A stretch of DNA of 64,000 nt, taken from assembly GCA_022539475.1 (NCBI GenBank), contig VCMS01000018.1, positions 416,589 to 480,588 of the forward strand, written 5' to 3'. The notes below the pieces were generated by a model. It was not told the DNA's origin. It did no database searches and was given only the letters and a program-made list of their open reading frames with translations. Source of the stretch: Gracilaria domingensis. Its lineage: Eukaryota > Rhodophyta > Florideophyceae > Gracilariales > Gracilariaceae. A program made the translations under genes and the position numbers. Below, one piece after another: positions 1-64,000 of this stretch (the stretch's first letter is position 1; each line of letters opens with the position of its first letter).

Positions 1-70
1 GTCTGGAGGTGAAGATTGACGGAATGGTGGCCTACGGTGACGCATGTGGTACAGAAGTGCCAGGGAGGAA

Positions 71-451
71 GTGTTTTGGGAGGTCTCCGGAGGGTGCCAG
101 AATGTGGCCAGAACGTGCCGCGCGGGCGGGGGGGGGTCGGTCGTGTTAGGGTAGGTACCCTAACACGACCGACCCCCCCCGCCCGCGGGCACGTTTTGGG
201 CGATTTTTTGAAAAATGTGCGATTTTATGCCCGCGGGCGGGGGGGTCGGTCGTGTTAGGGTAGGTACCCTAACACGACCGACCCCCCCCCGCCCGCGGGC
301 ACGTTTTGGACGATTTTTGAAAAATGTGCGATTTTATGCCGCGGGCGGGGGGGTCCGGTCGTGTTAGGGTACCTACCCTAACACGACCGACCCCCCGCCC
401 GCGGGCACTTCTGGCCACATTCCGGTGCCTTCCCGGGACCTCCCAAAACAC
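71..451. repeat. Fold-back element with three nested palindromes
   Basis: The outer arms (about 71-120 and 401-451) are inverted copies of each other with few mismatches. Between them lie three near-perfect palindromes at about 121-187, 231-298 and 339-405, each with a G-run arm, a GTGTTAGGGTA core and its inverse. They are separated by two copies of a roughly 42-bp spacer (about 189-230 and 299-340). The structure is that of a fold-back or MITE-like element whose core has been amplified. No coding sequence is visible in it. Confidence 0.85.
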
Positions 452-830
452 GCCGCCGCGCAGTGATTTCGCTACACCCGGCCGCCGGTACGTTGGCGCC
501 GCTGTCCACGTGTATTGGCGGGAGTAGGCTGTACATGGAAGTGAATGAGTGTACTCTTGACTACTATGCAAAGCATTTGAAGAGCATGATTAGAGAACGC
601 GACCATTGCTCGCGTGAGTCATCATTGCGCGAACTCCACGACTCTAAAGCGTACAATCAGCGTGCGAGCGGCCACGGACAGGACACGGACGAGACTGGCA
701 GTGCGCTGGGAGGAGCTGCCGAAAGCGGGGTGCCCAGCGTAAGTCGCCTTTAAAGGCTCGCCTCCGTTGTTGTATCGTCCAGAGCGAGCGTATTGTTGAT
801 ATACACCTTTCACTGCAATAGCTGTTCAAC

Positions 831-1526
831 ATGAAGCCAACTCGTGTTCGAAAGCGTACGCAAAGCGTGACTCCTCGCACTCGGCGGAGCACTCGATTAT
901 TGCAAGGTGGAATGCGGGTTTCTCTGCAGATGGATATTGAGGATGAAGGAAAGGTGATAGTCGGGGAAGCGTTGTTGCATGGAATTGGAAGTGTTCTACG
1001 CCGCGAGTTGCACGGGAAGCAATTGGACCCAGGTCTTGTGGTGGTTCATAATATTCTCATCAGTCGAAGCGGTCAGACGTTCTACCCTTACCGGGCGGAG
1101 GGCCTGGATCTTCCACAATATATCCAGGATCTCCGGACGGCCGCTCCTTGGGATGAGAAAATGATGGAACCGGTGGCAGCCAGCATTCCGGCGTCGAAGC
1201 GAGGAACGGTGAGCGCTATGAGTGAGGTGATGACGCCGACAAGCCGCACGGAGCCAATTCGAAGTTCATCAACACCGAGAGGTAGCGCATCAGTAGCACC
1301 TCCGCGGGCAGGTCCGTCGTCTGTTACGAAGCGGTCTATGGAGACGAGAGCATCCCCAGCTACGAAGCGGACAGGTCAAACAAAGTCTACCTCCGCTACG
1401 AAGCCCACTGCGTCGAAAAGGGCTTCTCCTGCGATGAATCAGACCGTCGACACAAGGGGACTTCTGCGTCGAAACAGACGGTTCAGCAGGGGACGGCTGT
1501 GCAAGAGGAGGAAGATGAGATCATGA
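831..1526 (+). CDS. N-terminal part of ParB-like module, Lys/Ser/Thr-rich
   Basis: An ATG-started frame of 231 codons. It opens with a basic Arg/Thr-rich segment, then a folded-looking stretch (about residues 30-110), then a low-complexity tail with repeated S/T-A-T-K units. The tail continues in the next frame just downstream (GTSASKQT is readable in the frame of the ParB-like ORF), so the last 25 or so codons here are probably read in the wrong frame. I infer that this is the N-terminus of the ParB-like protein that follows, separated from it by a one-base deletion, an unrecognised intron or a sequence error around 1440-1465. I do not recognise a family. A TTTAAAGG motif about 80 bp upstream (near 749) could be a promoter element. 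Confidence 0.5.
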   Translation: MKPTRVRKRTQSVTPRTRRSTRLLQGGMRVSLQMDIEDEGKVIVGEALLHGIGSVLRRELHGKQLDPGLVVVHNILISRSGQTFYPYRAEGLDLPQYIQDLRTAAPWDEKMMEPVAASIPASKRGTVSAMSEVMTPTSRTEPIRSSSTPRGSASVAPPRAGPSSVTKRSMETRASPATKRTGQTKSTSATKPTASKRASPAMNQTVDTRGLLRRNRRFSRGRLCKRRKMRS

Positions 1527-2854
1527 AAGGTCCCCTTCCAGACGCGGATGCGCAATCCGCGCAAGGAGCTGGTCCATCTGTACCCCAAACTGCACCAGAA
1601 ACTGCGGAGCAGCAGGACGATGACGTTGTGCTTCTGTCCGCAAGAATGGCACGTTCAAGTGTTTCTGGCGAGCGGTCTGGAACACAAGGGACACCTACTC
1701 GGAGCAAGACGTACAGACGAATTCGTCAGAAGGTACCAAAGGTGAACCTCAATCAGTACCGGATGGTTGTTGTTACTGTTGACATCACTCTGGTGGACAC
1801 TCCGCCCAATTTACTCCGTGGAGTAAGTAAACGCCACGTTGAAGCCCTTGTGAAGAGTATGGAGGAGCGGGGGATATTGCAGTCGATGGGTTCTCCAGTG
1901 GTGGCCTTACAAGATGCTACTACGGGAGAGAGGGATACTGACAAGGGACGCCTAACGAAGAAGTGCTTCATTGTAGATGGTTTGCATCGTCTGAAAGCTA
2001 TACAATATTTGGCAGCGACTGGTGCACCGAAGTGGAAGCGATTAGCCAAGTTTTGGCGTTGCAATCTGCTGATACGAAGAGATGGGAGGCCCATTGGGAT
2101 GAAGGAATTGTTATGTGTTGCTTCGTACCTCAATGAGTCGACGAGTACCATGCGAAGGATGATGTTTGCAGACAAGATACACTCTATAGTTAGTGTGGTC
2201 GCCATTCTAATTGAAGATGTTGAGGGGGTGACGCCGGCAGACGTGGATCCTGCAGAAGTGACAGAAGTGTTGAAGGAGAGCCAACTGATTGGGACTGTGC
2301 AAGAGCGTCAGTACCTGAGATATGCCAATGTCGCCCTGCAACTCATGTCTCGTGAGGGAATGCTGGCCCATTTCGAGGATATATGTGAGACTGTGAGTGA
2401 CATAGGTCTCACACATCTGTCCCATACTCCGCTATATGTTTTGGATGCCGAGGAGTTTTCCTTCATTCTTGATTGTCTTCAGATGTTTCTATTGAAGGGC
2501 AAGTCGACGAAGACAAAGCAATGGAAAAGCTTTGAGGAGGTTCGAGGTTTCTTTTATGATAGAGCAGTGTCTCTGTTCCGCGCGGCTAGAGCAGTGAGGA
2601 ATGAACTGAACGAGGAAGAGTCCATGGAAGTGTTCCTGAAACGCGAAGTCAGTCTTTCTGCTCCATCGAATGAAGATGACGTTGAAGACCCAGACAACAA
2701 CGCAGCTGTGTATCAGTTCCTTTTGGGACAAGTTGTGAACTTCAACACTTTGCCGCGTGTTCGGAGCAGGACGAACTCAATTAGAACTGCCACGACTTCC
2801 GTTCAGAATCGATTGCGGACGATGCTCAAGGTAATTCCGCCCCCGCACCAGTGA
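1499..2854 (+). CDS. ParB/sulfiredoxin-like nuclease domain protein
   Basis: A 451-codon frame. After an acidic disordered leader (residues 1-80) comes a ParB-like domain at about residues 88-170: a beta-rich VVVTVDITLV segment, a helical stretch with KSMEERG, and the motif DGLHR at 160-164, which matches the (D/N)G-x-H-R nucleotide-binding signature of ParB-type domains. The rest (180-450) is helical, with a Ser/Thr/Arg-rich end, and I do not recognise it. ParB-type domains outside chromosome partitioning occur as nucleases or NTP-using domains, often in mobile elements; the substrate here is unknown. The frame overlaps the upstream frame and is followed by two further short frames and then by a dioxygenase-like ORF on the same strand, suggesting one functional module or one long broken gene. 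Confidence 0.6.
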   Translation: MQEEEDEIMKGPLPDADAQSAQGAGPSVPQTAPETAEQQDDDVVLLSARMARSSVSGERSGTQGTPTRSKTYRRIRQKVPKVNLNQYRMVVVTVDITLVDTPPNLLRGVSKRHVEALVKSMEERGILQSMGSPVVALQDATTGERDTDKGRLTKKCFIVDGLHRLKAIQYLAATGAPKWKRLAKFWRCNLLIRRDGRPIGMKELLCVASYLNESTSTMRRMMFADKIHSIVSVVAILIEDVEGVTPADVDPAEVTEVLKESQLIGTVQERQYLRYANVALQLMSREGMLAHFEDICETVSDIGLTHLSHTPLYVLDAEEFSFILDCLQMFLLKGKSTKTKQWKSFEEVRGFFYDRAVSLFRAARAVRNELNEEESMEVFLKREVSLSAPSNEDDVEDPDNNAAVYQFLLGQVVNFNTLPRVRSRTNSIRTATTSVQNRLRTMLKVIPPPHQ

Positions 2855-3242
2855 AGCAGTCCGTGACGAAGAGGAGGACTCCCGCTGCTGCTGCTGCAAC
2901 ATCTGCCAGTGAAGAAGGGGAGCCGCGAAGAAGTGCACGAGAACGGGCGCAGGTGAGTTATAGGGAAATTGACACGGCCGAAATCGAGGTGCCATAGAAG
3001 TTCTGGATAGCTCTGAAGAAGAACAGCGGGCTCCGCCGAGGAAGAAACGGAGAAAGACTTTCACACAACAGATGAGATCTACTCTGAACAGCATGACACC
3101 GGATGACCTGATGTCTCAACTAAATGAACATGTGCTGAGAGGAAGGTCGATGAAGGTTCAGTTCGTGGCATTGGGAGAGGGAGCGAATGCAGAGAACGCA
3201 GGCAGTTCTGCATTTGTGGATGACGAGAGCTTCTTTCTGTGA
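2848..3242 (+). pseudogene. Linker frames between ParB-like and dioxygenase ORFs
   Basis: Two short frames continue the composition of the ParB-like gene. From 2848 (frame 1) a basic Ala/Ser-rich stretch ends in RRSARERAQ and stops at a TAG at 2995-2997. From 2991 (frame 3) an acidic and then basic stretch (DSSEEEQ, PPRKKRRK) runs to a TGA at 3240-3242, which overlaps the start of the dioxygenase frame. A CAG-GTGAGT donor-like site lies at 2950-2958, but no acceptor that I could find restores the downstream frame. These look like coding sequence of the same gene broken by small deletions or errors. Confidence 0.4.
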
Positions 3243-4744
3243 CAGTTCCACGGGTTGTCACCGTCGAGAAAGATGCTGCGCCAGACGATCAGCAAGAGAC
3301 AGGTGGGGGGTCATTTGATGACGAGTTACCTACAGCTCTTCCGGAATCTGAGGAGCACGGACTTGTTCGAGGTGACCCATATGATGGCCCACTGAACCCA
3401 TCATGGTGCGGGTATGCCAGGCTGAGACCGCAGGAATGGCAAGGGAAGAACGTAATTGAGCACAAGGACCCCTGGCTCAGAGTCATTCACTTGCCGAAGG
3501 GACATAGGTCGGAGCTGCTAAGTGTCTCGAATCTCAGAGATGTACACCATCTTGTCTTTTGGCACGCTGCAAGGGCTGAACATCGCCTACGGGCGGAGAC
3601 ATTTGGTATGCAGTATCCTCGTACTCGACCGACAGGTATGGATGATGAAGAGGTGCTGTGGGTTGCTGCGAAGGAGCATGACGAATTTGGGCAAATGTTC
3701 TTCGCCCGAATGCAAGCTGAGCTAAGGCAGAATGGATATTGCGTGCTTGATGGCTTTGCGACGGATAATGGTGTCCCTAAATGGGAGGAGTTGGAAGAAG
3801 TTCGGGAGTTCGGAGATGTGTCGGGGAAGTTGGTGGACTTCTTCGAGAATGAGTATGGAGCGATGCCGGATATACGGAAAGGAGAGGAACAGAAGTCGTT
3901 TGTTCAAATAATCAACGATGATGAAGGATGGAAGGACGGTAGCGATGGACCATTTGAGGGGAGAGTGATGTCGACACGTTGGGGTACGGTGGAGAAGCCG
4001 GAGGATAATGAGGAGCTCAGGTGGGTTGTAAGGTCGCGTGCTTTACTTGATGTTCGAATGGGTACAATTGCTGCGGCTTTGGGACTATGGGACAATGAAA
4101 GGGAAGCTGTGAAGATGTACACTCCGAAAACTGGTGGTCGATTTCTGGGGACGACGAGAAAGTGCAAGCGCCAGACGCTGCACACCGACTTCAGTGGTCT
4201 GGTTACGAAGGAAACAATGAATACTGGCAACCCCGGATACTTTGTAATGGCCTCTGGGAAAGAGGGCTTTCCTCTCTGGGTGAGCGCTGGAAGCCATCAA
4301 CTGGTGGGGATGAACAACCAACAGTTGCGAGTGATGTCGGAGGTGTATCCAGCGAAGAAGATAATCATCCCACCGTACTCTGTATTCGTGGGCCGTGGTG
4401 ATGTGACACATGCTGGAGCAAGTGGGAAGGACAAGGTGGATAGGCCCGAGTCTATGGATTTGCTGGTTAGATACCACATGTACATGGTACCAGAGGGCTA
4501 CGCACTACCTGATGCTGTTCATCGGGTGCGGGATTTCCGACCCACGTTTGTCAATGGTGACGAGGAGGAGGAGGCGGAGGATGAACTGTTGTCCGATAAG
4601 GAGGGTGGGGCGGTTGACATGGACGAAGACCAAGTGGTCGTGGAGATTGGTGTGGAAGCGGACGCCGGTAGAACCGAAGTGCTCGAGAGTAGTAGTGATG
4701 ACGATTTGCCAATAATGAGGCTGCGAGCGCCTCGAAGTGGATGA
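3239..4744 (+). CDS. 2-oxoglutarate/Fe(II) dioxygenase-like protein
   Basis: A 501-codon frame; the first codon in this reading is GTG, and the frame is already open from about 3219, so the true N-terminus may lie in the upstream frame. The C-terminal half has the residues expected of a double-stranded beta-helix dioxygenase: HTD (H315 and D317) for the first two iron ligands, H391 in GDVTHAG for the third, and R411 in LVRYH for 2-oxoglutarate. Between them lie a WVSAGSH segment and an IIIPPYSVF strand, as in PhyH/giant-virus-type oxygenases. The last 70 residues are acidic and disordered. The substrate is unknown. The adjacent ParB-like domain suggests nucleic acid or chromatin, and some fungal and algal transposons (Kyakuja-Dileera-Zisupton) carry TET/JBP dioxygenases, but I cannot place this protein in that family. 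Confidence 0.6.
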   Translation: MTVPRVVTVEKDAAPDDQQETGGGSFDDELPTALPESEEHGLVRGDPYDGPLNPSWCGYARLRPQEWQGKNVIEHKDPWLRVIHLPKGHRSELLSVSNLRDVHHLVFWHAARAEHRLRAETFGMQYPRTRPTGMDDEEVLWVAAKEHDEFGQMFFARMQAELRQNGYCVLDGFATDNGVPKWEELEEVREFGDVSGKLVDFFENEYGAMPDIRKGEEQKSFVQIINDDEGWKDGSDGPFEGRVMSTRWGTVEKPEDNEELRWVVRSRALLDVRMGTIAAALGLWDNEREAVKMYTPKTGGRFLGTTRKCKRQTLHTDFSGLVTKETMNTGNPGYFVMASGKEGFPLWVSAGSHQLVGMNNQQLRVMSEVYPAKKIIIPPYSVFVGRGDVTHAGASGKDKVDRPESMDLLVRYHMYMVPEGYALPDAVHRVRDFRPTFVNGDEEEEAEDELLSDKEGGAVDMDEDQVVVEIGVEADAGRTEVLESSSDDDLPIMRLRAPRSG

Positions 4745-5079
4745 GAATGAGATGATTAGTAAATTATGTGTGTCTTGCGAGTATTAAGAGTAGTATACTA
4801 TTACAAGGCTATACATATGAACATAGAAAAGGTGCGGCAGGCTGGTAATTGAACAAATGTCAAACGTCTTTGGTCCAGTTGCGTCTAATTGCAACATGCA
4901 AATGCTCGGTATCGTTAACATCATTGGTGGCACCAGTCAATTCGCAATTGAACATGTAGCGTCCTAACATTTCTGAAACTGCACTTAAGGTTGCTTTTAA
5001 GAGAAGTATGAAACTGAGAAGTCTATACAGTTCCTGTCTATGCGGTACTTGTGGCAGTATGGTGACTGTATCAGGAAAA
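4745..5079. other. Intergenic, no gene seen
   Basis: An AT-rich spacer between the dioxygenase-like gene and the HAD pseudogene. I see no conserved motif, RNA gene or repeat in it. Confidence 0.5.
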
Positions 5080-5955
5080 ATGGCAGAGGAACAGAGAGAC
5101 TTGGCGGAAATTTCACCAAATACCTTGTCTAAGTTCATATATGCCAATGGTTACGGTATATTAAGTTCCGTTGATGGAACGTTGAGAAGAGAAGGAGAGT
5201 CAATTCCAGAAGAAGTTGTGAAGTGTATGAAGTTCATTGACGAACGTGTTGGTTTCGGACTTGTCACAGGGGGTGATGTGGGCGACGTGGAGGGGAAAAT
5301 GGAAGGACTCGGAGACTATAAGTTTGGTGTCTCGGCGAATCATGGAGCTTTCCTGCGTTTCTCTGACGAGAGGGAAATTAAGGGTGCATTCAATGATCAC
5401 ACCCTTGACCACACTGTTGACGGACAACTGTTCCTGGCAAGGGATTTGAATAGGAGGCATGGTATTGTGAATGATGATGACAAGGGGTTCGTGGAGACCA
5501 GAAGTGATAGTGGCCTTCCCAATTTCGTGTACAACAAACTGTGGCAGTGGAAGGAAGAAGTGGATTCTGCTATTGGGGACCTGTTGCAGAAGATGGATGC
5601 GTTTGTTATCTATCCCGGCGATAAAAGTTGCGAAATTGTGGACAAGCGATACACAAAAGGAAGCGGAGGAGAAAATCTTGTGGATAATGAACCGAGATTT
5701 ATTGATACGGATGACGTCGTGACGTTCTGAAGTGCTTTGAGCGACGGGCCTTTGCATGAGGTAGGCGTGTACGGCGTTCATGTCAAAGAAGATTGTATCC
5801 CGGGTGGAGTACACAACCTGTTCGAAAGCGTGGAGGATGTACATTCGACAATTATGTTGGTGGCTCTGTTGTACGGCTACGAGGAAAAGCAGCACGATAA
5901 AACCACCATGATTCATAAAAGGGTATTGAGATATATACGACACTTTTATTACTGA
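5080..5955 (+). pseudogene. HAD phosphatase pseudogene, convergent duplicate
   Basis: A diverged duplicate of the minus-strand HAD gene at 5971-6843, tail to tail with it and only 15 bp apart. Alignment by eye covers the whole length, from the ISPNTLSKFIYANGY region to the C-terminal ALLYGY segment. Two lesions hit catalytic sites. Motif I reads SSVDGTL where the intact copy has SDVDGTL, so the nucleophilic aspartate is a serine. An in-frame TGA (5728-5730) stands exactly where the intact copy has the glycine that begins motif IV (GNASND); after it the same frame continues for 75 codons. Motif II is also altered (VTGGD against ATGRD). The chosen start matches the intact copy's ATG. Non-functional as a phosphatase unless the product has another role. 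Confidence 0.85.
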
Positions 5956-5970
5956 GATCTCATATCATAG

Positions 5971-6843
5971 CTAAGTATTAAAGGCATCGTAGCACTTGAA
6001 ACAAACTCCAAGAGCATTTCTAAACCATTGACACTTGCATTTTCTGTACCCGTACAGTTCTGCCACCCTTCTGATGGTCTCATGCACGTCCTCCACCCCA
6101 TCAACAAGATATGTTACCGCTGGTGGAGGGTCGTCTCCCTTCACATGAACTGCGAGGGTTGCCATTTCATATAGAGGACCATCATTGGAAGCATTCCCGA
6201 AGGCAACGATTAAATGTGTGTCGAACTGCGGGTCGTTTTCAACCAAGGCTAGCGCCCCACTATTTTTCGTGAAACGAATGTCCCCTATGTCACAGTTTTC
6301 ATCTTGAGGGTACGCAACCAGGTTCGGAAAGGATGTCAACACTTTTGAAATACCGGAGTTAGCTTCTGTTTTCCACTTCGACAGTCCATTGTACGTGAAG
6401 TTAGGGAGTCCACTGTCTTTTCTAGTGCTCACCACTGCTTGTTGACGCTCTTCGTGAAGTCCGTGCGATTCATTTAAGGAGAGTGCAAGTCTCTCAAGTT
6501 CGGCTGCACATCTTTCGTAGCCTTCCCTGTCAAGGTCCTGATCAATTTCGGTACCATTGGATAATCTCACCCGTGCGACTTGGTTTCCAGAGATGCCAAA
6601 AGTGTAGCCACCCAGGTGCTCCATGAAACTCTCGGCATCCTCTATATCTCGCCCAGTAGCAATTCCGAAACCAACGCGTGCATTGATGTACTTCATGCAT
6701 TTGACTGTTTCGGCAGGAATGTTCTCCCCAGCTCTTTTCAGAGTACCGTCAACATCACTAATCACGGCGTAGCCATTTTCGAATATTTCGTTAGCCAGCT
6801 GCTGAGGAGTTACTTCTTGGGCTCTAACTTCTGAGTTATACAT
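5971..6843 (-). CDS. HAD-superfamily (Cof-type) phosphatase
   Basis: 290 codons. The N-terminus carries motif I, DVDGTL (D30 nucleophile, D32 acid/base), motif II ATGRD with T63, and the C-terminal motif IV, GNASND (G216 to D221), which would bind magnesium. This order and the length fit Cof-type/sucrose-phosphatase-like HAD hydrolases, which remove phosphate from sugar phosphates or related small molecules; the actual substrate cannot be read from the sequence. The frame is open 26 codons further upstream, but I chose the ATG at 6843 because the duplicated copy aligns from there. No signal peptide. The final 25 residues are Cys-rich (CKCQ, VCFKC), which is not typical of the family. It is the intact member of a convergent pair. 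Confidence 0.8.
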   Translation of the reverse strand: MYNSEVRAQEVTPQQLANEIFENGYAVISDVDGTLKRAGENIPAETVKCMKYINARVGFGIATGRDIEDAESFMEHLGGYTFGISGNQVARVRLSNGTEIDQDLDREGYERCAAELERLALSLNESHGLHEERQQAVVSTRKDSGLPNFTYNGLSKWKTEANSGISKVLTSFPNLVAYPQDENCDIGDIRFTKNSGALALVENDPQFDTHLIVAFGNASNDGPLYEMATLAVHVKGDDPPPAVTYLVDGVEDVHETIRRVAELYGYRKCKCQWFRNALGVCFKCYDAFNT

Positions 6844-7470
6844 GTTTTGAAAGCTTTCGAAAGGGTTCGTTTTGCAAATGGGTGTGGGTATACAAATGAG
6901 AAGGATGTGATTGATGGTCACAAGGTGTTTCGTAGTATAAAAAGAGTCTAAGAACGACCATATACGGGTATTGTAGTACTGTTTTAAAAAGTTACTAGGA
7001 GGAGAAGTTTTTGCATCGATTTGAAGTAAAGAAAGGATGATTTAGTCATAAATTATATGTACGGGTTCAAGTGGGTAAAGAAAACTGTAAATATCTTTAA
7101 CGTGAGCTTAGAAATCAAGAAGAGTAAAACAACCTCCATTACGGGTTGAAACCCATAAAAGGTTTACCTTACTTTATACGGGTGCCCCAAGTAATGCAAG
7201 CGCTTAGTTCTTCAGAAATATCACAATTTTTGTACTTGTTTCGTTACTAGTATCGTGCACTTTAATGATATGGAATGACCATTTTCTATCTAGCAAAATC
7301 TTAGCGAAGTATTAGTGATAAGGGATGTAGGATTTAAAGGGGCATATTTGAACCACAGAAGGACGAACAATATAAGTAATGTAATAGGAACAGGTCATTT
7401 CGATAAAGTAACTTTTATGTTTAACTATCTCTAAAAGGTTTACAACACCGAAAAGTCATGTGTTCTAACC
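6844..7470. other. AT-rich intergenic, no gene seen
   Basis: An AT-rich stretch upstream of the HAD gene and downstream of the reductase relic. It contains a small ACGGGTTGAAACCCAT-type inverted repeat near 7140 but no frame of note. Confidence 0.5.
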
Positions 7471-8373
7471 TCAAAGCTGGGGGAATGGGGAGGGGGATAA
7501 CTTTTCCTTAACAACGTTGACGTAGTTTGTATGAAAAGGAGCGGGGTCACCGCCTACAATGTCTCTTTCTTGGCGGGAAAAGTCGTAGAAGTACGCGTTC
7601 CTAAACTGAAAGTCGGAGAAAGAAGTAGGGAAGCCAACGAGAGTTTTCCCATATGCAAGAAGTCGCCCAACGGTCTCTTCCAGGTTGAAAGTAGTACCTG
7701 TCTTAAGCGAAACTATCTTCAACAGCTCTTTCATTATTGTGAGCACAACCGTACTGCACTCCGTAGCGACTACGTCCATAGGAATGAAACCTCTTGAGGC
7801 CCCGACGATGTTGAACGCTGATAGCCACACGAGCTTCTCATAATAGCTTACGAGAAATGTGTCTTCGTCGACAACCCCGCAAGTGAGACCCATAAACCTA
7901 AACCTGTCTGCAACGTTGGAGGCCCACTTTCCTGTTGCGACAGTGAGACCATCCGGACTTTAAGGAGTGACACCATCCTGCGGAGCTGCGTTTCTTGAGG
8001 GGACACCAACGTATAGGACAACTTTTGAACATGTGTCCACACCGAGCTTCGAAACCAATGGTATGATGTCTCCATTCTGGAAGAAAACGAGATTCTCTCT
8101 GAGCGAATAAGGGCAAGCCTGAATTACGGTCTCCAGGGTGTTCGTTCTTCCACAAACTAGTATCGGTACATCAGAAAGATGAGAGGTAGCAGCCATGCTG
8201 CAGAATTCGTGTGCGGAAATGACCGTATCTTCTTCGTTCGCCAGCATGGTACCTATACGCCCCCTTCCAACAATAACGGCCCGAGTCCTTCGGGCGGGAG
8301 ATGAGGCCTGAGGGACGTCAGAGTATCTGGGACTCGGAGGCGGAGTGGGAGGCATGTCGCACTGGGAGTTCAT
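7471..8373 (-). pseudogene. Ketopantoate-reductase-like gene with one stop
   Basis: A 300-codon frame interrupted only by a TAA at 7960-7962. The N-terminus has a Pro/Ser-rich leader and then a Rossmann dinucleotide-binding start (RAVIVGRGRIG), followed by a VFFQNGD segment matching the (L/F)xxQNG motif of ApbA/PanE-type reductases. After the stop the same frame continues into the helical C-terminal domain (EKLVWLSAFNIVGA), which in that family carries the catalytic lysine and substrate pocket. The family reduces ketopantoate with NADPH. The length (about 300) is normal. The ATG at 8373 gives a sensible N-terminus although the frame is open further upstream. Either a recently inactivated gene or a polymorphism/sequence error. 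Confidence 0.65.
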
Positions 8374-8770
8374 TGCAAGTGTTCGAATGTTTTTGTGTGA
8401 CGATAGAAATGGAAGATGGGGCGGAGAATTGCTGGGGTAAAGAGTGATACTTAAGTAAAAACGGTTAGGAAGCGCAGAACGGGAACATGGTTCACTTTGT
8501 GAAAGTGAGCGAAATGTATGATATGTGATTGTACTGAATGAATGATAGGGCTTGTATGAGACGACAAGCCACAAAGTGTGATGATGTTTTATGAAAGGTA
8601 GGTGGAAGAGTAGAAAGTGTACAATGAATGAAACTGATTTCGAACCTGAGTTGTAAAGTAGTTGTAAAGTACGAGTTACGGCGAGCTTGAATACAGGATG
8701 AAAGGAGCCATTTTGGCTTCATAAATGACGTGAACGGGTTCTATAGCTTCACTTGGATTGCCATAATTAA
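8374..8770. other. Intergenic, no gene seen
   Basis: A spacer between the reductase relic and the epimerase fragment. I searched its plus strand for the missing N-terminal half of the epimerase and did not see it. Confidence 0.5.
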
Positions 8771-9091
8771 AAGGATGGAGTTGGATTGCGCCCGAATACG
8801 TCTATAAAGGTCGTAGAAGCACTTCTGAACGAAGGAGTTGTAGACATGTTATTGTTGATGACGGTGGAGCCAGGGTTTGGAGGACAGGCGTTTATGGAGG
8901 GTGTTCTTGACAAGGTGCGACATGCAAGGGAGTTGTACCCAAGAATAGGGATACAGGTGGATGGGGGTATTGGACTGAGTACTGTGAAAGGAGTAGTGAA
9001 GGCCGGTGCAAACATTTCAGTTGCAGGATCTGCCATCTTTGGCTCGAGTAACCCAGCTCATGTCATAGCTAGTTTTCGAAAGGTTGGTTAG
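8771..9091 (+). pseudogene. Ribulose-phosphate 3-epimerase, C-terminal half only
   Basis: About 105 codons matching the second half of ribulose-phosphate 3-epimerase, the Calvin-cycle and pentose-phosphate enzyme that interconverts ribulose 5-phosphate and xylulose 5-phosphate. Visible signatures are LMTVEPGFGGQ, IQVDGG (with the catalytic aspartate) and GANISVAGSAIF for phosphate binding. The normal enzyme is about 220 residues, so the N-terminal half with the other metal ligands is absent. A TAA lies directly upstream in frame (8768-8770) and no ATG begins the domain. The AG at 8772-8773 could be a splice acceptor of a 3' exon, but no matching upstream exon is visible. I treat it as a 5'-truncated copy; the 3' end is intact. 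Confidence 0.75.
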
Positions 9092-9154
9092 AGATAGTAG
9101 CATAAATTTATTGTTTATTACATTGTTACCTTTACGTGTTATCACGACTATATT

Positions 9155-9242
9155 CTCCGTCTCCATTGGAGATGTATTTCTCTTGTATCACAACCGGGAA
9201 AGGATGTGAGAGAACATAAATATATCCCCAGTGGACGCTGAG
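9155..9242. repeat. Long imperfect hairpin, copy 1 of 3
   Basis: The left arm (about 9155-9194) and right arm (about 9201-9242) pair over nearly 40 positions with scattered mismatches and G-U type changes, around a short loop at GGGAAA. It is the first of three diverged tandem copies with about 125 bp spacing. Confidence 0.75.
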
Positions 9243-9280
9243 AGGGAGGATGAACTACTCTACGTGCTACCATTGTTACC

Positions 9281-9374
9281 CATCCGGTGTCGAGTGGTGA
9301 CATATTCTTTTTTTGTCACAACCCACAAAGGATGTGACGGAAGAAGAACATGCCCCCAGTCGAGACAGAGGGTG
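9281..9374. repeat. Long imperfect hairpin, copy 2 of 3
   Basis: Same architecture as copy 1: TGTCACAACCC in the left arm faces GGATGTGAC in the right arm across a short loop near 9324-9329, and the outer stem pairs TGTCGA with TCGAGACA. The primary sequence differs from the other copies while the pairing is kept. Confidence 0.75.
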
Positions 9375-9406
9375 AGCAACTCTAAGTACAATCACTAGTC
9401 CCTAGC

Positions 9407-9493
9407 TTGCCTCCACTGGCAATATCTTCCTGTTTTGCTATAACCATCGAGTGAGGTTATGGTGGAAGAGAAAAATATCGCCGGTCGAGGCGA
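9407..9493. repeat. Long imperfect hairpin, copy 3 of 3
   Basis: Third copy: GCCTCCACTGGC opposite GCCGGTCGAGGC at the base and CTATAACCATC opposite GAGGTTATGG at the tip. It ends about 230 bp before the start codon of the coiled-coil gene at 9725, so it could lie in that gene's promoter or transcript leader. Confidence 0.75.
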
Positions 9494-9724
9494 GGTGGGT
9501 GGGGACTATGTGAAGAGGGGACAGAGAGATGGCGCTTAAATATTGGAAGGTGCGGAGGTGTACAGTAGATGTTTTGGCGGGAAATGGGATGAGGGAAACA
9601 GGGACAATCATGGTGCTGGATATAGCCCGTGTGGTTGGACAGTGGGGGTGGACAGCACAGTTTAGCTCGATTGCACTGTATCGCAGCAGAAACTTCGATC
9701 CAACTACTACTTCTTTTTCTGAAG

Positions 9725-10654
9725 ATGTCGAACGGATACGTGAAGGATGAGGAGCTGTTGGCGCTGTTGGAGGGGGAGGAGGTACCGCAGACGCCGTCAC
9801 CAAAGCGGGAAGAGGACGTGATTACGGCGGCTGGTCGGATGTCGCAGAAGAAGGAAGTGGCCGATGAAGGAAAGAAGTGTGAGGCGAGGAGAGGGGATGG
9901 TGATGAGGTGGAGAAGGGGGTAGAATTGGAGGTGGAGGGGGTCGCAATGGAGAGAAGGGGTGCGGTGCATCTGAGTCAGTTAGAGGTTGGAGACCAGATA
10001 GAGAGTGGGGGCGGAGAGGGTGACAGGGAGATGCGGTTTGTGGGGGAGATGAAGGCGAGGGTGGGGATGTTGGGGTTGGTGATGAAGGAGCAACTGGACG
10101 ATGGAATTGTGGAGATTGTAACGGAAATGGGCGGTGTGGTGCTGAGTGGGGGTGGTAGTGGTGTTTCGGTTGAGGCGATTTCGAGCCTGCGGAATTCGTT
10201 GTCGGTATTGGGAGTGGAGATGAGAAATCATGTGTACGGGATAGTGGAGTGTGCGGGAAGGGAGGTTGGAGAGTTGCGGGAGGAGAATAGGGTTCTGAAC
10301 GAGAGGTTGGACGTGCTGGAGAAGGAGGTGAAGGAGCTGGGCAAGAGGCAAAGATTGGTGGAAGAGGAGACGGTGAAAGGAGGTGTGGAGGGAAAGACGG
10401 AGAAGGGAAGTGTGGGAAGGGTGGCGGTGCAGAAGGGGTCTCCTGTGACACCGAAGACAAAGGGTGGTGGGGTTGGGGATGGGAAGAGCCGTCTGAAGAA
10501 GAGGCGTAAGGAGATGAAGAAGGTGGTGGAGGAGGTGCCGCGGGAGGGAGTGGGAGCTCCGGTGGTGACTGGGTTTAGGAGTGCGGCGGAGGTAGCGCGG
10601 ACTGCGAAGGGGATTCTGAGGGGACAGGAGGAGAGAAGGATGGGAGGGATTTGA
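9725..10654 (+). CDS. Coiled-coil protein of unknown function
   Basis: 309 codons from the ATG at 9725; upstream in-frame codons belong to the leader and make no sensible N-terminus. The protein starts with an acidic segment (DEELLALLEGEE), has a long charged Glu/Lys/Gly-rich middle and a clear heptad-type coiled coil at about residues 185-235 (EENRVLNERLDVLEKEV), then a Lys/Arg-rich tail (RLKKRRKEMKK) that looks like a nuclear localisation signal. The coding strand is strikingly purine-rich with very few cytosines. I do not recognise a family. The intact 900-bp frame and biased composition support a real gene. It is preceded by the three tandem hairpins. Confidence 0.6.
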   Translation: MSNGYVKDEELLALLEGEEVPQTPSPKREEDVITAAGRMSQKKEVADEGKKCEARRGDGDEVEKGVELEVEGVAMERRGAVHLSQLEVGDQIESGGGEGDREMRFVGEMKARVGMLGLVMKEQLDDGIVEIVTEMGGVVLSGGGSGVSVEAISSLRNSLSVLGVEMRNHVYGIVECAGREVGELREENRVLNERLDVLEKEVKELGKRQRLVEEETVKGGVEGKTEKGSVGRVAVQKGSPVTPKTKGGGVGDGKSRLKKRRKEMKKVVEEVPREGVGAPVVTGFRSAAEVARTAKGILRGQEERRMGGI

Positions 10655-11038
10655 AGCCGTTTTGGGGCGAGGCGGGTATACGAGAAGGGGGAGAGTTGTG
10701 CACCTGACTTCTACAAAATGAACGCGTGATGGGCGAGAAATGGGTAAATAGCGGGGGTGGTGTGGACTGGGAAGAAGTGATGGGATGATTGAGGTGGGAT
10801 GAGTTGCGATTGGCATTGCAACATGGGAGAAAATGGAAACGCAAACTAGCACGAGTGCAGTTTTGAGAGAGGGTCGCGGAAAAGAGTGAATGGGGTGGGG
10901 CGGCGAAGTAGAACCTCTACAAAAACTAGGGGACCCAAGAACTAAACTGCGCGAGATGGAATTTAATATTCCAAAATTTCTTGATTTTTTGAGTGCCAGC
11001 CTCTGCTACCCCCTCGCGCGCCCCAAATAGACCCAAAA
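10655..11038. other. Purine-rich then mixed intergenic
   Basis: The G/A-rich composition of the preceding gene continues to about 10900 without a coding frame; after that the base composition changes. This change may mark the edge of the piggyBac insertion. Confidence 0.4.
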
Positions 11039-12119
11039 CTAGCTTAGTTTCCAAAGCGAACAGACTATATTCCACTTTGCAGAACACAGACGATACAATT
11101 GGCGCGCAAGGAGGTGGCGCGTGTAGAAGTTGTCCATAACGATGAGCCGCCCATTCGTCGGTGTGGGATGCAGCTTTGTTTGGTGCGCAACCTGTGCGCA
11201 CCACAATGCAGAGGCGGAGGATTTGGCTACAGTACCATCTTCTTTGCGTTCCACTGGGCCACGCATATTCCGAAACACATTTGTGTATCTCTGAACGGGG
11301 CTTTGGCCTGATCGATTTCCAGATCCATTATCTTGCAGACTGTGCGAGTATGCGTGAGACCACCCTACAACGGCATAAAACCTAATGCCGAACTTTACGG
11401 GCTTCGATTTCATGTAGGACTTAGCACTGGTTCGCCTCTTGCAGCGAACTGTATTTTCATCGAGTGTACTAACACCGACAGGGACCGCGAGTGTAGCGCA
11501 ATTCCTAGTAAAATGTTCGAGCAGCTGCCGGCTGTGCCACAACGGATCACACAAGGCAAACTCATGTTCAGAGGGGGGGTAAAGACGAAGAGCGGCGCGA
11601 ATAGACAAAAGAGTCTCACCCCATCACTCGTTTGAAAAAGGGTATGCCCAGCAGTTTGGAAGAGCACCAGTAGTCTTTCAAGCGGTTTAATCGATGCACC
11701 GATGTTGCCAGTTCTAGTCTTAGATACGCCTTTAGCTCGTCCATTCTGAGGGGCTTTGTTCGTTTTCCGCGCTTCATTAGCTCTGTACTCGTCGATACAC
11801 GCAAACAGTTGAAGAAAGAGCTGTTTAGGAACAAAAAAAACAATCCTAGCTCGTTCTTGTGAGCATAAGATCTTCTGATTAGTGCGCCCTTTTTGAAATG
11901 CAAACCACTCCGTTTGCGCCACTTTGCGCAATAAGGTACTTTTTCGTAAAGCTCGGATTGTTCTGCTGCTTCTAAGGCAGCTATGACGAATTCTTCCTCA
12001 TCGATGTTGCCCCGAAAGATTTTTCCACTACTTTCAAAGTTGCACTCTGCGGTGTCTGGCGTTGCGTTTGATCCAGTTTGCGTGTTTGAAGTGGAATTCA
12101 ATACGGTTGTCTCTGTCAT
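11039..12119 (-). pseudogene. piggyBac-like transposase relic
   Basis: Two consecutive frames on the minus strand. The first (12119 to 11616) has an acidic N-terminus and then LKAYLRLELATSVHRL, LKDYW and GIPFFKRVM, matching the start of the piggyBac DDE domain. After a frame change at about 11610 the second (11608 to 11039) has CDPLWHSRQLLEHF, STLDE (first catalytic Asp region), SKPVKFGIRFYAVV and MDNFYT (second catalytic Asp), all in the expected order. The third acidic residue and the Cys-rich C-terminus are missing, so the copy is 3'-truncated as well as frameshifted. piggyBac transposases cut and paste at TTAA. No terminal repeats were identified with confidence. Confidence 0.75.
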
Positions 12120-13442
12120 TGTTCTCTGCGAGCGCCGGAGGTGGTCGAGACATGGTGGGAGTGGCTACTCAGTTTGGCGGTTTTGTGGCCTCTTTCGGAG
12201 CAGCGCTGCGTCTCCTGTTTGCCCTGAATTCGTAAGTCATGTTGCAAATTCAAGGGGGCAAATTGAGGTCGCAACCTCATGCAACGCACAAAATTGTGCT
12301 GTGGAAAGTAGAGTGTGTGTACAATCGAATAAAAGGTTCCTATTGGAGTTGCAGGTCATCTATATCAGCTCTTCTAATCGGTTGTATTCGGAAGCGATTG
12401 AATTTGGAGCCAACCAATGTGCTTTGCTTAACTCTATTGAGACAGACTTAAGCGAAGCGAACAAGTGGCGTTCTGACATCCAACAGTTTTCGTCGTTACC
12501 CAATGGTATTGAACGCTTAAGTCTATCTCACTAGACTTAAGCGTTCAGTCCCAAAAAGGTTAATCATTTACAGTACTCGGATATGGCACAATTTCATTGT
12601 TGCATCGTTACAAGTATGCTTACATTAAAAGTCATTCTTAGTGATGTATCTCTATTATTATTTTAACATTACAAAATGTTTACTGTAAGCAATAGTTGTC
12701 ACATTTTGATGACGTGTGAAACTTACGTTGTTGCTAAGATGTTGCATAAATTTTTTTTGTTGAATGAAATGTCGATTTTGCCAAGTTGACATTTTACCAA
12801 GTTCATATACGCACAAATATAGACTTCTGGAGCATAATTGCAAACACTGTATCTTCAACGTGGAGTGTTTGTTCGCGTTCAAAAGCTATTTGCGGCATGT
12901 ACAACATTAGATCTTGAAGAAAGACAAAGTTCATTAAAAATAGTTCACGTTTAACGACGTTAAAAAGCTTTTCAACTTTGATATATGTGCTGAAAACAGA
13001 ATATATATGCCTTTTACAAGTGCAAATATTAGTAAAACCTATTTTGCTATACAGTAATCGAATGCAGCAGTCTAAACTAGTTCTAATTCTCTTTCAAACG
13101 TGATGCGTCTTGTCAGAACAAAATTTAGTACTACAAAGATATGAGAACATATATATTTGTGATAAAGTGTATATTGACATTAATGTGAACATGTCAATAT
13201 GTTTCGGAGATGTTTGCGTCCTAACGTCATGTACAGGCTACTTAACCCCTTTGTGTACTGTATAGCTCTCTCTATTGGTTTTTCGAATGTAACGCAAATT
13301 ATGAAACAATACCTAGGGTTTTTTGTTAGTGTGCACTTCATAAAGCTTTGGCGGGTACCGCTCTTAGCAAAGGTTCTCTCCCTTTAAAGCTCGTATTCTA
13401 ATTATATTATATTTCGTAATAGAAAAATTTTTTACATGCTAT
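12120..13442. other. AT-rich gene-free stretch
   Basis: Strongly AT-rich from about 12560 to 13440, with no open frame of interest on either strand apart from the inverted repeat at 12510-12547. Confidence 0.5.
12510..12547. repeat. Perfect 15-bp inverted repeat
   Basis: TGAACGCTTAAGTCT (12510-12524) and its exact inverse (12533-12547) flank an 8-base spacer, followed within 20 bp by TTAA. It lies upstream of the piggyBac relic and may be part of its terminus or a separate MITE end. Confidence 0.7.
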
Positions 13443-13479
13443 ATGTCTCTTTTTGATGAATTTGACGTATTTCCCGCAG

Positions 13480-14399
13480 CTCCCAAACCCTACCACTCTA
13501 TTCGAATTATGGGACGATCAGCTAGTGTTATTTCTATGGAATGTGCTCCGCGAGCACATCCCAATCTTTGCCTTTTCGCAGAAGAGGTCAGATACAACAG
13601 CACTACTCTCACAGATATTTCTGGTGAGCTTTTCACCCTAATTGTTGCTAGAGCATGCATGGGCAACACACATGGTGTCATCGTCCTTCCAGAGGGTCTT
13701 GTAGAGTTCATACCCGATGTTGAGGCGCTCATCTCTGAACTGAACAAAATTATGGCCCACAGTGAAAAGCATCTCACGCGTGACGAAATCACAGCTGCCC
13801 TTTCTGCGACCAATGCTGAGCTATTTTCGAAGCTACCGGAAGCAATCGCGAACCAACTAATGCTCGAACGTGATCCTCATGGCAATGTTCAGGTTGCCAA
13901 GATCAAAGCGGAGCGTCTGCTCATTGGTATGGCTCCTGCCCAACTGTCAGTGCTTACGAAGCCAGGATTATTCAAAGTCAAGTTCTCTGGCGTCCCGCAT
14001 TATGTACGCCATCAAGGAAGATGTGTCATGCATTCAAACTTCGACGCAAACTACGACTATGGTCTGGGAAGAGTTGCTGCCGCTCTGTGCTTCAATACAA
14101 GCACGAGATATGTTTGCACGTTATCCAACCTCAGAAAGGCACCCTAGGAATAGATCCTTGCAGGCTTCTTTCTCACAATGATGACGAACATTGAAAGAAG
14201 GCACGCTAAGGAAACGACTTTCATCGAGAATATGCTGGTCCATCTTGAAGGTGCCTCGGTCGTTGAGTTTGCAGAAAGCAGAGAGTCTTGGAAGCTGGGC
14301 GATGAGCATCGCAGTCCGGGAACGGCACAATACTGGGGACCGACGGCTGATGTTGTTTCTCTCTCTTTGCAATTGGAACCTGCTGCGACTACCCAGTAG
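13480..14399 (+). pseudogene. PFP: PPi-dependent phosphofructokinase relic, C-terminal part
   Basis: About 306 codons in one frame match the C-terminal half of pyrophosphate-fructose-6-phosphate 1-phosphotransferase, the reversible glycolytic enzyme of plants, algae and protists. Landmarks in order are HSIRIMGRSAS, VIVLPEGLVEFIP, LERDPHGNVQVAKI, SNFDANYDYGLG and NIERRH, up to the SPG-x-x-Q-type C-terminal segment. The first half, with the catalytic Asp and PPi site, is missing (normal length about 550-615). Two in-frame TAGs (14145-14147 and 14151-14153) lie in the conserved stretch that ends Pro-x-Glu-Trp in plant PFP; the second replaces the tryptophan. Homology begins right after TTCCCGCAG (13471-13479), a good splice-acceptor sequence, so the relic may represent a last exon whose upstream part was lost. 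Confidence 0.8.
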
Positions 14400-15051
14400 C
14401 TTTCCTTTTCATGAACCCTGCATTGCCACTTGCGATGATTTGCTTTACCTTCGCAACAGGAAACAACGACGCTGAGCGGAAGTTTGTAATCGATGCGACA
14501 GGACTGGAAACTCAGACAGTGAGCATTAGGCCTCCTTAGAGTTTTAGTGAACATCTTCAGCATCGTACGCGGCACGCATTTCAGAGAACAGGAGATAAGA
14601 GTGTTGAGCTAATGGTAATACTCGCCGAAGGTGTCATTGAATGGCGCCACTGCTTCGCGTTACTGCGCTCGGGAGAGCCAGGAGCAAATTTCACCTTGTG
14701 TACCGCAGCTGTACGTCTCATAGCAAACATGCGCGCGGGTGCGCTTCCTCCCCCGGGATGGCAACGCCTCCAGCGGCGAACTGATCGACTGGAAACCTCC
14801 CAAGCACCTGTCTGCGTTCCAAGAGATCCAGTGAGGCGTCGATCTCCTTTGCAAACATGTAGAGCCCATCGTCATCCATGGCCTTTAGGCTGCAAATCTG
14901 GCTGTTGACCGGACCCCTCTGCAATGCGACGAAGCACGTCACCCAGGATGGGACAGCCGCAAACAAACGGCACAGCAAAACTGCGCTTCTTGATGTGGTG
15001 CAGGTCGTCAATCACAATGGCCCGCAGAATTTCATCTACAATGCAAGCAGA
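14400..15051. other. Intergenic with unassigned minus-strand coding-like frames
   Basis: On the minus strand between about 15040 and 14720, two adjacent frames (one with [14 protein letters not shown], the next with [23 protein letters not shown]) look like a short piece of a broken gene. I do not recognise it. It could also be distal sequence of the Harbinger element. Confidence 0.3.
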
Positions 15052-16401
15052 CTACCTTCTCCTAAGGAGCCCTACTCGCTGGAGTTTATCGGCAATACTA
15101 TCACGCAAATCTGATCTTTCCCTCCGCCTATTTCTGGATCTCATGTTGTGTCTCTCCATATGAAAGAGATCTTGAAAGTGAATTACAGGAACACCTGAAA
15201 CAAAGTTTTCTTCATGATGTGGAGGCACTTCGAAGGCATCACTGTCTGCATTATCAATAATAAAGTTATGGAGCTTGCAGGCAACCATAATAATCAAAGT
15301 GCACTTCGGCAGTGCATACCGAAGCGCGGACCAAAAGATACCAAACCCAGATACAAGTATGCCAAAAGCCTGCTCCACACAGATACGACAAGATGAATGA
15401 TACGCATTTAAACAGTCCTCCTTCACTGACAAGTTCTTTCCAGGATATGGAGTCACAATTCTGTGTTCATTAGAATACGCGTCATCACCAAACACTGCAG
15501 CCGAACTGGGCAGCGTATTACCAGTCAGTAGCTGATAGAGCTCTGTAGCGCAGAACGCCGTTGCGTCGTGAGTCTCACCTGCATGCCTTGCTGATACAAA
15601 GCAAAATTTATAATTGGCTTGTACTGCAGCTTGAACACAGATTGCAAAGAATCCTTTCCTGTTGAAGTACTTTTTAGTATCAGCAACGTAACGTAATTAA
15701 GGACGGCGAATCTCCACAGCAACGCCATCAAGAGCTGCAATAACCCCAGGGAATGGACTTTGTCGCATTTCTTGAAACTGTTCCGCGTTAGCTCTACACT
15801 CTTCTTCAGTTACTGGAAACAAGATACGAGGTAAGCATTTATCCAAAGCTAGAAATGTCTCATTGAAGATACAGTACACAGTTGATTCCGATATGCCGTA
15901 TGACCATCTTACATCTAAATAACTCGCACCAGCAAGTAGACGCATTGTCACGCAAAGCATGACCTCAACAGGAACTGATCGTGCCAAGATGCTTTTATCA
16001 CGTTGTAGTCGTTCGAAAGAAGTAAAACGCAAATGATACACAGTCATGAATTGTGTTTTTGACATTCTGTACATACGTCGAAACATAAAGTCTGTTAGAG
16101 AAGCCATGTGTTGCAGAAAATTAAACCGAGTACTAGCACGGATAATGCGCAGGTTTGGACGATCGTCATTAGAGAAAGATGCTGCAGCAGCACATAAGAT
16201 TGAGCATAAAGTATGTAAACAAACTTGATGCTTATAGTCTTTTTCCTGTATATGGCAGCGCTCACGACGTTTTCGACAGAGCAGAGGTGGGCTTCTCATC
16301 GTGTAAGAGGTGAAGACAGACATACTGAATCTTTTCGAAGTGGGATCTGTTGATGAGTGCACACGATAGACGTTCACAAATCCGCGGAACTCATGTAACA
16401 A
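15052..16401 (-). pseudogene. PIF/Harbinger (HARBI1-like) transposase, one stop
   Basis: A 449-codon frame broken only by a TAA at 15697-15699. Before the stop: the helical N-terminal region with the RLLAGASYLDVRWSYGISESTVY helix-turn-helix and ALDGVAVEI, carrying the first catalytic aspartate. After it, in the same frame: YFNRKGFF, HDATAF, FGDDAY (second Asp) and VEQAFGIL (the glutamate), then the LHNFIID segment and a basic Arg-rich tail. This is the complete DDE order and length of Harbinger transposases, which insert at TWA sites with a partner Myb-like protein. I saw neither that partner nor clear terminal repeats. Apart from the stop, the copy looks young. Confidence 0.85.
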
Positions 16402-17456
16402 CTGTGCATAGGAAATTTGGAAATCTTTTTTTTCGAGTTTCCTATTTCCTGATTCATGAACTCATATAATGACCTTTAATAAAGTTCTGTAAGAAGCATG
16501 ACTGTTTTCTTACTCTGGCTGTGCGTAGGTAGTGAAATAATAAAATCTTGTTTTTCGATGCATTTGGCAAGGTGTGCAAATGTTTGTTTTTTTTTACAAG
16601 CAGGGAGCCAATTCCTGCCAAACTCGGGCCGTAGCATGTTCAGACATATGGCTTTGTAGACAACTTGGAGGTTTGTGAATTGGAGCAAGATTGGAAAAGA
16701 TATGGCCGCGTGAAAACGAGGAAACGAAGTCTCTGAGAGAAGTTACAAATTATATGTTAAACAGTTACAAATGACCACGTATTCTGTAGTTTACAGTTTC
16801 TTTGAATTGAAGGTAACCCTACGGGTTTACGTACGTAGGTCTAATGCTCGGACATAGGGAGAGAAGGATGGGCGCGCCGCCCTTTACCGGGCACAGCAAC
16901 GCACCATTTACAACGCATGGCCCATGCGGTTGCGATGCTCCTCGGGGTCTGCCCTAGATATTCATAACTTCATGTCGTACTACGAACCGTTTCGCAATCA
17001 CTTCAAATATATTAGTACACTTATTTCGTTCGCTTGGCCCCGACTTACACTTCACGTGTTGTCAGTGGACGCCAACATGTTGTACTGGGCCCAGGGCCCC
17101 AGGCCTGAATCTACCACAGGGAACGTGTACAACATCCCGTCAAATAATTCACTCAATTGCCGCTCCTGGCCACGGAACTTGCCATTACACTTTTTCAATA
17201 CTCAACCACTTGAGACTATCCGCTTGCGGTTCGTCCCAAGTGGTTGAGTGTACAACAGCAAACGATTGCGGATCCGCGATCGTTGCTGCTGTACCGTCCG
17301 ACAATCGAAGGAAAACGCGAAGATGATGTCGCGACAGATGACAAGGGTAAAGATCCTTCTACCAGTTGAATAACCAATCTTTCGGGCTTCTGACAATAGA
17401 TACGGCGCTTTAATCTCATTGACTTGTAATAGGACCATCGTAGAAGTCCCTAAAAG
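16402..17456. other. Intergenic, no gene seen
   Basis: Mixed composition, no convincing frame. It contains the 13-bp inverted repeat at 17200-17249. Confidence 0.4.
17200..17249. repeat. 13-bp perfect inverted repeat
   Basis: ACTCAACCACTTG (17200-17212) and its exact inverse (17237-17249) enclose 24 bases. It lies about 200 bp upstream of the membrane-protein gene. Confidence 0.7.
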
Positions 17457-18235
17457 ATGCAGAGATTCCGGCTTCGTGCCCCATTATTGTACAACATCGG
17501 AAGGATTCCTTCTGGTAAAGAAGCAACGGCACAGCGCTTATGCGTATTTAAGCCATTGTTCAGAAGCCAAACTGATGGTTTCATGGTCTCCAACACATCA
17601 ACAACGGCTACTATCCCTGCCTGCATCAAGTTCAATATGTCTTGTGCAGAGAGAATTTCAAATCTTGGGAAGAAGGTCGACGATGCCGCCAAAGTGCTCA
17701 ACCCAGAAGATGTTCCTCTCAAGATAGGAAAGAAGTATGATCCCGAGCCAATACCGCACCCTAAAATGAGCTTCAACCCCATTCATTGGTATTGGATCCC
17801 TGGTTTTCAAGTCGACATCAATTTTTTTTTCGCAGCATTAGCATTTTTCTTGGTGGCCCTCGTATTATTATCATCATAGCTTCCGATGCAAGGATTGTAG
17901 GGTTTATTTGTTTAGCTCTTGCATCTATACCGACCTACATTCGCGTGAACATTGCTATAAACCAATTGATTCGTACCACCATTTGCCGCTGCCGAGCGAA
18001 GCAGGAGGTGGCGCTCGCATTATGGGAAACCTCCAAACCAGAAGACAAGATCTACTCAAAAGATGTTTTCCACACAGAAAAGTCCTTTCTCTATCATCTG
18101 GTTGTTCTTCGAGATGGAACCGTTGAAATATGGAATGGAAATGAGGACAGAATCCAGCAACAGAATGGTGAGCTCAAAATTGGAGATCAGTTTGAGGCTA
18201 ATGCCAACAAGGTTGACAAAGCTATGGACGTATGA
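17457..18235 (+). CDS. Putative mitochondrial/membrane protein with frame break
   Basis: Two overlapping frames appear to make one protein. The first (17457-17879) begins with an Arg-rich, acid-poor N-terminus resembling a mitochondrial presequence, then KIGKKYDPEPIPHPK, an aromatic FNPIHWYWIP segment and a hydrophobic helix (FFFAALAFFLVALV). The second, in a different frame, resumes with another hydrophobic helix (IVGFICLALASIPTYI), a basic loop and a soluble C-terminal part to the TGA before 18236. The switch must occur between the T9 run at 17822-17830 and about 17880. A homopolymer length error or a real frameshift would explain it; no intron with a proper phase was found. Family not recognised. 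Confidence 0.45.
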
Positions 18236-18712
18236 AGTACAAATCTCTTCCATCTCCATCTAGCAAGAAAACACGGAGATCCCAATAAATCTTCCTTTCT
18301 TATAGAGAGTAGTTTCGCATAGAAGCAGAATAGAGGTGATGATAAAAAACAAAGCATGAACCAAAAAGCAACGCTTGTGGTTATAAAATCATATACATAA
18401 AACTAAGAACAAAGAAAGCAGAAATGCACAAAAACATATAAACTTCTCAAAGATCAGGCAATTTCTTAACTCATAATCAGAGACCAGGCCCGATAGTATC
18501 ATCCCCCGAACCAGCCACGCGATATTTTGACTCCATTCGACGCTGACGCTTATCTCTATACCTCTTTTGAGCTATTGAGCGCTTAGCGATTTATGTAAAA
18601 GCATTGTTGCAATTTCTTTATTAGATCAGATACTTGGTTTTCTACAAGAAAGCGAAATTGTTTGCCAAGAAACTGTACAACGCAGCATTTATTTGCTATA
18701 TGCGTCAATGGT
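18236..18712. other. Intergenic between convergent genes
   Basis: The 3' flanks of the membrane-protein gene and of the GNAT gene; an AATAAA motif near 18284 could serve the former. No gene seen. Confidence 0.4.
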
Positions 18713-19348
18713 CTACTGGGGATCTCTCCACATGCCAATAATGGGTGGGCAATCCTCAGGAAGGCCACGAATGTCGCCTACAACTTTGAAGCCATGCCTT
18801 TCGTAGAATGGAATGTTGTTCCTGTTGGACGACTCCAAATACACTGCGGTTCCATCACGGTCACACTGCCGCAACATGGGTGATATGACCGCACTACCAT
18901 TACCCTTTCCTTGCTTCTCCTTTTGTGTCCCAAGCAGAGACAAGAAAACATGAGGTCGAGCAGGATGCGACTGCTTTAGCTTGTTCATCGTACTCGCAAC
19001 GTGAAAGGTGCGCCATCCGAAAGTGCGAAACATTGCTACCAGCACATCAACAGTTTCCGGCACGTCCCACTTGCCGACGTGATTCCAAATCGCAACGCAG
19101 CCCTTGTCTTGGGACACGTTAATCACGGAGTGCTGCGGCACAACACGGAGCTCAGTTCGCAGGAGAGCAGAGAAGAAAATCTTGTTTCTCTTGAACAATT
19201 CGGTGACGTTTGAACCATGCAGATATCGGAAGAACGGATCATCTTCGAATGCTGACGCTAACGTGGAGGCGAGCTGCGGTATGTCTCGCCACTGCATGTC
19301 GGAGCGCACACGGTCACCAGGAGGAGTGATGTTGGACGCGGGAGCCAT
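18713..19348 (-). CDS. GNAT-family N-acetyltransferase
   Basis: 211 codons, intact. The acetyl-CoA-binding motif A is visible as HVFLSLLGTQ followed by QGKGNG (residues 146-151), matching the Q/R-x-x-G-x-G/A signature; the C-terminal LESSNRNNIPFYERHGF (171-187) is the usual GNAT segment whose tyrosine often acts as general acid. The N-terminal half has the helical AFEDDPFFRYL pattern seen in small-molecule GNATs of fungi and algae. Such enzymes transfer acetyl from acetyl-CoA to an amine; the substrate cannot be predicted. No targeting signal, so probably cytosolic. The gene is convergent with the membrane-protein gene. Confidence 0.85.
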   Translation of the reverse strand: MAPASNITPPGDRVRSDMQWRDIPQLASTLASAFEDDPFFRYLHGSNVTELFKRNKIFFSALLRTELRVVPQHSVINVSQDKGCVAIWNHVGKWDVPETVDVLVAMFRTFGWRTFHVASTMNKLKQSHPARPHVFLSLLGTQKEKQGKGNGSAVISPMLRQCDRDGTAVYLESSNRNNIPFYERHGFKVVGDIRGLPEDCPPIIGMWRDPQ

Positions 19349-21770
19349 TGCCTCGGTCGGTCAGCGAGGGCGGGAAGATGAAGATGATGCGACCGCCTTC
19401 GCTCCGCGAGAGGACGCAATGCCTCACATGGAGCGTTAGAAATAGACGCGCTCGTGGACACGGAAAGGCGGACGGTGGGGTGAGGTTTTGAAGACGAGTG
19501 CCGTTGCAACCTAAGCGGCGCAATGCGCCAAGGCGTATCGAGGATGAGCTGGCACAGAGAGGATGATCGTACTGCGCATTCGTTTTGGTCACCATGACAT
19601 CTTGGCATGGCGTCACAGTGCCCCGCAATGCCATGTTGTTTCCTGCGCCACGTTCAGCATTCAAACGCGCGACAACGCTATCGCCGTTCTGTACGCTTGT
19701 ACACGTACACACTTTAGCTCTCTCTCTTCAACGTGTACACGTAGTGGCCTTCGTCAGCCCAGAAACAGTAGGCCGTCTGGGCCCCAGACCGCCTACTGTT
19801 TCTTCCGTCGGTACCTTTGGTACCGACGGTACCCAAGGGTATCTACGAGGGCACAACGGTACTCCGAACCATGCCCGACCCAACGACTTTGATATCCGCA
19901 AGCGCACTCCAAAGCTCAACCTCCAATCTCCAAGCCGTGAACTCATTTTTCTCTCTCTGTCCAACCGTCCGCATCACGCAACTGACCGATGATGTCGACG
20001 GCTCACTGCAGGCCGCTGGTTCCACGCCGAAGTGGTCAAGGCCGTGGGTACTTTTCTCAGGATTGCGTTGGTGATCGCAGCCCTCGGCCACCTCATTGAC
20101 CTACCGGCCGCTCTGCCTCGTCACGTCTTTTGCAGCTAACTTCTCTTCTGCTCGCACGTATGTCTTTCTCAACTCGGATGACTCACTACGCTTCTGGTTC
20201 TGGGTTCGGGGTCGCTACGACTTTCGAACTACCAATCAGCCTCGAACGTCACAAAGTGCTGTCAAACGCTACCTAGTCGCTCCTCTCTGTGTGTCTCTTT
20301 GAATCTTGGTCGTAAGCATTGCTTCTTCTGCGGTGACATTGACTTCCGAAAGACGGCTCGATCGGTGGAATCGCGACGATTGTACAATGGCTCAAGCGCC
20401 ATCCAAGGCTGCTGCTGGTAAAGAACAAAACCGAACGGGAAGTATTTTGTGAAGATCCTCCATCTTGCACTGCCCCAACATGGTCCCCTCGGACTTCGCA
20501 GTGGACCGCCATTGCTCCTCGAAAGAGGCGAAAGCTCTGGCAAGTTTCATTTCAGGACCATGTAACACATCAAGAAGCTTCCTCCCTTCGAAATTCTCCA
20601 GCGACCGAATCGTGACCATTGACTCCTTCGCGCAGTGGAAATCTGGGAATGGTAACGGCTTTGACTTCCCTCTTGCCCGGCGGAATGCTGAAAGGAATAT
20701 CAACGTTATTGGTAACGGAGAGATCTATGCCGCCAACCATGATTTGCAATGTGATACTCATGATTGACAGGAACGAAGATGTGACTATGGCCGATCTTTA
20801 GGTTGAGGGGGAGCCTTCATTTCCAAAAGGAATAAACAGTGGCGCTTCGAACACGACTTTGAGACGATTATAGATGTGACAGGGAACGAATGTGTGCAGT
20901 TGTTACTCTGCGAAGGCGCGGCCGCTTGCAGAACTTGGCTACTCCATTCATCGTTTCAAGACGCGGCAAGGCGATGAACCGCCCGGTCTACGTTCTGCGC
21001 GTTCAGCACGCTGTACGCAAGATTCTGAGATAGGATACGAGGCCAATCTGCTTCGGCCTGGCAGCACACTGGTGATATGCGAAGCGCTTCTCTTCGAAAA
21101 TACGTTTGTGCAACCGGCGTGCCCTCTCATGTTGGATTCTGTGGGATTGTGAGAACGGGGGTCCCGGTAGAGAGGGGTACCAGTCAGCTCGCTAGGGGCT
21201 TCGAGGATATAGCATTGGCGCAGTTTCTGGGCAGTTTCTAGACGTACGAGGCTTATCCACGAAGGTAGAGTAGATACCGGGGACCGTCGGAAGAAAGTTG
21301 CACATCGGAACCGAGAAGATCGCCGATCGAAACGATCATCATGAGCGCATGATGCCGCGTCGAGGACAGACTTTTCACTCCTCGCGATAGCCCTACGTTT
21401 ACAGTTGTACCGTCGTACACGGAGACGAAAAACTGCAACGTAGATTGGTCTTGTTTTCGACGTCGAAATTGGCTGATTAATTGCAATTGCTTTTCGCGGC
21501 GCACGAGCGATTGCTACAGACCTAGAACGGTCGGAGACTTTTTCTCATTCCCAAAGAATGCCTCTTGGTAGTTGTGGGAATTGTACTCACATTGCTTTGT
21601 AGAGCTTGAAAGAACCTGTGACTTCTGGCAACAGGCTCTGCTTGGGAAGAAGTATTTGCTCCTTTAATGCCAAATCTCAATTAAACAAGAATGACAACTC
21701 TTATGCCGTCTACTTCTGAACCAGAGTCTGAAACGCCCCTCCACCCCAAGGTGCTCGACACTCATCAGTA
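19349..21770. other. Long stretch without an assigned gene
   Basis: Contains the palindrome cluster at 19761-19829. Minus-strand frames at 20392-20703 (with LLDVLHGPEMKLARAFASFEE) and 21253-21504 have a coding-like composition but match nothing I know; they may be exons of an unknown gene or chance frames. Confidence 0.3.
19761..19829. repeat. Two adjacent palindromes
   Basis: A 43-bp palindrome (19761-19803; 21-bp arms with one mismatch and one central base) is followed immediately by an 11-bp perfect inverted repeat with a 3-base loop (19805-19829). Upstream, near 19690 and 19735, are short self-complementary GTACACGTAC and ACGTGTACACGT sequences. Confidence 0.8.
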
Positions 21771-22148
21771 TCAATGATAGATCGTAGCGTCGCCACCATC
21801 TCCGCTATCACCGCCAGTAGCTTCGTTGTGGAAATCACCATCAATTGATCCCCCGTAAGATACAGATCCAACGGCACCGTTGGCAGCAGTCACATCAGCA
21901 TACCCATCTCCACCGACCTGATAACCTTTGTTTAAGTTGAAGTCCGCACCACCAACGGCAGAACCACCAATTCCGGCCGTCACATCAGCTCCTACGGCAA
22001 CGGCGTCACCCCCGTCACCCGAATCCCCGCCGATGGCGATGCTCTTCTTGTACTGCGGCGGTTTGTAGTAGTAGGAGCGATCCACTGGCATTGCGAGCGA
22101 TGCCATAAACACGGCGCTCATAACGCAGATAATAGCGAAAGTCTTCAT
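21771..22148 (-). CDS. Secreted glycine-rich protein, GGDGG family, member 1
   Basis: 125 codons. A signal peptide (residues 1-19, ending SLAMP) is followed by a short basic-aromatic linker (RSYYYKPPQYKK) and then the family domain: an N-terminal Asp/Gly block (GGDSGDGGDA), AVGADVTAGIGGSAVGG, a central loop, AANGAVGSV, and a C-terminal mirror of the first block (GGDSGDGGDATIYH). The regular spacing of Gly and small hydrophobics suggests a beta-roll or solenoid, and the Asp pairs could bind calcium as in RTX repeats, but the RTX nonapeptide is not strictly present. Probably extracellular or in the cell wall. Closest in sequence to member 3 (26518-26904). Confidence 0.75.
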   Translation of the reverse strand: MKTFAIICVMSAVFMASLAMPVDRSYYYKPPQYKKSIAIGGDSGDGGDAVAVGADVTAGIGGSAVGGADFNLNKGYQVGGDGYADVTAANGAVGSVSYGGSIDGDFHNEATGGDSGDGGDATIYH

Positions 22149-22266
22149 GTTTCGGGCAAGAAGTATGTCTGAAGTGAAACACTGCGTTTTCTGAAAGAAA
22201 TGAGTGAGGTTCGAAGGAATGTTGTGGCTTTGAAAGATGGAGCTTCCGTCTTCCTCGACCTGACCT

Positions 22267-22275
22267 CTATTTATA
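22267..22275 (-). promoter_or_regulatory. TATA-like box of family member 1
   Basis: TATAAATAG on the minus strand, about 120 bp upstream of the start codon at 22148. Confidence 0.55.
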
Positions 22276-23080
22276 CCAGGTTCATTTGACTCTTTTCTTG
22301 ATAGCCTCGGCTCCTTTCAGTCTCCGCTTCAATTGAATTTGGAAGGGATTGTGATACCTGAAGTATTAAGCCACGACAGTGTCGCGCAAAATCATTCCAG
22401 GTGGAACATCTCCCTTGAGACGAAATCTGGACATTGCTCCGATCCGACTGCTTCATAACCCAAGATGGGCCCTATCTTACACTAAAAAACTTGCTGTAGC
22501 ACTCCCAAGAATGGCGATAATGAGAGATGCCAATGTGTATGTTCATTACGATTCTGGTTTGGACTCGCGTCATCCCATTCCTTCTCTGCATGCCGAAGAT
22601 ATAACTGTTCAGTCGTTCCAGACGCTGATTTTGTGAACCCAAGGAGCTTCCCATATGGAATATGTGTAGACAGCTTTCACCAGCCGTGCGCCTCACGAAG
22701 ACTTGTCTGTCACCTCCATAAATGCATGCTGCCCGAGGTTGTCTGCCTGGGCTACGTAACGGCTGTGCAAGACGGAACGAGTTTGGAGCAGGCTCAAGGA
22801 ATTTGGATTTGACGTAGGTATAGGAGGTGCCCCATGAAATTCTGTGCCTTGGTACGAATTAGGTACCAAAGTTACCGGTTTCTGCGTCATTTCAGGCGTC
22901 GATCCAGAATCAGTATTCCGAAGCGTTGTCAGGGAGCTGAGGCAGCTCACCATGCATACACTGCGAGCTCAAAAGAGGCTCTCTCTCTATTACTATTACG
23001 AGCCCCTTTGACATGGCCGTTGTCAAGGAACATGTGCTCTATCCGAACTCGTGAACAAAAATGAAAAACAGGACGCATTA

Positions 23081-23153
23081 TGAACAAATCCAAACCTAAA
23101 GCGGGGTTCCGCGTCGGGCTGGCGACATCCCGTTTTCGGTTTAGATTTGTTCA
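23081..23153. repeat. 73-bp hairpin with 25-bp arms
   Basis: The arms 23081-23105 and 23129-23153 are inverted copies with three mismatches, beginning TGAACAAATC and ending in its inverse. The size suggests a very short MITE or a structured RNA. Confidence 0.7.
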
Positions 23154-24237
23154 CGTGCCACGCATGTACTCAAAGAATACTGATTCGGATGAGATTTTGT
23201 GGCACATTTCCATATATACCTTCAAGCAAAAGAAACAATGCAAAATCAACACAAATGAAACATCTCATGTAATTGAGTACTCTTTGGGTCTTGCCATTCT
23301 ATCTGCGAAAGAGTATCTATCCACTCCGTACGGCCAGGAACGAAAACCTAAGGGTTGATACGGGGTGGTCATCATGATGAAGAGCGGAGTATACATGTTT
23401 ACGTCCTGCAGTGAAAGGGCATATCCAAGGCATTGGTAAGCCGCTGTAAGTTACATTGACGAAAGATCCTGACTATGCCCTGTCATACGAACACAGAGTT
23501 GAAGGGCATCATTCCGTATCCTGGTCATCACCGGAGTACATGTGTACTTGAAGAGATGTTCGTGCCTTGTAAGGGTAGTCTGAGATTCATTTCTTCTTCC
23601 CCAGATTTTCAGTGCTTCAATATTGAGCACTTTCATGATAGCTTGACTATCAGGTTTCAACGTTCCTCCGCCTCCCAGAGACCAATTCAATAAACAGAAA
23701 CCGATTGACAGGCTCAGTTGCAAGAAAGAAAACAAATTGCGTTTTCGTACTATTCTACCACTCATGAGTGATTGCATAACCGATTGCATAACCGGTATTC
23801 AAAAAGTGAAAGGAAGTCACGAACTGCCTGCCAAGACCTTTCTTGTTTTAAGCTGAAACAACTTTACTTCCCATCATTTACTACGCACTGATACCATACG
23901 CACGCACGCTTTTTCACTGCCGCATAGTCTTTGCCATTTCGAAATCGAAATATATTTCGCGACATATGTATAGAATGAGTATAGGTTTTCCTTCCTTTCT
24001 GCCGTATGTTCGTCGAATACGTTCGTGCAAACACACGGTCGTACATAAATAGAAGAAACCTTTCGATATTAAGTTCATGAGCATAGAGGAGTCTCGTTTA
24101 TTCACTTTGTATTGGATCACAATTTATATCTCGTCTTCCCATTATTGAGACAGTCTCCCAGAAATTGTCTCATCTTGGCTCCATTTCAATCATTACGAGC
24201 ACACCTGCTGTGCGCTCTAGAGCAATAGAGCTATAAT

Positions 24238-24624
24238 CTAGTGCTTGATCACTGCGTCGCCTCCCGCACCACCCGCACCACCAGTAGCAGAATTAGAGAA
24301 GGATCCTGTGATTGAACCGCCTCCGATCACAGTACCAACGGCACCATTAGCCACTGTGGCTGTAGCAAACCCGCTACCACCTGTCTGGGATCCAAAATTA
24401 GTGTTTGATCCCGTGCCTGATACCGCAGAACCACCAACACCAGCTACAACGCTCGCCCCAATTGCAGTTGCTGACCCGCCATTTCCGCCGTTTCCTCCTA
24501 TCGCAAGAGACTGCTTCGATCTCTTGTACGGTTGATACCCCTTATAGTAGGACATTCGGATCGGCGCCGCCGAGGCCAGCGCAATCATGAGGGCCAATAT
24601 AGCGGCAAACGTGAACGACTTCAT
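24238..24624 (-). CDS. Secreted glycine-rich protein, GGDGG family, member 2
   Basis: 128 codons from the ATG at 24624 (the frame is open 29 codons further, but only this Met gives a signal peptide as in the paralogues). Signal peptide of about 20 residues ending SAAP, linker MSYYKGYQPYKRSK, then AIGGNGGNGGSATAIGA, VVAGVGGSAVSG, VANGAVGTV, ITGSFSNSATGG and a terminal GGAGGDAVIKH. The acidic blocks of members 1 and 3 are replaced here by neutral Asn/Ala versions, so a charged function such as calcium binding is not shared by all members. Likely extracellular. Confidence 0.75.
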   Translation of the reverse strand: MKSFTFAAILALMIALASAAPIRMSYYKGYQPYKRSKQSLAIGGNGGNGGSATAIGASVVAGVGGSAVSGTGSNTNFGSQTGGSGFATATVANGAVGTVIGGGSITGSFSNSATGGAGGAGGDAVIKH

Positions 24625-26399
24625 ATGTTTGACGGCGAAATCTGCAAACCACGGAGAAAAATGGATCTGTACTGAAAGAAGGGTGTTGATGCTGATGAGC
24701 TGAGGTTCCAAGCGGAGAAAGAAGAGTCTCAGGAAGGTCTTTTAAAGACAGAGAGCCAAGACCGTGACGTATCTCTTGCAACTCTGCTCTCTGGTTGCAG
24801 TTGAATTCGGATAATCTCTTGTTTAGTCATGCCACTTAAGTTTGTGAGACAACGGTAAGTAGCGCATTTCCAACATATCACGATTTGCTCGATTGGACAA
24901 CACTCGTAATCGTTCAAAGGACGGTCAAATTGAGCCTCAACACAAGAAGCGTTCTTGTGAGGGCAACAGCCACGGCTTCTGAAGTTTCGTCAAAGATGCG
25001 GTGCGGCTTTCTTCACTTGAAGCTTCTTAGGGCCTTGTTCACGATAGTGATTCTGATACTTGCAAATTCGTGCACTATAATCCAATGGACAAATGTCATT
25101 TTGAACCTGAGTTCCTACCTGACTCAGAAGAGGTGCCATAACTGCGGCCGGCAAATTGTCTCATGTAGGCTTTGTCTGCCCCTTCTACAGGATAATTTTT
25201 CCCTTTATGTTGGCGCCAAACAACAATAATATCGTTTTGTGGGCGGATGTTTCTCTTGTTGAATTTAGGTCCGAACTCTGCTGCAATCGATTGCTCTTCG
25301 AATATACCCAACATTTGACATTTCATCTCTTTGAGGTATACGCCTAGTGCGAAATCTGTGCTGCAGATTTTGCGAATCTCAAGTTCCGTTGACGTGCGGT
25401 GGGCATAGCCATATTACGGGACGTTCTTGTGTTTGAGTCAAACGCAGATTCTGCTGAGAACGCCTCCGTACAACATTTAGATCTCGTACAACCTTTCTTA
25501 TCCGAAGGGCTTGTTGACCTTGCATGGAAAGCATACAACGGTCTGATGTGTTGTCCGAATTAGGCCTGACAGGAAAGGGTTTTTCTCTTTCTTCTGACAG
25601 TAGGCATCAGATGCAAGTTAATTCTGTTAGCAGCTTTCAAAAGTAAGCTTCGAGGTGATAGTATATTTGAGTACCACATCGACAGGCAGCCATTTTGCTT
25701 TGATTTACCCTGCTGAAAAACTGCAACTTTAGATTGGAATTGCATCTTCCAGGAGAGAACGCCATGTTTTCCCGACTCTATGAACAAATTTCGCAGGGAA
25801 TCCATAAACGGATAACGATCAAGTTGAGTTTTGTACCGCGCTCCACTGACTTTGGACTTACAACCAACACAGTGATGTACGCGACCAGTTTTGGATCCCG
25901 ATGTTGAAGATGCATGACATATCTTCTGACCTAAACACTAGACTCTACCCACTCAACTACGGAGATCTCCTGACAGTATCACTTCTAATCTACGGCTGGC
26001 GGTTGGTTCAAAAGCGTGCGGAGTTCAGTAGTGACCAAGTGTTGGATGATCCTACTGTCACAATGACGAGCACCTTTCCCCTGTCTATTTTCTCTTTAGC
26101 AATTGCTTGCCTGACAAGCAGGTTCAGTTCTGGTGCCATATAGACAATACTGCAAAAGTTAGACAATCCTACAGGAAATAGCCTCAAGGGTGAGACGTTA
26201 TAATGTCTCCATCCTTGGTGATAGCAGCTGCCACACGCAATGCCAGTAGTATGAGTGTATCGTCTTAGTAGAGGGCCACCACTAGCGTCGCCCAAATTCA
26301 GCTTCTTTAATGGAAGATGCGAATGGGGATTGGGGTGAGTCGCGATCCAATCATCATCACCTTCTGGATCAAACTTCAGGAAGCGCTTGAAATCGGCGG
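24625..26399. other. Intergenic between members 2 and 3
   Basis: The shared upstream region of the divergent pair. No gene supported; a minus-strand frame at 26008-26475 with a GDASGGPLL stretch was considered and rejected. Confidence 0.35.
24739..24747 (-). promoter_or_regulatory. TATA-like element of family member 2
   Basis: TTTAAAAGA on the minus strand, about 115-123 bp upstream of the ATG at 24624; the same spacing as in members 1 and 3. Confidence 0.4.
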
Positions 26400-26408
26400 T
26401 ATAAAAGG
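26400..26408 (+). promoter_or_regulatory. TATA box of family member 3
   Basis: TATAAAAGG, a good TATA match, 110-118 bp upstream of the start codon at 26518. Confidence 0.65.
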
Positions 26409-26517
26409 CTGTGTTACGTTTTCGTGACCGTGAAGATACTCGTCCACAAGCTCCAGAACACATTGTTTGACACAAAGATCTGTTTCATATTATCAGCACC
26501 GCCCTCTCTCAAGTACA

Positions 26518-26904
26518 ATGAAGTCGTTCACACTCGTTGCGGTTTCCTCTCTCTTGTTCATTTCAGTTCTTGGTGGACCTGTTTCCCGCGGATGGTACAA
26601 CAAACCCAAGTATGGCTACACCAAATCTGTTGCTGTCGGAGGAGATTCTGGTGACGGAGGAGATGCTCTCGCTGTGGGGGCAGATGTTGCCGCTGGTATC
26701 GGAGGGTCGGCGGTAGGAGACACGGGCAAGAATATCAATATTTATGGTTCTCAAGCTGGTGGGGACGGCTCCGCTATTGTTACTGCCGCGAACGGTGCAG
26801 CTGGAGTAGCGGACGGTTATTATAGTACCATTGACGGTGACTTTGACAATGAAGCTAATGGTGGTGATAGTGGCGATGGTGGTGATGCCAGGATTTACCA
26901 TTAA
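26518..26904 (+). CDS. Secreted glycine-rich protein, GGDGG family, member 3
   Basis: 128 codons from the ATG at 26518, chosen because it begins the MKSF signal peptide as in member 2; 17 upstream in-frame codons belong to the leader. Signal peptide ends near VLGGP, linker RGWYNKPKYGYTK, then VGGDSGDGGDALAVGADVAA, GIGGSAVGD, a central loop with a tyrosine pair, and the closing GGDSGDGGDARIYH. It is the only member on the plus strand and the one with the clearest TATA box. The first and last Asp/Gly blocks are nearly identical, giving the protein an internal symmetry shared with member 1. Confidence 0.75.
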   Translation: MKSFTLVAVSSLLFISVLGGPVSRGWYNKPKYGYTKSVAVGGDSGDGGDALAVGADVAAGIGGSAVGDTGKNINIYGSQAGGDGSAIVTAANGAAGVADGYYSTIDGDFDNEANGGDSGDGGDARIYH

Positions 26905-29900
26905 CAACATGAGCCATGTGAAGGTGAGCTCTGGGGGGAAAGTTTGGAAGAGAACTTAATGTATTTGATGAAGTAAACGAATGCGCAGAGCGATATCCTC
27001 GAAGACAAGACTCAGTTTCTTTCAAAACGTTTGAAAAGTTGCATTAACTTTACATGTAGAACTGCATCGCTGGTTGAACCAGAACATCGACCTCGTCGCG
27101 CGAATGAAGACCTTTCATTACACACAGCACCTCTCCCAAGAAAGGAGCTGCTGCCAAGGAAAGGGAGGGTTGGGGAAGACACGCAACCGCAGCTAAAGAA
27201 GCTAGACTCCCGAGGTTGGTGGTGATGCCAACGCCATCCGAGAGCTCGCGAAAATGGATCATCACCAAGCGATTGTTGTATACGTGTAGAGAGCCTTGTC
27301 ATGAGCTGCCGCGTGTCAATCGCGTACAGAAATCTATTTTGTTCGCCGAAAATCTAGCAAATTTGTAATTCGGACTTCTTAACTACGTGTGCTTGTCGTG
27401 TCAAGCGACACGTACTTGCCTACATGAGTGTTTGGTCAAACGAGTCGTACATGTGTTCTAGAAATCGTCGTGTACGACAACCACAGAGCCGGATACTCTC
27501 GAGAGGTTGGTTACCTTCTCGCGAAGTCAGCCCCAAAACGCAGATTTGTCGCGGGCGAATGTCAGAACGGCAACAAATATTTCGTTCGCCACCTTACCTT
27601 CTGCCACGCATTTGCCCTTATTGCCGAAAGACATGACATGTTTACCCCATATAATTCTGATCTGGTGCACAAGATCTTTACTTTCGACAATACGTTCTCT
27701 GCGTGTGCAACGAAAACTTTACGGGCTCGTTATACTGCTACTACCTAAATCGACAATCACAGGCCACCCCAAAGGAACTGAAATCAAAAGGGCCATTCAC
27801 GGTTTTGGAGTATGATTAATCGACCCAGGTAACGTATTTGGACATGTATTCGAATGCAAATTTACTTTGTGCATGAAGTCTTGAAAACAATGGTATCAAC
27901 TCCTTTGTTCGAGCTGATTGTCGACATTTGTAAGCTTCTTTTGCATGTCATAACTTAGTGTGATCAGGTACAGCAGGCAACTATGACAGCGCTGGGTTTG
28001 TCCAGCTGCTTTCATGTGACGTAGATCCATATCCCAATCTATTTATACGAAACAGACGCCCTTGCCTTAACTACGACCCCGTCGTCACTTCCAGTTAAAT
28101 TGAGCACTGGCGTACACGATGTGTGTGTTATCTTTATCATCTTCACAGTCACATTGTCTTTTTGAAAGCCATTCTCCACACTGTGACACCATAATGGGTA
28201 GTTTTCCCGCCTTATTATTGCTCGCCAAAGCTAAAGCTCTGTGAGGAAATTCTTAGTACGTTGGGTTTTGTTGGTGCAGCCATGTCTGATACCGCGTGCG
28301 AACAAGTACAGCTTATGCACGCAGTACACTCAATCAGGCTAAGGCTGTTCTCGCGTTAGGTGGGTAGGTGTTCTAAAAACGAGATCGTGATGCGGCCGGA
28401 GAGCGGATTGTGGAGGAAAAAGTAGATTTCCGGCCATGGACGTAAAGAACATTCCATGCCCACCGCCGGCGTAAAGTGCATCTTGCACAATGACGCATTT
28501 GCAATTGGCTGTAATAAACCTACTTCGTAGTGTTCATGTCCTCAAAGTGCAATCCAATGCGACGGTAGCCAAAACGGTGCTCGGGAGCACGGGAAACTCA
28601 ACATGTCCTCAAATGATACGCTCTAAGAAGAATGTCGGTTCGTCAAATAAAGTGCTGTATGAGTATTTGTTTCCTTATTTTCATAGAATTCTTTTTTTTT
28701 GTGCCGGTGTCACGTTTCATGTAGGCACTGTAAAATGTAAGCTGTAAGATGCAAACAACGGGACGCTTTAATAAAATGTTACAGGTTAATGTATCGCCGC
28801 ATACTTCAAATATTTGCAGAGCGTGTTCAAGAACCTGCAATATGTCTTTGTCCATATTCAAGAACTGTAATCTACTTGTCCAAATTTGATGCTCACGCAA
28901 AGATACACAGAGAACAAAAGTATTGGCTTCAACCGCACACCCAGTAAAAAGATGAACTAAACCAAACATTACAAATTTTGCTACAAAACAGCGTTTTTTG
29001 CATTATATACATTGTTATACTGCTTAACAAAGCAGTGGTGGTGGTCCAACTTCAAAATATCTTTATCGTACAGCTCAAATATAGTTTTGCTACACAATCA
29101 AAATTTAAACATAAACATAGACCTGCCCATACAAATCAAAGAAACTTTTGTGTACTAAAATGTTCGGAAAAACATTCAGGTTGTCTACAAAAATGCATTC
29201 ACGAAACATTTCTTCCTGCTTTCAAAAATGTGCATTGTAGGCATGTTTTGTGCAAACCTTCAAACGTTAGCGAACATTTAGAATTAAGCAAGGCAATTAA
29301 TTTTGATTCTTCGTGACCAATACGATTTTTTTTAGCCACACCAACTTTACAACAGGAAATTTAAGACTTTAGCAGTTTTTCCGTGCCACCTCTTCTCATA
29401 GAAAAAAAAATGTTTTGTTCCGCCACTAAAATCATATTCTTGTACCTGGCCGTAATTGTGTACAGTATTTATGACTGATTATTTTGATAAATCGTGGATA
29501 CTGGCTGACTGGGAGCATCTTGAAACAAAAACCGCACCGACTCGCATTGCTGGTGTAGAACAAAACGTCTTTTTCCGATAAAGCCGCTAATAGCGCTTCA
29601 TTACTACTAGATCCGTTGCGACGGTAACAATCTCGGTTATGACTATCGGTAGGGAGGATTGGCCCATTCTGGGAGCTTACCAGAGAAGGGTATAGTTTCC
29701 GGACATGTGTAGTGTGACCGCCCCTGGCGGACGCCCCGTGAGTCAAGAGGGTACAGTGAGGCACACGTGGCCAATACGGGCCACGGTGCCAGCAGTGAAT
29801 AGTAGTCTAGGGTAGCTTAGTGCCAATATTTAGGCGACGGCGACCGCCGTCGCCCCCACTAAGTAAACGCCAACAAGAGGAATCTTTGCTCTAACTAGTT

Positions 29901-31689
29901 CCGCTGGTGAACGGTTCTACTCCATTGTGAAGAGGATCGCACTACTCCGGTGAAGTTATCCCCTCTTTCCAGCCAAGGAATTACTGTCCGTACGCTACGG
30001 TATTACTTACTGCTTTTATTGTTTGTCCCTGTGTTGTTACTCTTACGTTGCTTACCCACCGTTGTGGTGTGTTCCGGCCTGCGTACACAGGTACATAAAG
30101 CGTTGTTTTCGCCATCCACTCCTGTTTCCTGGGTTTGTGTCCCACGTACACGGCCCAACTTCCCCGTTCCTTTCCCCTTTTTATCCCCGCTAATTCTGAT
30201 CTTCCCACTCTGGTGGTGTGCCCCCGCCTCATCGGGCCCACCACATTCGTGGATCCTCCTGACTCACCTCCGTCTGCAAGTCAGGAAGAGGTCGCCCGGA
30301 GTTACGCCCGGCACGTGTCGACCTCACCGGAGGGCTCTATCGCTGCGCCACCCCTTCATAGGGAGCAAGGCTGAACACCTTGAGAATGCCGCGCACGCGG
30401 GTGGTTTTTGTCTCCTTCCGCGGAGTGGTTTTGCTCTACAGTGTGCGTCTGTGTATTTAAAAGTAATTCGTCTTTCTGAAACCAAAAAATTATAATCCTC
30501 CAACGCCAATAAAGACGCACTTAAAGACGTCTACTTAGTAATTTATTCAAAACGCATTTCTCTCGTACCTCGTGCGCTAGGCCTGAAAGGTACTTGCAGT
30601 TCAACACACAACTGTTTTAGTTGGACCTTAATAGAAAAAATGAGCGTTTTTTTATTTTGAACCCAACGCGCAGCAAGAAAAACGCGCAACGAGGTGAATG
30701 CAAAGAAACGTAAACGAGGTGCAAAAGCAATTGACTCTTGTTTACCTTAAGAGATCAGGCGCTCTGTAAGTTCGTGTCTGTGTGGGGCAAACTCGGAGGA
30801 GTGAAACCCACCAGACTGTCCGAAGGTCCGCTCTCGAGAGAGATGGCAGACGAGTGACAGAGCCCTCTGTACCACCGTAGCTCGGTTGTAAGGCCTAAGT
30901 GGCAAGTGGCTATACCTACAGACGTGCTAGGCCACGTCGTGAGGAAACGATGAGAAACTCCAGGGATGGGGTGGTATCGGCAACGATGAAACACGACCAA
31001 CGACAGGTGTAGTCCCGAGAGGGAAAGCAACAGAAAACAACAACCAAACAACACCCACACGCGACGGGTAGGGCCTCCTCGGCACTGTGCCCGGAGCGGG
31101 GCGAGATCCTCCAACGGTAATGCACGGGTTTCCGTAAACACCGCAAAACTCTATACAGAGTCGGATCACTTCGTAATCTAGTCCTATACCTCCTCGGTAC
31201 GACATTCAGGTCCTGACATCAACGAAAGATGTTCCTCAAAGGTATCGAGAGGGTAGGAACACCGTAACCAGACGTGGCTATACTCGCGAGAGTGATAACC
31301 TACGTAGGCGGCTGGCGCCAGAGCCTCACTCGTGTAGAGTCCACTCAGGAGAGCGCTACTCGACAAAGAGTTCACTAAGAAGTGCTCGGGTTGACTTTAC
31401 AAAGGTGCTCGCGACGACGAGGTCGAGCTCACCTAAGTAGGTCTAAACTAACTATGTACACGTGGTGCCCACCCGCAGGGGTCCGTACACGTGGCTAGCC
31501 CAGTGTCAGACGCCTCAGGTGCACTACCTATTGTCCCGTAATATGCACACACACGGTGGTGTCGTACACGCGTCCACCTAGCGGTATTGGCCAGCAATGG
31601 CAATCCTGATTACAGGTAACTGTGGGAAAGCCATTCCAAAAGTAATCGCTAAAATTGGGTCCAACTCATAACTCTTTGAGTGCATCCTC
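26905..31689. other. Long gene-poor stretch
   Basis: 27.0-29.4 kb has no convincing frame and is AT-rich in its second half (28.6-29.4 kb). From about 29.8 kb the composition becomes GC-richer and resembles the flank of the DIRS relic; I could not identify a gag gene. A perfect 10-bp inverted repeat with a 2-base loop lies at 29833-29854. Confidence 0.4.
29833..29854. repeat. GC-rich 22-bp hairpin
   Basis: GGCGACGGCG, two bases, then its exact inverse. It may mark the left region of the DIRS-like element. Confidence 0.7.
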
Positions 31690-33899
31690 GTATCACTCCC
31701 CTGAGTATATGAGGCGCATCATGCTGATAACCACGCAAATTGCGTTGCTCTACACTTCCGAGTGTTCTCGCGCCACCCGCTCTGCCCAAAGCCACCTCCG
31801 AGATTCCAAGTATTGCAGAGAGCCACACATGGTGCACCACTCGAGCAGGGCGACGTCCTACTCTGCCACATAATCGACGACGCCGGGGTAATCTGCTCAA
31901 ACTGGAAAACGCACCACGTAACGGCACTGCAGCGAATCACTTAACGCCGTTTCCAGTTGCATGGACTACCAATCAAGCACGAAAAGTCCTCGGAAATTGG
32001 AAACATCTCTCAAGATTCTATAAGCTTCATAGGCTGGCGCATCAATCTGAAACAGAAGTATGCATTGCCAGACCCGCGGAAAGCGATAAACACAATCATA
32101 GAAGCCAACAAACTCGCCACAGCGGAGATTTTCACCACCGAGGCCTTACAGACGGTAACCGGGAAGTTGATCTGGTCGGCACTAGGACGTCGGCAACTGC
32201 TCTCCATTCTCCTCAACGTCTACCGACTGACACAACACAAGAGAGCACCAACCTCTATGAACCAAACCCTGATCAGCAGAACGAGAGACGAGCTAAAGAA
32301 TCTGGCCGCCCTGCTCCCAACAGCAATAGTATTCCTCGCACAACCGTTTGCGGACATCGTCATCTGCTTTGACGCCTCCCCGACAGCGGGAGCCGTCGTA
32401 TTCACGCAAACAAACCCAGACCTCATCAGGTCAATGTGGGCCGAGGCGGACGACGTGAAAAGAAAATGCAGAATGGAAGACTTCGTTGGAAACGCAGAGT
32501 GGGTCACTGCGTTTGCCCACCAGTGGCGTGATGATGCGCACATCAACGAGCTCGAAGCAACCACTGCATATCTTGGGTTGGAATGGGCTGCATCCATGGG
32601 AATCCACGACATGAGAGTTCTGATTTTTTCAGACTCTCTGGTCACCGTGTACGCTCTACAAAAAGAACGATCGTCTTCCAATGCGTTAGCACTTCCCTGT
32701 CGCCGTTTTGCAGCCCTCGCCGTTGCACACGGTATAACACCCGCACTATTTCACATACTTTCAAAGCTCAACCCAGCCGATCATCCGTCAAGGGTGTTAA
32801 CCAAACCAACAATCAATGCGACACACCAATGATGGCGCCCCTCTGAAAAGCTGTACGATTATGGATCTCTCTAGAAATTGAGAAGAGACGGAGGAACCGC
32901 AACCACTCCATCCGCCCCAATCTGCCTGCCCGGAGCAACACACACCAGCAGGCGTGGAGTAACCAAGTCTCATTCGGAACGCAACGAAGCTCGTTAAGAG
33001 ATGTAGCGAAGACACAAAAGACCAGGTCACGCGCAACGGCCGTGAGCGTGCAGACCAGCTTCCAAACGTTCTTTCGACGACACCCTCTTCTCTGCGCAAG
33101 CATAAAACCACCAACAGTCCAGCGCTACGCATCAGCTCTCGAGACTTTCCAGCGACATCTTGTCACGCGTTCACCAACAGACAAGCTTCTCGACCTAGCC
33201 ATTCTGAAATACATAGAAGAACGGTACCAAATCACCAGCTCAGGAGGTACCAAGCAGGAAATGAACAATCTCGTCTGCGCTCTATACGCCATGATCCCGA
33301 GGCTTCGAAATAATCTCGGCAGATGTCAAAGAGCTCTCGACGGGTGGGCAAAACTGTGTCCCGCTCAGAGCTCTGCCCCCCTTACACTCAGCATGATAAA
33401 CGCTATAGCAGCCTTTATGCTATACAGCAGCATGCCACAAGCAGCTCTTGCTCTCACACTTGCCTTTGATGGATATCTTCGTGTTTCAGGAGTACTGTCA
33501 TTAACATGGGACCTTGTAGCCTTCCCAGGTGACACCCGTTTGAACAGCTACGGGTCATTAGTTGGTGGCGTATGCATCAAGGACACCAAGATAGAACCGT
33601 TCCAATTTGTGCTGCTCCGGCAAAAAGAGACAATCACGTTGTTACAAGCTTACAAACCAAACGCATCGCGATCAAATGGCAGAGAAGGTTTTTTTACTAT
33701 AAACCCTGGAAAGTTTAGCAGACAACCTAAAAAAGGTATGGACTTACTTTGGTCAGGAAATATACGTATTACCCCTCATTGAGCTCGAATTGGCGGAGCT
33801 TTGCATGATTCCCTCAATGGATCGTCATCAGAATCTATTGCTATACATAGACGTTTGAAATCACTGAATTCTTTATGACACTATCTCACAAACGGCAGA
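31690..33899 (+). pseudogene. DIRS-type retroelement relic: RT, RNase H, tyrosine recombinase
   Basis: The domains appear in the DIRS/Ngaro order. About 31700-31960 (frame 1) is the reverse-transcriptase palm, with FRVFSRHP followed by IIDDAGVI, the counterpart of the YxDD catalytic box. The same frame continues after a TAA (31942-31944) through ISFIGWRINL to an RNase H domain: ICFDAS, INELEA, LIFSDS and LNPADHPSR carry its acidic residues (to 32832). From 33042 a second frame encodes a tyrosine recombinase: DGYLRVSGVLSL has the first Arg; PH-stop-ARIGGA is the HxxR box interrupted by TGA (33780-33782); a second TGA (33876-33878) immediately precedes the HYL that should hold the catalytic Tyr. 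DIRS elements integrate by recombinase rather than DDE integrase. This copy is dead in all three domains but without heavy frameshifting. Confidence 0.8.
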
Positions 33900-34031
33900 T
33901 TGTGGATTATGCGTCTGAATATTTCTATCGAATTTCAGAGCAACATATCGGCATATTCAAAGAAGTTTGAAGAATTTTGTTCTAATCGCCATGCAGAACC
34001 GACTGCGTGTTTATGACGCGCAAGTGTGGGT

Positions 34032-34196
34032 TGGCACGGTCAAATTCTGTAATGCAAATTTTGAGTACGGATGTTTTTGCCGTAGCCGTAAAGTTGTTTG
34101 AGCAACTCTCGGTTGTTTGCAGAAAGCCATTGAACTTACACACATATTCACAGTGTAGATGTTCTGGCTAACGAGTAGCGGAGTAAAAGGAAAATG
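34032..34196. repeat. Direct repeat, copy 1
   Basis: About 165 bp, from TGGCACGGTCAAATTCTG to GAGTAAAAGGAAAATG, repeated at 34406-34569 with about a dozen differences. Confidence 0.85.
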
Positions 34197-34405
34197 GCTT
34201 TTCTACGAAAGTAGTTTTTACTTTTGGCGCAAAAGTTTAGACGACGACGATGTACTGAACTGGTAGAAGACAATTGCGCTCGGAAGGAGGTAGCGTGCTT
34301 CTCTGTCTTCGCCAGCTCTGTTGCCGTTGTTGTCAAGAACTCTTTCTCGAAACCACACTTAATATCCTACCCAGAGATTAGACACGCTATCGCTGTAAGG
34401 AGCCC

Positions 34406-34569
34406 TGGCACGGTCAAATTCTGTAATGCAGATTTGAGTACGGATGTTTTTGCCGTAGCCGTAAAGTTGTTTGAGCAACTTCCGGGTGTTTGCAGAAAGC
34501 TATTAAACCTACACACATATCCACAGTGTGGATGTTCTGGCTAACGAGTAGCGGAGTAAGAGGAAAATG
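34406..34569. repeat. Direct repeat, copy 2
   Basis: Second copy of the repeat at 34032-34196, 374 bp downstream. The pair lies just 3' of the DIRS-like recombinase, where split direct repeats of Ngaro-type elements would be expected. Confidence 0.85.
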
Positions 34570-35892
34570 TAGTGTAGGATATCAAATGGATGCAATAACA
34601 ATCATAAACTGTAGAGTTTCCACTTAACACTCCCACTACTTGAGCAGAACGACTAGTCACTATACTAATTTTTACATTGTTCTTAGAGCGTTGTGACTAC
34701 TCTATTTGTCATTTTTGTGACTAATTGACTACCCATTCTATTTTTTTGGTAGTCACATATACGCCCCTGCCTTTTACCTTCCCGTGTTGTTCTATATGCT
34801 TCAAAAAGGATCATCCCTGAGTTATTCATTATCAACTGTCAAAAGCATTTCGAGGTTTTGGTCTTCGAACTGCAACAACGCGGCGAGCTTGGGCGCTTCC
34901 CATGGCAAGTGCGAGCGAAAAGTTAGGAGGTGTGGAGTTCGATGCCTCCAAATTCACTGAGGGGAGCTGTGAGGCGGCCTTATATGCGCCGCTTCTGATC
35001 CCAGGCTTGGATCAGGACAGTGCTGAACACCACCAACAACAACGGGGCCCCCCAGAGATGTATCTCTGTGTGGTGCTCGTTGTGTCACTGACGTGTGCCA
35101 GACGATGCGCGTGGGAAGCGCTGAATCTAATCCATCTGTAGCCTATCAAAGTAAAGAGCAGCACTGTTGTGCGTGCGTGCGTCGTCGAGTGCCGGCCACT
35201 ACAGAGCTGTTCGGAGCAACCGAATGAGGTCTTTTAGCTTTGACCTCCGCAAAAATTTTCTATCTTTACCAGGTAGCCATGCCTTTACTGTAACGAAGAG
35301 AACCGAACAGGATGACGATGAAACGTAGTTCTCATGCCTTCCAACGTAATCAAGCGTAGTACTATTCGGGTACACATCTAATGGGATGATAGCTAGAGAA
35401 GTACATTCTTTATAGCGTTTATCCCACACATTCAAAGACATTTCGAACTTTTTCCTCAGAGAGCCCACTCGAAGCATGAGCCGATGGCTGCTTATCTACA
35501 GAATCTGTAGTACAAATGCGCAACAACTGATGCTTCTCAGAGACAGCCTCGCAGAGGGCGCTAATTTACGTAGGCTTGCGTTCCTTTTCTCTTGAATGCT
35601 CATTCCGCTGAGTTCTAAGAAATTCAAATACAATAGAATCACTCCTGAGTTCAGCGGTGTTGTCCAAAAACTTCTTTCGTTCGGCTGTAACAAAGTTGTT
35701 GCACCTCGTGAAGTTTCGAAAGAGGCAGACATCCAATATAAGTATTGCCCAAGAGTGGTTCATGAGATCGATGTTTATTGAAGCACAGCTCAGTCGCTGT
35801 TCAGCTTGCGGTTAATGTTTATGCAGTGACACCGGCACTACGCATTTCGTCAAAAAAGGGGCCGGTACTAACGTCGAGCTGGTGAAGAGGGC
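34570..35892. other. Intergenic, no gene seen
   Basis: Between the DIRS-like repeats and family member 4. No supported frame on either strand. Confidence 0.4.
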
Positions 35893-36891
35893 CTAATACT
35901 TGCCACCACCGCTGCCGCCACCACCACTGGAGCCGCCACTGATAGCAGCACCACCAGCTCCTCCAGAGCCTGCTACAGCAACGTTTGAGAACGTTCCGAG
36001 GATAGTTCCATCACCAAGTACAGTGCCAGCTCCACCGTTCGCCACGTTCAGATCAGCGAACCCGGTTCCACCTGCGACGAGTCCACCGTTGAGGAGATCA
36101 CCACCACCAGAAACACCAGCACCACCTATTCCAGCAGTGACCACAGCGCCGATTGCGCTTGCACTTCCTCCGTCACCACCCGCACCGCCAATGGCGGTTC
36201 CAAAATCGAAGAATGGGAATGCAATAGGAAAAATTGGTACCGGAGCCGGGACAGGGGCTGGAGCGGGAGCAGGAGCAGGAGCCGGTGCAGGAGCCGGGGC
36301 AGGGGCTGGAGCCGGCGCGGGGGCTGGAGCCGGCGCGGGGGCTGGAGCCGGCGCGGGGGCTGGAGCCGGCGCGGGGGCTGGAGCCGGCGCGGGGGCTGGA
36401 GCCGGCGCGGGGGCTGGAGCCGGCGCGGGGGCTGGAGCCGGCGCGGGGGCTGGAGCCGGCGCGGGGGCTGGAGCCGGCGCGGGGGCTGGAGCCGGTGCAG
36501 GGGCTGGAGCCGGTGCAGGGGCTGGAGCCGGTGCAGGGGCTGGAGCCGGTGCAGGGGCTGGAGCCGGTGCAGGGGCTGGAGCCGGTGCAGGGGCTGGAGC
36601 CGGTGCAGGTGCAGGGGCTGGAGCCGGCGCGGGAGCCGGCGCAGGTGCAGGTGCCCGCCTTGGCTTGTGCGGTCTCTTCGGAGTTGGATCCGGCTGTGGC
36701 TCGGGAGTGGGATCCGGTAGAGGAACAGGGGTCGGATCCGGCACAGGCACAGGCGTCGGATCCGGCACAGGCACAGGCGTGGGGTCAGGCATTCGCGGCT
36801 TGTAGTAACCAGTGCGTGAAACCGGAGCTGCCGCTGAGAAAGTGAAGAAAACGGCCAGAACAGCCAGGAAGAAGAGGGTTGATGACGCCAT
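35893..36891 (-). CDS. Secreted glycine-rich protein with long Pro-Ala tract, member 4
   Basis: 332 codons. Signal peptide of about 21 residues (ends SAAAP), linker SRTGYYKP, then a DPTPVPVP repeat region (residues 30-70), a basic KRPHKPRR junction, and about 140 residues of almost pure Pro-Ala repeats encoded by an 18-bp minisatellite (36242-36655). The C-terminal 115 residues are the family domain: AIGGAGGDGGSASAIGA, AGIGGAGVSG, ANGGAGTVLG, ILGTFSNVAV and a Gly-rich end. Pro-Ala tracts of this kind make extended rods in cell-wall and adhesive proteins, and in plants can be hydroxylated and glycosylated. So this member looks like a family head on a long stalk, and is about 2.5 times the length of members 1-3. 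Confidence 0.75.
   Translation of the reverse strand: MASSTLFFLAVLAVFFTFSAAAPVSRTGYYKPRMPDPTPVPVPDPTPVPVPDPTPVPLPDPTPEPQPDPTPKRPHKPRRAPAPAPAPAPAPAPAPAPAPAPAPAPAPAPAPAPAPAPAPAPAPAPAPAPAPAPAPAPAPAPAPAPAPAPAPAPAPAPAPAPAPAPAPAPAPAPAPAPAPAPAPAPAPAPAPAPAPAPAPAPAPAPAPAPAPAPVPAPVPIFPIAFPFFDFGTAIGGAGGDGGSASAIGAVVTAGIGGAGVSGGGDLLNGGLVAGGTGFADLNVANGGAGTVLGDGTILGTFSNVAVAGSGGAGGAAISGGSSGGGGSGGGKY
36242..36655. repeat. 18-bp coding minisatellite (Pro-Ala tract)
   Basis: Tandem GC-rich 18-bp units encoding three Pro-Ala pairs each on the minus strand. Two blocks can be told apart by a shared variant: GGCGCGG in the upstream-coordinate half and GGTGCAG in the other, which shows expansion of two different founder units. 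Confidence 0.85.
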
Positions 36892-39418
36892 GACGGTTGC
36901 AATTGTCTGTGGTCGTGGAAGTCTTGCGATAACGAGTAACCTATAGCGGAAAAACGTTGAGGAACTTGGTGAGGGATTTTATAGGAGTTTTAGGGTGCAG
37001 TTGACAGTGGATCTACACTTTGGGTTTAATCTGGCGAAGATAGTACCGAGCCGGTACTAGCAGTCCAATCGTTCCGCATTGCAGTACGGTGTTTGAGTGA
37101 TGGTCGAGTCAACAAGAGCGCCCGCCGAATTTGGGGGAAGGCAGCAGTACGGCAATGTAAGCGACGGTTTGAAACTCAGCCGTTTGATTTGTTCGGCTGG
37201 CTTGCACATCGGTTGTTTGCCCTGTTGAGTAGAATCGTGGTGTCAATTAAGCTTTGAGTGAAATCCAGGGTTTACAAAGGAATATAGAGGCGGGGACCGA
37301 TGCGGATGCCGAGCAATTGAGGAAGCTGCTTGGCGAATCGACTGAAACAGTCACCTCCGTGACGACTCCGTAGGAGAACCATTGCTGAACATTTGATTGG
37401 CGACGGCTAATCGATGCATGTTTGTCCGGCACGACCGCAACGTTGATTCTGGACTTCGTATAAAGTCTATGATGATATGACGTATCGAGCTGGCCGCTCG
37501 ATACGGCCGGCTGTATATTAGTACGGCAGCCAGTCATTGGCAAGGGCGCTGGAGCACCTCTTTTTATTTGTGTACACAACAGTTGTCTCGTATGTATACA
37601 TTTGTATAGGATATCCCAGCGAATAGGATTGTGCTAATTCAGGACGAATACGATATCCAGGCCCGTTCCGTGCGTGTACCAGCATGGTAGTGCTGGCCTG
37701 CTACAGGGAGCACAGATTGTATATTACGTAATGACATTCTATAGAAGCCTATTAAATCCGTGATGCGGAAGTCGCTCGGCATCACAAGAGGACACGACAC
37801 GCCTGGCGCCCATTCTGAAGGGCTTAAAAAGCTAATCTCCAACCGCTAAGGTCACTCCCAGGAGTATTGGCTTTAGCAGCTTCCGATTCGTAACTTCCGA
37901 AGCCGTTGACGCTGCGATACGAGACCGCAGCACATAGAATCAGCATCTGTGGAAATCAAGAGGCAACGGCCGTGGTGTCGTCTGCCCCCAACGGCAGCAC
38001 TGCGCTGCATCGGCTGCAGGCGGAAGAGGCAGTCGGGCCACAGTGGCGCTGCAAGACGGGCGAGGTGCTGACACCACACACGCCACTAGATTTTATGCTC
38101 GACCTACAGCGGCGTCGCGTCATGCGCGCGTGACGCAAGCTGCACGCGATGTTCACGTGCCTCGGTGGACCAAATACTTAGTTCCTGCACTGTTGCTGCT
38201 GAGCAGTGTACAGCTAGCGATGCATTTCCATACACGGGTATCCTTAAGGATACCTTGGCGAAACTTACGATTTTGCTTCGAGAAAAGAGTACACGTAGTG
38301 TGAAGCTTGGTACGCGAAACACATAGAAGGTATCCTATAAGAGACTGTACAAGCTTACTCGTGCAGGTGCTGAGAAGAGTTGCAGTGACGCCAGCACCAA
38401 GCCGGTACCGTCGGAATCATCAGAAACTCATGCGACTAGCAATGGGAGCTTCATTCAGCGGCGCTTTTTTGAGTGTCTGTGCGCTGCTTGTACCTTTTAG
38501 CAACAAGCATAACGTGTAGCCCCTGACGCGCCCACGTTCGCCTGCATTTCGCTAATGAGTGGCTGAGCATGAAACTTGTGTCCGCCCTCACAGCCACGTC
38601 ATGCCCCCGTGCGTCTCTGGCTCTAGAACCCAACCGGCAAAGGGTGGCTGTTTCTTTCTGCCATACGTGGAGGCGTGTAGTAACACGCTAGAACACGTGT
38701 GTTACACCCACACCTTGGACGAAACAGCCGCTGCGCACGATGACTGCATGCATTTTAGTGCCATTCCTCCCTTTCTGAGAAAAGTTTGTGGAAATATCCC
38801 AACACCTCAACCCATCTCAAAGAGTCGCGACTCCTCCTTTGTTTGCCGCTGTATCGTTTCCTTCAACATCTTGTATTATGACGAACTACTCAGACTCTTT
38901 CATACTTCTCCAACTTTCGGAGAGCATCACGTCGACCAAACCTCTCTCATGAATTCTTTCCAGATACGAGTTGAAAGTGTCTCGAGATTGCTTCCAAGAT
39001 TTATCAATTTTACGTGATGGTCGAAAGTAGTGAATCCTCCCGAGAGCATTTCAGAAATTTCTGCACCACTTTCTCGTTTGAAAGTTTTCTCCCTTCCCCA
39101 AACTCGTTCCCGCAGTCGTCGATGTTCATGTCTACGTGTGCTATTTTACTTGTGCGTGTCTAATTCAAGTCGTGTCAGGTAAGTAAGTATTATTGACCTA
39201 TTAGACCAATGCTGAAAGAGAGTCAATTCTGTGCCCTGCCACTCTTTATGCTAGTCACATCGCCCAGCATGATGCCACTCGATGCTCGGTCCCTACTGCC
39301 TCACTATTATAATTATTTAGTCTCCCCAGTGTTACGAACAATGACGGTGATCAACTAAATATGCATATTGCATTAGATAATGTCATACATGACTCATCCT
39401 CATATCAAAGTTATCAAG
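36892..39418. other. Intergenic between members 4 and 5
   Basis: No supported gene. Contains an 18-bp perfect palindrome, GGTATCCTTAAGGATACC, at 38237-38254. Confidence 0.4.
36976..36983 (-). promoter_or_regulatory. TATA box of family member 4
   Basis: TATAAAAT on the minus strand, 85-92 bp upstream of the start at 36891. Confidence 0.55.
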
Positions 39419-39898
39419 CTATGCCATAGCAGATGCGGAAGCATCACCATTACCTCCATTACCACCAGGTCCGGCGTTCGCAACATTTGCAAATATACCG
39501 GCGAGAACAGCAGTACCACCATTATCAGCAACCACGTTGCCAGCAGCCCCAGAACCAAGGGAGCCAATGAATGCTCCAGCACCCCCTACACCACCTCCAT
39601 CACCATCACCCCCGATTCCAGCTTGGGCAGAGACACCTTGGGCAGACGCGTTACCGCCGTCACCACCTGGACCGCCGGTACCAACTGCCGTTGCACTGCT
39701 GCTTGTACTCGGCGATGGAATGGAAGAATCTGGGAATCTGGGGCTATCTTGAATGCTAGGTGTTGTTGATGTACTGTCGAATCCAGCATTACTCCCAAAG
39801 AATTGAGAGAAGGAGTCAAAGCTCCTAAAATTGTGAGTGATGGGGACTGCAGAAGCCGCAGCGAGAAAGATTGAGATAAGAGTGAATGCGGACTTCAT
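39419..39898 (-). CDS. Secreted glycine-rich protein, GGDGG family, member 5
   Basis: 159 codons from the ATG at 39898; another Met lies six codons upstream, and I chose this one because the paralogues also start MKS/MKT. Signal peptide ends near AASAVP. The linker is longer and lacks the YYK motif, being Ser/Phe/Asp-rich with a SIPSPSTSSS stretch. Then comes the family domain: TGGPGGDGGNASAQGV, AGIGGDGDGGGVGG, a central loop, DNGGTAVLAGIFANVANAG and a closing GGNGGNGDASA. It is the most diverged member. Probably extracellular. Confidence 0.7.
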   Translation of the reverse strand: MKSAFTLISIFLAAASAVPITHNFRSFDSFSQFFGSNAGFDSTSTTPSIQDSPRFPDSSIPSPSTSSSATAVGTGGPGGDGGNASAQGVSAQAGIGGDGDGGGVGGAGAFIGSLGSGAAGNVVADNGGTAVLAGIFANVANAGPGGNGGNGDASASAMA

Positions 39899-39977
39899 TT
39901 TCTGGATAACAGTCATGAAAGAGTGGCTGGGGAAATCGTGAGCAAGTCAAAGGCCTGCAAGTCGGACTCAGTGCGTG

Positions 39978-39985
39978 CTTAAATA
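39978..39985 (-). promoter_or_regulatory. TATA-like element of family member 5
   Basis: TATTTAAG on the minus strand, 80-87 bp upstream of the start at 39898. Confidence 0.4.
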
Positions 39986-41355
39986 CCGAAAGAAGATACT
40001 TCTTTGGTGCTTGAGCAGAACGCGGTTATCATTGCTACCGGACGCAAAGACTGTCGACCTCTTACGAAACGAAGCGTGTAGGTTACGATGAAATCAGAAG
40101 AATCACTTCAATGGATATCGAGGAACACGCAACGCAGCTTGGTTCTTATACAAATTAAGAAGACAAGAAGGTGTGTTGAATCTGGAAACACGACAATGAC
40201 CGCGAAATGAGGGTACCGGATCAAATTGCCCGCAATGAATTTATGTCGTGATGTAATAATTATTGGTTAGTCTGTATGTCTACGTGATTCTGTCAGTGGG
40301 TACTTTTGAGATAAACATGCTCCGCAAAAGGATGTTTCTATTTTCACTGGACAAGTGCTACGATTAAAATGATGGATCAAGTTGAGGCCTCCTTGGAACG
40401 GTGTAGGCAGGCGTAGATCTTTCTCATGGTTTTGTAACGATTACGAGCGTAAACAAGGTCGTAATTAAAAACTAGTGTGGCCGACGTAGTGCTCCGAAGT
40501 TCACTTTGAACTGTCTTGCCCTGGATGGCAGCCTAATTGTTCTATGAAGCGCCTGATCGCTGGGATTCGCGAAGAGGTCAGAGGACGACGAAGAATCGCC
40601 TGACACTCTCTTCATTAGTGCCGCATCTGCATTTCGAGCCTTGATTTCAATCCGTGTAGTTCCATCTCTACCATGTGCAATACGTTCCTTTAGGGACCGT
40701 ACTGCAGAAGCTCAGACTGTGGAGTTCTGACAGACATCCAAACCTGCTCATAGTCCACTCCGGGAATGTTGACAAAGTGATAACATTTCGTTCTTTTCGG
40801 GGAAGTGCTGGTTCCAGACCATTCTTGAAGACTAATTGGGAGTTGCATTGCCAGGAAGCTAACAGCATGCGGCTGTACAAGATGTGCCATGCACGAGTAT
40901 ACATACACATCAAGGTGCTTCATCTCAGCCAGGATTTGGTGCCACGTTCTGTATAGAACTACGATCTGTGTTTCTGCCAGTCAACCTTCGGAGGTAGATA
41001 TTTCAAACATCGTTGGGATAAACACTATTATTGTATCGCAAGATCACAAGACATCTGCGTCTCGTTTAATGTTGGTAAAGAAGGGGGCAAAACCCGCATC
41101 CTTTCTGCCTGGTTGACTCTCCACAAGATCAATTATCCACGTTCGGGCTGGGTGGGAATAGAACATATCAACCGAATCAGAGATCGCAGCGCGATTTCAG
41201 CTTCAAAAAGTATTCAAATAAGGGCATCTCCACCGCTGACGGTATAGCGGCATACCGAAAAATTATGCGGTGTTTTGTAGCGCAGCGACACATTTTTCAT
41301 CTCCACCGGGGCGTCGCTAACTCTATCGGTATCGGCTTAGACTTTTGGAGCGCTA

Positions 41356-41391
41356 AAAGTCTCGCTATAAATTGTGTTATAGCGAGACTTT
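41356..41391. repeat. 14-bp perfect inverted repeat
   Basis: AAAGTCTCGCTATA and its exact inverse with an 8-base loop. It sits in a stretch (41220-41400) with other local inverted segments and two CATCTCCACCG motifs, suggesting a MITE. Confidence 0.65.
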
Positions 41392-41951
41392 GAGCGACGG
41401 TGCTATACAGAAAGGACTAATCAAATTCGATTAAATCGTCGTGCATGTCATGCACGAGATGTCGCATGTGCACCTGAACTTAAGTTTTCTTCAAATGGAC
41501 TTTTCTCTCTCAAAGTTTGCCGCGCCAACTAGTCATCAACACCAGAGTACTGTTGCTATTGCCATATCTTGGCTTGCTTGCGACTCTGTGCCTCTCGCAG
41601 CGCTTTAGAGGAAAAACGGAAGACTGAAACAGCACGCAAATCTTTGTATACAATCTAAGCCCTGTCTTGCGCTTGTCTTCTAGTTTCTTTTTTTACTCGG
41701 CTGAAATCCAAGAAGCGTAAAGCGTCACGTTTCACTCATTTCGCCGGTAAAGATAGGTGTCTTCAGCGTTTCCGAGTTTTAGCAGCAGCCAGTTGAAGAA
41801 GTACACGTCCGTGACGGGTTAGATCGCTATTGAGAACGTCATTTTTGAACGGAATGACGCGAGTAGTAACAAACCCAACGAGAGTTCCATATAGTACCAG
41901 CCAAATAAATGTAAATGTGCAGACGTGCACAATAAAATTAGCAACAAATAA

Positions 41952-42127
41952 AAACGGCTAAAGCCCGCACCAACTCCAGGCGAGGACTCAAAATAATTCG
42001 GCTGAAATCTGCGTCAAACTTCAGACACGGATTCGAAACCAAACGGCGAAAGCCCGTGCCAAACTTCAGACACAGTTCGAGTACACTCGGCAAAAGTTCG
42101 TGTCAAACTTGAGACAAGAACTTGAAA
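41952..42127. repeat. About four diverged 44-bp tandem repeats
   Basis: Each unit starts CGGC-x-AAAG and contains a CAAACTTCAGACA-like core; the units differ at about a quarter of positions. Confidence 0.65.
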
Positions 42128-42806
42128 TTATAAAAAGAAATAATGGGAGCCAATCCCCAGGAGCAGGCGAAGGATAAGAAAAAAAAGGAAAAAAAGGAAA
42201 AGGCCAAAACCACCAAGTGGCCAAGAGGGGGAGTGGATAACAATTGAAGGAAGCCCACCACACTAAAAGGGGAGAAGAAAGGAAACTTTGACGGCAAGGT
42301 TGACCAGCAAGTGTTGCTGTTTACGTGGGGGTGTGGTGGGTGGTGGGTGGTTGGAGAGGACCGTAGAAGGGGCAACTCGAATGCCACTGTGCTTATATAG
42401 ACGATTGCTACCCTCGATTCTAGCTTTTCTTTGAGGATAGCAAATCGTAGAAACCAATTCTACGCATTTCTAATTTCTACTCTATCGCAAGATTAATTCT
42501 AAACATTTTGTCGTCTTACTATTGCCTTACTAGTTTCTCCTCTGGTGTTTCTAGCCATTCAAAGCCTTCCGATGAGCTGTTTAGAAGGTTCCAGACAATT
42601 TCTCCACGTCGCGAGCCCCGAGATATTTTCCCCAGATCGACATCAAGAGAATCTGAGAGAAAAATAATTTCTTCCTCCAATTAGGGGATTGGGACGATGA
42701 CCAACACACAAACAGATATGTCTTGGAGCGAATGCTATATGTGGACCCCACTTTTGAGCAAATTGACACGGGTGGTGATAATTGCTTAAATACGACACAA
42801 ATATTG

Positions 42807-42893
42807 CTCGAGAGTACTGGCTTAAACAGCTTAGAATGAAAATGTGGCTCGAAAATACTAGCTTAAACGGCTTAGAATGACAATGTAGCTTAG
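42807..42893. repeat. Tandem duplication of about 43 bp
   Basis: Two adjacent copies of a unit beginning GCTCGA and containing GCTTAAAC and CTTAGAATGA. Confidence 0.75.
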
Positions 42894-43332
42894 CAGTAAC
42901 CGAAATAATCGCGCAACAAAATCAGAGCAGCACGGCTTTCAACGAACGTCTGTAGAGAAACCAAGATTAAAATCTACAGGTAAACGGGGACAAAGACAAT
43001 GAACTAGAGGACCAGAATAAGTGCAATGCGCAAGCACGATCAAATACTAACAAGCGCTGCAATATAGGAACAAGTCTTAGATTAGGCGTCACACTGCAGC
43101 TCAAGGAAGGAAGACAAGAGACTGAGCAAATAGTAGACCTGATATACCTGATCGTTGCCAGCTGTCAATAGGTTTTTCGGTGTAAACTCGATTCTTAAAA
43201 GGCTTAAACACGTGACACCCAATAGCTCGGCCGCACACACCGCTGTCTATACTATAGGGTGCCTAGTTGGTACATACGCCCAAAGTTTTGTGCAGACAGC
43301 ACTTTCTACCCTCTTGTTCAGCAACCCCAGTA

Positions 43333-45372
43333 CACCCAGTGACCGCATTAGACGTGGGTGATTATATACCGTGGTAACGGATATAAAGTTACCCACGCTA
43401 ATTGCGGTACTGCTAGAGAGATCCTGTGTCAAAAATAATGTGGGTTAGAGGCCGACGAGTCGACGGCGGTCTGCACTGCTTGCCCCATGAGATAATAACT
43501 TGTCTCAAGCCGTACAAAAAAACCATCCAGGAGAAGTTCTTCCATTCTCATTCAACATGAGCGTTCCACTCAGTGCTTCTCCCATTGTAGCGGCCTTCCA
43601 TAGAGCCGCCGCACGACATACTCCCCCTTCTGTGAGTGTAGAATCCACCACCCATTTTGCACTTCCATCTGCCCCGCATGACCCAGAAAGCCACAATGCC
43701 TCTCTCACACCGCCCCAGAAGAGATCAAAGGCACCAAGCAATGTGCTAACCATTGCACAAGGAACAAAGATTGCAGCTTATATGATACAGGAGTCTCAGA
43801 GAAATGGTGTTAAGAACATAATCACAAAAGCTGTAAGTCGATTTCCGTTACTTTTCCGCAGTTCGTCGAAAGCCAACCCCATGAAAGCAAGTAGAATTTG
43901 GCGAAGCAGGGAAGATTATGTTGACGAAAATGGAGACTCCCAAACTCGAGGTTCATGCACGAGCATTACCCGTAACACTCACATCGGAGTAAAGCGAGTG
44001 CAGCTGAAAGCACGTGCTGGATGAGGTCGAAAGCCTCGTGAGTGGGTGCATCTCGACTTGGTGCAAGAGTTTGATAGGCTTCGCAGCCTCGGTGTCAAGT
44101 TCAACTGGAGAGTCCTGGAGTCCCTCGCTCTGGATCTTATCAAAGATTCAACAAATTCGTTATATCAAAAGGAAACTATCGATGCACGCTCACAGAGAAC
44201 AATATCACACTGTATCACACGACGATGGGTTCAGACATTCATGGATCGGCACAGAATTGTGAGTCGTTCTCACACCGGAAAATTGATGTTGTCTCCACAA
44301 AAAACCGAATTCATTCACAAGCAAGTCGCGTACCATTTGGGAGTTTTGTCCCGTGGATTCCAGAGTGGAGTTCTGAGAGAAGAAGATATAGAAAATATGG
44401 ACGAAACACACTTCGTTATCAACATGGATAATGGCAAGACTCTCGGATTTTGCGGAGAAAAGTCGGTGAAGTACAGTGATGTCGTCTCCGGAGGAGAGGG
44501 AATGACAATGGTGGTGAGAATCAGTGGTGGTCCGAGCGCACGTATTGAACCTGCCTTCATGGTTTTCACAAACAAATCGAGATCTTATCCAATTCGCGGT
44601 GTCCCTGATGACGTTCCGGGAGTTTCATATCGCACGGGACCAAAGGGTTGGATCGACACAACAGTTCTTCCGCAATGGTTTTCGGAGCCAAGGGCAATCA
44701 AGACACTGCCCAATTCGCGCAGACGAGTCCTCTTTATGGACAACTGCAGCGGTCACAATGACACTGAAGAACTGCGTGCTGCAAGGGAACGTATCAAGAC
44801 CGATGTTAAATTCTTTCCGCCTAATGCCACGCATCTTGTGCAGCCAGCGGATTCGTTCATCATTCAGAAAATAAAATGCGCATGGAACACAAGATGGGAA
44901 GAATATAAAATGGAGATGATCAAAACGGGGTCTTGGTCAGAGTCTGGGAAACTTGAAAACCCTGGGAAACGGTTTTTTCTGAAGCTTGCGGCCGCTGCAA
45001 TTGATGATGTTAATCGTCAGCGAGATGTGGATGGTATAACGTACGCTCGAAAGGCAATGATTCGGACCGGACTGGCTCTCAATCTGAACGGACGCTGGGA
45101 AGTTCGACAGCTTTTTCCTGTGCTTCAGGACATTGTAGCGAAGCACAGGAACCATTTTGACGGGGAGATTGTGTCGGAGTGAGTGGTTTCAAGGATGTGA
45201 CTTGAGTAACGTTAATTCAGTTTATATTAAATGTTGTGGCCCACGTTAAATGCGTTTGCACCCAATATAGTGTGGTACCGCTTTTGCCGTGGCCCACGCT
45301 AATCAAGGTACCATCGCTTCACTTTTGATGACAATAAATGGTGTGGGCCACGTCTAATGCGGTCACTGGGTG
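43333..45372 (+). mobile_element. pogo/Tigger-like DNA transposon, complete
   Basis: Perfect 25-bp terminal inverted repeats at 43333-43357 and 45348-45372 (starting CACCCAGTGACCGCATTAG), flanked on both sides by TA (43331-43332 and 45373-45374), the target site of the Tc1/mariner/pogo superfamily. Sub-terminal copies of a CCCACGCTAA motif (near 43395 and 45295) and related sequences may be transposase-binding sites. The element is 2040 bp and carries one gene. Confidence 0.9.
43557..45182 (+). pseudogene. pogo/Tigger-like transposase with one TGA
   Basis: About 540 codons in a single frame, interrupted only by TGA at 44022-44024 in a basic stretch (KARAG-stop-GRKPREW). The N-terminal part before the stop contains the first helix-turn-helix region (TIAQGTKIAAYMI); after it the CENP-B-like second HTH ends in TRRWVQTFMDRH. 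The DDE domain follows with NMDETHF (first Asp), LFMDNCSGH (second Asp) and VQPADSFIIQKIK (third Asp), which is the DDD form of pogo/Tigger. The ATG at 43557 is preferred, although the frame is open slightly further upstream. The stop may be a CGA-to-TGA change because Arg would fit the context. Confidence 0.85.
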
Positions 45373-45374
45373 TA

Positions 45375-48218
45375 GTGAGACACTTACAAATTTGTTACTT
45401 TGAAACCAAACTGGCACTATTTGAGCCTCGTTTTGGCTTTAATTTACCCCTCGGTGCAGCAGGTTAGCTTCTCGAAGATGTAATATCTTCGAGCGCCCCT
45501 TCAACAATCAGGTGCCTTGTGTCACGTGAGCCAACAAAAAATGCCGTTGTTTTACATATCTACACTACTTTTTGTTTTTTAATTCTGAATTTGTAGTGCA
45601 ATGATTGAAAGCAGAAAACCACCACAAGGTTGTTTGACATCTTCCTCTACGGAAGGCAACCGAAATAATAAAGCCTCTCTAGAATAATTGAGGAAGCGAC
45701 GTGTAAAACCGGGGCCAAACCCTAAAGAATTACATAAAAAAAAATAAGTCTCTTGAATGTACTTCCCAGAGTATCGGTACCACAAAGTGAGAAAAGAATC
45801 TGAAGCAAACAAGATCCGGTAATCGGCGCTTCATGCATCTCCCAATGAGCACTGACCCACTTTGGTGACGTGGCGCACACTATCAATGGCACCCTCATTT
45901 TTGGTTAAATTTTGAAAGATATTTTTAGAAACCATTATAAGTAGATGTAAAAATTGACTCACGGATGCGAGCGGACGCTGGACTTTGTAGTCGACGTGTA
46001 AAGTAAAAACTCAAGGTGTACCCGCCGGGGTTATGCACAGGAACCTTGACACTGGGTTAAGTACATGAACCCTGACACTAAGTCATACACGTGCTTGAAC
46101 CTCGAGAAGTGCACACCGCAACTTTCATAGTAATGGCTTAATATTTAGTCGATTCCTATATATGTTCTGGCCATCGCTCTCTGGAGCCCACCAAGTGAAC
46201 TCACCTGAATCGCGTTCTATCTCCCAGAACCGGGCTATAGATACTGTTGCCTACGTAGTTTTACTACTCTTTGCGGCGGAGGGTAACCACGACTGGTCTC
46301 GACATATCTACCCCTCAGGGTCCTTAAAGAAGCCTAGGCTTGCACCTACTGTCTGGTTTCATGCTACTGTTCCGGTATCGGCTAACGTCGAGCGTCTTGG
46401 CCGAAAGGTGGTGTCGCTCCGGACACAGCCTCATGGTTTACGTACCGTTTCCGCCCCCGTACGGGTATCTTTTGGCCCCACTTTGTTACATTCTTTTGGC
46501 ACCACTGCGTGGTCGTCGCGCCGCTATCGGCCCTGTTTCCGCCGGTTGGCACGAGTCGTTGCTGTGGTGCAATCCCACGAGTGGGAAAACAAGAGCCGCG
46601 TCGCGGAAAGCGCTCCAACAGAATCTTCGAAACCTGCTCTCTATAGAGGTAGATGCAGCAACAGAACCATTCGATAAGGCCACCGGGATGCTGGGCGTAA
46701 GTCCGGGTGGCTCCGATCTGAGCTTGCAGTCAGAGGTAAAGGGGAAGAATCGGCGTAGGTATCCGGATGTTCCGGTGTGCCACAGAAAGGGGGGGATCCA
46801 GCCCAACGGTATGGGGCAAAAAAGGATCAGCAAACGAGCCGCACTGCGTAGCACTGACTCGTGATAAACGGGAATAAGTGCCAAGACTAGTGGGCCAAAC
46901 CTGTATAGCAGTGCAGAGAAACAAGAGCAGTATGACGGAAATAATAACGAATAAAGAACAGAAAGATGCCGTAACGACGGTCTAGGACTCCTCAGTGGTA
47001 GAGGTCGGATGACTAGCCCCGGATCGCGGCGGTTTGCCCGGTTAGGGGCAAAGAACGTTCGCAAGCGACAAGAAAGTCAGAGCCAGAAGTCTCCTTGAGG
47101 TTTACTTCCCATACAGTGGCGGCAATTGCTGCCACCTATATAGGGCACTTGAAAATATCAACTAAAAATACCTAACTATCCGGCGCTGCCAGCCAACACC
47201 CTACACGTGTGAAACCGTGGCAGGCTTGCCACGGCGCACCCGGCATCGGGCCAGCTCAGCACACGTGTGCAGAAACGCTACCCTTTCTAGGCATACCCCA
47301 AACTAGGGCCATCATTACAGTAGCCTCTCATAACATGAGGTGTCGAAGCCGGAAACGGCTCAACAAACTATGAAAAGCACCTCGGTGCATCCCTATCCAG
47401 GGCGTTTTGCTCTACAGTTGCTCCGCTCCCTGGTCGGTTCTTTGTGTACACCGCCCACACGGTTGCTTGTTTGCGATCTCATCTTTAGGGCTTTCTATCT
47501 CGTTACCCACCTGAGCTCCGCTCCTTTCTCGGTATTACCACTGTAGGTATAGCCTGTAACTGTCTCCGGTCTTACACCCGGCTTGCTTCTCGCTTGAGCA
47601 CGGACAGAGGGCTGTGTCACTGAGACTGCCCATATAAAGAGCAGGACTCGGACATCCTGTGCATCATCCCGATTTCTGGGTTTGCTCTACAAGGAAGGGA
47701 AAAAGAAAGAGGCACCCACGCGAGTGAAGTGGCCTCAGGAACAAGGGGCAAAATGATACGTTGTACAGCCGGGGATTCTCTGTACAGGGACGATACGCGA
47801 CAAAAGCGTTTAGCACAGCCATGATTGGGTTTTTTAAAGGACGCACGGTAGATAGCCGAACCATTGCAACTGGGAGTCTCTCAGATAAGAAGTTGTACAC
47901 TGCCGAAGGCGAGAAAGGCTGGAGCCGAGATCCTGAAGTAGAATCACCTTGATTTGGGAACTTTACTGTCCGCGAAGGCGGCGACGCCGGCGCGATAAGT
48001 AGTGCGCTCCATGAAATTAATAAATAATATTAACTACAGCACCCACTAAATGTGGCAAACTCCTACGTGTAGTGGTCAACCTCCCATCCGCTCCTTCGTG
48101 TCCCACGTGTCCGAACCATCTCGATGGCACCCACTAGTTATTACTAGTCATATACTGGTGTGTACCAGGCAACCCCGTGAACGAGAGTCATGACTGAGCC
48201 CGGCCAAAATCCTCATAG
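45375..48218. other. Intergenic, no assigned gene
   Basis: Several medium frames at 46.2-47.1 kb overlap on both strands in GC-rich sequence; none has a recognisable domain. It may be non-coding flank of the gag-like relic downstream. Confidence 0.35.
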
Positions 48219-50199
48219 ATGAGAGTTGCACTACATCTCCCTCTCCTTAGGCGGCAATACAACCTCGAGGAGGGCAGGATGGCGCCAAGTGAAGAAGATA
48301 GAAGTGCGGCGCTCCCCGGTCCTCCGGTATGTTCTTCTCCTTCTCCCGTCAACGACGTGCTCTCCACCTCTGTGGTAGCGGCACCTCCTCAGAGTACTTC
48401 ACACTCCCTGGCTTTTGCGGCTTCCGCTCCTCGGATTCCGGAAATAGAGCTCACGATGAGTGGGCTTCCGGCGAACCAACCACCGAACCAACAGCCACTC
48501 CCCCAGGGGGGGTGCACAGGATTCCAATCTGTCCCACTCTCTCAGCAGGGCTCCAACCAGTCCACGGGGCAATAGAACAACGCCGCTGGGTCCTCCGCGC
48601 ACCATGTCGCTCTCGCGGGGCGTGTCGTGTGCCTCCACTCAGGCGTGGCCTGGCCATCCTTCAACTCCCTTGTGGGGCTCAACCCGGCAAACCCGCGACT
48701 TGCGAGATGTCTCCAGCTTGCGCCGTGGCTCCACTTGACATCGGTGTTCACCGAAAGCCTCATTACTGAGTATGCCGATGGGCGCAACACCCTCTCGGGA
48801 GACTTGCCAGCGATGGTAACCACTTCGTGGGATTGGCGAACGCGAATCGCGATCCCTGTTCATCTGGTTGCACGAGAAAACCGGCAATCCCGGGAAGAGG
48901 CCCATGCGAACTTCGTATTAGTGGCTTACAAACGGCAAGGCCGGGCCCCCTTCGAGTTTCTAATCCCACCGGCCCACCGGGGATGGACTGGCGTATTACA
49001 GCATCAGCGGGGAAACTAGCTACTGCGACCGCTTAGCGGAATCGGAACCCTTCGTCTGCTGAGGCATGCACGTTACACGGCAAGAAGCCATGTGCTGGAC
49101 ACCACCGATTCTTCGGGATGCGTTTCGCTAGCTTCCGGGCCATTCGTGGTCCAATTTGTTTCAGAACTTCATCCGCCATGAGAGGCGGTCTTGATTCCAA
49201 CTTGGGTATTTTGCGCCGTACCAGAACGTGGAGATTCGCCACATCCCCGCATGGCACCGACATGTTTGGCATGTTCCTCTGCCAGAGTAGTGGAGCTATC
49301 TGGAGGCTTCCAAGGTGTGCTACATCGAGTTACCCCCAGTCTTCACCTACCTAGGGTTCTATCTGCTCATGGATCCCCCAACTGGGTTGTGGTCCTTTGT
49401 CGTCCCTGAATGGGCGGTCCGCACGGCGGCATTCATCCTCGCAGAGACATATGACCAGTATCGACTGTGGTTCATTCCACCCCGCGTGCGGGCAGCTATC
49501 CGAAGCTTTAACTTGGAACTCCCCATCGAGGGTAGCGCCAACAACCAGGAGGTGCTGAGCGTTCTCGATTACATCAAATGGTGTCGATTGGACTCAGGTG
49601 CCTCTGTCTCAGAGCGGTCGTGGTGATTCCCGGAGATCGGGTGTCTACGGCCGAGATCTGGGAAGAAATACGGCTCTCGAAAGTGATTTCGTCTTCTTCG
49701 ACACTTTGGACTACCGGGAGATCTCCGCCGAGGACGCGAGTGAGCTCCGATCTGCTCCCCGGCGTGTGCCGGCCGATCACCCAACTGAGTTCTTGAACTC
49801 GGACGAGTACTACCGAGAATACCTCGGGAATGACCCAATGGTGGACAACAAACCTGAGGACCGGGAGGCGATGACATCGAGATGATCAAAGAGATTGACG
49901 CGACCTTTGTGGGGGAGAGTGCAGGCTCCGCTCCGGTTGTCGGTGCTGCCTCGGCGGCTGACTTCATCACTCCTGCGTTTGTTCCGGTACCCACTACGGC
50001 TCAGCCGGCTCCTGCGGCTGCCGCTGCTCATCCCTCGTTAGCGGGTGTTAACCAAGGTGCGATTATCGCTCGCGTCCTCCGGAGCGCAAACTTGGGCACT
50101 AGTTCAGCCTCTGGCAAAGTCACCGCTCTGTCCGACGGCTTGGCTCAAAGCCTCGGCGGTATGCCTCCTCAGAATGAGGGCGATGGTGCCGGCCAGTAA
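48219..50199 (+). pseudogene. gag-like retroelement relic
   Basis: A chain of plus-strand frames with a Gag-like composition. 48219-49019 is one frame with a TAG at 48573-48575: a Pro/Ser-rich leader, then SWDWRTRIAIPVHL. 49315-49626 has a hydrophobic-helical part (FTYLGFYLLMDPPTG, RAAIRSFNLELP, LSVLDYIKWCRL). After a frame change come an acidic segment (LNSDEYYREYLGNDP) and then, in the first frame again, an Ala/Pro-rich tail (49882-50199) ending at a TAA. No zinc knuckle, protease or RT follows. The order of helical core and disordered tail resembles Gag, possibly of a DIRS or gypsy element, but this is a guess from composition. Confidence 0.35.
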
Positions 50200-51071
50200 G
50201 CTAGAGTCGGGCTGAGCTTTCCCATTCGTGGGTAATTACCTATTCACAGTAGTATAGCCTTGAGATAAAAGATCCTTTCTTTCATACCGACGGTGTTTCA
50301 CTTCCTAATCGGAATATCCGGTCATGCGATTTGATGCGTTGCGCAGGAAAACGAACCCTTCCAAGAGGAAAATTCATGCTCATGCTGTGTACGCAATGGT
50401 GTTACCACCGAGCTGGATGAAAAGCCCTCAGGCGTCAGCCTTGTTCCGAAACTCGCTGTTCTCACGGCGCGAGCCGCTCGACAATCAATGAGACGAACCT
50501 CCCACCAATGTGGTATGAGCTCACTTTCCCGTTACACGACGTGTGCTACCAACATGGTATCCCCTACAAGCAATATAATAGACCTAAATATGGCCGAAAA
50601 ATGGACGTGAAATGGTCCAAGGAGATCCTGATTTAAGTGTCCCTGTCCCTGAAGTAGCCTAAATGTGTACTAATTTGTCCCGAAAGAATGGCACATAATG
50701 TGTGCCGAAACATGGTCAACTAAGTTGGTACATAGGATGGCCAAAATATGTGCAAAGGTCGCTGGCCCATTTAGGGTTGTTATATGGCCCAATTAGTTCC
50801 ACATCTGTCCGAGAGAAGGTTCGAAAGTGTGACCTTCGCAACACCAAATCTGTTGAAAATCATTTCTAAATCAGTACGTTTTGGATGCTCCAAGGCCTCC
50901 TGGAATAGTTCGTGATGTGTACGCTATATGGATTTCAGAGTCAGACAATAAGAGGTCCTAGAAAGGACAAAACATACCACATTGACGAATTATATGGTAA
51001 GACATAATCTGTCCCTTCTTGGGACGGAAAGCTGTCGAAATAGGCATTATCAGTAGTACCTAACCTTCTCT
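50200..51071. other. Low-complexity degenerate repeats upstream of the copia element
   Basis: 50580-50800 repeats short ATGTGY, ATGGCC and CTAAAT words in a degenerate way. No gene seen. Confidence 0.4.
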
Positions 51072-51076
51072 CCTTT

Positions 51077-51544
51077 TGTGGAATATCTGAGCTCTCCTGA
51101 TCGTGAGTGTTCGAAAGGAGGAGCTGAGATAGTACTGAGAATGCGTGGACGCGTACTGTGATTGTGTAGGACACGCTACAAACTACAGATGATGCTTTGA
51201 TCGTTTGCTGTGTAGGACTGTTAGGAATGGATGACTACATGGATGCGCATGCCATAGGCGCATATGCGTGCTTGTATGAATTTGTAGACGGAACCTAAGT
51301 ACTGTGCTTGTAATTTTCATTCCATATGCTATTTAGATAGATGTTTAACGCGAGATAAGACTATCTTCAACAAAAACAACAACGAATAAAACTACAACCG
51401 AACTTGTTACATCCATCTCCAGTACGTCCGCGCCCGTCGCGCCTGCCGTGCTACCTCGCGTCTGCTTGCCTTCTCGGCCGCAGCAACGCACTCCGAACTA
51501 CCGCACTACCGCGTGCCAGTGGCTCAGAACTCTGCAGATTGATA
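51077..51544 (+). repeat. 5' LTR of copia-type element
   Basis: Starts TGTGGAATATC and ends ATTGATA; 468 bp, matching 55352-55819 with about 2% differences. Confidence 0.9.
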
Positions 51545-51598
51545 GTTATAACTGTCATCGGTCTGACCAACCCTTTTCGACAAATATAGCTACGCAAT

Positions 51599-54055
51599 AT
51601 GTCTGGACCTGAAGAGTTTCACAGCGCGCCGAATTCTCCGGAATTGGAACCCGTTGCTCCGGTCATCGAAACTGCCCGCGGTGGTGTTGGTAGCTCCAAT
51701 GCGACGCCAAACTATGAAGCGGATGACCCCGACCTACTTTCATCGACTGCTAAAGTTGCTGAAAGGACTGCACATGGAAAAGAAGTGCACTCGTATTGCG
51801 TCGAAATGCTTGAAGCCCTAAGAGCTACTGGGTTTTCAGGTGAAGTACTCTCGATAGAATTCACAGCCACGTTTCGTACACACACCATTGAAGCTATGCC
51901 GAAGCATATGGCACAGCGATGGGTTGCATTCTTGATCTCTCATGGCGTACATGTCACGCGAAAACGTTTCTTTTCTAGAGCTCAGGCACTAATTGAATGT
52001 CTTCTACGGGAATCTTTCATTCCTTCGAATGCTCCTGTAGGCTCTGAAAGTCAGTTGATGGGCTCTTGAACTGAGGTACGCGACAATGAAATGCCAACAT
52101 CTGGTGATGTACGGCCGACTAATATGCTGCCAGAGAACGAAGCAATAGTGATTAATCAACCAGATCATTTAGACACGGATGCAGTTAACCCGCAACAGTT
52201 CTCTCCCACTGTTGACCCAGCTCAGAAGCATGTTTCTCCTGAACATCGTGAACGAATGATTGAGAAGCGTACTGCCCCTGGCGGTCATGCAGCACATGAG
52301 AATGTCGCTGAAAATAGAGTTGAATCTACTCGGAAGAAAGACTTTCATAGTCATGAAAGCAGTACAGAAGACCATTCTCTTGGCATAAATTCATTGATGC
52401 GTGTACTAGGGACGTGATAAATTCAGCGGTCGCTGTGACGAAGACCTTTCGTCTGCATTTCTGCTCTATGAAACTCTGTCTCCTGTATGCCGTCTGACAG
52501 AGAATGAGAAGGCTGAAGCACTTCCTGTGATCCTAAAGGAGGAAGCTCTGTCGTACTACACGCGTGTGTACAGTCCTGGTGACACTTTCAATGGTATTCG
52601 TCAGAAATTGCTTGATTTGTATACTAGTGAGGAGCAGCGTAATCGTGTTCTCCTTCAATGGCAAACACTGAAGCTCTCTGATGCCATGAAGGAAGACTCC
52701 AAGAAGAGTGAAGCAGAAGTATTCAGAGCGTTCTCTTTCAAGCTGTGTACCCATCAGAAGCAGTTGTCCGCTAATTATCAGCACGATAATCTTCTTCGAG
52801 ATCAGCTTGTCATATCATGTGACATCGATCGCATACAGCAATCACTTCGTGAGCGCGTTCCGAAAACTGCTTAAGAGGCTATGAATCGTATTGCGACTTT
52901 TCTGTCCCACGAAGCACGATCTGCCAGTACGTACATTACCACTGATGCAAATGAGAGTGCTGCACTCTATAGTCTTGGAAAACGATATGGTGGTGACGCG
53001 AGAAAGCCATTTGGTTCTGCTGCACAATTTCAGAGATACAGACCCCCACGTAGGCTTTATTCGAGATGGATTAGGGGAGTGAAGGGTTGCTACGTTTGTG
53101 GAAAGGACCATAAAGCACGTACTTGCCATACTCCAGAAGAGGTCCGTGCTGCAATTAAACGATTGAAGTCTTCTTATTCATCCGCGATGCTTACTGTCGA
53201 AGATGTTGCATTCATCTCAGAACAGCTACATAGTACTCCAGACTCTGACTCCGGCACAGAAAACATTTAGTTCTCTGACTCTGAGAGCGATGACGCAGCA
53301 TATCTGATCCAAGAAGCTGAGGCAGTGCAGAAGGAAACTGAAGTGTATCTTGCAAACGCATCTTTCCTGAACGGAAAAAGCTTTTCTAGCGATCTTAAGA
53401 TAGAAATGGCAGTGATGCTTTCAAAACTTTTCATGGCTGAGGCTCCACAGTTCAAAGGAATTCCTATAGAGTCATGCGCCAACAGGTCTTCAGTCATATC
53501 CTATGATCAATGTCGTGCATATTGCGAGGAGTTCAATGTGCCCATGAACATTGACACTTATATGCGTCGCTCAGTGCTAGGTATCGGTGGCACAACTAAA
53601 GCAGTTGGGACAGCTATCTTTCCTGTGCTTTTCAAAGACCTCGACCTTGTGGTTGACGCCAAATTTCAATATTGAGCGCCAATATGCCGTCCCTACTAAG
53701 CATGAAAGACATGAAGGACAATGACCTTGACTTTAGTATTCAAGACGAATTCGTGCGATTTAAGAATGCTGAGCAAGACCTGGCCATGGAAAACTATTTT
53801 CTGGTGCACCGCTGGAAGCCTGAGGATTTAGGATTTGCACTCTACACTGAACCCGAACTTAGAAAACTTCACCGCGTGTTTGGTCACCCATCCGTACAGG
53901 CTTTGTTCAACTTGCTTAAGCGTGCGAACCCTGAAGAGATTAACAGTACCGTGCGTAAGACTTTGGAGGAAATTCTTCTGAAATGCGATGTATGCATTCA
54001 AAATGCGTCCAAGCCACGCCGTTTCAAGGTCACTACCGCGCACCGGCGTCTGTGA
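51599..54055 (+). pseudogene. copia-type gag-pol fragment (gag, protease, GAG-pre-integrase)
   Basis: Starts 55 bp after the 5' LTR. The gag N-terminus (HSYCVEMLEALRATGF, TFRTHTIEAMP) is closed by TGA at 52067-52069 but continues in frame. After a frame change near 52420 one frame runs to 53675 with TAA (52872-52874) and TAG (53268-53270): a helical gag core, a zinc knuckle CYVCGKDHKARTC (CX2CX3HX4C, one residue shorter than the usual CX2CX4HX4C), then the protease region. There the expected D(S/T)GA reads ESCA in GIPIESCANRSS, so the catalytic aspartate is lost. A further frame carries the GAG-pre-integrase zinc site (LHRVFGHP with CDVC) and stops at 54055, where the second copy begins. Confidence 0.8.
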
Positions 54056-54069
54056 TTTAAACCCCACGG

Positions 54070-54097
54070 CCATTTGATAGTTATAACTATCAAATGG
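54070..54097. repeat. 28-bp perfect palindrome at LTR-leader junction
   Basis: CCATTTGATAGTTA followed by its exact inverse. The left half ends like the LTR (TTGATA), the right half corresponds to the leader just after it. The same junction at the real 5' LTR (51538-51559) is a weaker version of the palindrome. Confidence 0.9.
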
Positions 54098-54151
54098 TCG
54101 CTCTGACCGTTTCTGGACAAATATAGCTGGGCAAAATCGTCCGGCCTCGAT

Positions 54152-55375
54152 ATGTTTGACGAACCACCAAATTCTGCAGGATTGGAAGGAAAAAACGCTG
54201 ATCAAGTTGGTATTGCACCAATTCAAAGTGTGCGCTTGATGAAAGCTGAGGATATTGATTACGAAGCAGATGATCCCGACCCACTACCGCCGACTGCCTG
54301 CCTTGCCGAGAAAGCCGTCTACTAACAGAAGGTCCAATCGTACTTCTACAGTATGCTGGACGCATTGAAGGATAGCGAATACACTGGCGAGGCGCTGTGG
54401 ATAGAAGTCACCGCAACATTTCGGAAGCATACTATAGAGGTAATGCCAAGGAAGGTATCACAAAGATGGACTGCATTCTTACTTTCTCACGGATTGTATG
54501 TAATGTCAAATTGTTCCCTTTCACCAACACAAGCGTTGATTAACTGTCTTTATCAAGAGACATTTGTTCCAACAGAGCCAAGGGCGAGTGCGGAGAGCCA
54601 AAGCGTAGTCTCTGGATGTCATCAGCATGAGTACTCAATGTTGTCTGCGTTAGCGAATAGAACTGAGGACTGTACTTTGCATACAACTGATACTGTAACA
54701 ACCCGTTCTGAGAGCGATCATGGTCATAATGCATGCCGTATTTATCAATCGCCAGCCCAGGTTTCACAAATTGTTTCACAGAACGAATCTGCAAATGTAG
54801 ATGGAAACAAGGCACCACATGCAAGCATCCATTACACATCTGCTTATGAACCGAAGAAAGCTTTGAAGAATGTTCCAAGTCATTTAGTCTGCTCCGCACC
54901 TCATGGCATTAGCTTCACTGGTTTCGATCTGGACAGTAATCTTGTTATGCGCGCCTACCAAGGACGGTACAAGTTCAATCGTCGTCGTTATGAAGATTTG
55001 TCAGCTACATTTATGATACACGAAAGTTTACTTTGTTTACCGCCTCTCACAGAGCGAGGAATTGTTGATGCTCTCAGACTCACACACAAGAACGAGCTTT
55101 GCTCTTCCAATCACCGATTGAATCGCCTAGGATTGGATGTATTTGCACTTCGTGACAGACACGAGCGATGTGGACTACGTGATCTGAAAGTTATATCAAG
55201 ATATTATAATCTTTCTGATGCGCTTACGAAATTATGTAACCGGATCAATCATACTGTAAGGAAGATGATTCTCATGCTCTCTCTGATTGTAGAACTTGTG
55301 GTTTGTACTGAGGAATTTGAAAAGGGTTCTTCAAAGAAGAGAATCAGTGAGTGTGGAATATCTGGGCTCTCCTGA
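54152..55375 (+). pseudogene. Second copia gag fused to RNase H end
   Basis: From an ATG at 54152, 73 bp after the internal LTR-junction remnant, the frame encodes a gag homologous to that at 51599: YEADDPDPL, then TAA at 54323-54325, then MLDALKDSEYTGEALWIEV and MPRKVSQRWTAFLLSHG. The gag part continues to about LCLPPLTE and then jumps without a frame change into the last part of copia RNase H (LRDLKVISRYYNLSDALTK), ending at 55375 just inside the 3' LTR. The internal deletion removes protease, integrase and RT. Template switching during reverse transcription between two genomic RNAs would produce such a structure. Confidence 0.75.
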
Positions 55376-55819
55376 TCGTGAGTGTTGGAAAGGAGGAGCT
55401 GAGACAGTACTGAGAATGCGTGGACGCGTACTGTGATTGTGTAGGACACGCTACAAACTACAGATGATGCTTTGATCGCTTGCTGTGTAGGACTGTTGGG
55501 AATGGATGACTACATGGATGCGCATGCCATAGGCGCATATGCGTGCTTGTATGAATTTGTAGACGGAACCTAAGTACTGTGCTTGTAATTTTCATTCCAT
55601 ATGCTATTTAGATAGATGTTTAACGCGAGAGGAGACTATCTTCAACAAAAACAACAACGAATAAAACTACAACCGAACTTGTTACATCCATCTCCAGTAC
55701 GTCCGCGCCCGTCGCGCCTGCCGTGCTATCTCGCGTCTGCTTGCCTTCTCGGCCTCAGCAACGCACTCCGAACTACCGCACTACCGCGTGCCAGTGGCTC
55801 AGAACTCTGCCAATTGATA
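55352..55819 (+). repeat. 3' LTR of copia-type element
   Basis: 468 bp, same ends as the 5' LTR; the tail of the upstream frame overlaps its first 24 bp. Confidence 0.9.
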
Positions 55820-55824
55820 CCTTT

Positions 55825-56255
55825 TGTCTCTGTTGATGTCAAGTAATGTACCATATTCGACCTCAGCTTTGCCGGACGAGGTACACTATGTACGCCAAAT
55901 TTTGTCAAAATGTCTACGAAGAACAGAGTAGATGTCAGAAAACTTTGTCGTGTGCGGAAGATGCAATGCATCTTGAGATCCGACACCAGACCTAGAACAC
56001 CCGTTTACCCAAGGACCTTGTGTTGGTCCGAAATCAATACTTATAGATGGCAGAAAAGCTGCGCAAGAGAACTTAGAATGAAGTCATCGTGTCGGCCAAG
56101 GCAACTACGGCTACCTTTGTGGACATTACTGACGATAAAAGAGTCAGTCATAACGCAATTATTAGAAAGTAGTGAGTGAGATGGTTAGCTCCAGATTTGT
56201 TGGGGTCATCATCATGAACATTTTGTGCGCGAACTACTTACGTTGCGTTGATCAT
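55825..56255. other. Intergenic, no gene seen
   Basis: Right flank of the copia element; no supported frame. Confidence 0.4.
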
Positions 56256-57362
56256 CTACTGACGCCGATGCGTGCGCGAGCCAGCCGCACGAGAACGTCC
56301 GGATGAAGCATGGCGAGGCAAACGAGATGGTCCTTGTTGATTGTTCTGGTTGCTAGATGTGACATTCGAACGAGATCGAGCGCTCTTTGACTTCTTGCGC
56401 CGACGCTTGTGACGGTTGAATTCATCCTGGTCGCGATTAATGGGCTCAACTTCAATCCGTTTGCGGCTCAAGTGGGGACCATTTCCCTAAGTATGATTCC
56501 ATCCACGTCGAGAACCTGCAGTTTGCGCAACCGCAGGGGTAATTTTTTCAGAGTCTTGGCACGACTGAGATGCATTTTCATTAACTTCATCTCTTTGGAA
56601 TACATCATCTTGAGATACATAAACAATCTCTGAATGACTCGAATGCGAGTCACCGTTTGAGTGAACAACCTCTGCACCATGTTCTTCAGCTAACGCTTGG
56701 ACATGACCGCTCATAGCTCGACCATCACCATTAGTGGGAACTTCTTCATCACCGGCCACGGAATCAGGCATTTCCCGAAAGTCGCCACCAGACACCCGGA
56801 CATCATTCTGGCGGTCTCTGCCTCCTGCCGATCCCCGCTAGATAGCGACATTAATGGGAGCGTTAGTCCTCTTCGTCGCTCCTTTAACTGCCTTCTTGTC
56901 TGTCCGCTTTGCCTCCTTCACACAGTCGGTATCTATCTAATAGTTTTGGGCAGCTCCAAGAACTGGAAAGGCCCTCACCACCTTTTGCTTTAGCTGCAAA
57001 AGCTGAGAGGAGTGCTCGATTTTCACAGAACGGAAATTACGGGCACCACGAGTTAGACCCATCTTATGGTAAAGGACCTGACGTGTCATGTCTTTGACAG
57101 CATTTGCCATCTCAAGGTAGATTGGAAGCTGATCATGGTCTACATTGTTGGCCGAGTCTTCGTTATCCCCTGTCTTCGCGTAGTCTATCCAGTCTGGAAA
57201 TCGCTCACGGAAGAGAAGATTAATATCCAGCCTTGCAGAGATTACAGCTCCTGTGGATCTGGCGTTCGTGTCAGACTCTCTCATTCTCCGATGATGCAAA
57301 GCTGTTGGAATCGGGATGCATTGAGGAGGAACTTGATTTGGAGAAGAAGAACTTTGGGGCAT
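56256..57362 (-). pseudogene. Unknown gene, one frame with three TAGs
   Basis: A 368-codon frame on the minus strand open except for three stops, all TAG: 56937-56939, 56838-56840 and 56487-56489. The N-terminal third looks folded (ARLDINLLFRERFPDWIDY, LPIYLEMANAVKDMTRQVLYHKMG, RSVKIEHSSQLLQLKQKVVRAFP). The middle is acidic and disordered, and the end is basic (RHKRRRKKSKSARSRS), suggesting nucleic-acid binding or nuclear location. The first two TAGs could also be explained by an intron ending at the CTATCTAG acceptor-like site. I do not recognise the family; it might be an element-encoded accessory protein. Confidence 0.45.
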
Positions 57363-58245
57363 GGCCGCTGCTTGAGCAGCAGTTACGGAACGTCGACAGA
57401 GACGCTGTGGATTTGGCGGGAAGTCATGTCATACTTCGTATACCAGGACAGGGATGATTTCAGTATCCATAACAAAGTTACTTTGGAAAGGTTAGACGAT
57501 GTGCTCGCAACAAAGCAGACAGGACAACGTCCTGGATGTATGAGAAAGGTATAGACTGCAAAGATGTGAAGCTCTGCACCGCTTGACCGGGTTGAATTGG
57601 AGGGCGTCGCTAGAATGGCTGAACCAACAAGAGAAAATGGATGAGAGCGGAAGGAATAGTACAAGGTATAGCCATTGTCGTCGGAGGAATCGGAACGAAG
57701 CGCTTATGTATCCAACTTCATGGGAGGCGGTGGGCGGGAAGCGGTGGATCACTCTTCTGGCGCCGTTTCTGTCTCATCGAGGTGAGGTGAAGCGAAAACT
57801 ATCGCGTGATGAAGCGGGAATGGTTGCCGTTGATCTATTTCAAAATGTTCCGGAATAGATCTACATAAAATAATGACCAATTTCCAATATCTGCGAAAAG
57901 TGTCTCACACTCAGATTACATGAGGAGGCCTCGCCGCAGAATTTGCATCTCAAGGGAAGGGGAAGAGCTTCTACTCTGGCCAAACACATTAAAAGCGAGG
58001 AACATTGGTCGTTTTGAATGGAAGGAGAAGAAAATTATCGACGGGTAAGAAAAGAAAGATGGGAGATTACCCAGCCCATGGAGAGAGCAGATAATGGGCA
58101 AAGTGATGAGCAAAACAATGTAGAACACACGCCTTAGATTGCAAATCTCTCAAACCAAAGAAGAAGATTCCGATGGCAGCCCAGGCCTCATGTAACACGA
58201 AACCCATCAGGTTCTTTTCCGGCAATAAATTGCTCTGAAACACAC
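57363..58245. other. Intergenic with weak plus-strand frame
   Basis: A plus-strand frame at 57583-57858 has coding-like composition near its end (SHRGEVKRKLSRDEAGMVAVDLF) but no known domain. The rest shows nothing. Confidence 0.3.
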
Positions 58246-60771
58246 TTGCCTGCTTCAGATTCAGTCCAATACGGAGACGTGGGACGACAGAATCCAACTC
58301 CTGCAACAAACCAAAATAATGCAGATTCCACAGAAGAACTAGAAGTCGTTCCAATAGAGGATAATAACGTTGTACTAGAGATTGTACAAAGTGATAAAAT
58401 GCATTATGCAGATGAGGCAAATATTATAGACGGCAACGATCAACATAGCTTCGGTTTTAGTACACCTGTGGAGCAATGTTCTAGTTCAGAGCCATCCTCG
58501 TCCGACAATCATTGGTTCCTGAGCTCTTCAGTACCTTCCGGGAACACTGAAATTGATGAAGACCCTAGAATGAATGAGCTTGAGCGATTAAGCCGTTTCC
58601 TGTATATGGCAGAAGTATCCGACATTTCTCAACACGCTATCGAGCGACTTCTGTCCGTTGAACCTCTCAACGCCACTTTCTCTTATCGTTCTCTTATTTC
58701 TTTCGCTATAAAGAAGAACTTTCTCTTTAAGAGTTCGGTCAGTTTGTGCCGACAAGGCCATGCAGCGTGTTCCGGCCGGTTGAAGGGAAGCAGAAAGTAT
58801 CCAACATGTCAGGCCCCTATGATGGGCCAAGAAAGCGCAACGTTTTGGTTTCTGAAACCGTCAGTAGCGTTCGAAGCATTTCTAAGATGTCCTGATATTT
58901 TTAGAGAAGTTCAAGAGGGTTATAAGCGAGCAATGGATGCGGTTTTCACTCAAAGCGACGTAGATGAAATTCCAGACAGGCTTGAATCGTCGGAAGACTA
59001 CTATAATGGAAGGATGTTCTCAAGGCTTCTTCAAAAACGTGTAAAAAATGTTGATACCACCGAGAACACGTTGATTTTCTTCCTCACGATATCACTGATG
59101 GTTTTGAATGCTTTCGAAAAAAGCGTGGTGAACATGTCTCATCGTGGCCTGTAACATGCACCGTGCTCAACTTCAATCCGAAAGAGAGAGCCAAAGCCTC
59201 TAACTCGTTGATACTTGCGGTTATAACAGGATCGCATGATACCCTATACTTTGACACCTTTCTACATGAAATTGTTGAAGATCTTCGTGAGCTGGAACAG
59301 GGTTTTCCAATTGTGTGTTATGACAAGCAGATACGTTTGATGAAGGCATATGTTTTGTACTTCACGCCAGACTGGCCGACCGCCTCGAAGGTACTAGGAT
59401 ATGTTGGTCATACAGGTTTAATGTTCTGCCGTTTTTGCAAGAAAAAGAAGGTAATGCAGAAGCACGTGCGTCGTTTTTGACGTTTCCTCTAGACTTCTCA
59501 AAAACGCTATCTCGAGAGAGAGATTATGACGTCGAGGGGATGTGATCAGGACTGAGTGTCCTACGATTCGAAAGAGTGCAGAGGTTCTCTGTGTATGGAA
59601 ACGTTTGGCAAAAAGCTGTTGCAGCAAACAAGAAAGAGATGATTTGAAGCGGAAGACCGGTATTAAACGTTCATCTCTTTCGAGAAGACTAACTCTTGAT
59701 TACGTTTTCTCGTTCCCTTACGATGTCATGCATTTGGTCTTGCTCGGTTGGTCAAAGCATGTACTTAAACTCGCAATCGGGTCTCATTTGGAGCACGAAA
59801 AGTTACCGTGCTTGCCGAAGTATTGCATTGAGGCTGAGACCCTGAAATCCATCAATAAGTCAATGGAAGAAGCTGCGAGCGGCATACCAAGCAGTTGGGG
59901 GAGATCAACTCTGTTGTTGTCGCATGTCACGAAGTACAAAGCAGAGGACTTCAAAAAACAGGCACAGTTATATATGTTACCTTTCATGCATCCTTATAAG
60001 GTGAAGAAGAAAATTCTACAAATTTGGAGACTCACGGGTAGAATGGTGAATATATGCTTCAGTTACAATTGCAGTAATCAACAGAGAAAAGACCTTATGT
60101 GCGTGGTTGAAGAATTATTCGCCAGATTCATCGACTTGTTTGCAAGCAAACCATCTGAGTACTACTGCTTTACGCCTTCAACCCATGCCATTTTTCATCT
60201 TCCCGAACTTTTAGAGGAATGCGGTTCCTTGCCTGTTTCATCTCAATTTCTCCTGGAGCGCCTTCTCGGAGAAAGAGGCAGTCGTATCCAATCTAAGTCA
60301 AACGTTGAAGCGTATATATTTCACAAGAACCATAAGCTTTTGGCGATAAAGCTTATGTGTGGAGGGCTTGCATCAAAGACATGCGGTCAACGCGAGAGAG
60401 AGAATCCGGACCTGAATGATCTGAGCAAACACAGTGAGTCCAGCGCAATGGCAAATGAGCGTGGGCATTTGAAAGGTCAAGATGTGCTTGTTACATTTCA
60501 TGGCGTTGGGAGTCCAATTGATTCGTCCAAAGAGCGAGTAAGAGCCGCAATATGTCTCTTTGCGTTAGACAAGTTTGTTACAAGTGTCTTTGACATTAAG
60601 AGTGCCAAGGAGTATTCCAGTTTCACCTTGCAATTTAGACATGGAAGCACATTTTCAGTAGAGAAAGTGGACCAATACAAACAAAGATTGCAATCAAGAT
60701 ATGATGCTAGACAAAAGTATTGCGTCGCCGCTGAGTTTCAAGATGATAGTGATGATGAGTCCTGGATATAA
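58246..60771 (+). pseudogene. CACTA/Plavaka-type Tnp2 transposase relic
   Basis: Three frames together form a Tnp2-like transposase. The first (58246-59154) has an acidic disordered N-terminus, then a Cys-bearing segment around CRQGHAACSGRLKG. A frame change near 59070 leads into HDITDGFECF (first catalytic Asp region), SWPVTCTVLNFNPKER, IVEDLRELEQGFP and GLMFCRFCKKKK. The next frame (59542-60771) contains KRSSLSRRLTLDY, FPYDVMHLVLLGWSKHVLKL (second Asp with the conserved MHL) and FTPSTHAIFHLPELL plus a LLERLLGERGSRIQSKSNVE segment, as in DUF4218. These landmarks and their order are those of EnSpm/CACTA-type proteins. The terminal CACTA repeats were not found. Confidence 0.7.
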
Positions 60772-62934
60772 AGAAGTACGAACGAACGCGATATGAATCA
60801 ACAGAGGGAACTTTACTACGGAGAATTGAAAACAATCATCGAGGTGGTGATAGAATCTTCATGTGGTACCCGAGAAGGTCTAAACTTGGCAGAGACAAAC
60901 TGGCATTATAATATGACATAAGATAGAGAAAATGATTTGGTCTTCTTCGATACGCGAAGGGGAGATGAGAACACAATCGAATCCTTAGATTGCATCCAAA
61001 GACTTCTTGGGGAGATCCAAATTTCCAACCGGCGTTATTACTTGGACCCCTTGCGAGAGTCATCAGTTCACAGAGGGAATAGCATCCTCAAAGGTGCTAA
61101 CAAGTTCATATAGATGATCATCATTTTCTTGTGGTCATCACACCATATCTAGACACGCAGCAGCGGGTTTTAGATAATAAAGATTCAAGGGCTTCTGTTC
61201 GCAGCTCCGATCATTCCAAATGCCGTATATCCAGATGTAGCCGGAATCGAAGTATCAAGCAAGTAGGTTTCGAACCACTTGACTAGTAATATGTCCGAGA
61301 GATTAATGTTGCGTTATTCGTTGTCGCAGAAACCTTTATGACATGAGACCCACAACATTCTCATGTTAATAATCACGAAATGATGGGAAGTAGAAAGCAG
61401 TGATAGACGTAAGTTCCACCGAAAATGCTCCAATTTGTTACTCGAACTTTCTTCCGTAGCGTACGCTCTGCAAAGTTTCTTTTGTGTCGCCTAAAGCACG
61501 CTAAAGAACCCAGAGAAGTATGAAAAGCCGTTTCTACCGGTGATTCACGGTTAGCAACAGCAGAAAGAGAGCCCTGTAATGAAATTTAGATGATTAGTCC
61601 GTCATGAGAAAGAAATGAGCAAACAAGGCACAGCGAAGCTGCGTCGGTCCGACGGCGGGCAGTCCGACGCAGAGATCTTCTCTTGACACTCAGAAATACT
61701 GCTTGATATCACTTCAGATTCTGATTCAGCACTTGGGGGTTTCTGAAGTTCAGAAACTGCCAAGTTAGAAACTTGTGATTGGTGGCAGTCTGTGTCAAGG
61801 TTACGCGATTCCGAGAATCTCATTGGTCGGATCCGGTTACGCGAATAATGATGGCCATGAAGGTTACCCTAACATTTCAGTGGATGCTATAGTGCTTCAT
61901 CCGTAAGGCGAAACCTTCTTCCCTACTTGTGTTCGTTCTTGGGCGAGTGCACATCTGCCGCTTTAGCAAAACGTCATGCCACCAATATTCCATTGCGTTG
62001 AGAATGATCGTAAGAAGTGCCGCGTCGATGCAGGTATTATCCGCTCGAATCCCAACCACTTTTTGCCTCATTTGTGAAGAACCTATTCACGTTATTTGCG
62101 GCACTCCTCCGACTCTCTCTGTCAAAGAGAAGTACGCAGTCGATAGTTCATTAGAGAGCTGCGTTGTTTGCTCCGTATGCAAGAATCCAGCAGAAGGAAG
62201 CGATTGTAATCAAGTTTTAAAAGACGTTGCAGAAACGGAAAGAAATAATGTGGCAAGTGACAACCACGAGCAGTACCCTTGCACGTCATAAATGATTTGG
62301 TGCCGTCGGATGTGAAGACGCTGGCATACATAAACACTTGTGAACCTCCAAAAACAAGACCTTTTTCTGGAGATGTACATTACATTTGCCTTCCTGGAGC
62401 CGATATTCTTGCTGAGAGCGCCGCTTGTCCACGTGCTCGTCTGATACTTCCAGGTACTGCCCTCCAAACATTCTGCAACGACAAACAGTTGCATATAGAC
62501 AAAAGAGTTTCCTGAATCTTGGAAAGGTTCGAAGATATCGGTACAAGCCTAAAGAAAGAGATAATTTGAATGCAAGGAGCCGATATCATAGACGAAAAGA
62601 GGCGGCAAGCAGCGGTGTTTCCAGCAGTCCACGACCTCTTCACAAAAGGCAGAGGCCACTGTTTATCAAACCTGCAGGGGATAAAGAAAGGACTCGCAGC
62701 TATTCTCATGAGAAATGTCAGGTTGTGTACAAAGTTCATACCGTTACAGACGTGTACGCGGTTCGTCGTTGTTTTCACAGATTTGATGCTTCAAATGGCG
62801 TTCATCATGAAGAGGGAGTTAGGTTCCTCGAGCTGTGTTCTAATAAACACGGGGATCGTAAAGTTATTTTGGTGAATGAAAGTGGTACAGCTCAGCAAAG
62901 GAACTAACAAAGATGGGTTGCGCAGCAATCATGT
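60772..62934. other. Intergenic or 3' part of the Tnp2 element
   Basis: Plus-strand frames between 61929 and 62907 change frame several times. One has Cys pairs spaced like zinc fingers (CLICEE, CSVCKNP). They may be a broken second gene of the Tnp2 element; no family recognised. A Ser/Glu-rich minus-strand frame lies at 61602-61823. Confidence 0.3.
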
Positions 62935-64000
62935 TCAAGTAGAATCGTTGTCTTCATCCGGTTGCATAGTCTGCCTCTCTAGCTCCTTTCTGGTCGCTAA
63001 CAGATCGTCACCTTCGGCCGCCCAGTCATTGCGATCTGCGGAGATCGGGTCCACTTTGGATTCAGCCTCCTCAATAAGCTCCTCGAACTGTTGCGACAAA
63101 GGTTTCTTCTCCTCCTGAAGAGTTTCCACCTCCTCCTCACAGTCTGCAAGCTTCTTCGAAACACTTGCGAGTCCATCAGCCACCTATTTCATCTGTCTGC
63201 CGGCTTGAAAGCGCCTCACTCATTTGAGTGACCTGTTCAACATGACGAACCTCTGTACTAGAAGCCTCAGACTCCAGTTTTACAAGCCTCTGCTTAAAAG
63301 CATTCAGCTCATGCGCTAGACCGTTGTTTACGCCCTGAACATTACGTACTCCTTCTGCATTCCGAGCCGATTCAGCTACTCTTTCTGATTCAAGGCTCAA
63401 TAAGCTTTTCCTTCTCAATGATAACACCTTGTATAAAAATCCGAGTTTGTTCCCCATCTTGGACTGCTGATTCAGACGAACGCCACTCTGCATGCAACTT
63501 CGCAACTTGACCAACAGATTTCTCCAGAGACTTCTGAAGTTCAGTGCTCTCATTTGCAGTGAATAGTTCGCTTTCCAGACGCTTCGTATTTGACTCGGAT
63601 TCTTGCCTCTGGAACTCAAGAGAGGATATCAAGTCAGTAAGTTCCGCACACTTGCTCGTCAACTCATTGCGGCGGCCAGAGGCCTCGTCAGCTTCTTTTC
63701 GTTGCTTCTCAATCTAAACCACCAGTTGTGACTTCCCTCCTTCCAACGTACAAATATGGGAGTGCGTTGTCGAAATCTCAGTGTTCAAACCCCCGACTTT
63801 CTGTCCAGACCTCCACCCCGCTTCACGAGAGTCTCCTTCTCACTCTCAATCTTAGAAAGTCTCTGCTCGACAGATGCCAGTTTCTATATACTCTCCCTGA
63901 GCTGGAATGTGAGTGTGGCCATCTTCTGATCTGCGTCAATGCTTCTCGAGTGCATATCAGACGACTTCTTTTCACTTTGCGACATCTCGGTCTCCATATG
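62935..64000 (-). pseudogene. Broken coiled-coil protein, runs off the window
   Basis: Reading the minus strand from the window's right edge, successive frames all have heptad-type coiled-coil sequence: MATLTFQLRES and EQRLSKIESEKETL near the edge, then LEFQRQESESNTKRLESEL (63662-63390), LVKLESEASSTEVRHVEQV (63619-63176) and LADCEEEVETLQEEK (63183-62935). Stops and frame changes separate them, so it is a decayed or badly resolved gene. The high Glu/Lys/Ser content is typical of long coiled coils and gives no specific function. The 5' end lies beyond the window. Confidence 0.5.

Follow-up and report, generated by a model that had tools for sequence, protein, structure and literature searches.

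A cassette of three duplicated hairpins within a giant Plavaka-type DNA transposon of the red alga Gracilaria domingensis

Tandem homologous hairpins are known from clusters of miRNA precursors. A hairpin shape combined with many copies is characteristic of MITEs and foldback elements. For Plavaka transposons of fungi, the sections of the literature drawn on here report target duplications of 2-3 bp and the carriage of TET/JBP genes (PMC12730594), and Plavaka giant repeats are described from Amoebidium in the part of the study cited (PMC11244446). In the literature collection searched, no paper combined Plavaka with hairpin. In this work, we found that a triplet of hairpins in Gracilaria domingensis is an integral part of a DNA transposon of the Plavaka type whose length reaches 22.8 kb. 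The window referred to below is the whole stretch of DNA that was analysed (64,000 nucleotides; contig VCMS01000018.1, positions 416,589 to 480,588), and its features are collected in Table 1.

Three duplicated hairpins in a giant transposon

The region 9155-9493 of the window folds as RNA with a minimum free energy (MFE) of -135.8 kcal/mol (z = -7.25), which none of 100 shuffles matched. In all three pairwise alignments of the units, none of 500 shuffles reached the observed score, and identity in the stem columns is 65-71%; the units are thus duplicates of one hairpin. The original prediction of three tandem diverged hairpins was borne out by this mutual homology and by the fold of each unit (z of -4.3, -6.3, and -6.5), and its dimensions have to be revised. 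Units of 85-95 nt were expected and are longer as measured (about 102, 126, and 123 nt), the third stem extending to about 9513, while the proposed 35-40 pairs per stem came close for hairpin 1 (34) and were too few for hairpins 2 and 3 (47 and 50). When the - strand was folded, the units also beat their shuffles (z of -2.94, -5.14, and -6.65 for hairpins 1-3). A general repeat finder reported no inverted pairs over the stems because these are too imperfect for exact seeds. The Rfam scan of the window at the gathering threshold gave no matches; many miRNA families are absent from Rfam. A covariance model of the units recovered three units on the strand of the element in all 11 hairpin-bearing sources, with weaker matches at the corresponding positions of the opposite strand, and its only match elsewhere in the 15 sources was at chance level (E = 2.4).

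Table 1. Positions of the hairpins and of the transposon features around them (window coordinates).
Feature	Position	Strand	Details
3′ part of giant Plavaka-type DNA transposon	1..11092	+	match to fetched copies
Near-perfect palindrome array	52..457		between the element's two divergent gene blocks
Epimerase relic (ribulose-phosphate 3-epimerase, C-terminal half)	8786..9091	+	PF00834, 5.5e-24, profile 113-198 of 198
Hairpin 1	9151..9252	+	34 pairs; z -4.29 (0/200 shuffles as good)
Hairpin 2	9264..9389	+	47 pairs; main stem 9273-9378; z -6.26 (0/200 shuffles)
Hairpin 3	9391 to about 9513	+	50 pairs; z -6.49 (0/200 shuffles)
Coiled-coil-type ORF	9725..10654	+	309 aa from ATG 9725; 341 aa from GTG 9629
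3′ terminal inverted repeat	11079..11092	-	CGTCTGTGTTCTGC (- strand reading)

The position of the hairpin cassette is fixed, between the epimerase relic and the last ORF of the element, with roughly 1.6 kb separating it from the 3′ terminus. The epimerase relic, which had been proposed to precede the hairpins, was confirmed by its PF00834 match and stops about 60 nt upstream of hairpin 1. A coiled-coil gene had been expected after the hairpins; the ORF is present and open in 17 of the 20 fetched loci, but it matches no Pfam family above cut-off, and one scan confirmed no relatives among viral contigs.

The extent of the element was established from a complete copy of 22,840 bp, of which 356 are N (C20:34726-57565; L040, L039, and L025). 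This copy continues for another 11.7 kb to the left of the part equivalent to the window. For the window's copy, there is an assembly gap left of window position 1, and the 2.3 kb before this gap do not match the element. The 3′ end falls on the same base (window 11092) in all 20 fetched loci, with 17 distinct flanks, and the 5′ start lies within query positions 1215-1227 in 38 of the 40 scored places (34726 for the C20 end). CGTCTGT inverted repeats are present at both ends of the element, and the 5′ ends of other copies open with CGTCTGTCTCTTGC. Both flanks are available for five copies; a putative 2-bp target duplication is exact in two of them (CT and AA), and in the other three the second base alone agrees. 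The C20 copy encodes a Plavaka transposase (PF18759; 2.3e-19, 70.2 bits against a cut-off of 26.3), together with a SET-domain protein (1.5e-8), an N6/N4 DNA methylase (1.8e-16), a HAD-type protein above cut-off (9.5e-12; a second HAD match is weak), and ORFs without an assigned family.

Several other features were observed in the element and the window. The palindrome array has a GTGTTAGGGTAGGTACCCTAACAC-like core, differs in length between copies, and folds about equally on both strands; a 100-bp piece (675-771) is repeated in inverted orientation on its far side. Strong hairpins lie near the 5′ end of the element (L040:2932-3006; element ~421-630), one upstream of the transposase ORF, and the hairpin near the transposase (element ~1661-1810) has no sequence kinship with the three units. 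A 501-aa ORF at window 3239-4744 has a C-terminal HTD ... HAG ... R motif, which by eye we take to resemble a 2-oxoglutarate oxygenase. TET/JBP dioxygenases are among the genes that fungal Plavaka elements can carry. The 501-aa ORF gave no Pfam match, its single-sequence structure model was uninformative (mean pLDDT 32.8), and PDB searches of two cargo ORFs, this one among them, gave no convincing match. Pieces of a DDE_Tnp_4 (Harbinger-type) transposase are located at window 15052-16401.

Copy number, association with the element, and derivatives

A DNA search of the genome (77.9 Mb in 680 contigs) with the hairpin stretch returned 419 candidates, and each of the 40 that were scored shows 99-100% identity across 335 or more of the 339 bases. 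A core pattern common to hairpins 1 and 2 had 766 matches with at most two mismatches, compared with none for the reversed control, which corresponds to some 380 clusters genome-wide (about 383 if each contains two cores). The ORF marker and the 3′ end pattern had 395 and 605 matches genome-wide, respectively (2 and 21 in the controls).

Association was counted from exact matches among those listed on contigs C1-C54, with diverged clusters scored as missing. Of the 64 exact-core clusters listed, 44 are followed at the expected spacing by the ORF marker as well as the 3′ end, 14 by the end only, five by the ORF only, and one by neither. Because at least one of the two markers accompanies 63 of 64, the cluster is part of the element and is no free MITE. 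Numerous dispersed copies, which with target duplications the original prediction had named among the marks of simple MITEs, do exist, yet the listed ones are almost all tied to the element; its notion of a replicated foldback element holds in that the hairpins have been copied hundreds of times, but inside a large transposon. That dispersed MITEs or foldback elements lie in the window by chance is therefore highly improbable in spite of the hundreds of hairpin-form copies, and no flanking repeat was reported around the cluster, albeit by the tool that also missed the stems.

Seen from the 3′ ends, 44 of the 96 listed on the same contigs have both hairpin and ORF marker, 14 have the hairpin alone, 12 have the ORF marker alone, and 26 have neither exact core nor ORF marker (a contig edge accounts for the position of one or more of the 26), so the ends seem able to move alone. 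Two further copies are 89-91% identical to the window's cluster. The copy L056, which was chosen for having the ORF marker and no exact core, has lost window 9273-9383, i.e., hairpin 2; the deletion starts at the foot of the hairpin 2 stem, and hairpins 1 and 3 remain. Slippage over a DNA hairpin is expected to remove an entire stem in this way.

These observations bear on the idea that the hairpins are a DNA-level element, i.e., cruciform palindromes to which the transposase or some accessory protein would bind and which would be required for mobility. The location near one transposon end, the folding of the - strand, and the loss of hairpin 2 in L056, which fits replication slippage, are all consistent with this idea. 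However, 26 of the 96 listed 3′ termini have neither exact core nor ORF marker, the 605 3′-end matches exceed the approximately 383 clusters, such that ends seem to move without the cluster, and the + strand is favoured (see below). The many ends without a cluster make a required transposition site less likely, and we consider the explanation as a whole unlikely.

A second Plavaka family is also present, with a transposase of ~1070-1110 aa that is 49% identical to the first. Its 5′ end (CGTCTGTGTTTCC) was located at C12:65379, and in C12 and C22 such an end is followed, about 25.4 and 26.4 kb further downstream, by a hairpin cluster in the same orientation. These two clusters are 98.4% and 96.6% identical to that of the window. 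The cluster and the second-family 5′ end may belong to one element; if so, the high cluster identity beside a diverged transposase suggests that the 3′ part was exchanged and was not conserved separately over a long time, and the C12 and C22 clusters were thus not counted as deep conservation. A 3′ terminus of this family guessed by pattern had nine matches, compared with eight in the control, and was set aside. First-look candidates for the second family number 84 (C12 and related places), and the same gene adjoins on the other strand.

Shortened and interrupted copies of the first family were also seen. L010, L013, L015, L016, L022, and L027 have a common internal deletion junction, in which window 5519-5642 is joined to 7387, and have kept the triple hairpin. 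The C2 copy of this group, in which both ends were seen, is about 10.5 kb long. In L026 and L028, whose 3′ flank is that of L024, the epimerase relic is interrupted by an insertion of about 0.86 kb whose junction shows a 5-bp repeat (window 8880-8884); the insertion is probably a different mobile element that has nested in the transposon.

Pairing constraint among units and copies

The three units were compared on a structure-blind alignment, in which 33 pairs are common to at least two units. Pairing is maintained in 90.7% of the shared-pair cells, a value reached by three of 500 shuffles. Two-sided changes between units occurred at five of the 33 shared pairs, which 15 of 500 shuffles reached. 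The statement that pairing partners changed together is therefore true of these five pairs, but the effect is modest, given that slid controls yielded up to four two-sided pairs. The comparison was extended to a harsh null model, in which a single perfect palindrome gave rise to every unit by neutral decay (observed unit identity 67%). Under this model, 76.7% of cells are expected to be paired, compared with 83.3% observed, a value reached in 270 of 5000 simulations and in 64 of the 2566 with matched identity. Two-sided changes are expected to number 1.5, compared with five observed (88 of 5000; 28 of 2566 at matched identity).

For the comparison among copies, 34 sequences representing 27 distinct genome places were used (seven loci are present twice); all copies are from one genome, and most fetched loci had been chosen by hairpin similarity. 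Of the 80 distinct changes, 48 fall in pairs, compared with 58.2 expected (24 of 5000 simulations), and 29 break pairs, compared with 38.8 expected (10 of 5000). After removal of the sites used for copy selection, the corresponding values are 46 compared with 54.4 (105 of 5000) and 27 compared with 35.9 (34 of 5000). Based on the results for units and copies, hairpin pairing is under some constraint, and both effects are modest.

Other measures among the copies gave mixed results. Two copies that differ by about 10% hold their fold energy (-163.0 and -157.5, compared with -157.5). After random substitution, the simulations at least as stable as the observed copy numbered 56, 17, 2, 0, and 3 of 300 for L051, L052, L053, L054, and L055, respectively; this test is support only, since a more stable common ancestor could mimic the result, and the decay model and the polarised test of the 80 changes described above were added for this reason. 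Pair retention in L055 was no better than simulated (177 of 300), none of the five diverged copies has a two-sided compensatory change, and the opposites G-T and A-C number only 15 and 7. Variable sites were counted in 18 sequences after three loci with shared flanks had been dropped, and amount to 19 of 365 for the hairpin stretch, 92 of 930 for the ORF, and 48 of 438 for the 3′ stretch. The low diversity of the hairpins was rejected as evidence of constraint because the loci had been picked as the best hairpin matches. None of six element ORFs has a significant synonymous excess among recent copies (30 compared with 28.9 expected for the coiled-coil ORF), and there is thus no clear sign that the element at large has been under selection recently.

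A neutral origin has to be weighed against these results, namely, that an old palindrome was captured, triplicated, and is decaying while being carried by recent amplification. Copying alone accounts for the number of copies, as the 40 scored are 99-100% identical, two-sided changes are few, and one copy has lost hairpin 2. On the other hand, pair-breaking changes are fewer than random placement gives and pairing exceeds the neutral-decay prediction, both modestly, and we regard this origin as doubtful.

Strand preference, possible functions, and comparison with known systems

The + strand forms the more stable whole-cluster fold in all six copies compared (-155 to -167, compared with -129 to -141 for the - strand). 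Among single units, the + strand is more stable in 17 of 18, the exception being hairpin 2 of L055, which folds better on the - strand. The tests of folding, homology, and constraint support the view of the triplet as a structured RNA cluster in which pairing is conserved, and we lean toward the explanation that the three duplicated stem-loops act at the RNA level in some way. The cassette would be read in the + direction, in a transcript running toward or into the coiled-coil ORF. Its long stems may be bound or cut by double-strand-RNA machinery (RNase III/Argonaute), as a miRNA/siRNA-type substrate, or they may shape the processing or translation of that transcript, as a structured leader of the coiled-coil ORF; we regard these two possibilities as about equally likely. 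Four genes with a Piwi domain (PF02171) over cut-off and uninterrupted frames of 886-1098 aa were found in the genome, which would allow a Dicer/Argonaute route. DCL and AGO genes are reported for the red alga Chondrus in the part of the study cited (PMC12026948). When the hairpin 21-mers were compared with the remainder of the window and with the initial 9.9 kb of the element, none had a better match than those of one shuffled sequence. A bolder proposal, which appears quite improbable, is that the cassette is the transposon's own source of small RNA or dsRNA and that, with the SET and DNA methylase genes, it manipulates RNA- and chromatin-based silencing of the host.

If transcribed, the cassette would represent a structured RNA that a giant DNA transposon, present in hundreds of copies, maintains under selection. 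The same element carries chromatin- and DNA-marking genes. Whether large DNA transposons encode RNA-level countermeasures or self-regulation would thereby become testable. It also provides a defined and abundant element for the biology of giant transposons outside fungi.

Compared with known systems, the triplet is similar to clusters of miRNA precursors in its tandem homologous hairpins, here of ~100-125 nt with 34-50 pairs in long imperfect stems. It differs from them in its location inside a transposon and in that no targets were found in the stretch searched. Unlike MITEs, the hairpins do not stand as independent short insertions, since 63 of the 64 listed clusters accompany the large element. 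Tyrosine recombinases make up many of the genes in the giant repeats of Amoebidium, and the part of that report cited here mentions no hairpin cluster (PMC11244446). The closest match is Plavaka (PF18759; CMCT clade), with which the element shares a transposase above cut-off, terminal inverted repeats, and extra genes. The fungal termini are TGT..ACA or CATCA..TGATG in the sections drawn on (PMC12730594), compared with CGTCTGT..ACAGACG here; as the former mark two fungal lineages and not the whole family, we claim only a Plavaka-type element. Relative to those fungal Plavaka, as far as these sections describe them, the present element is distinguished by its length of 22.8 kb and its hairpin cassette.
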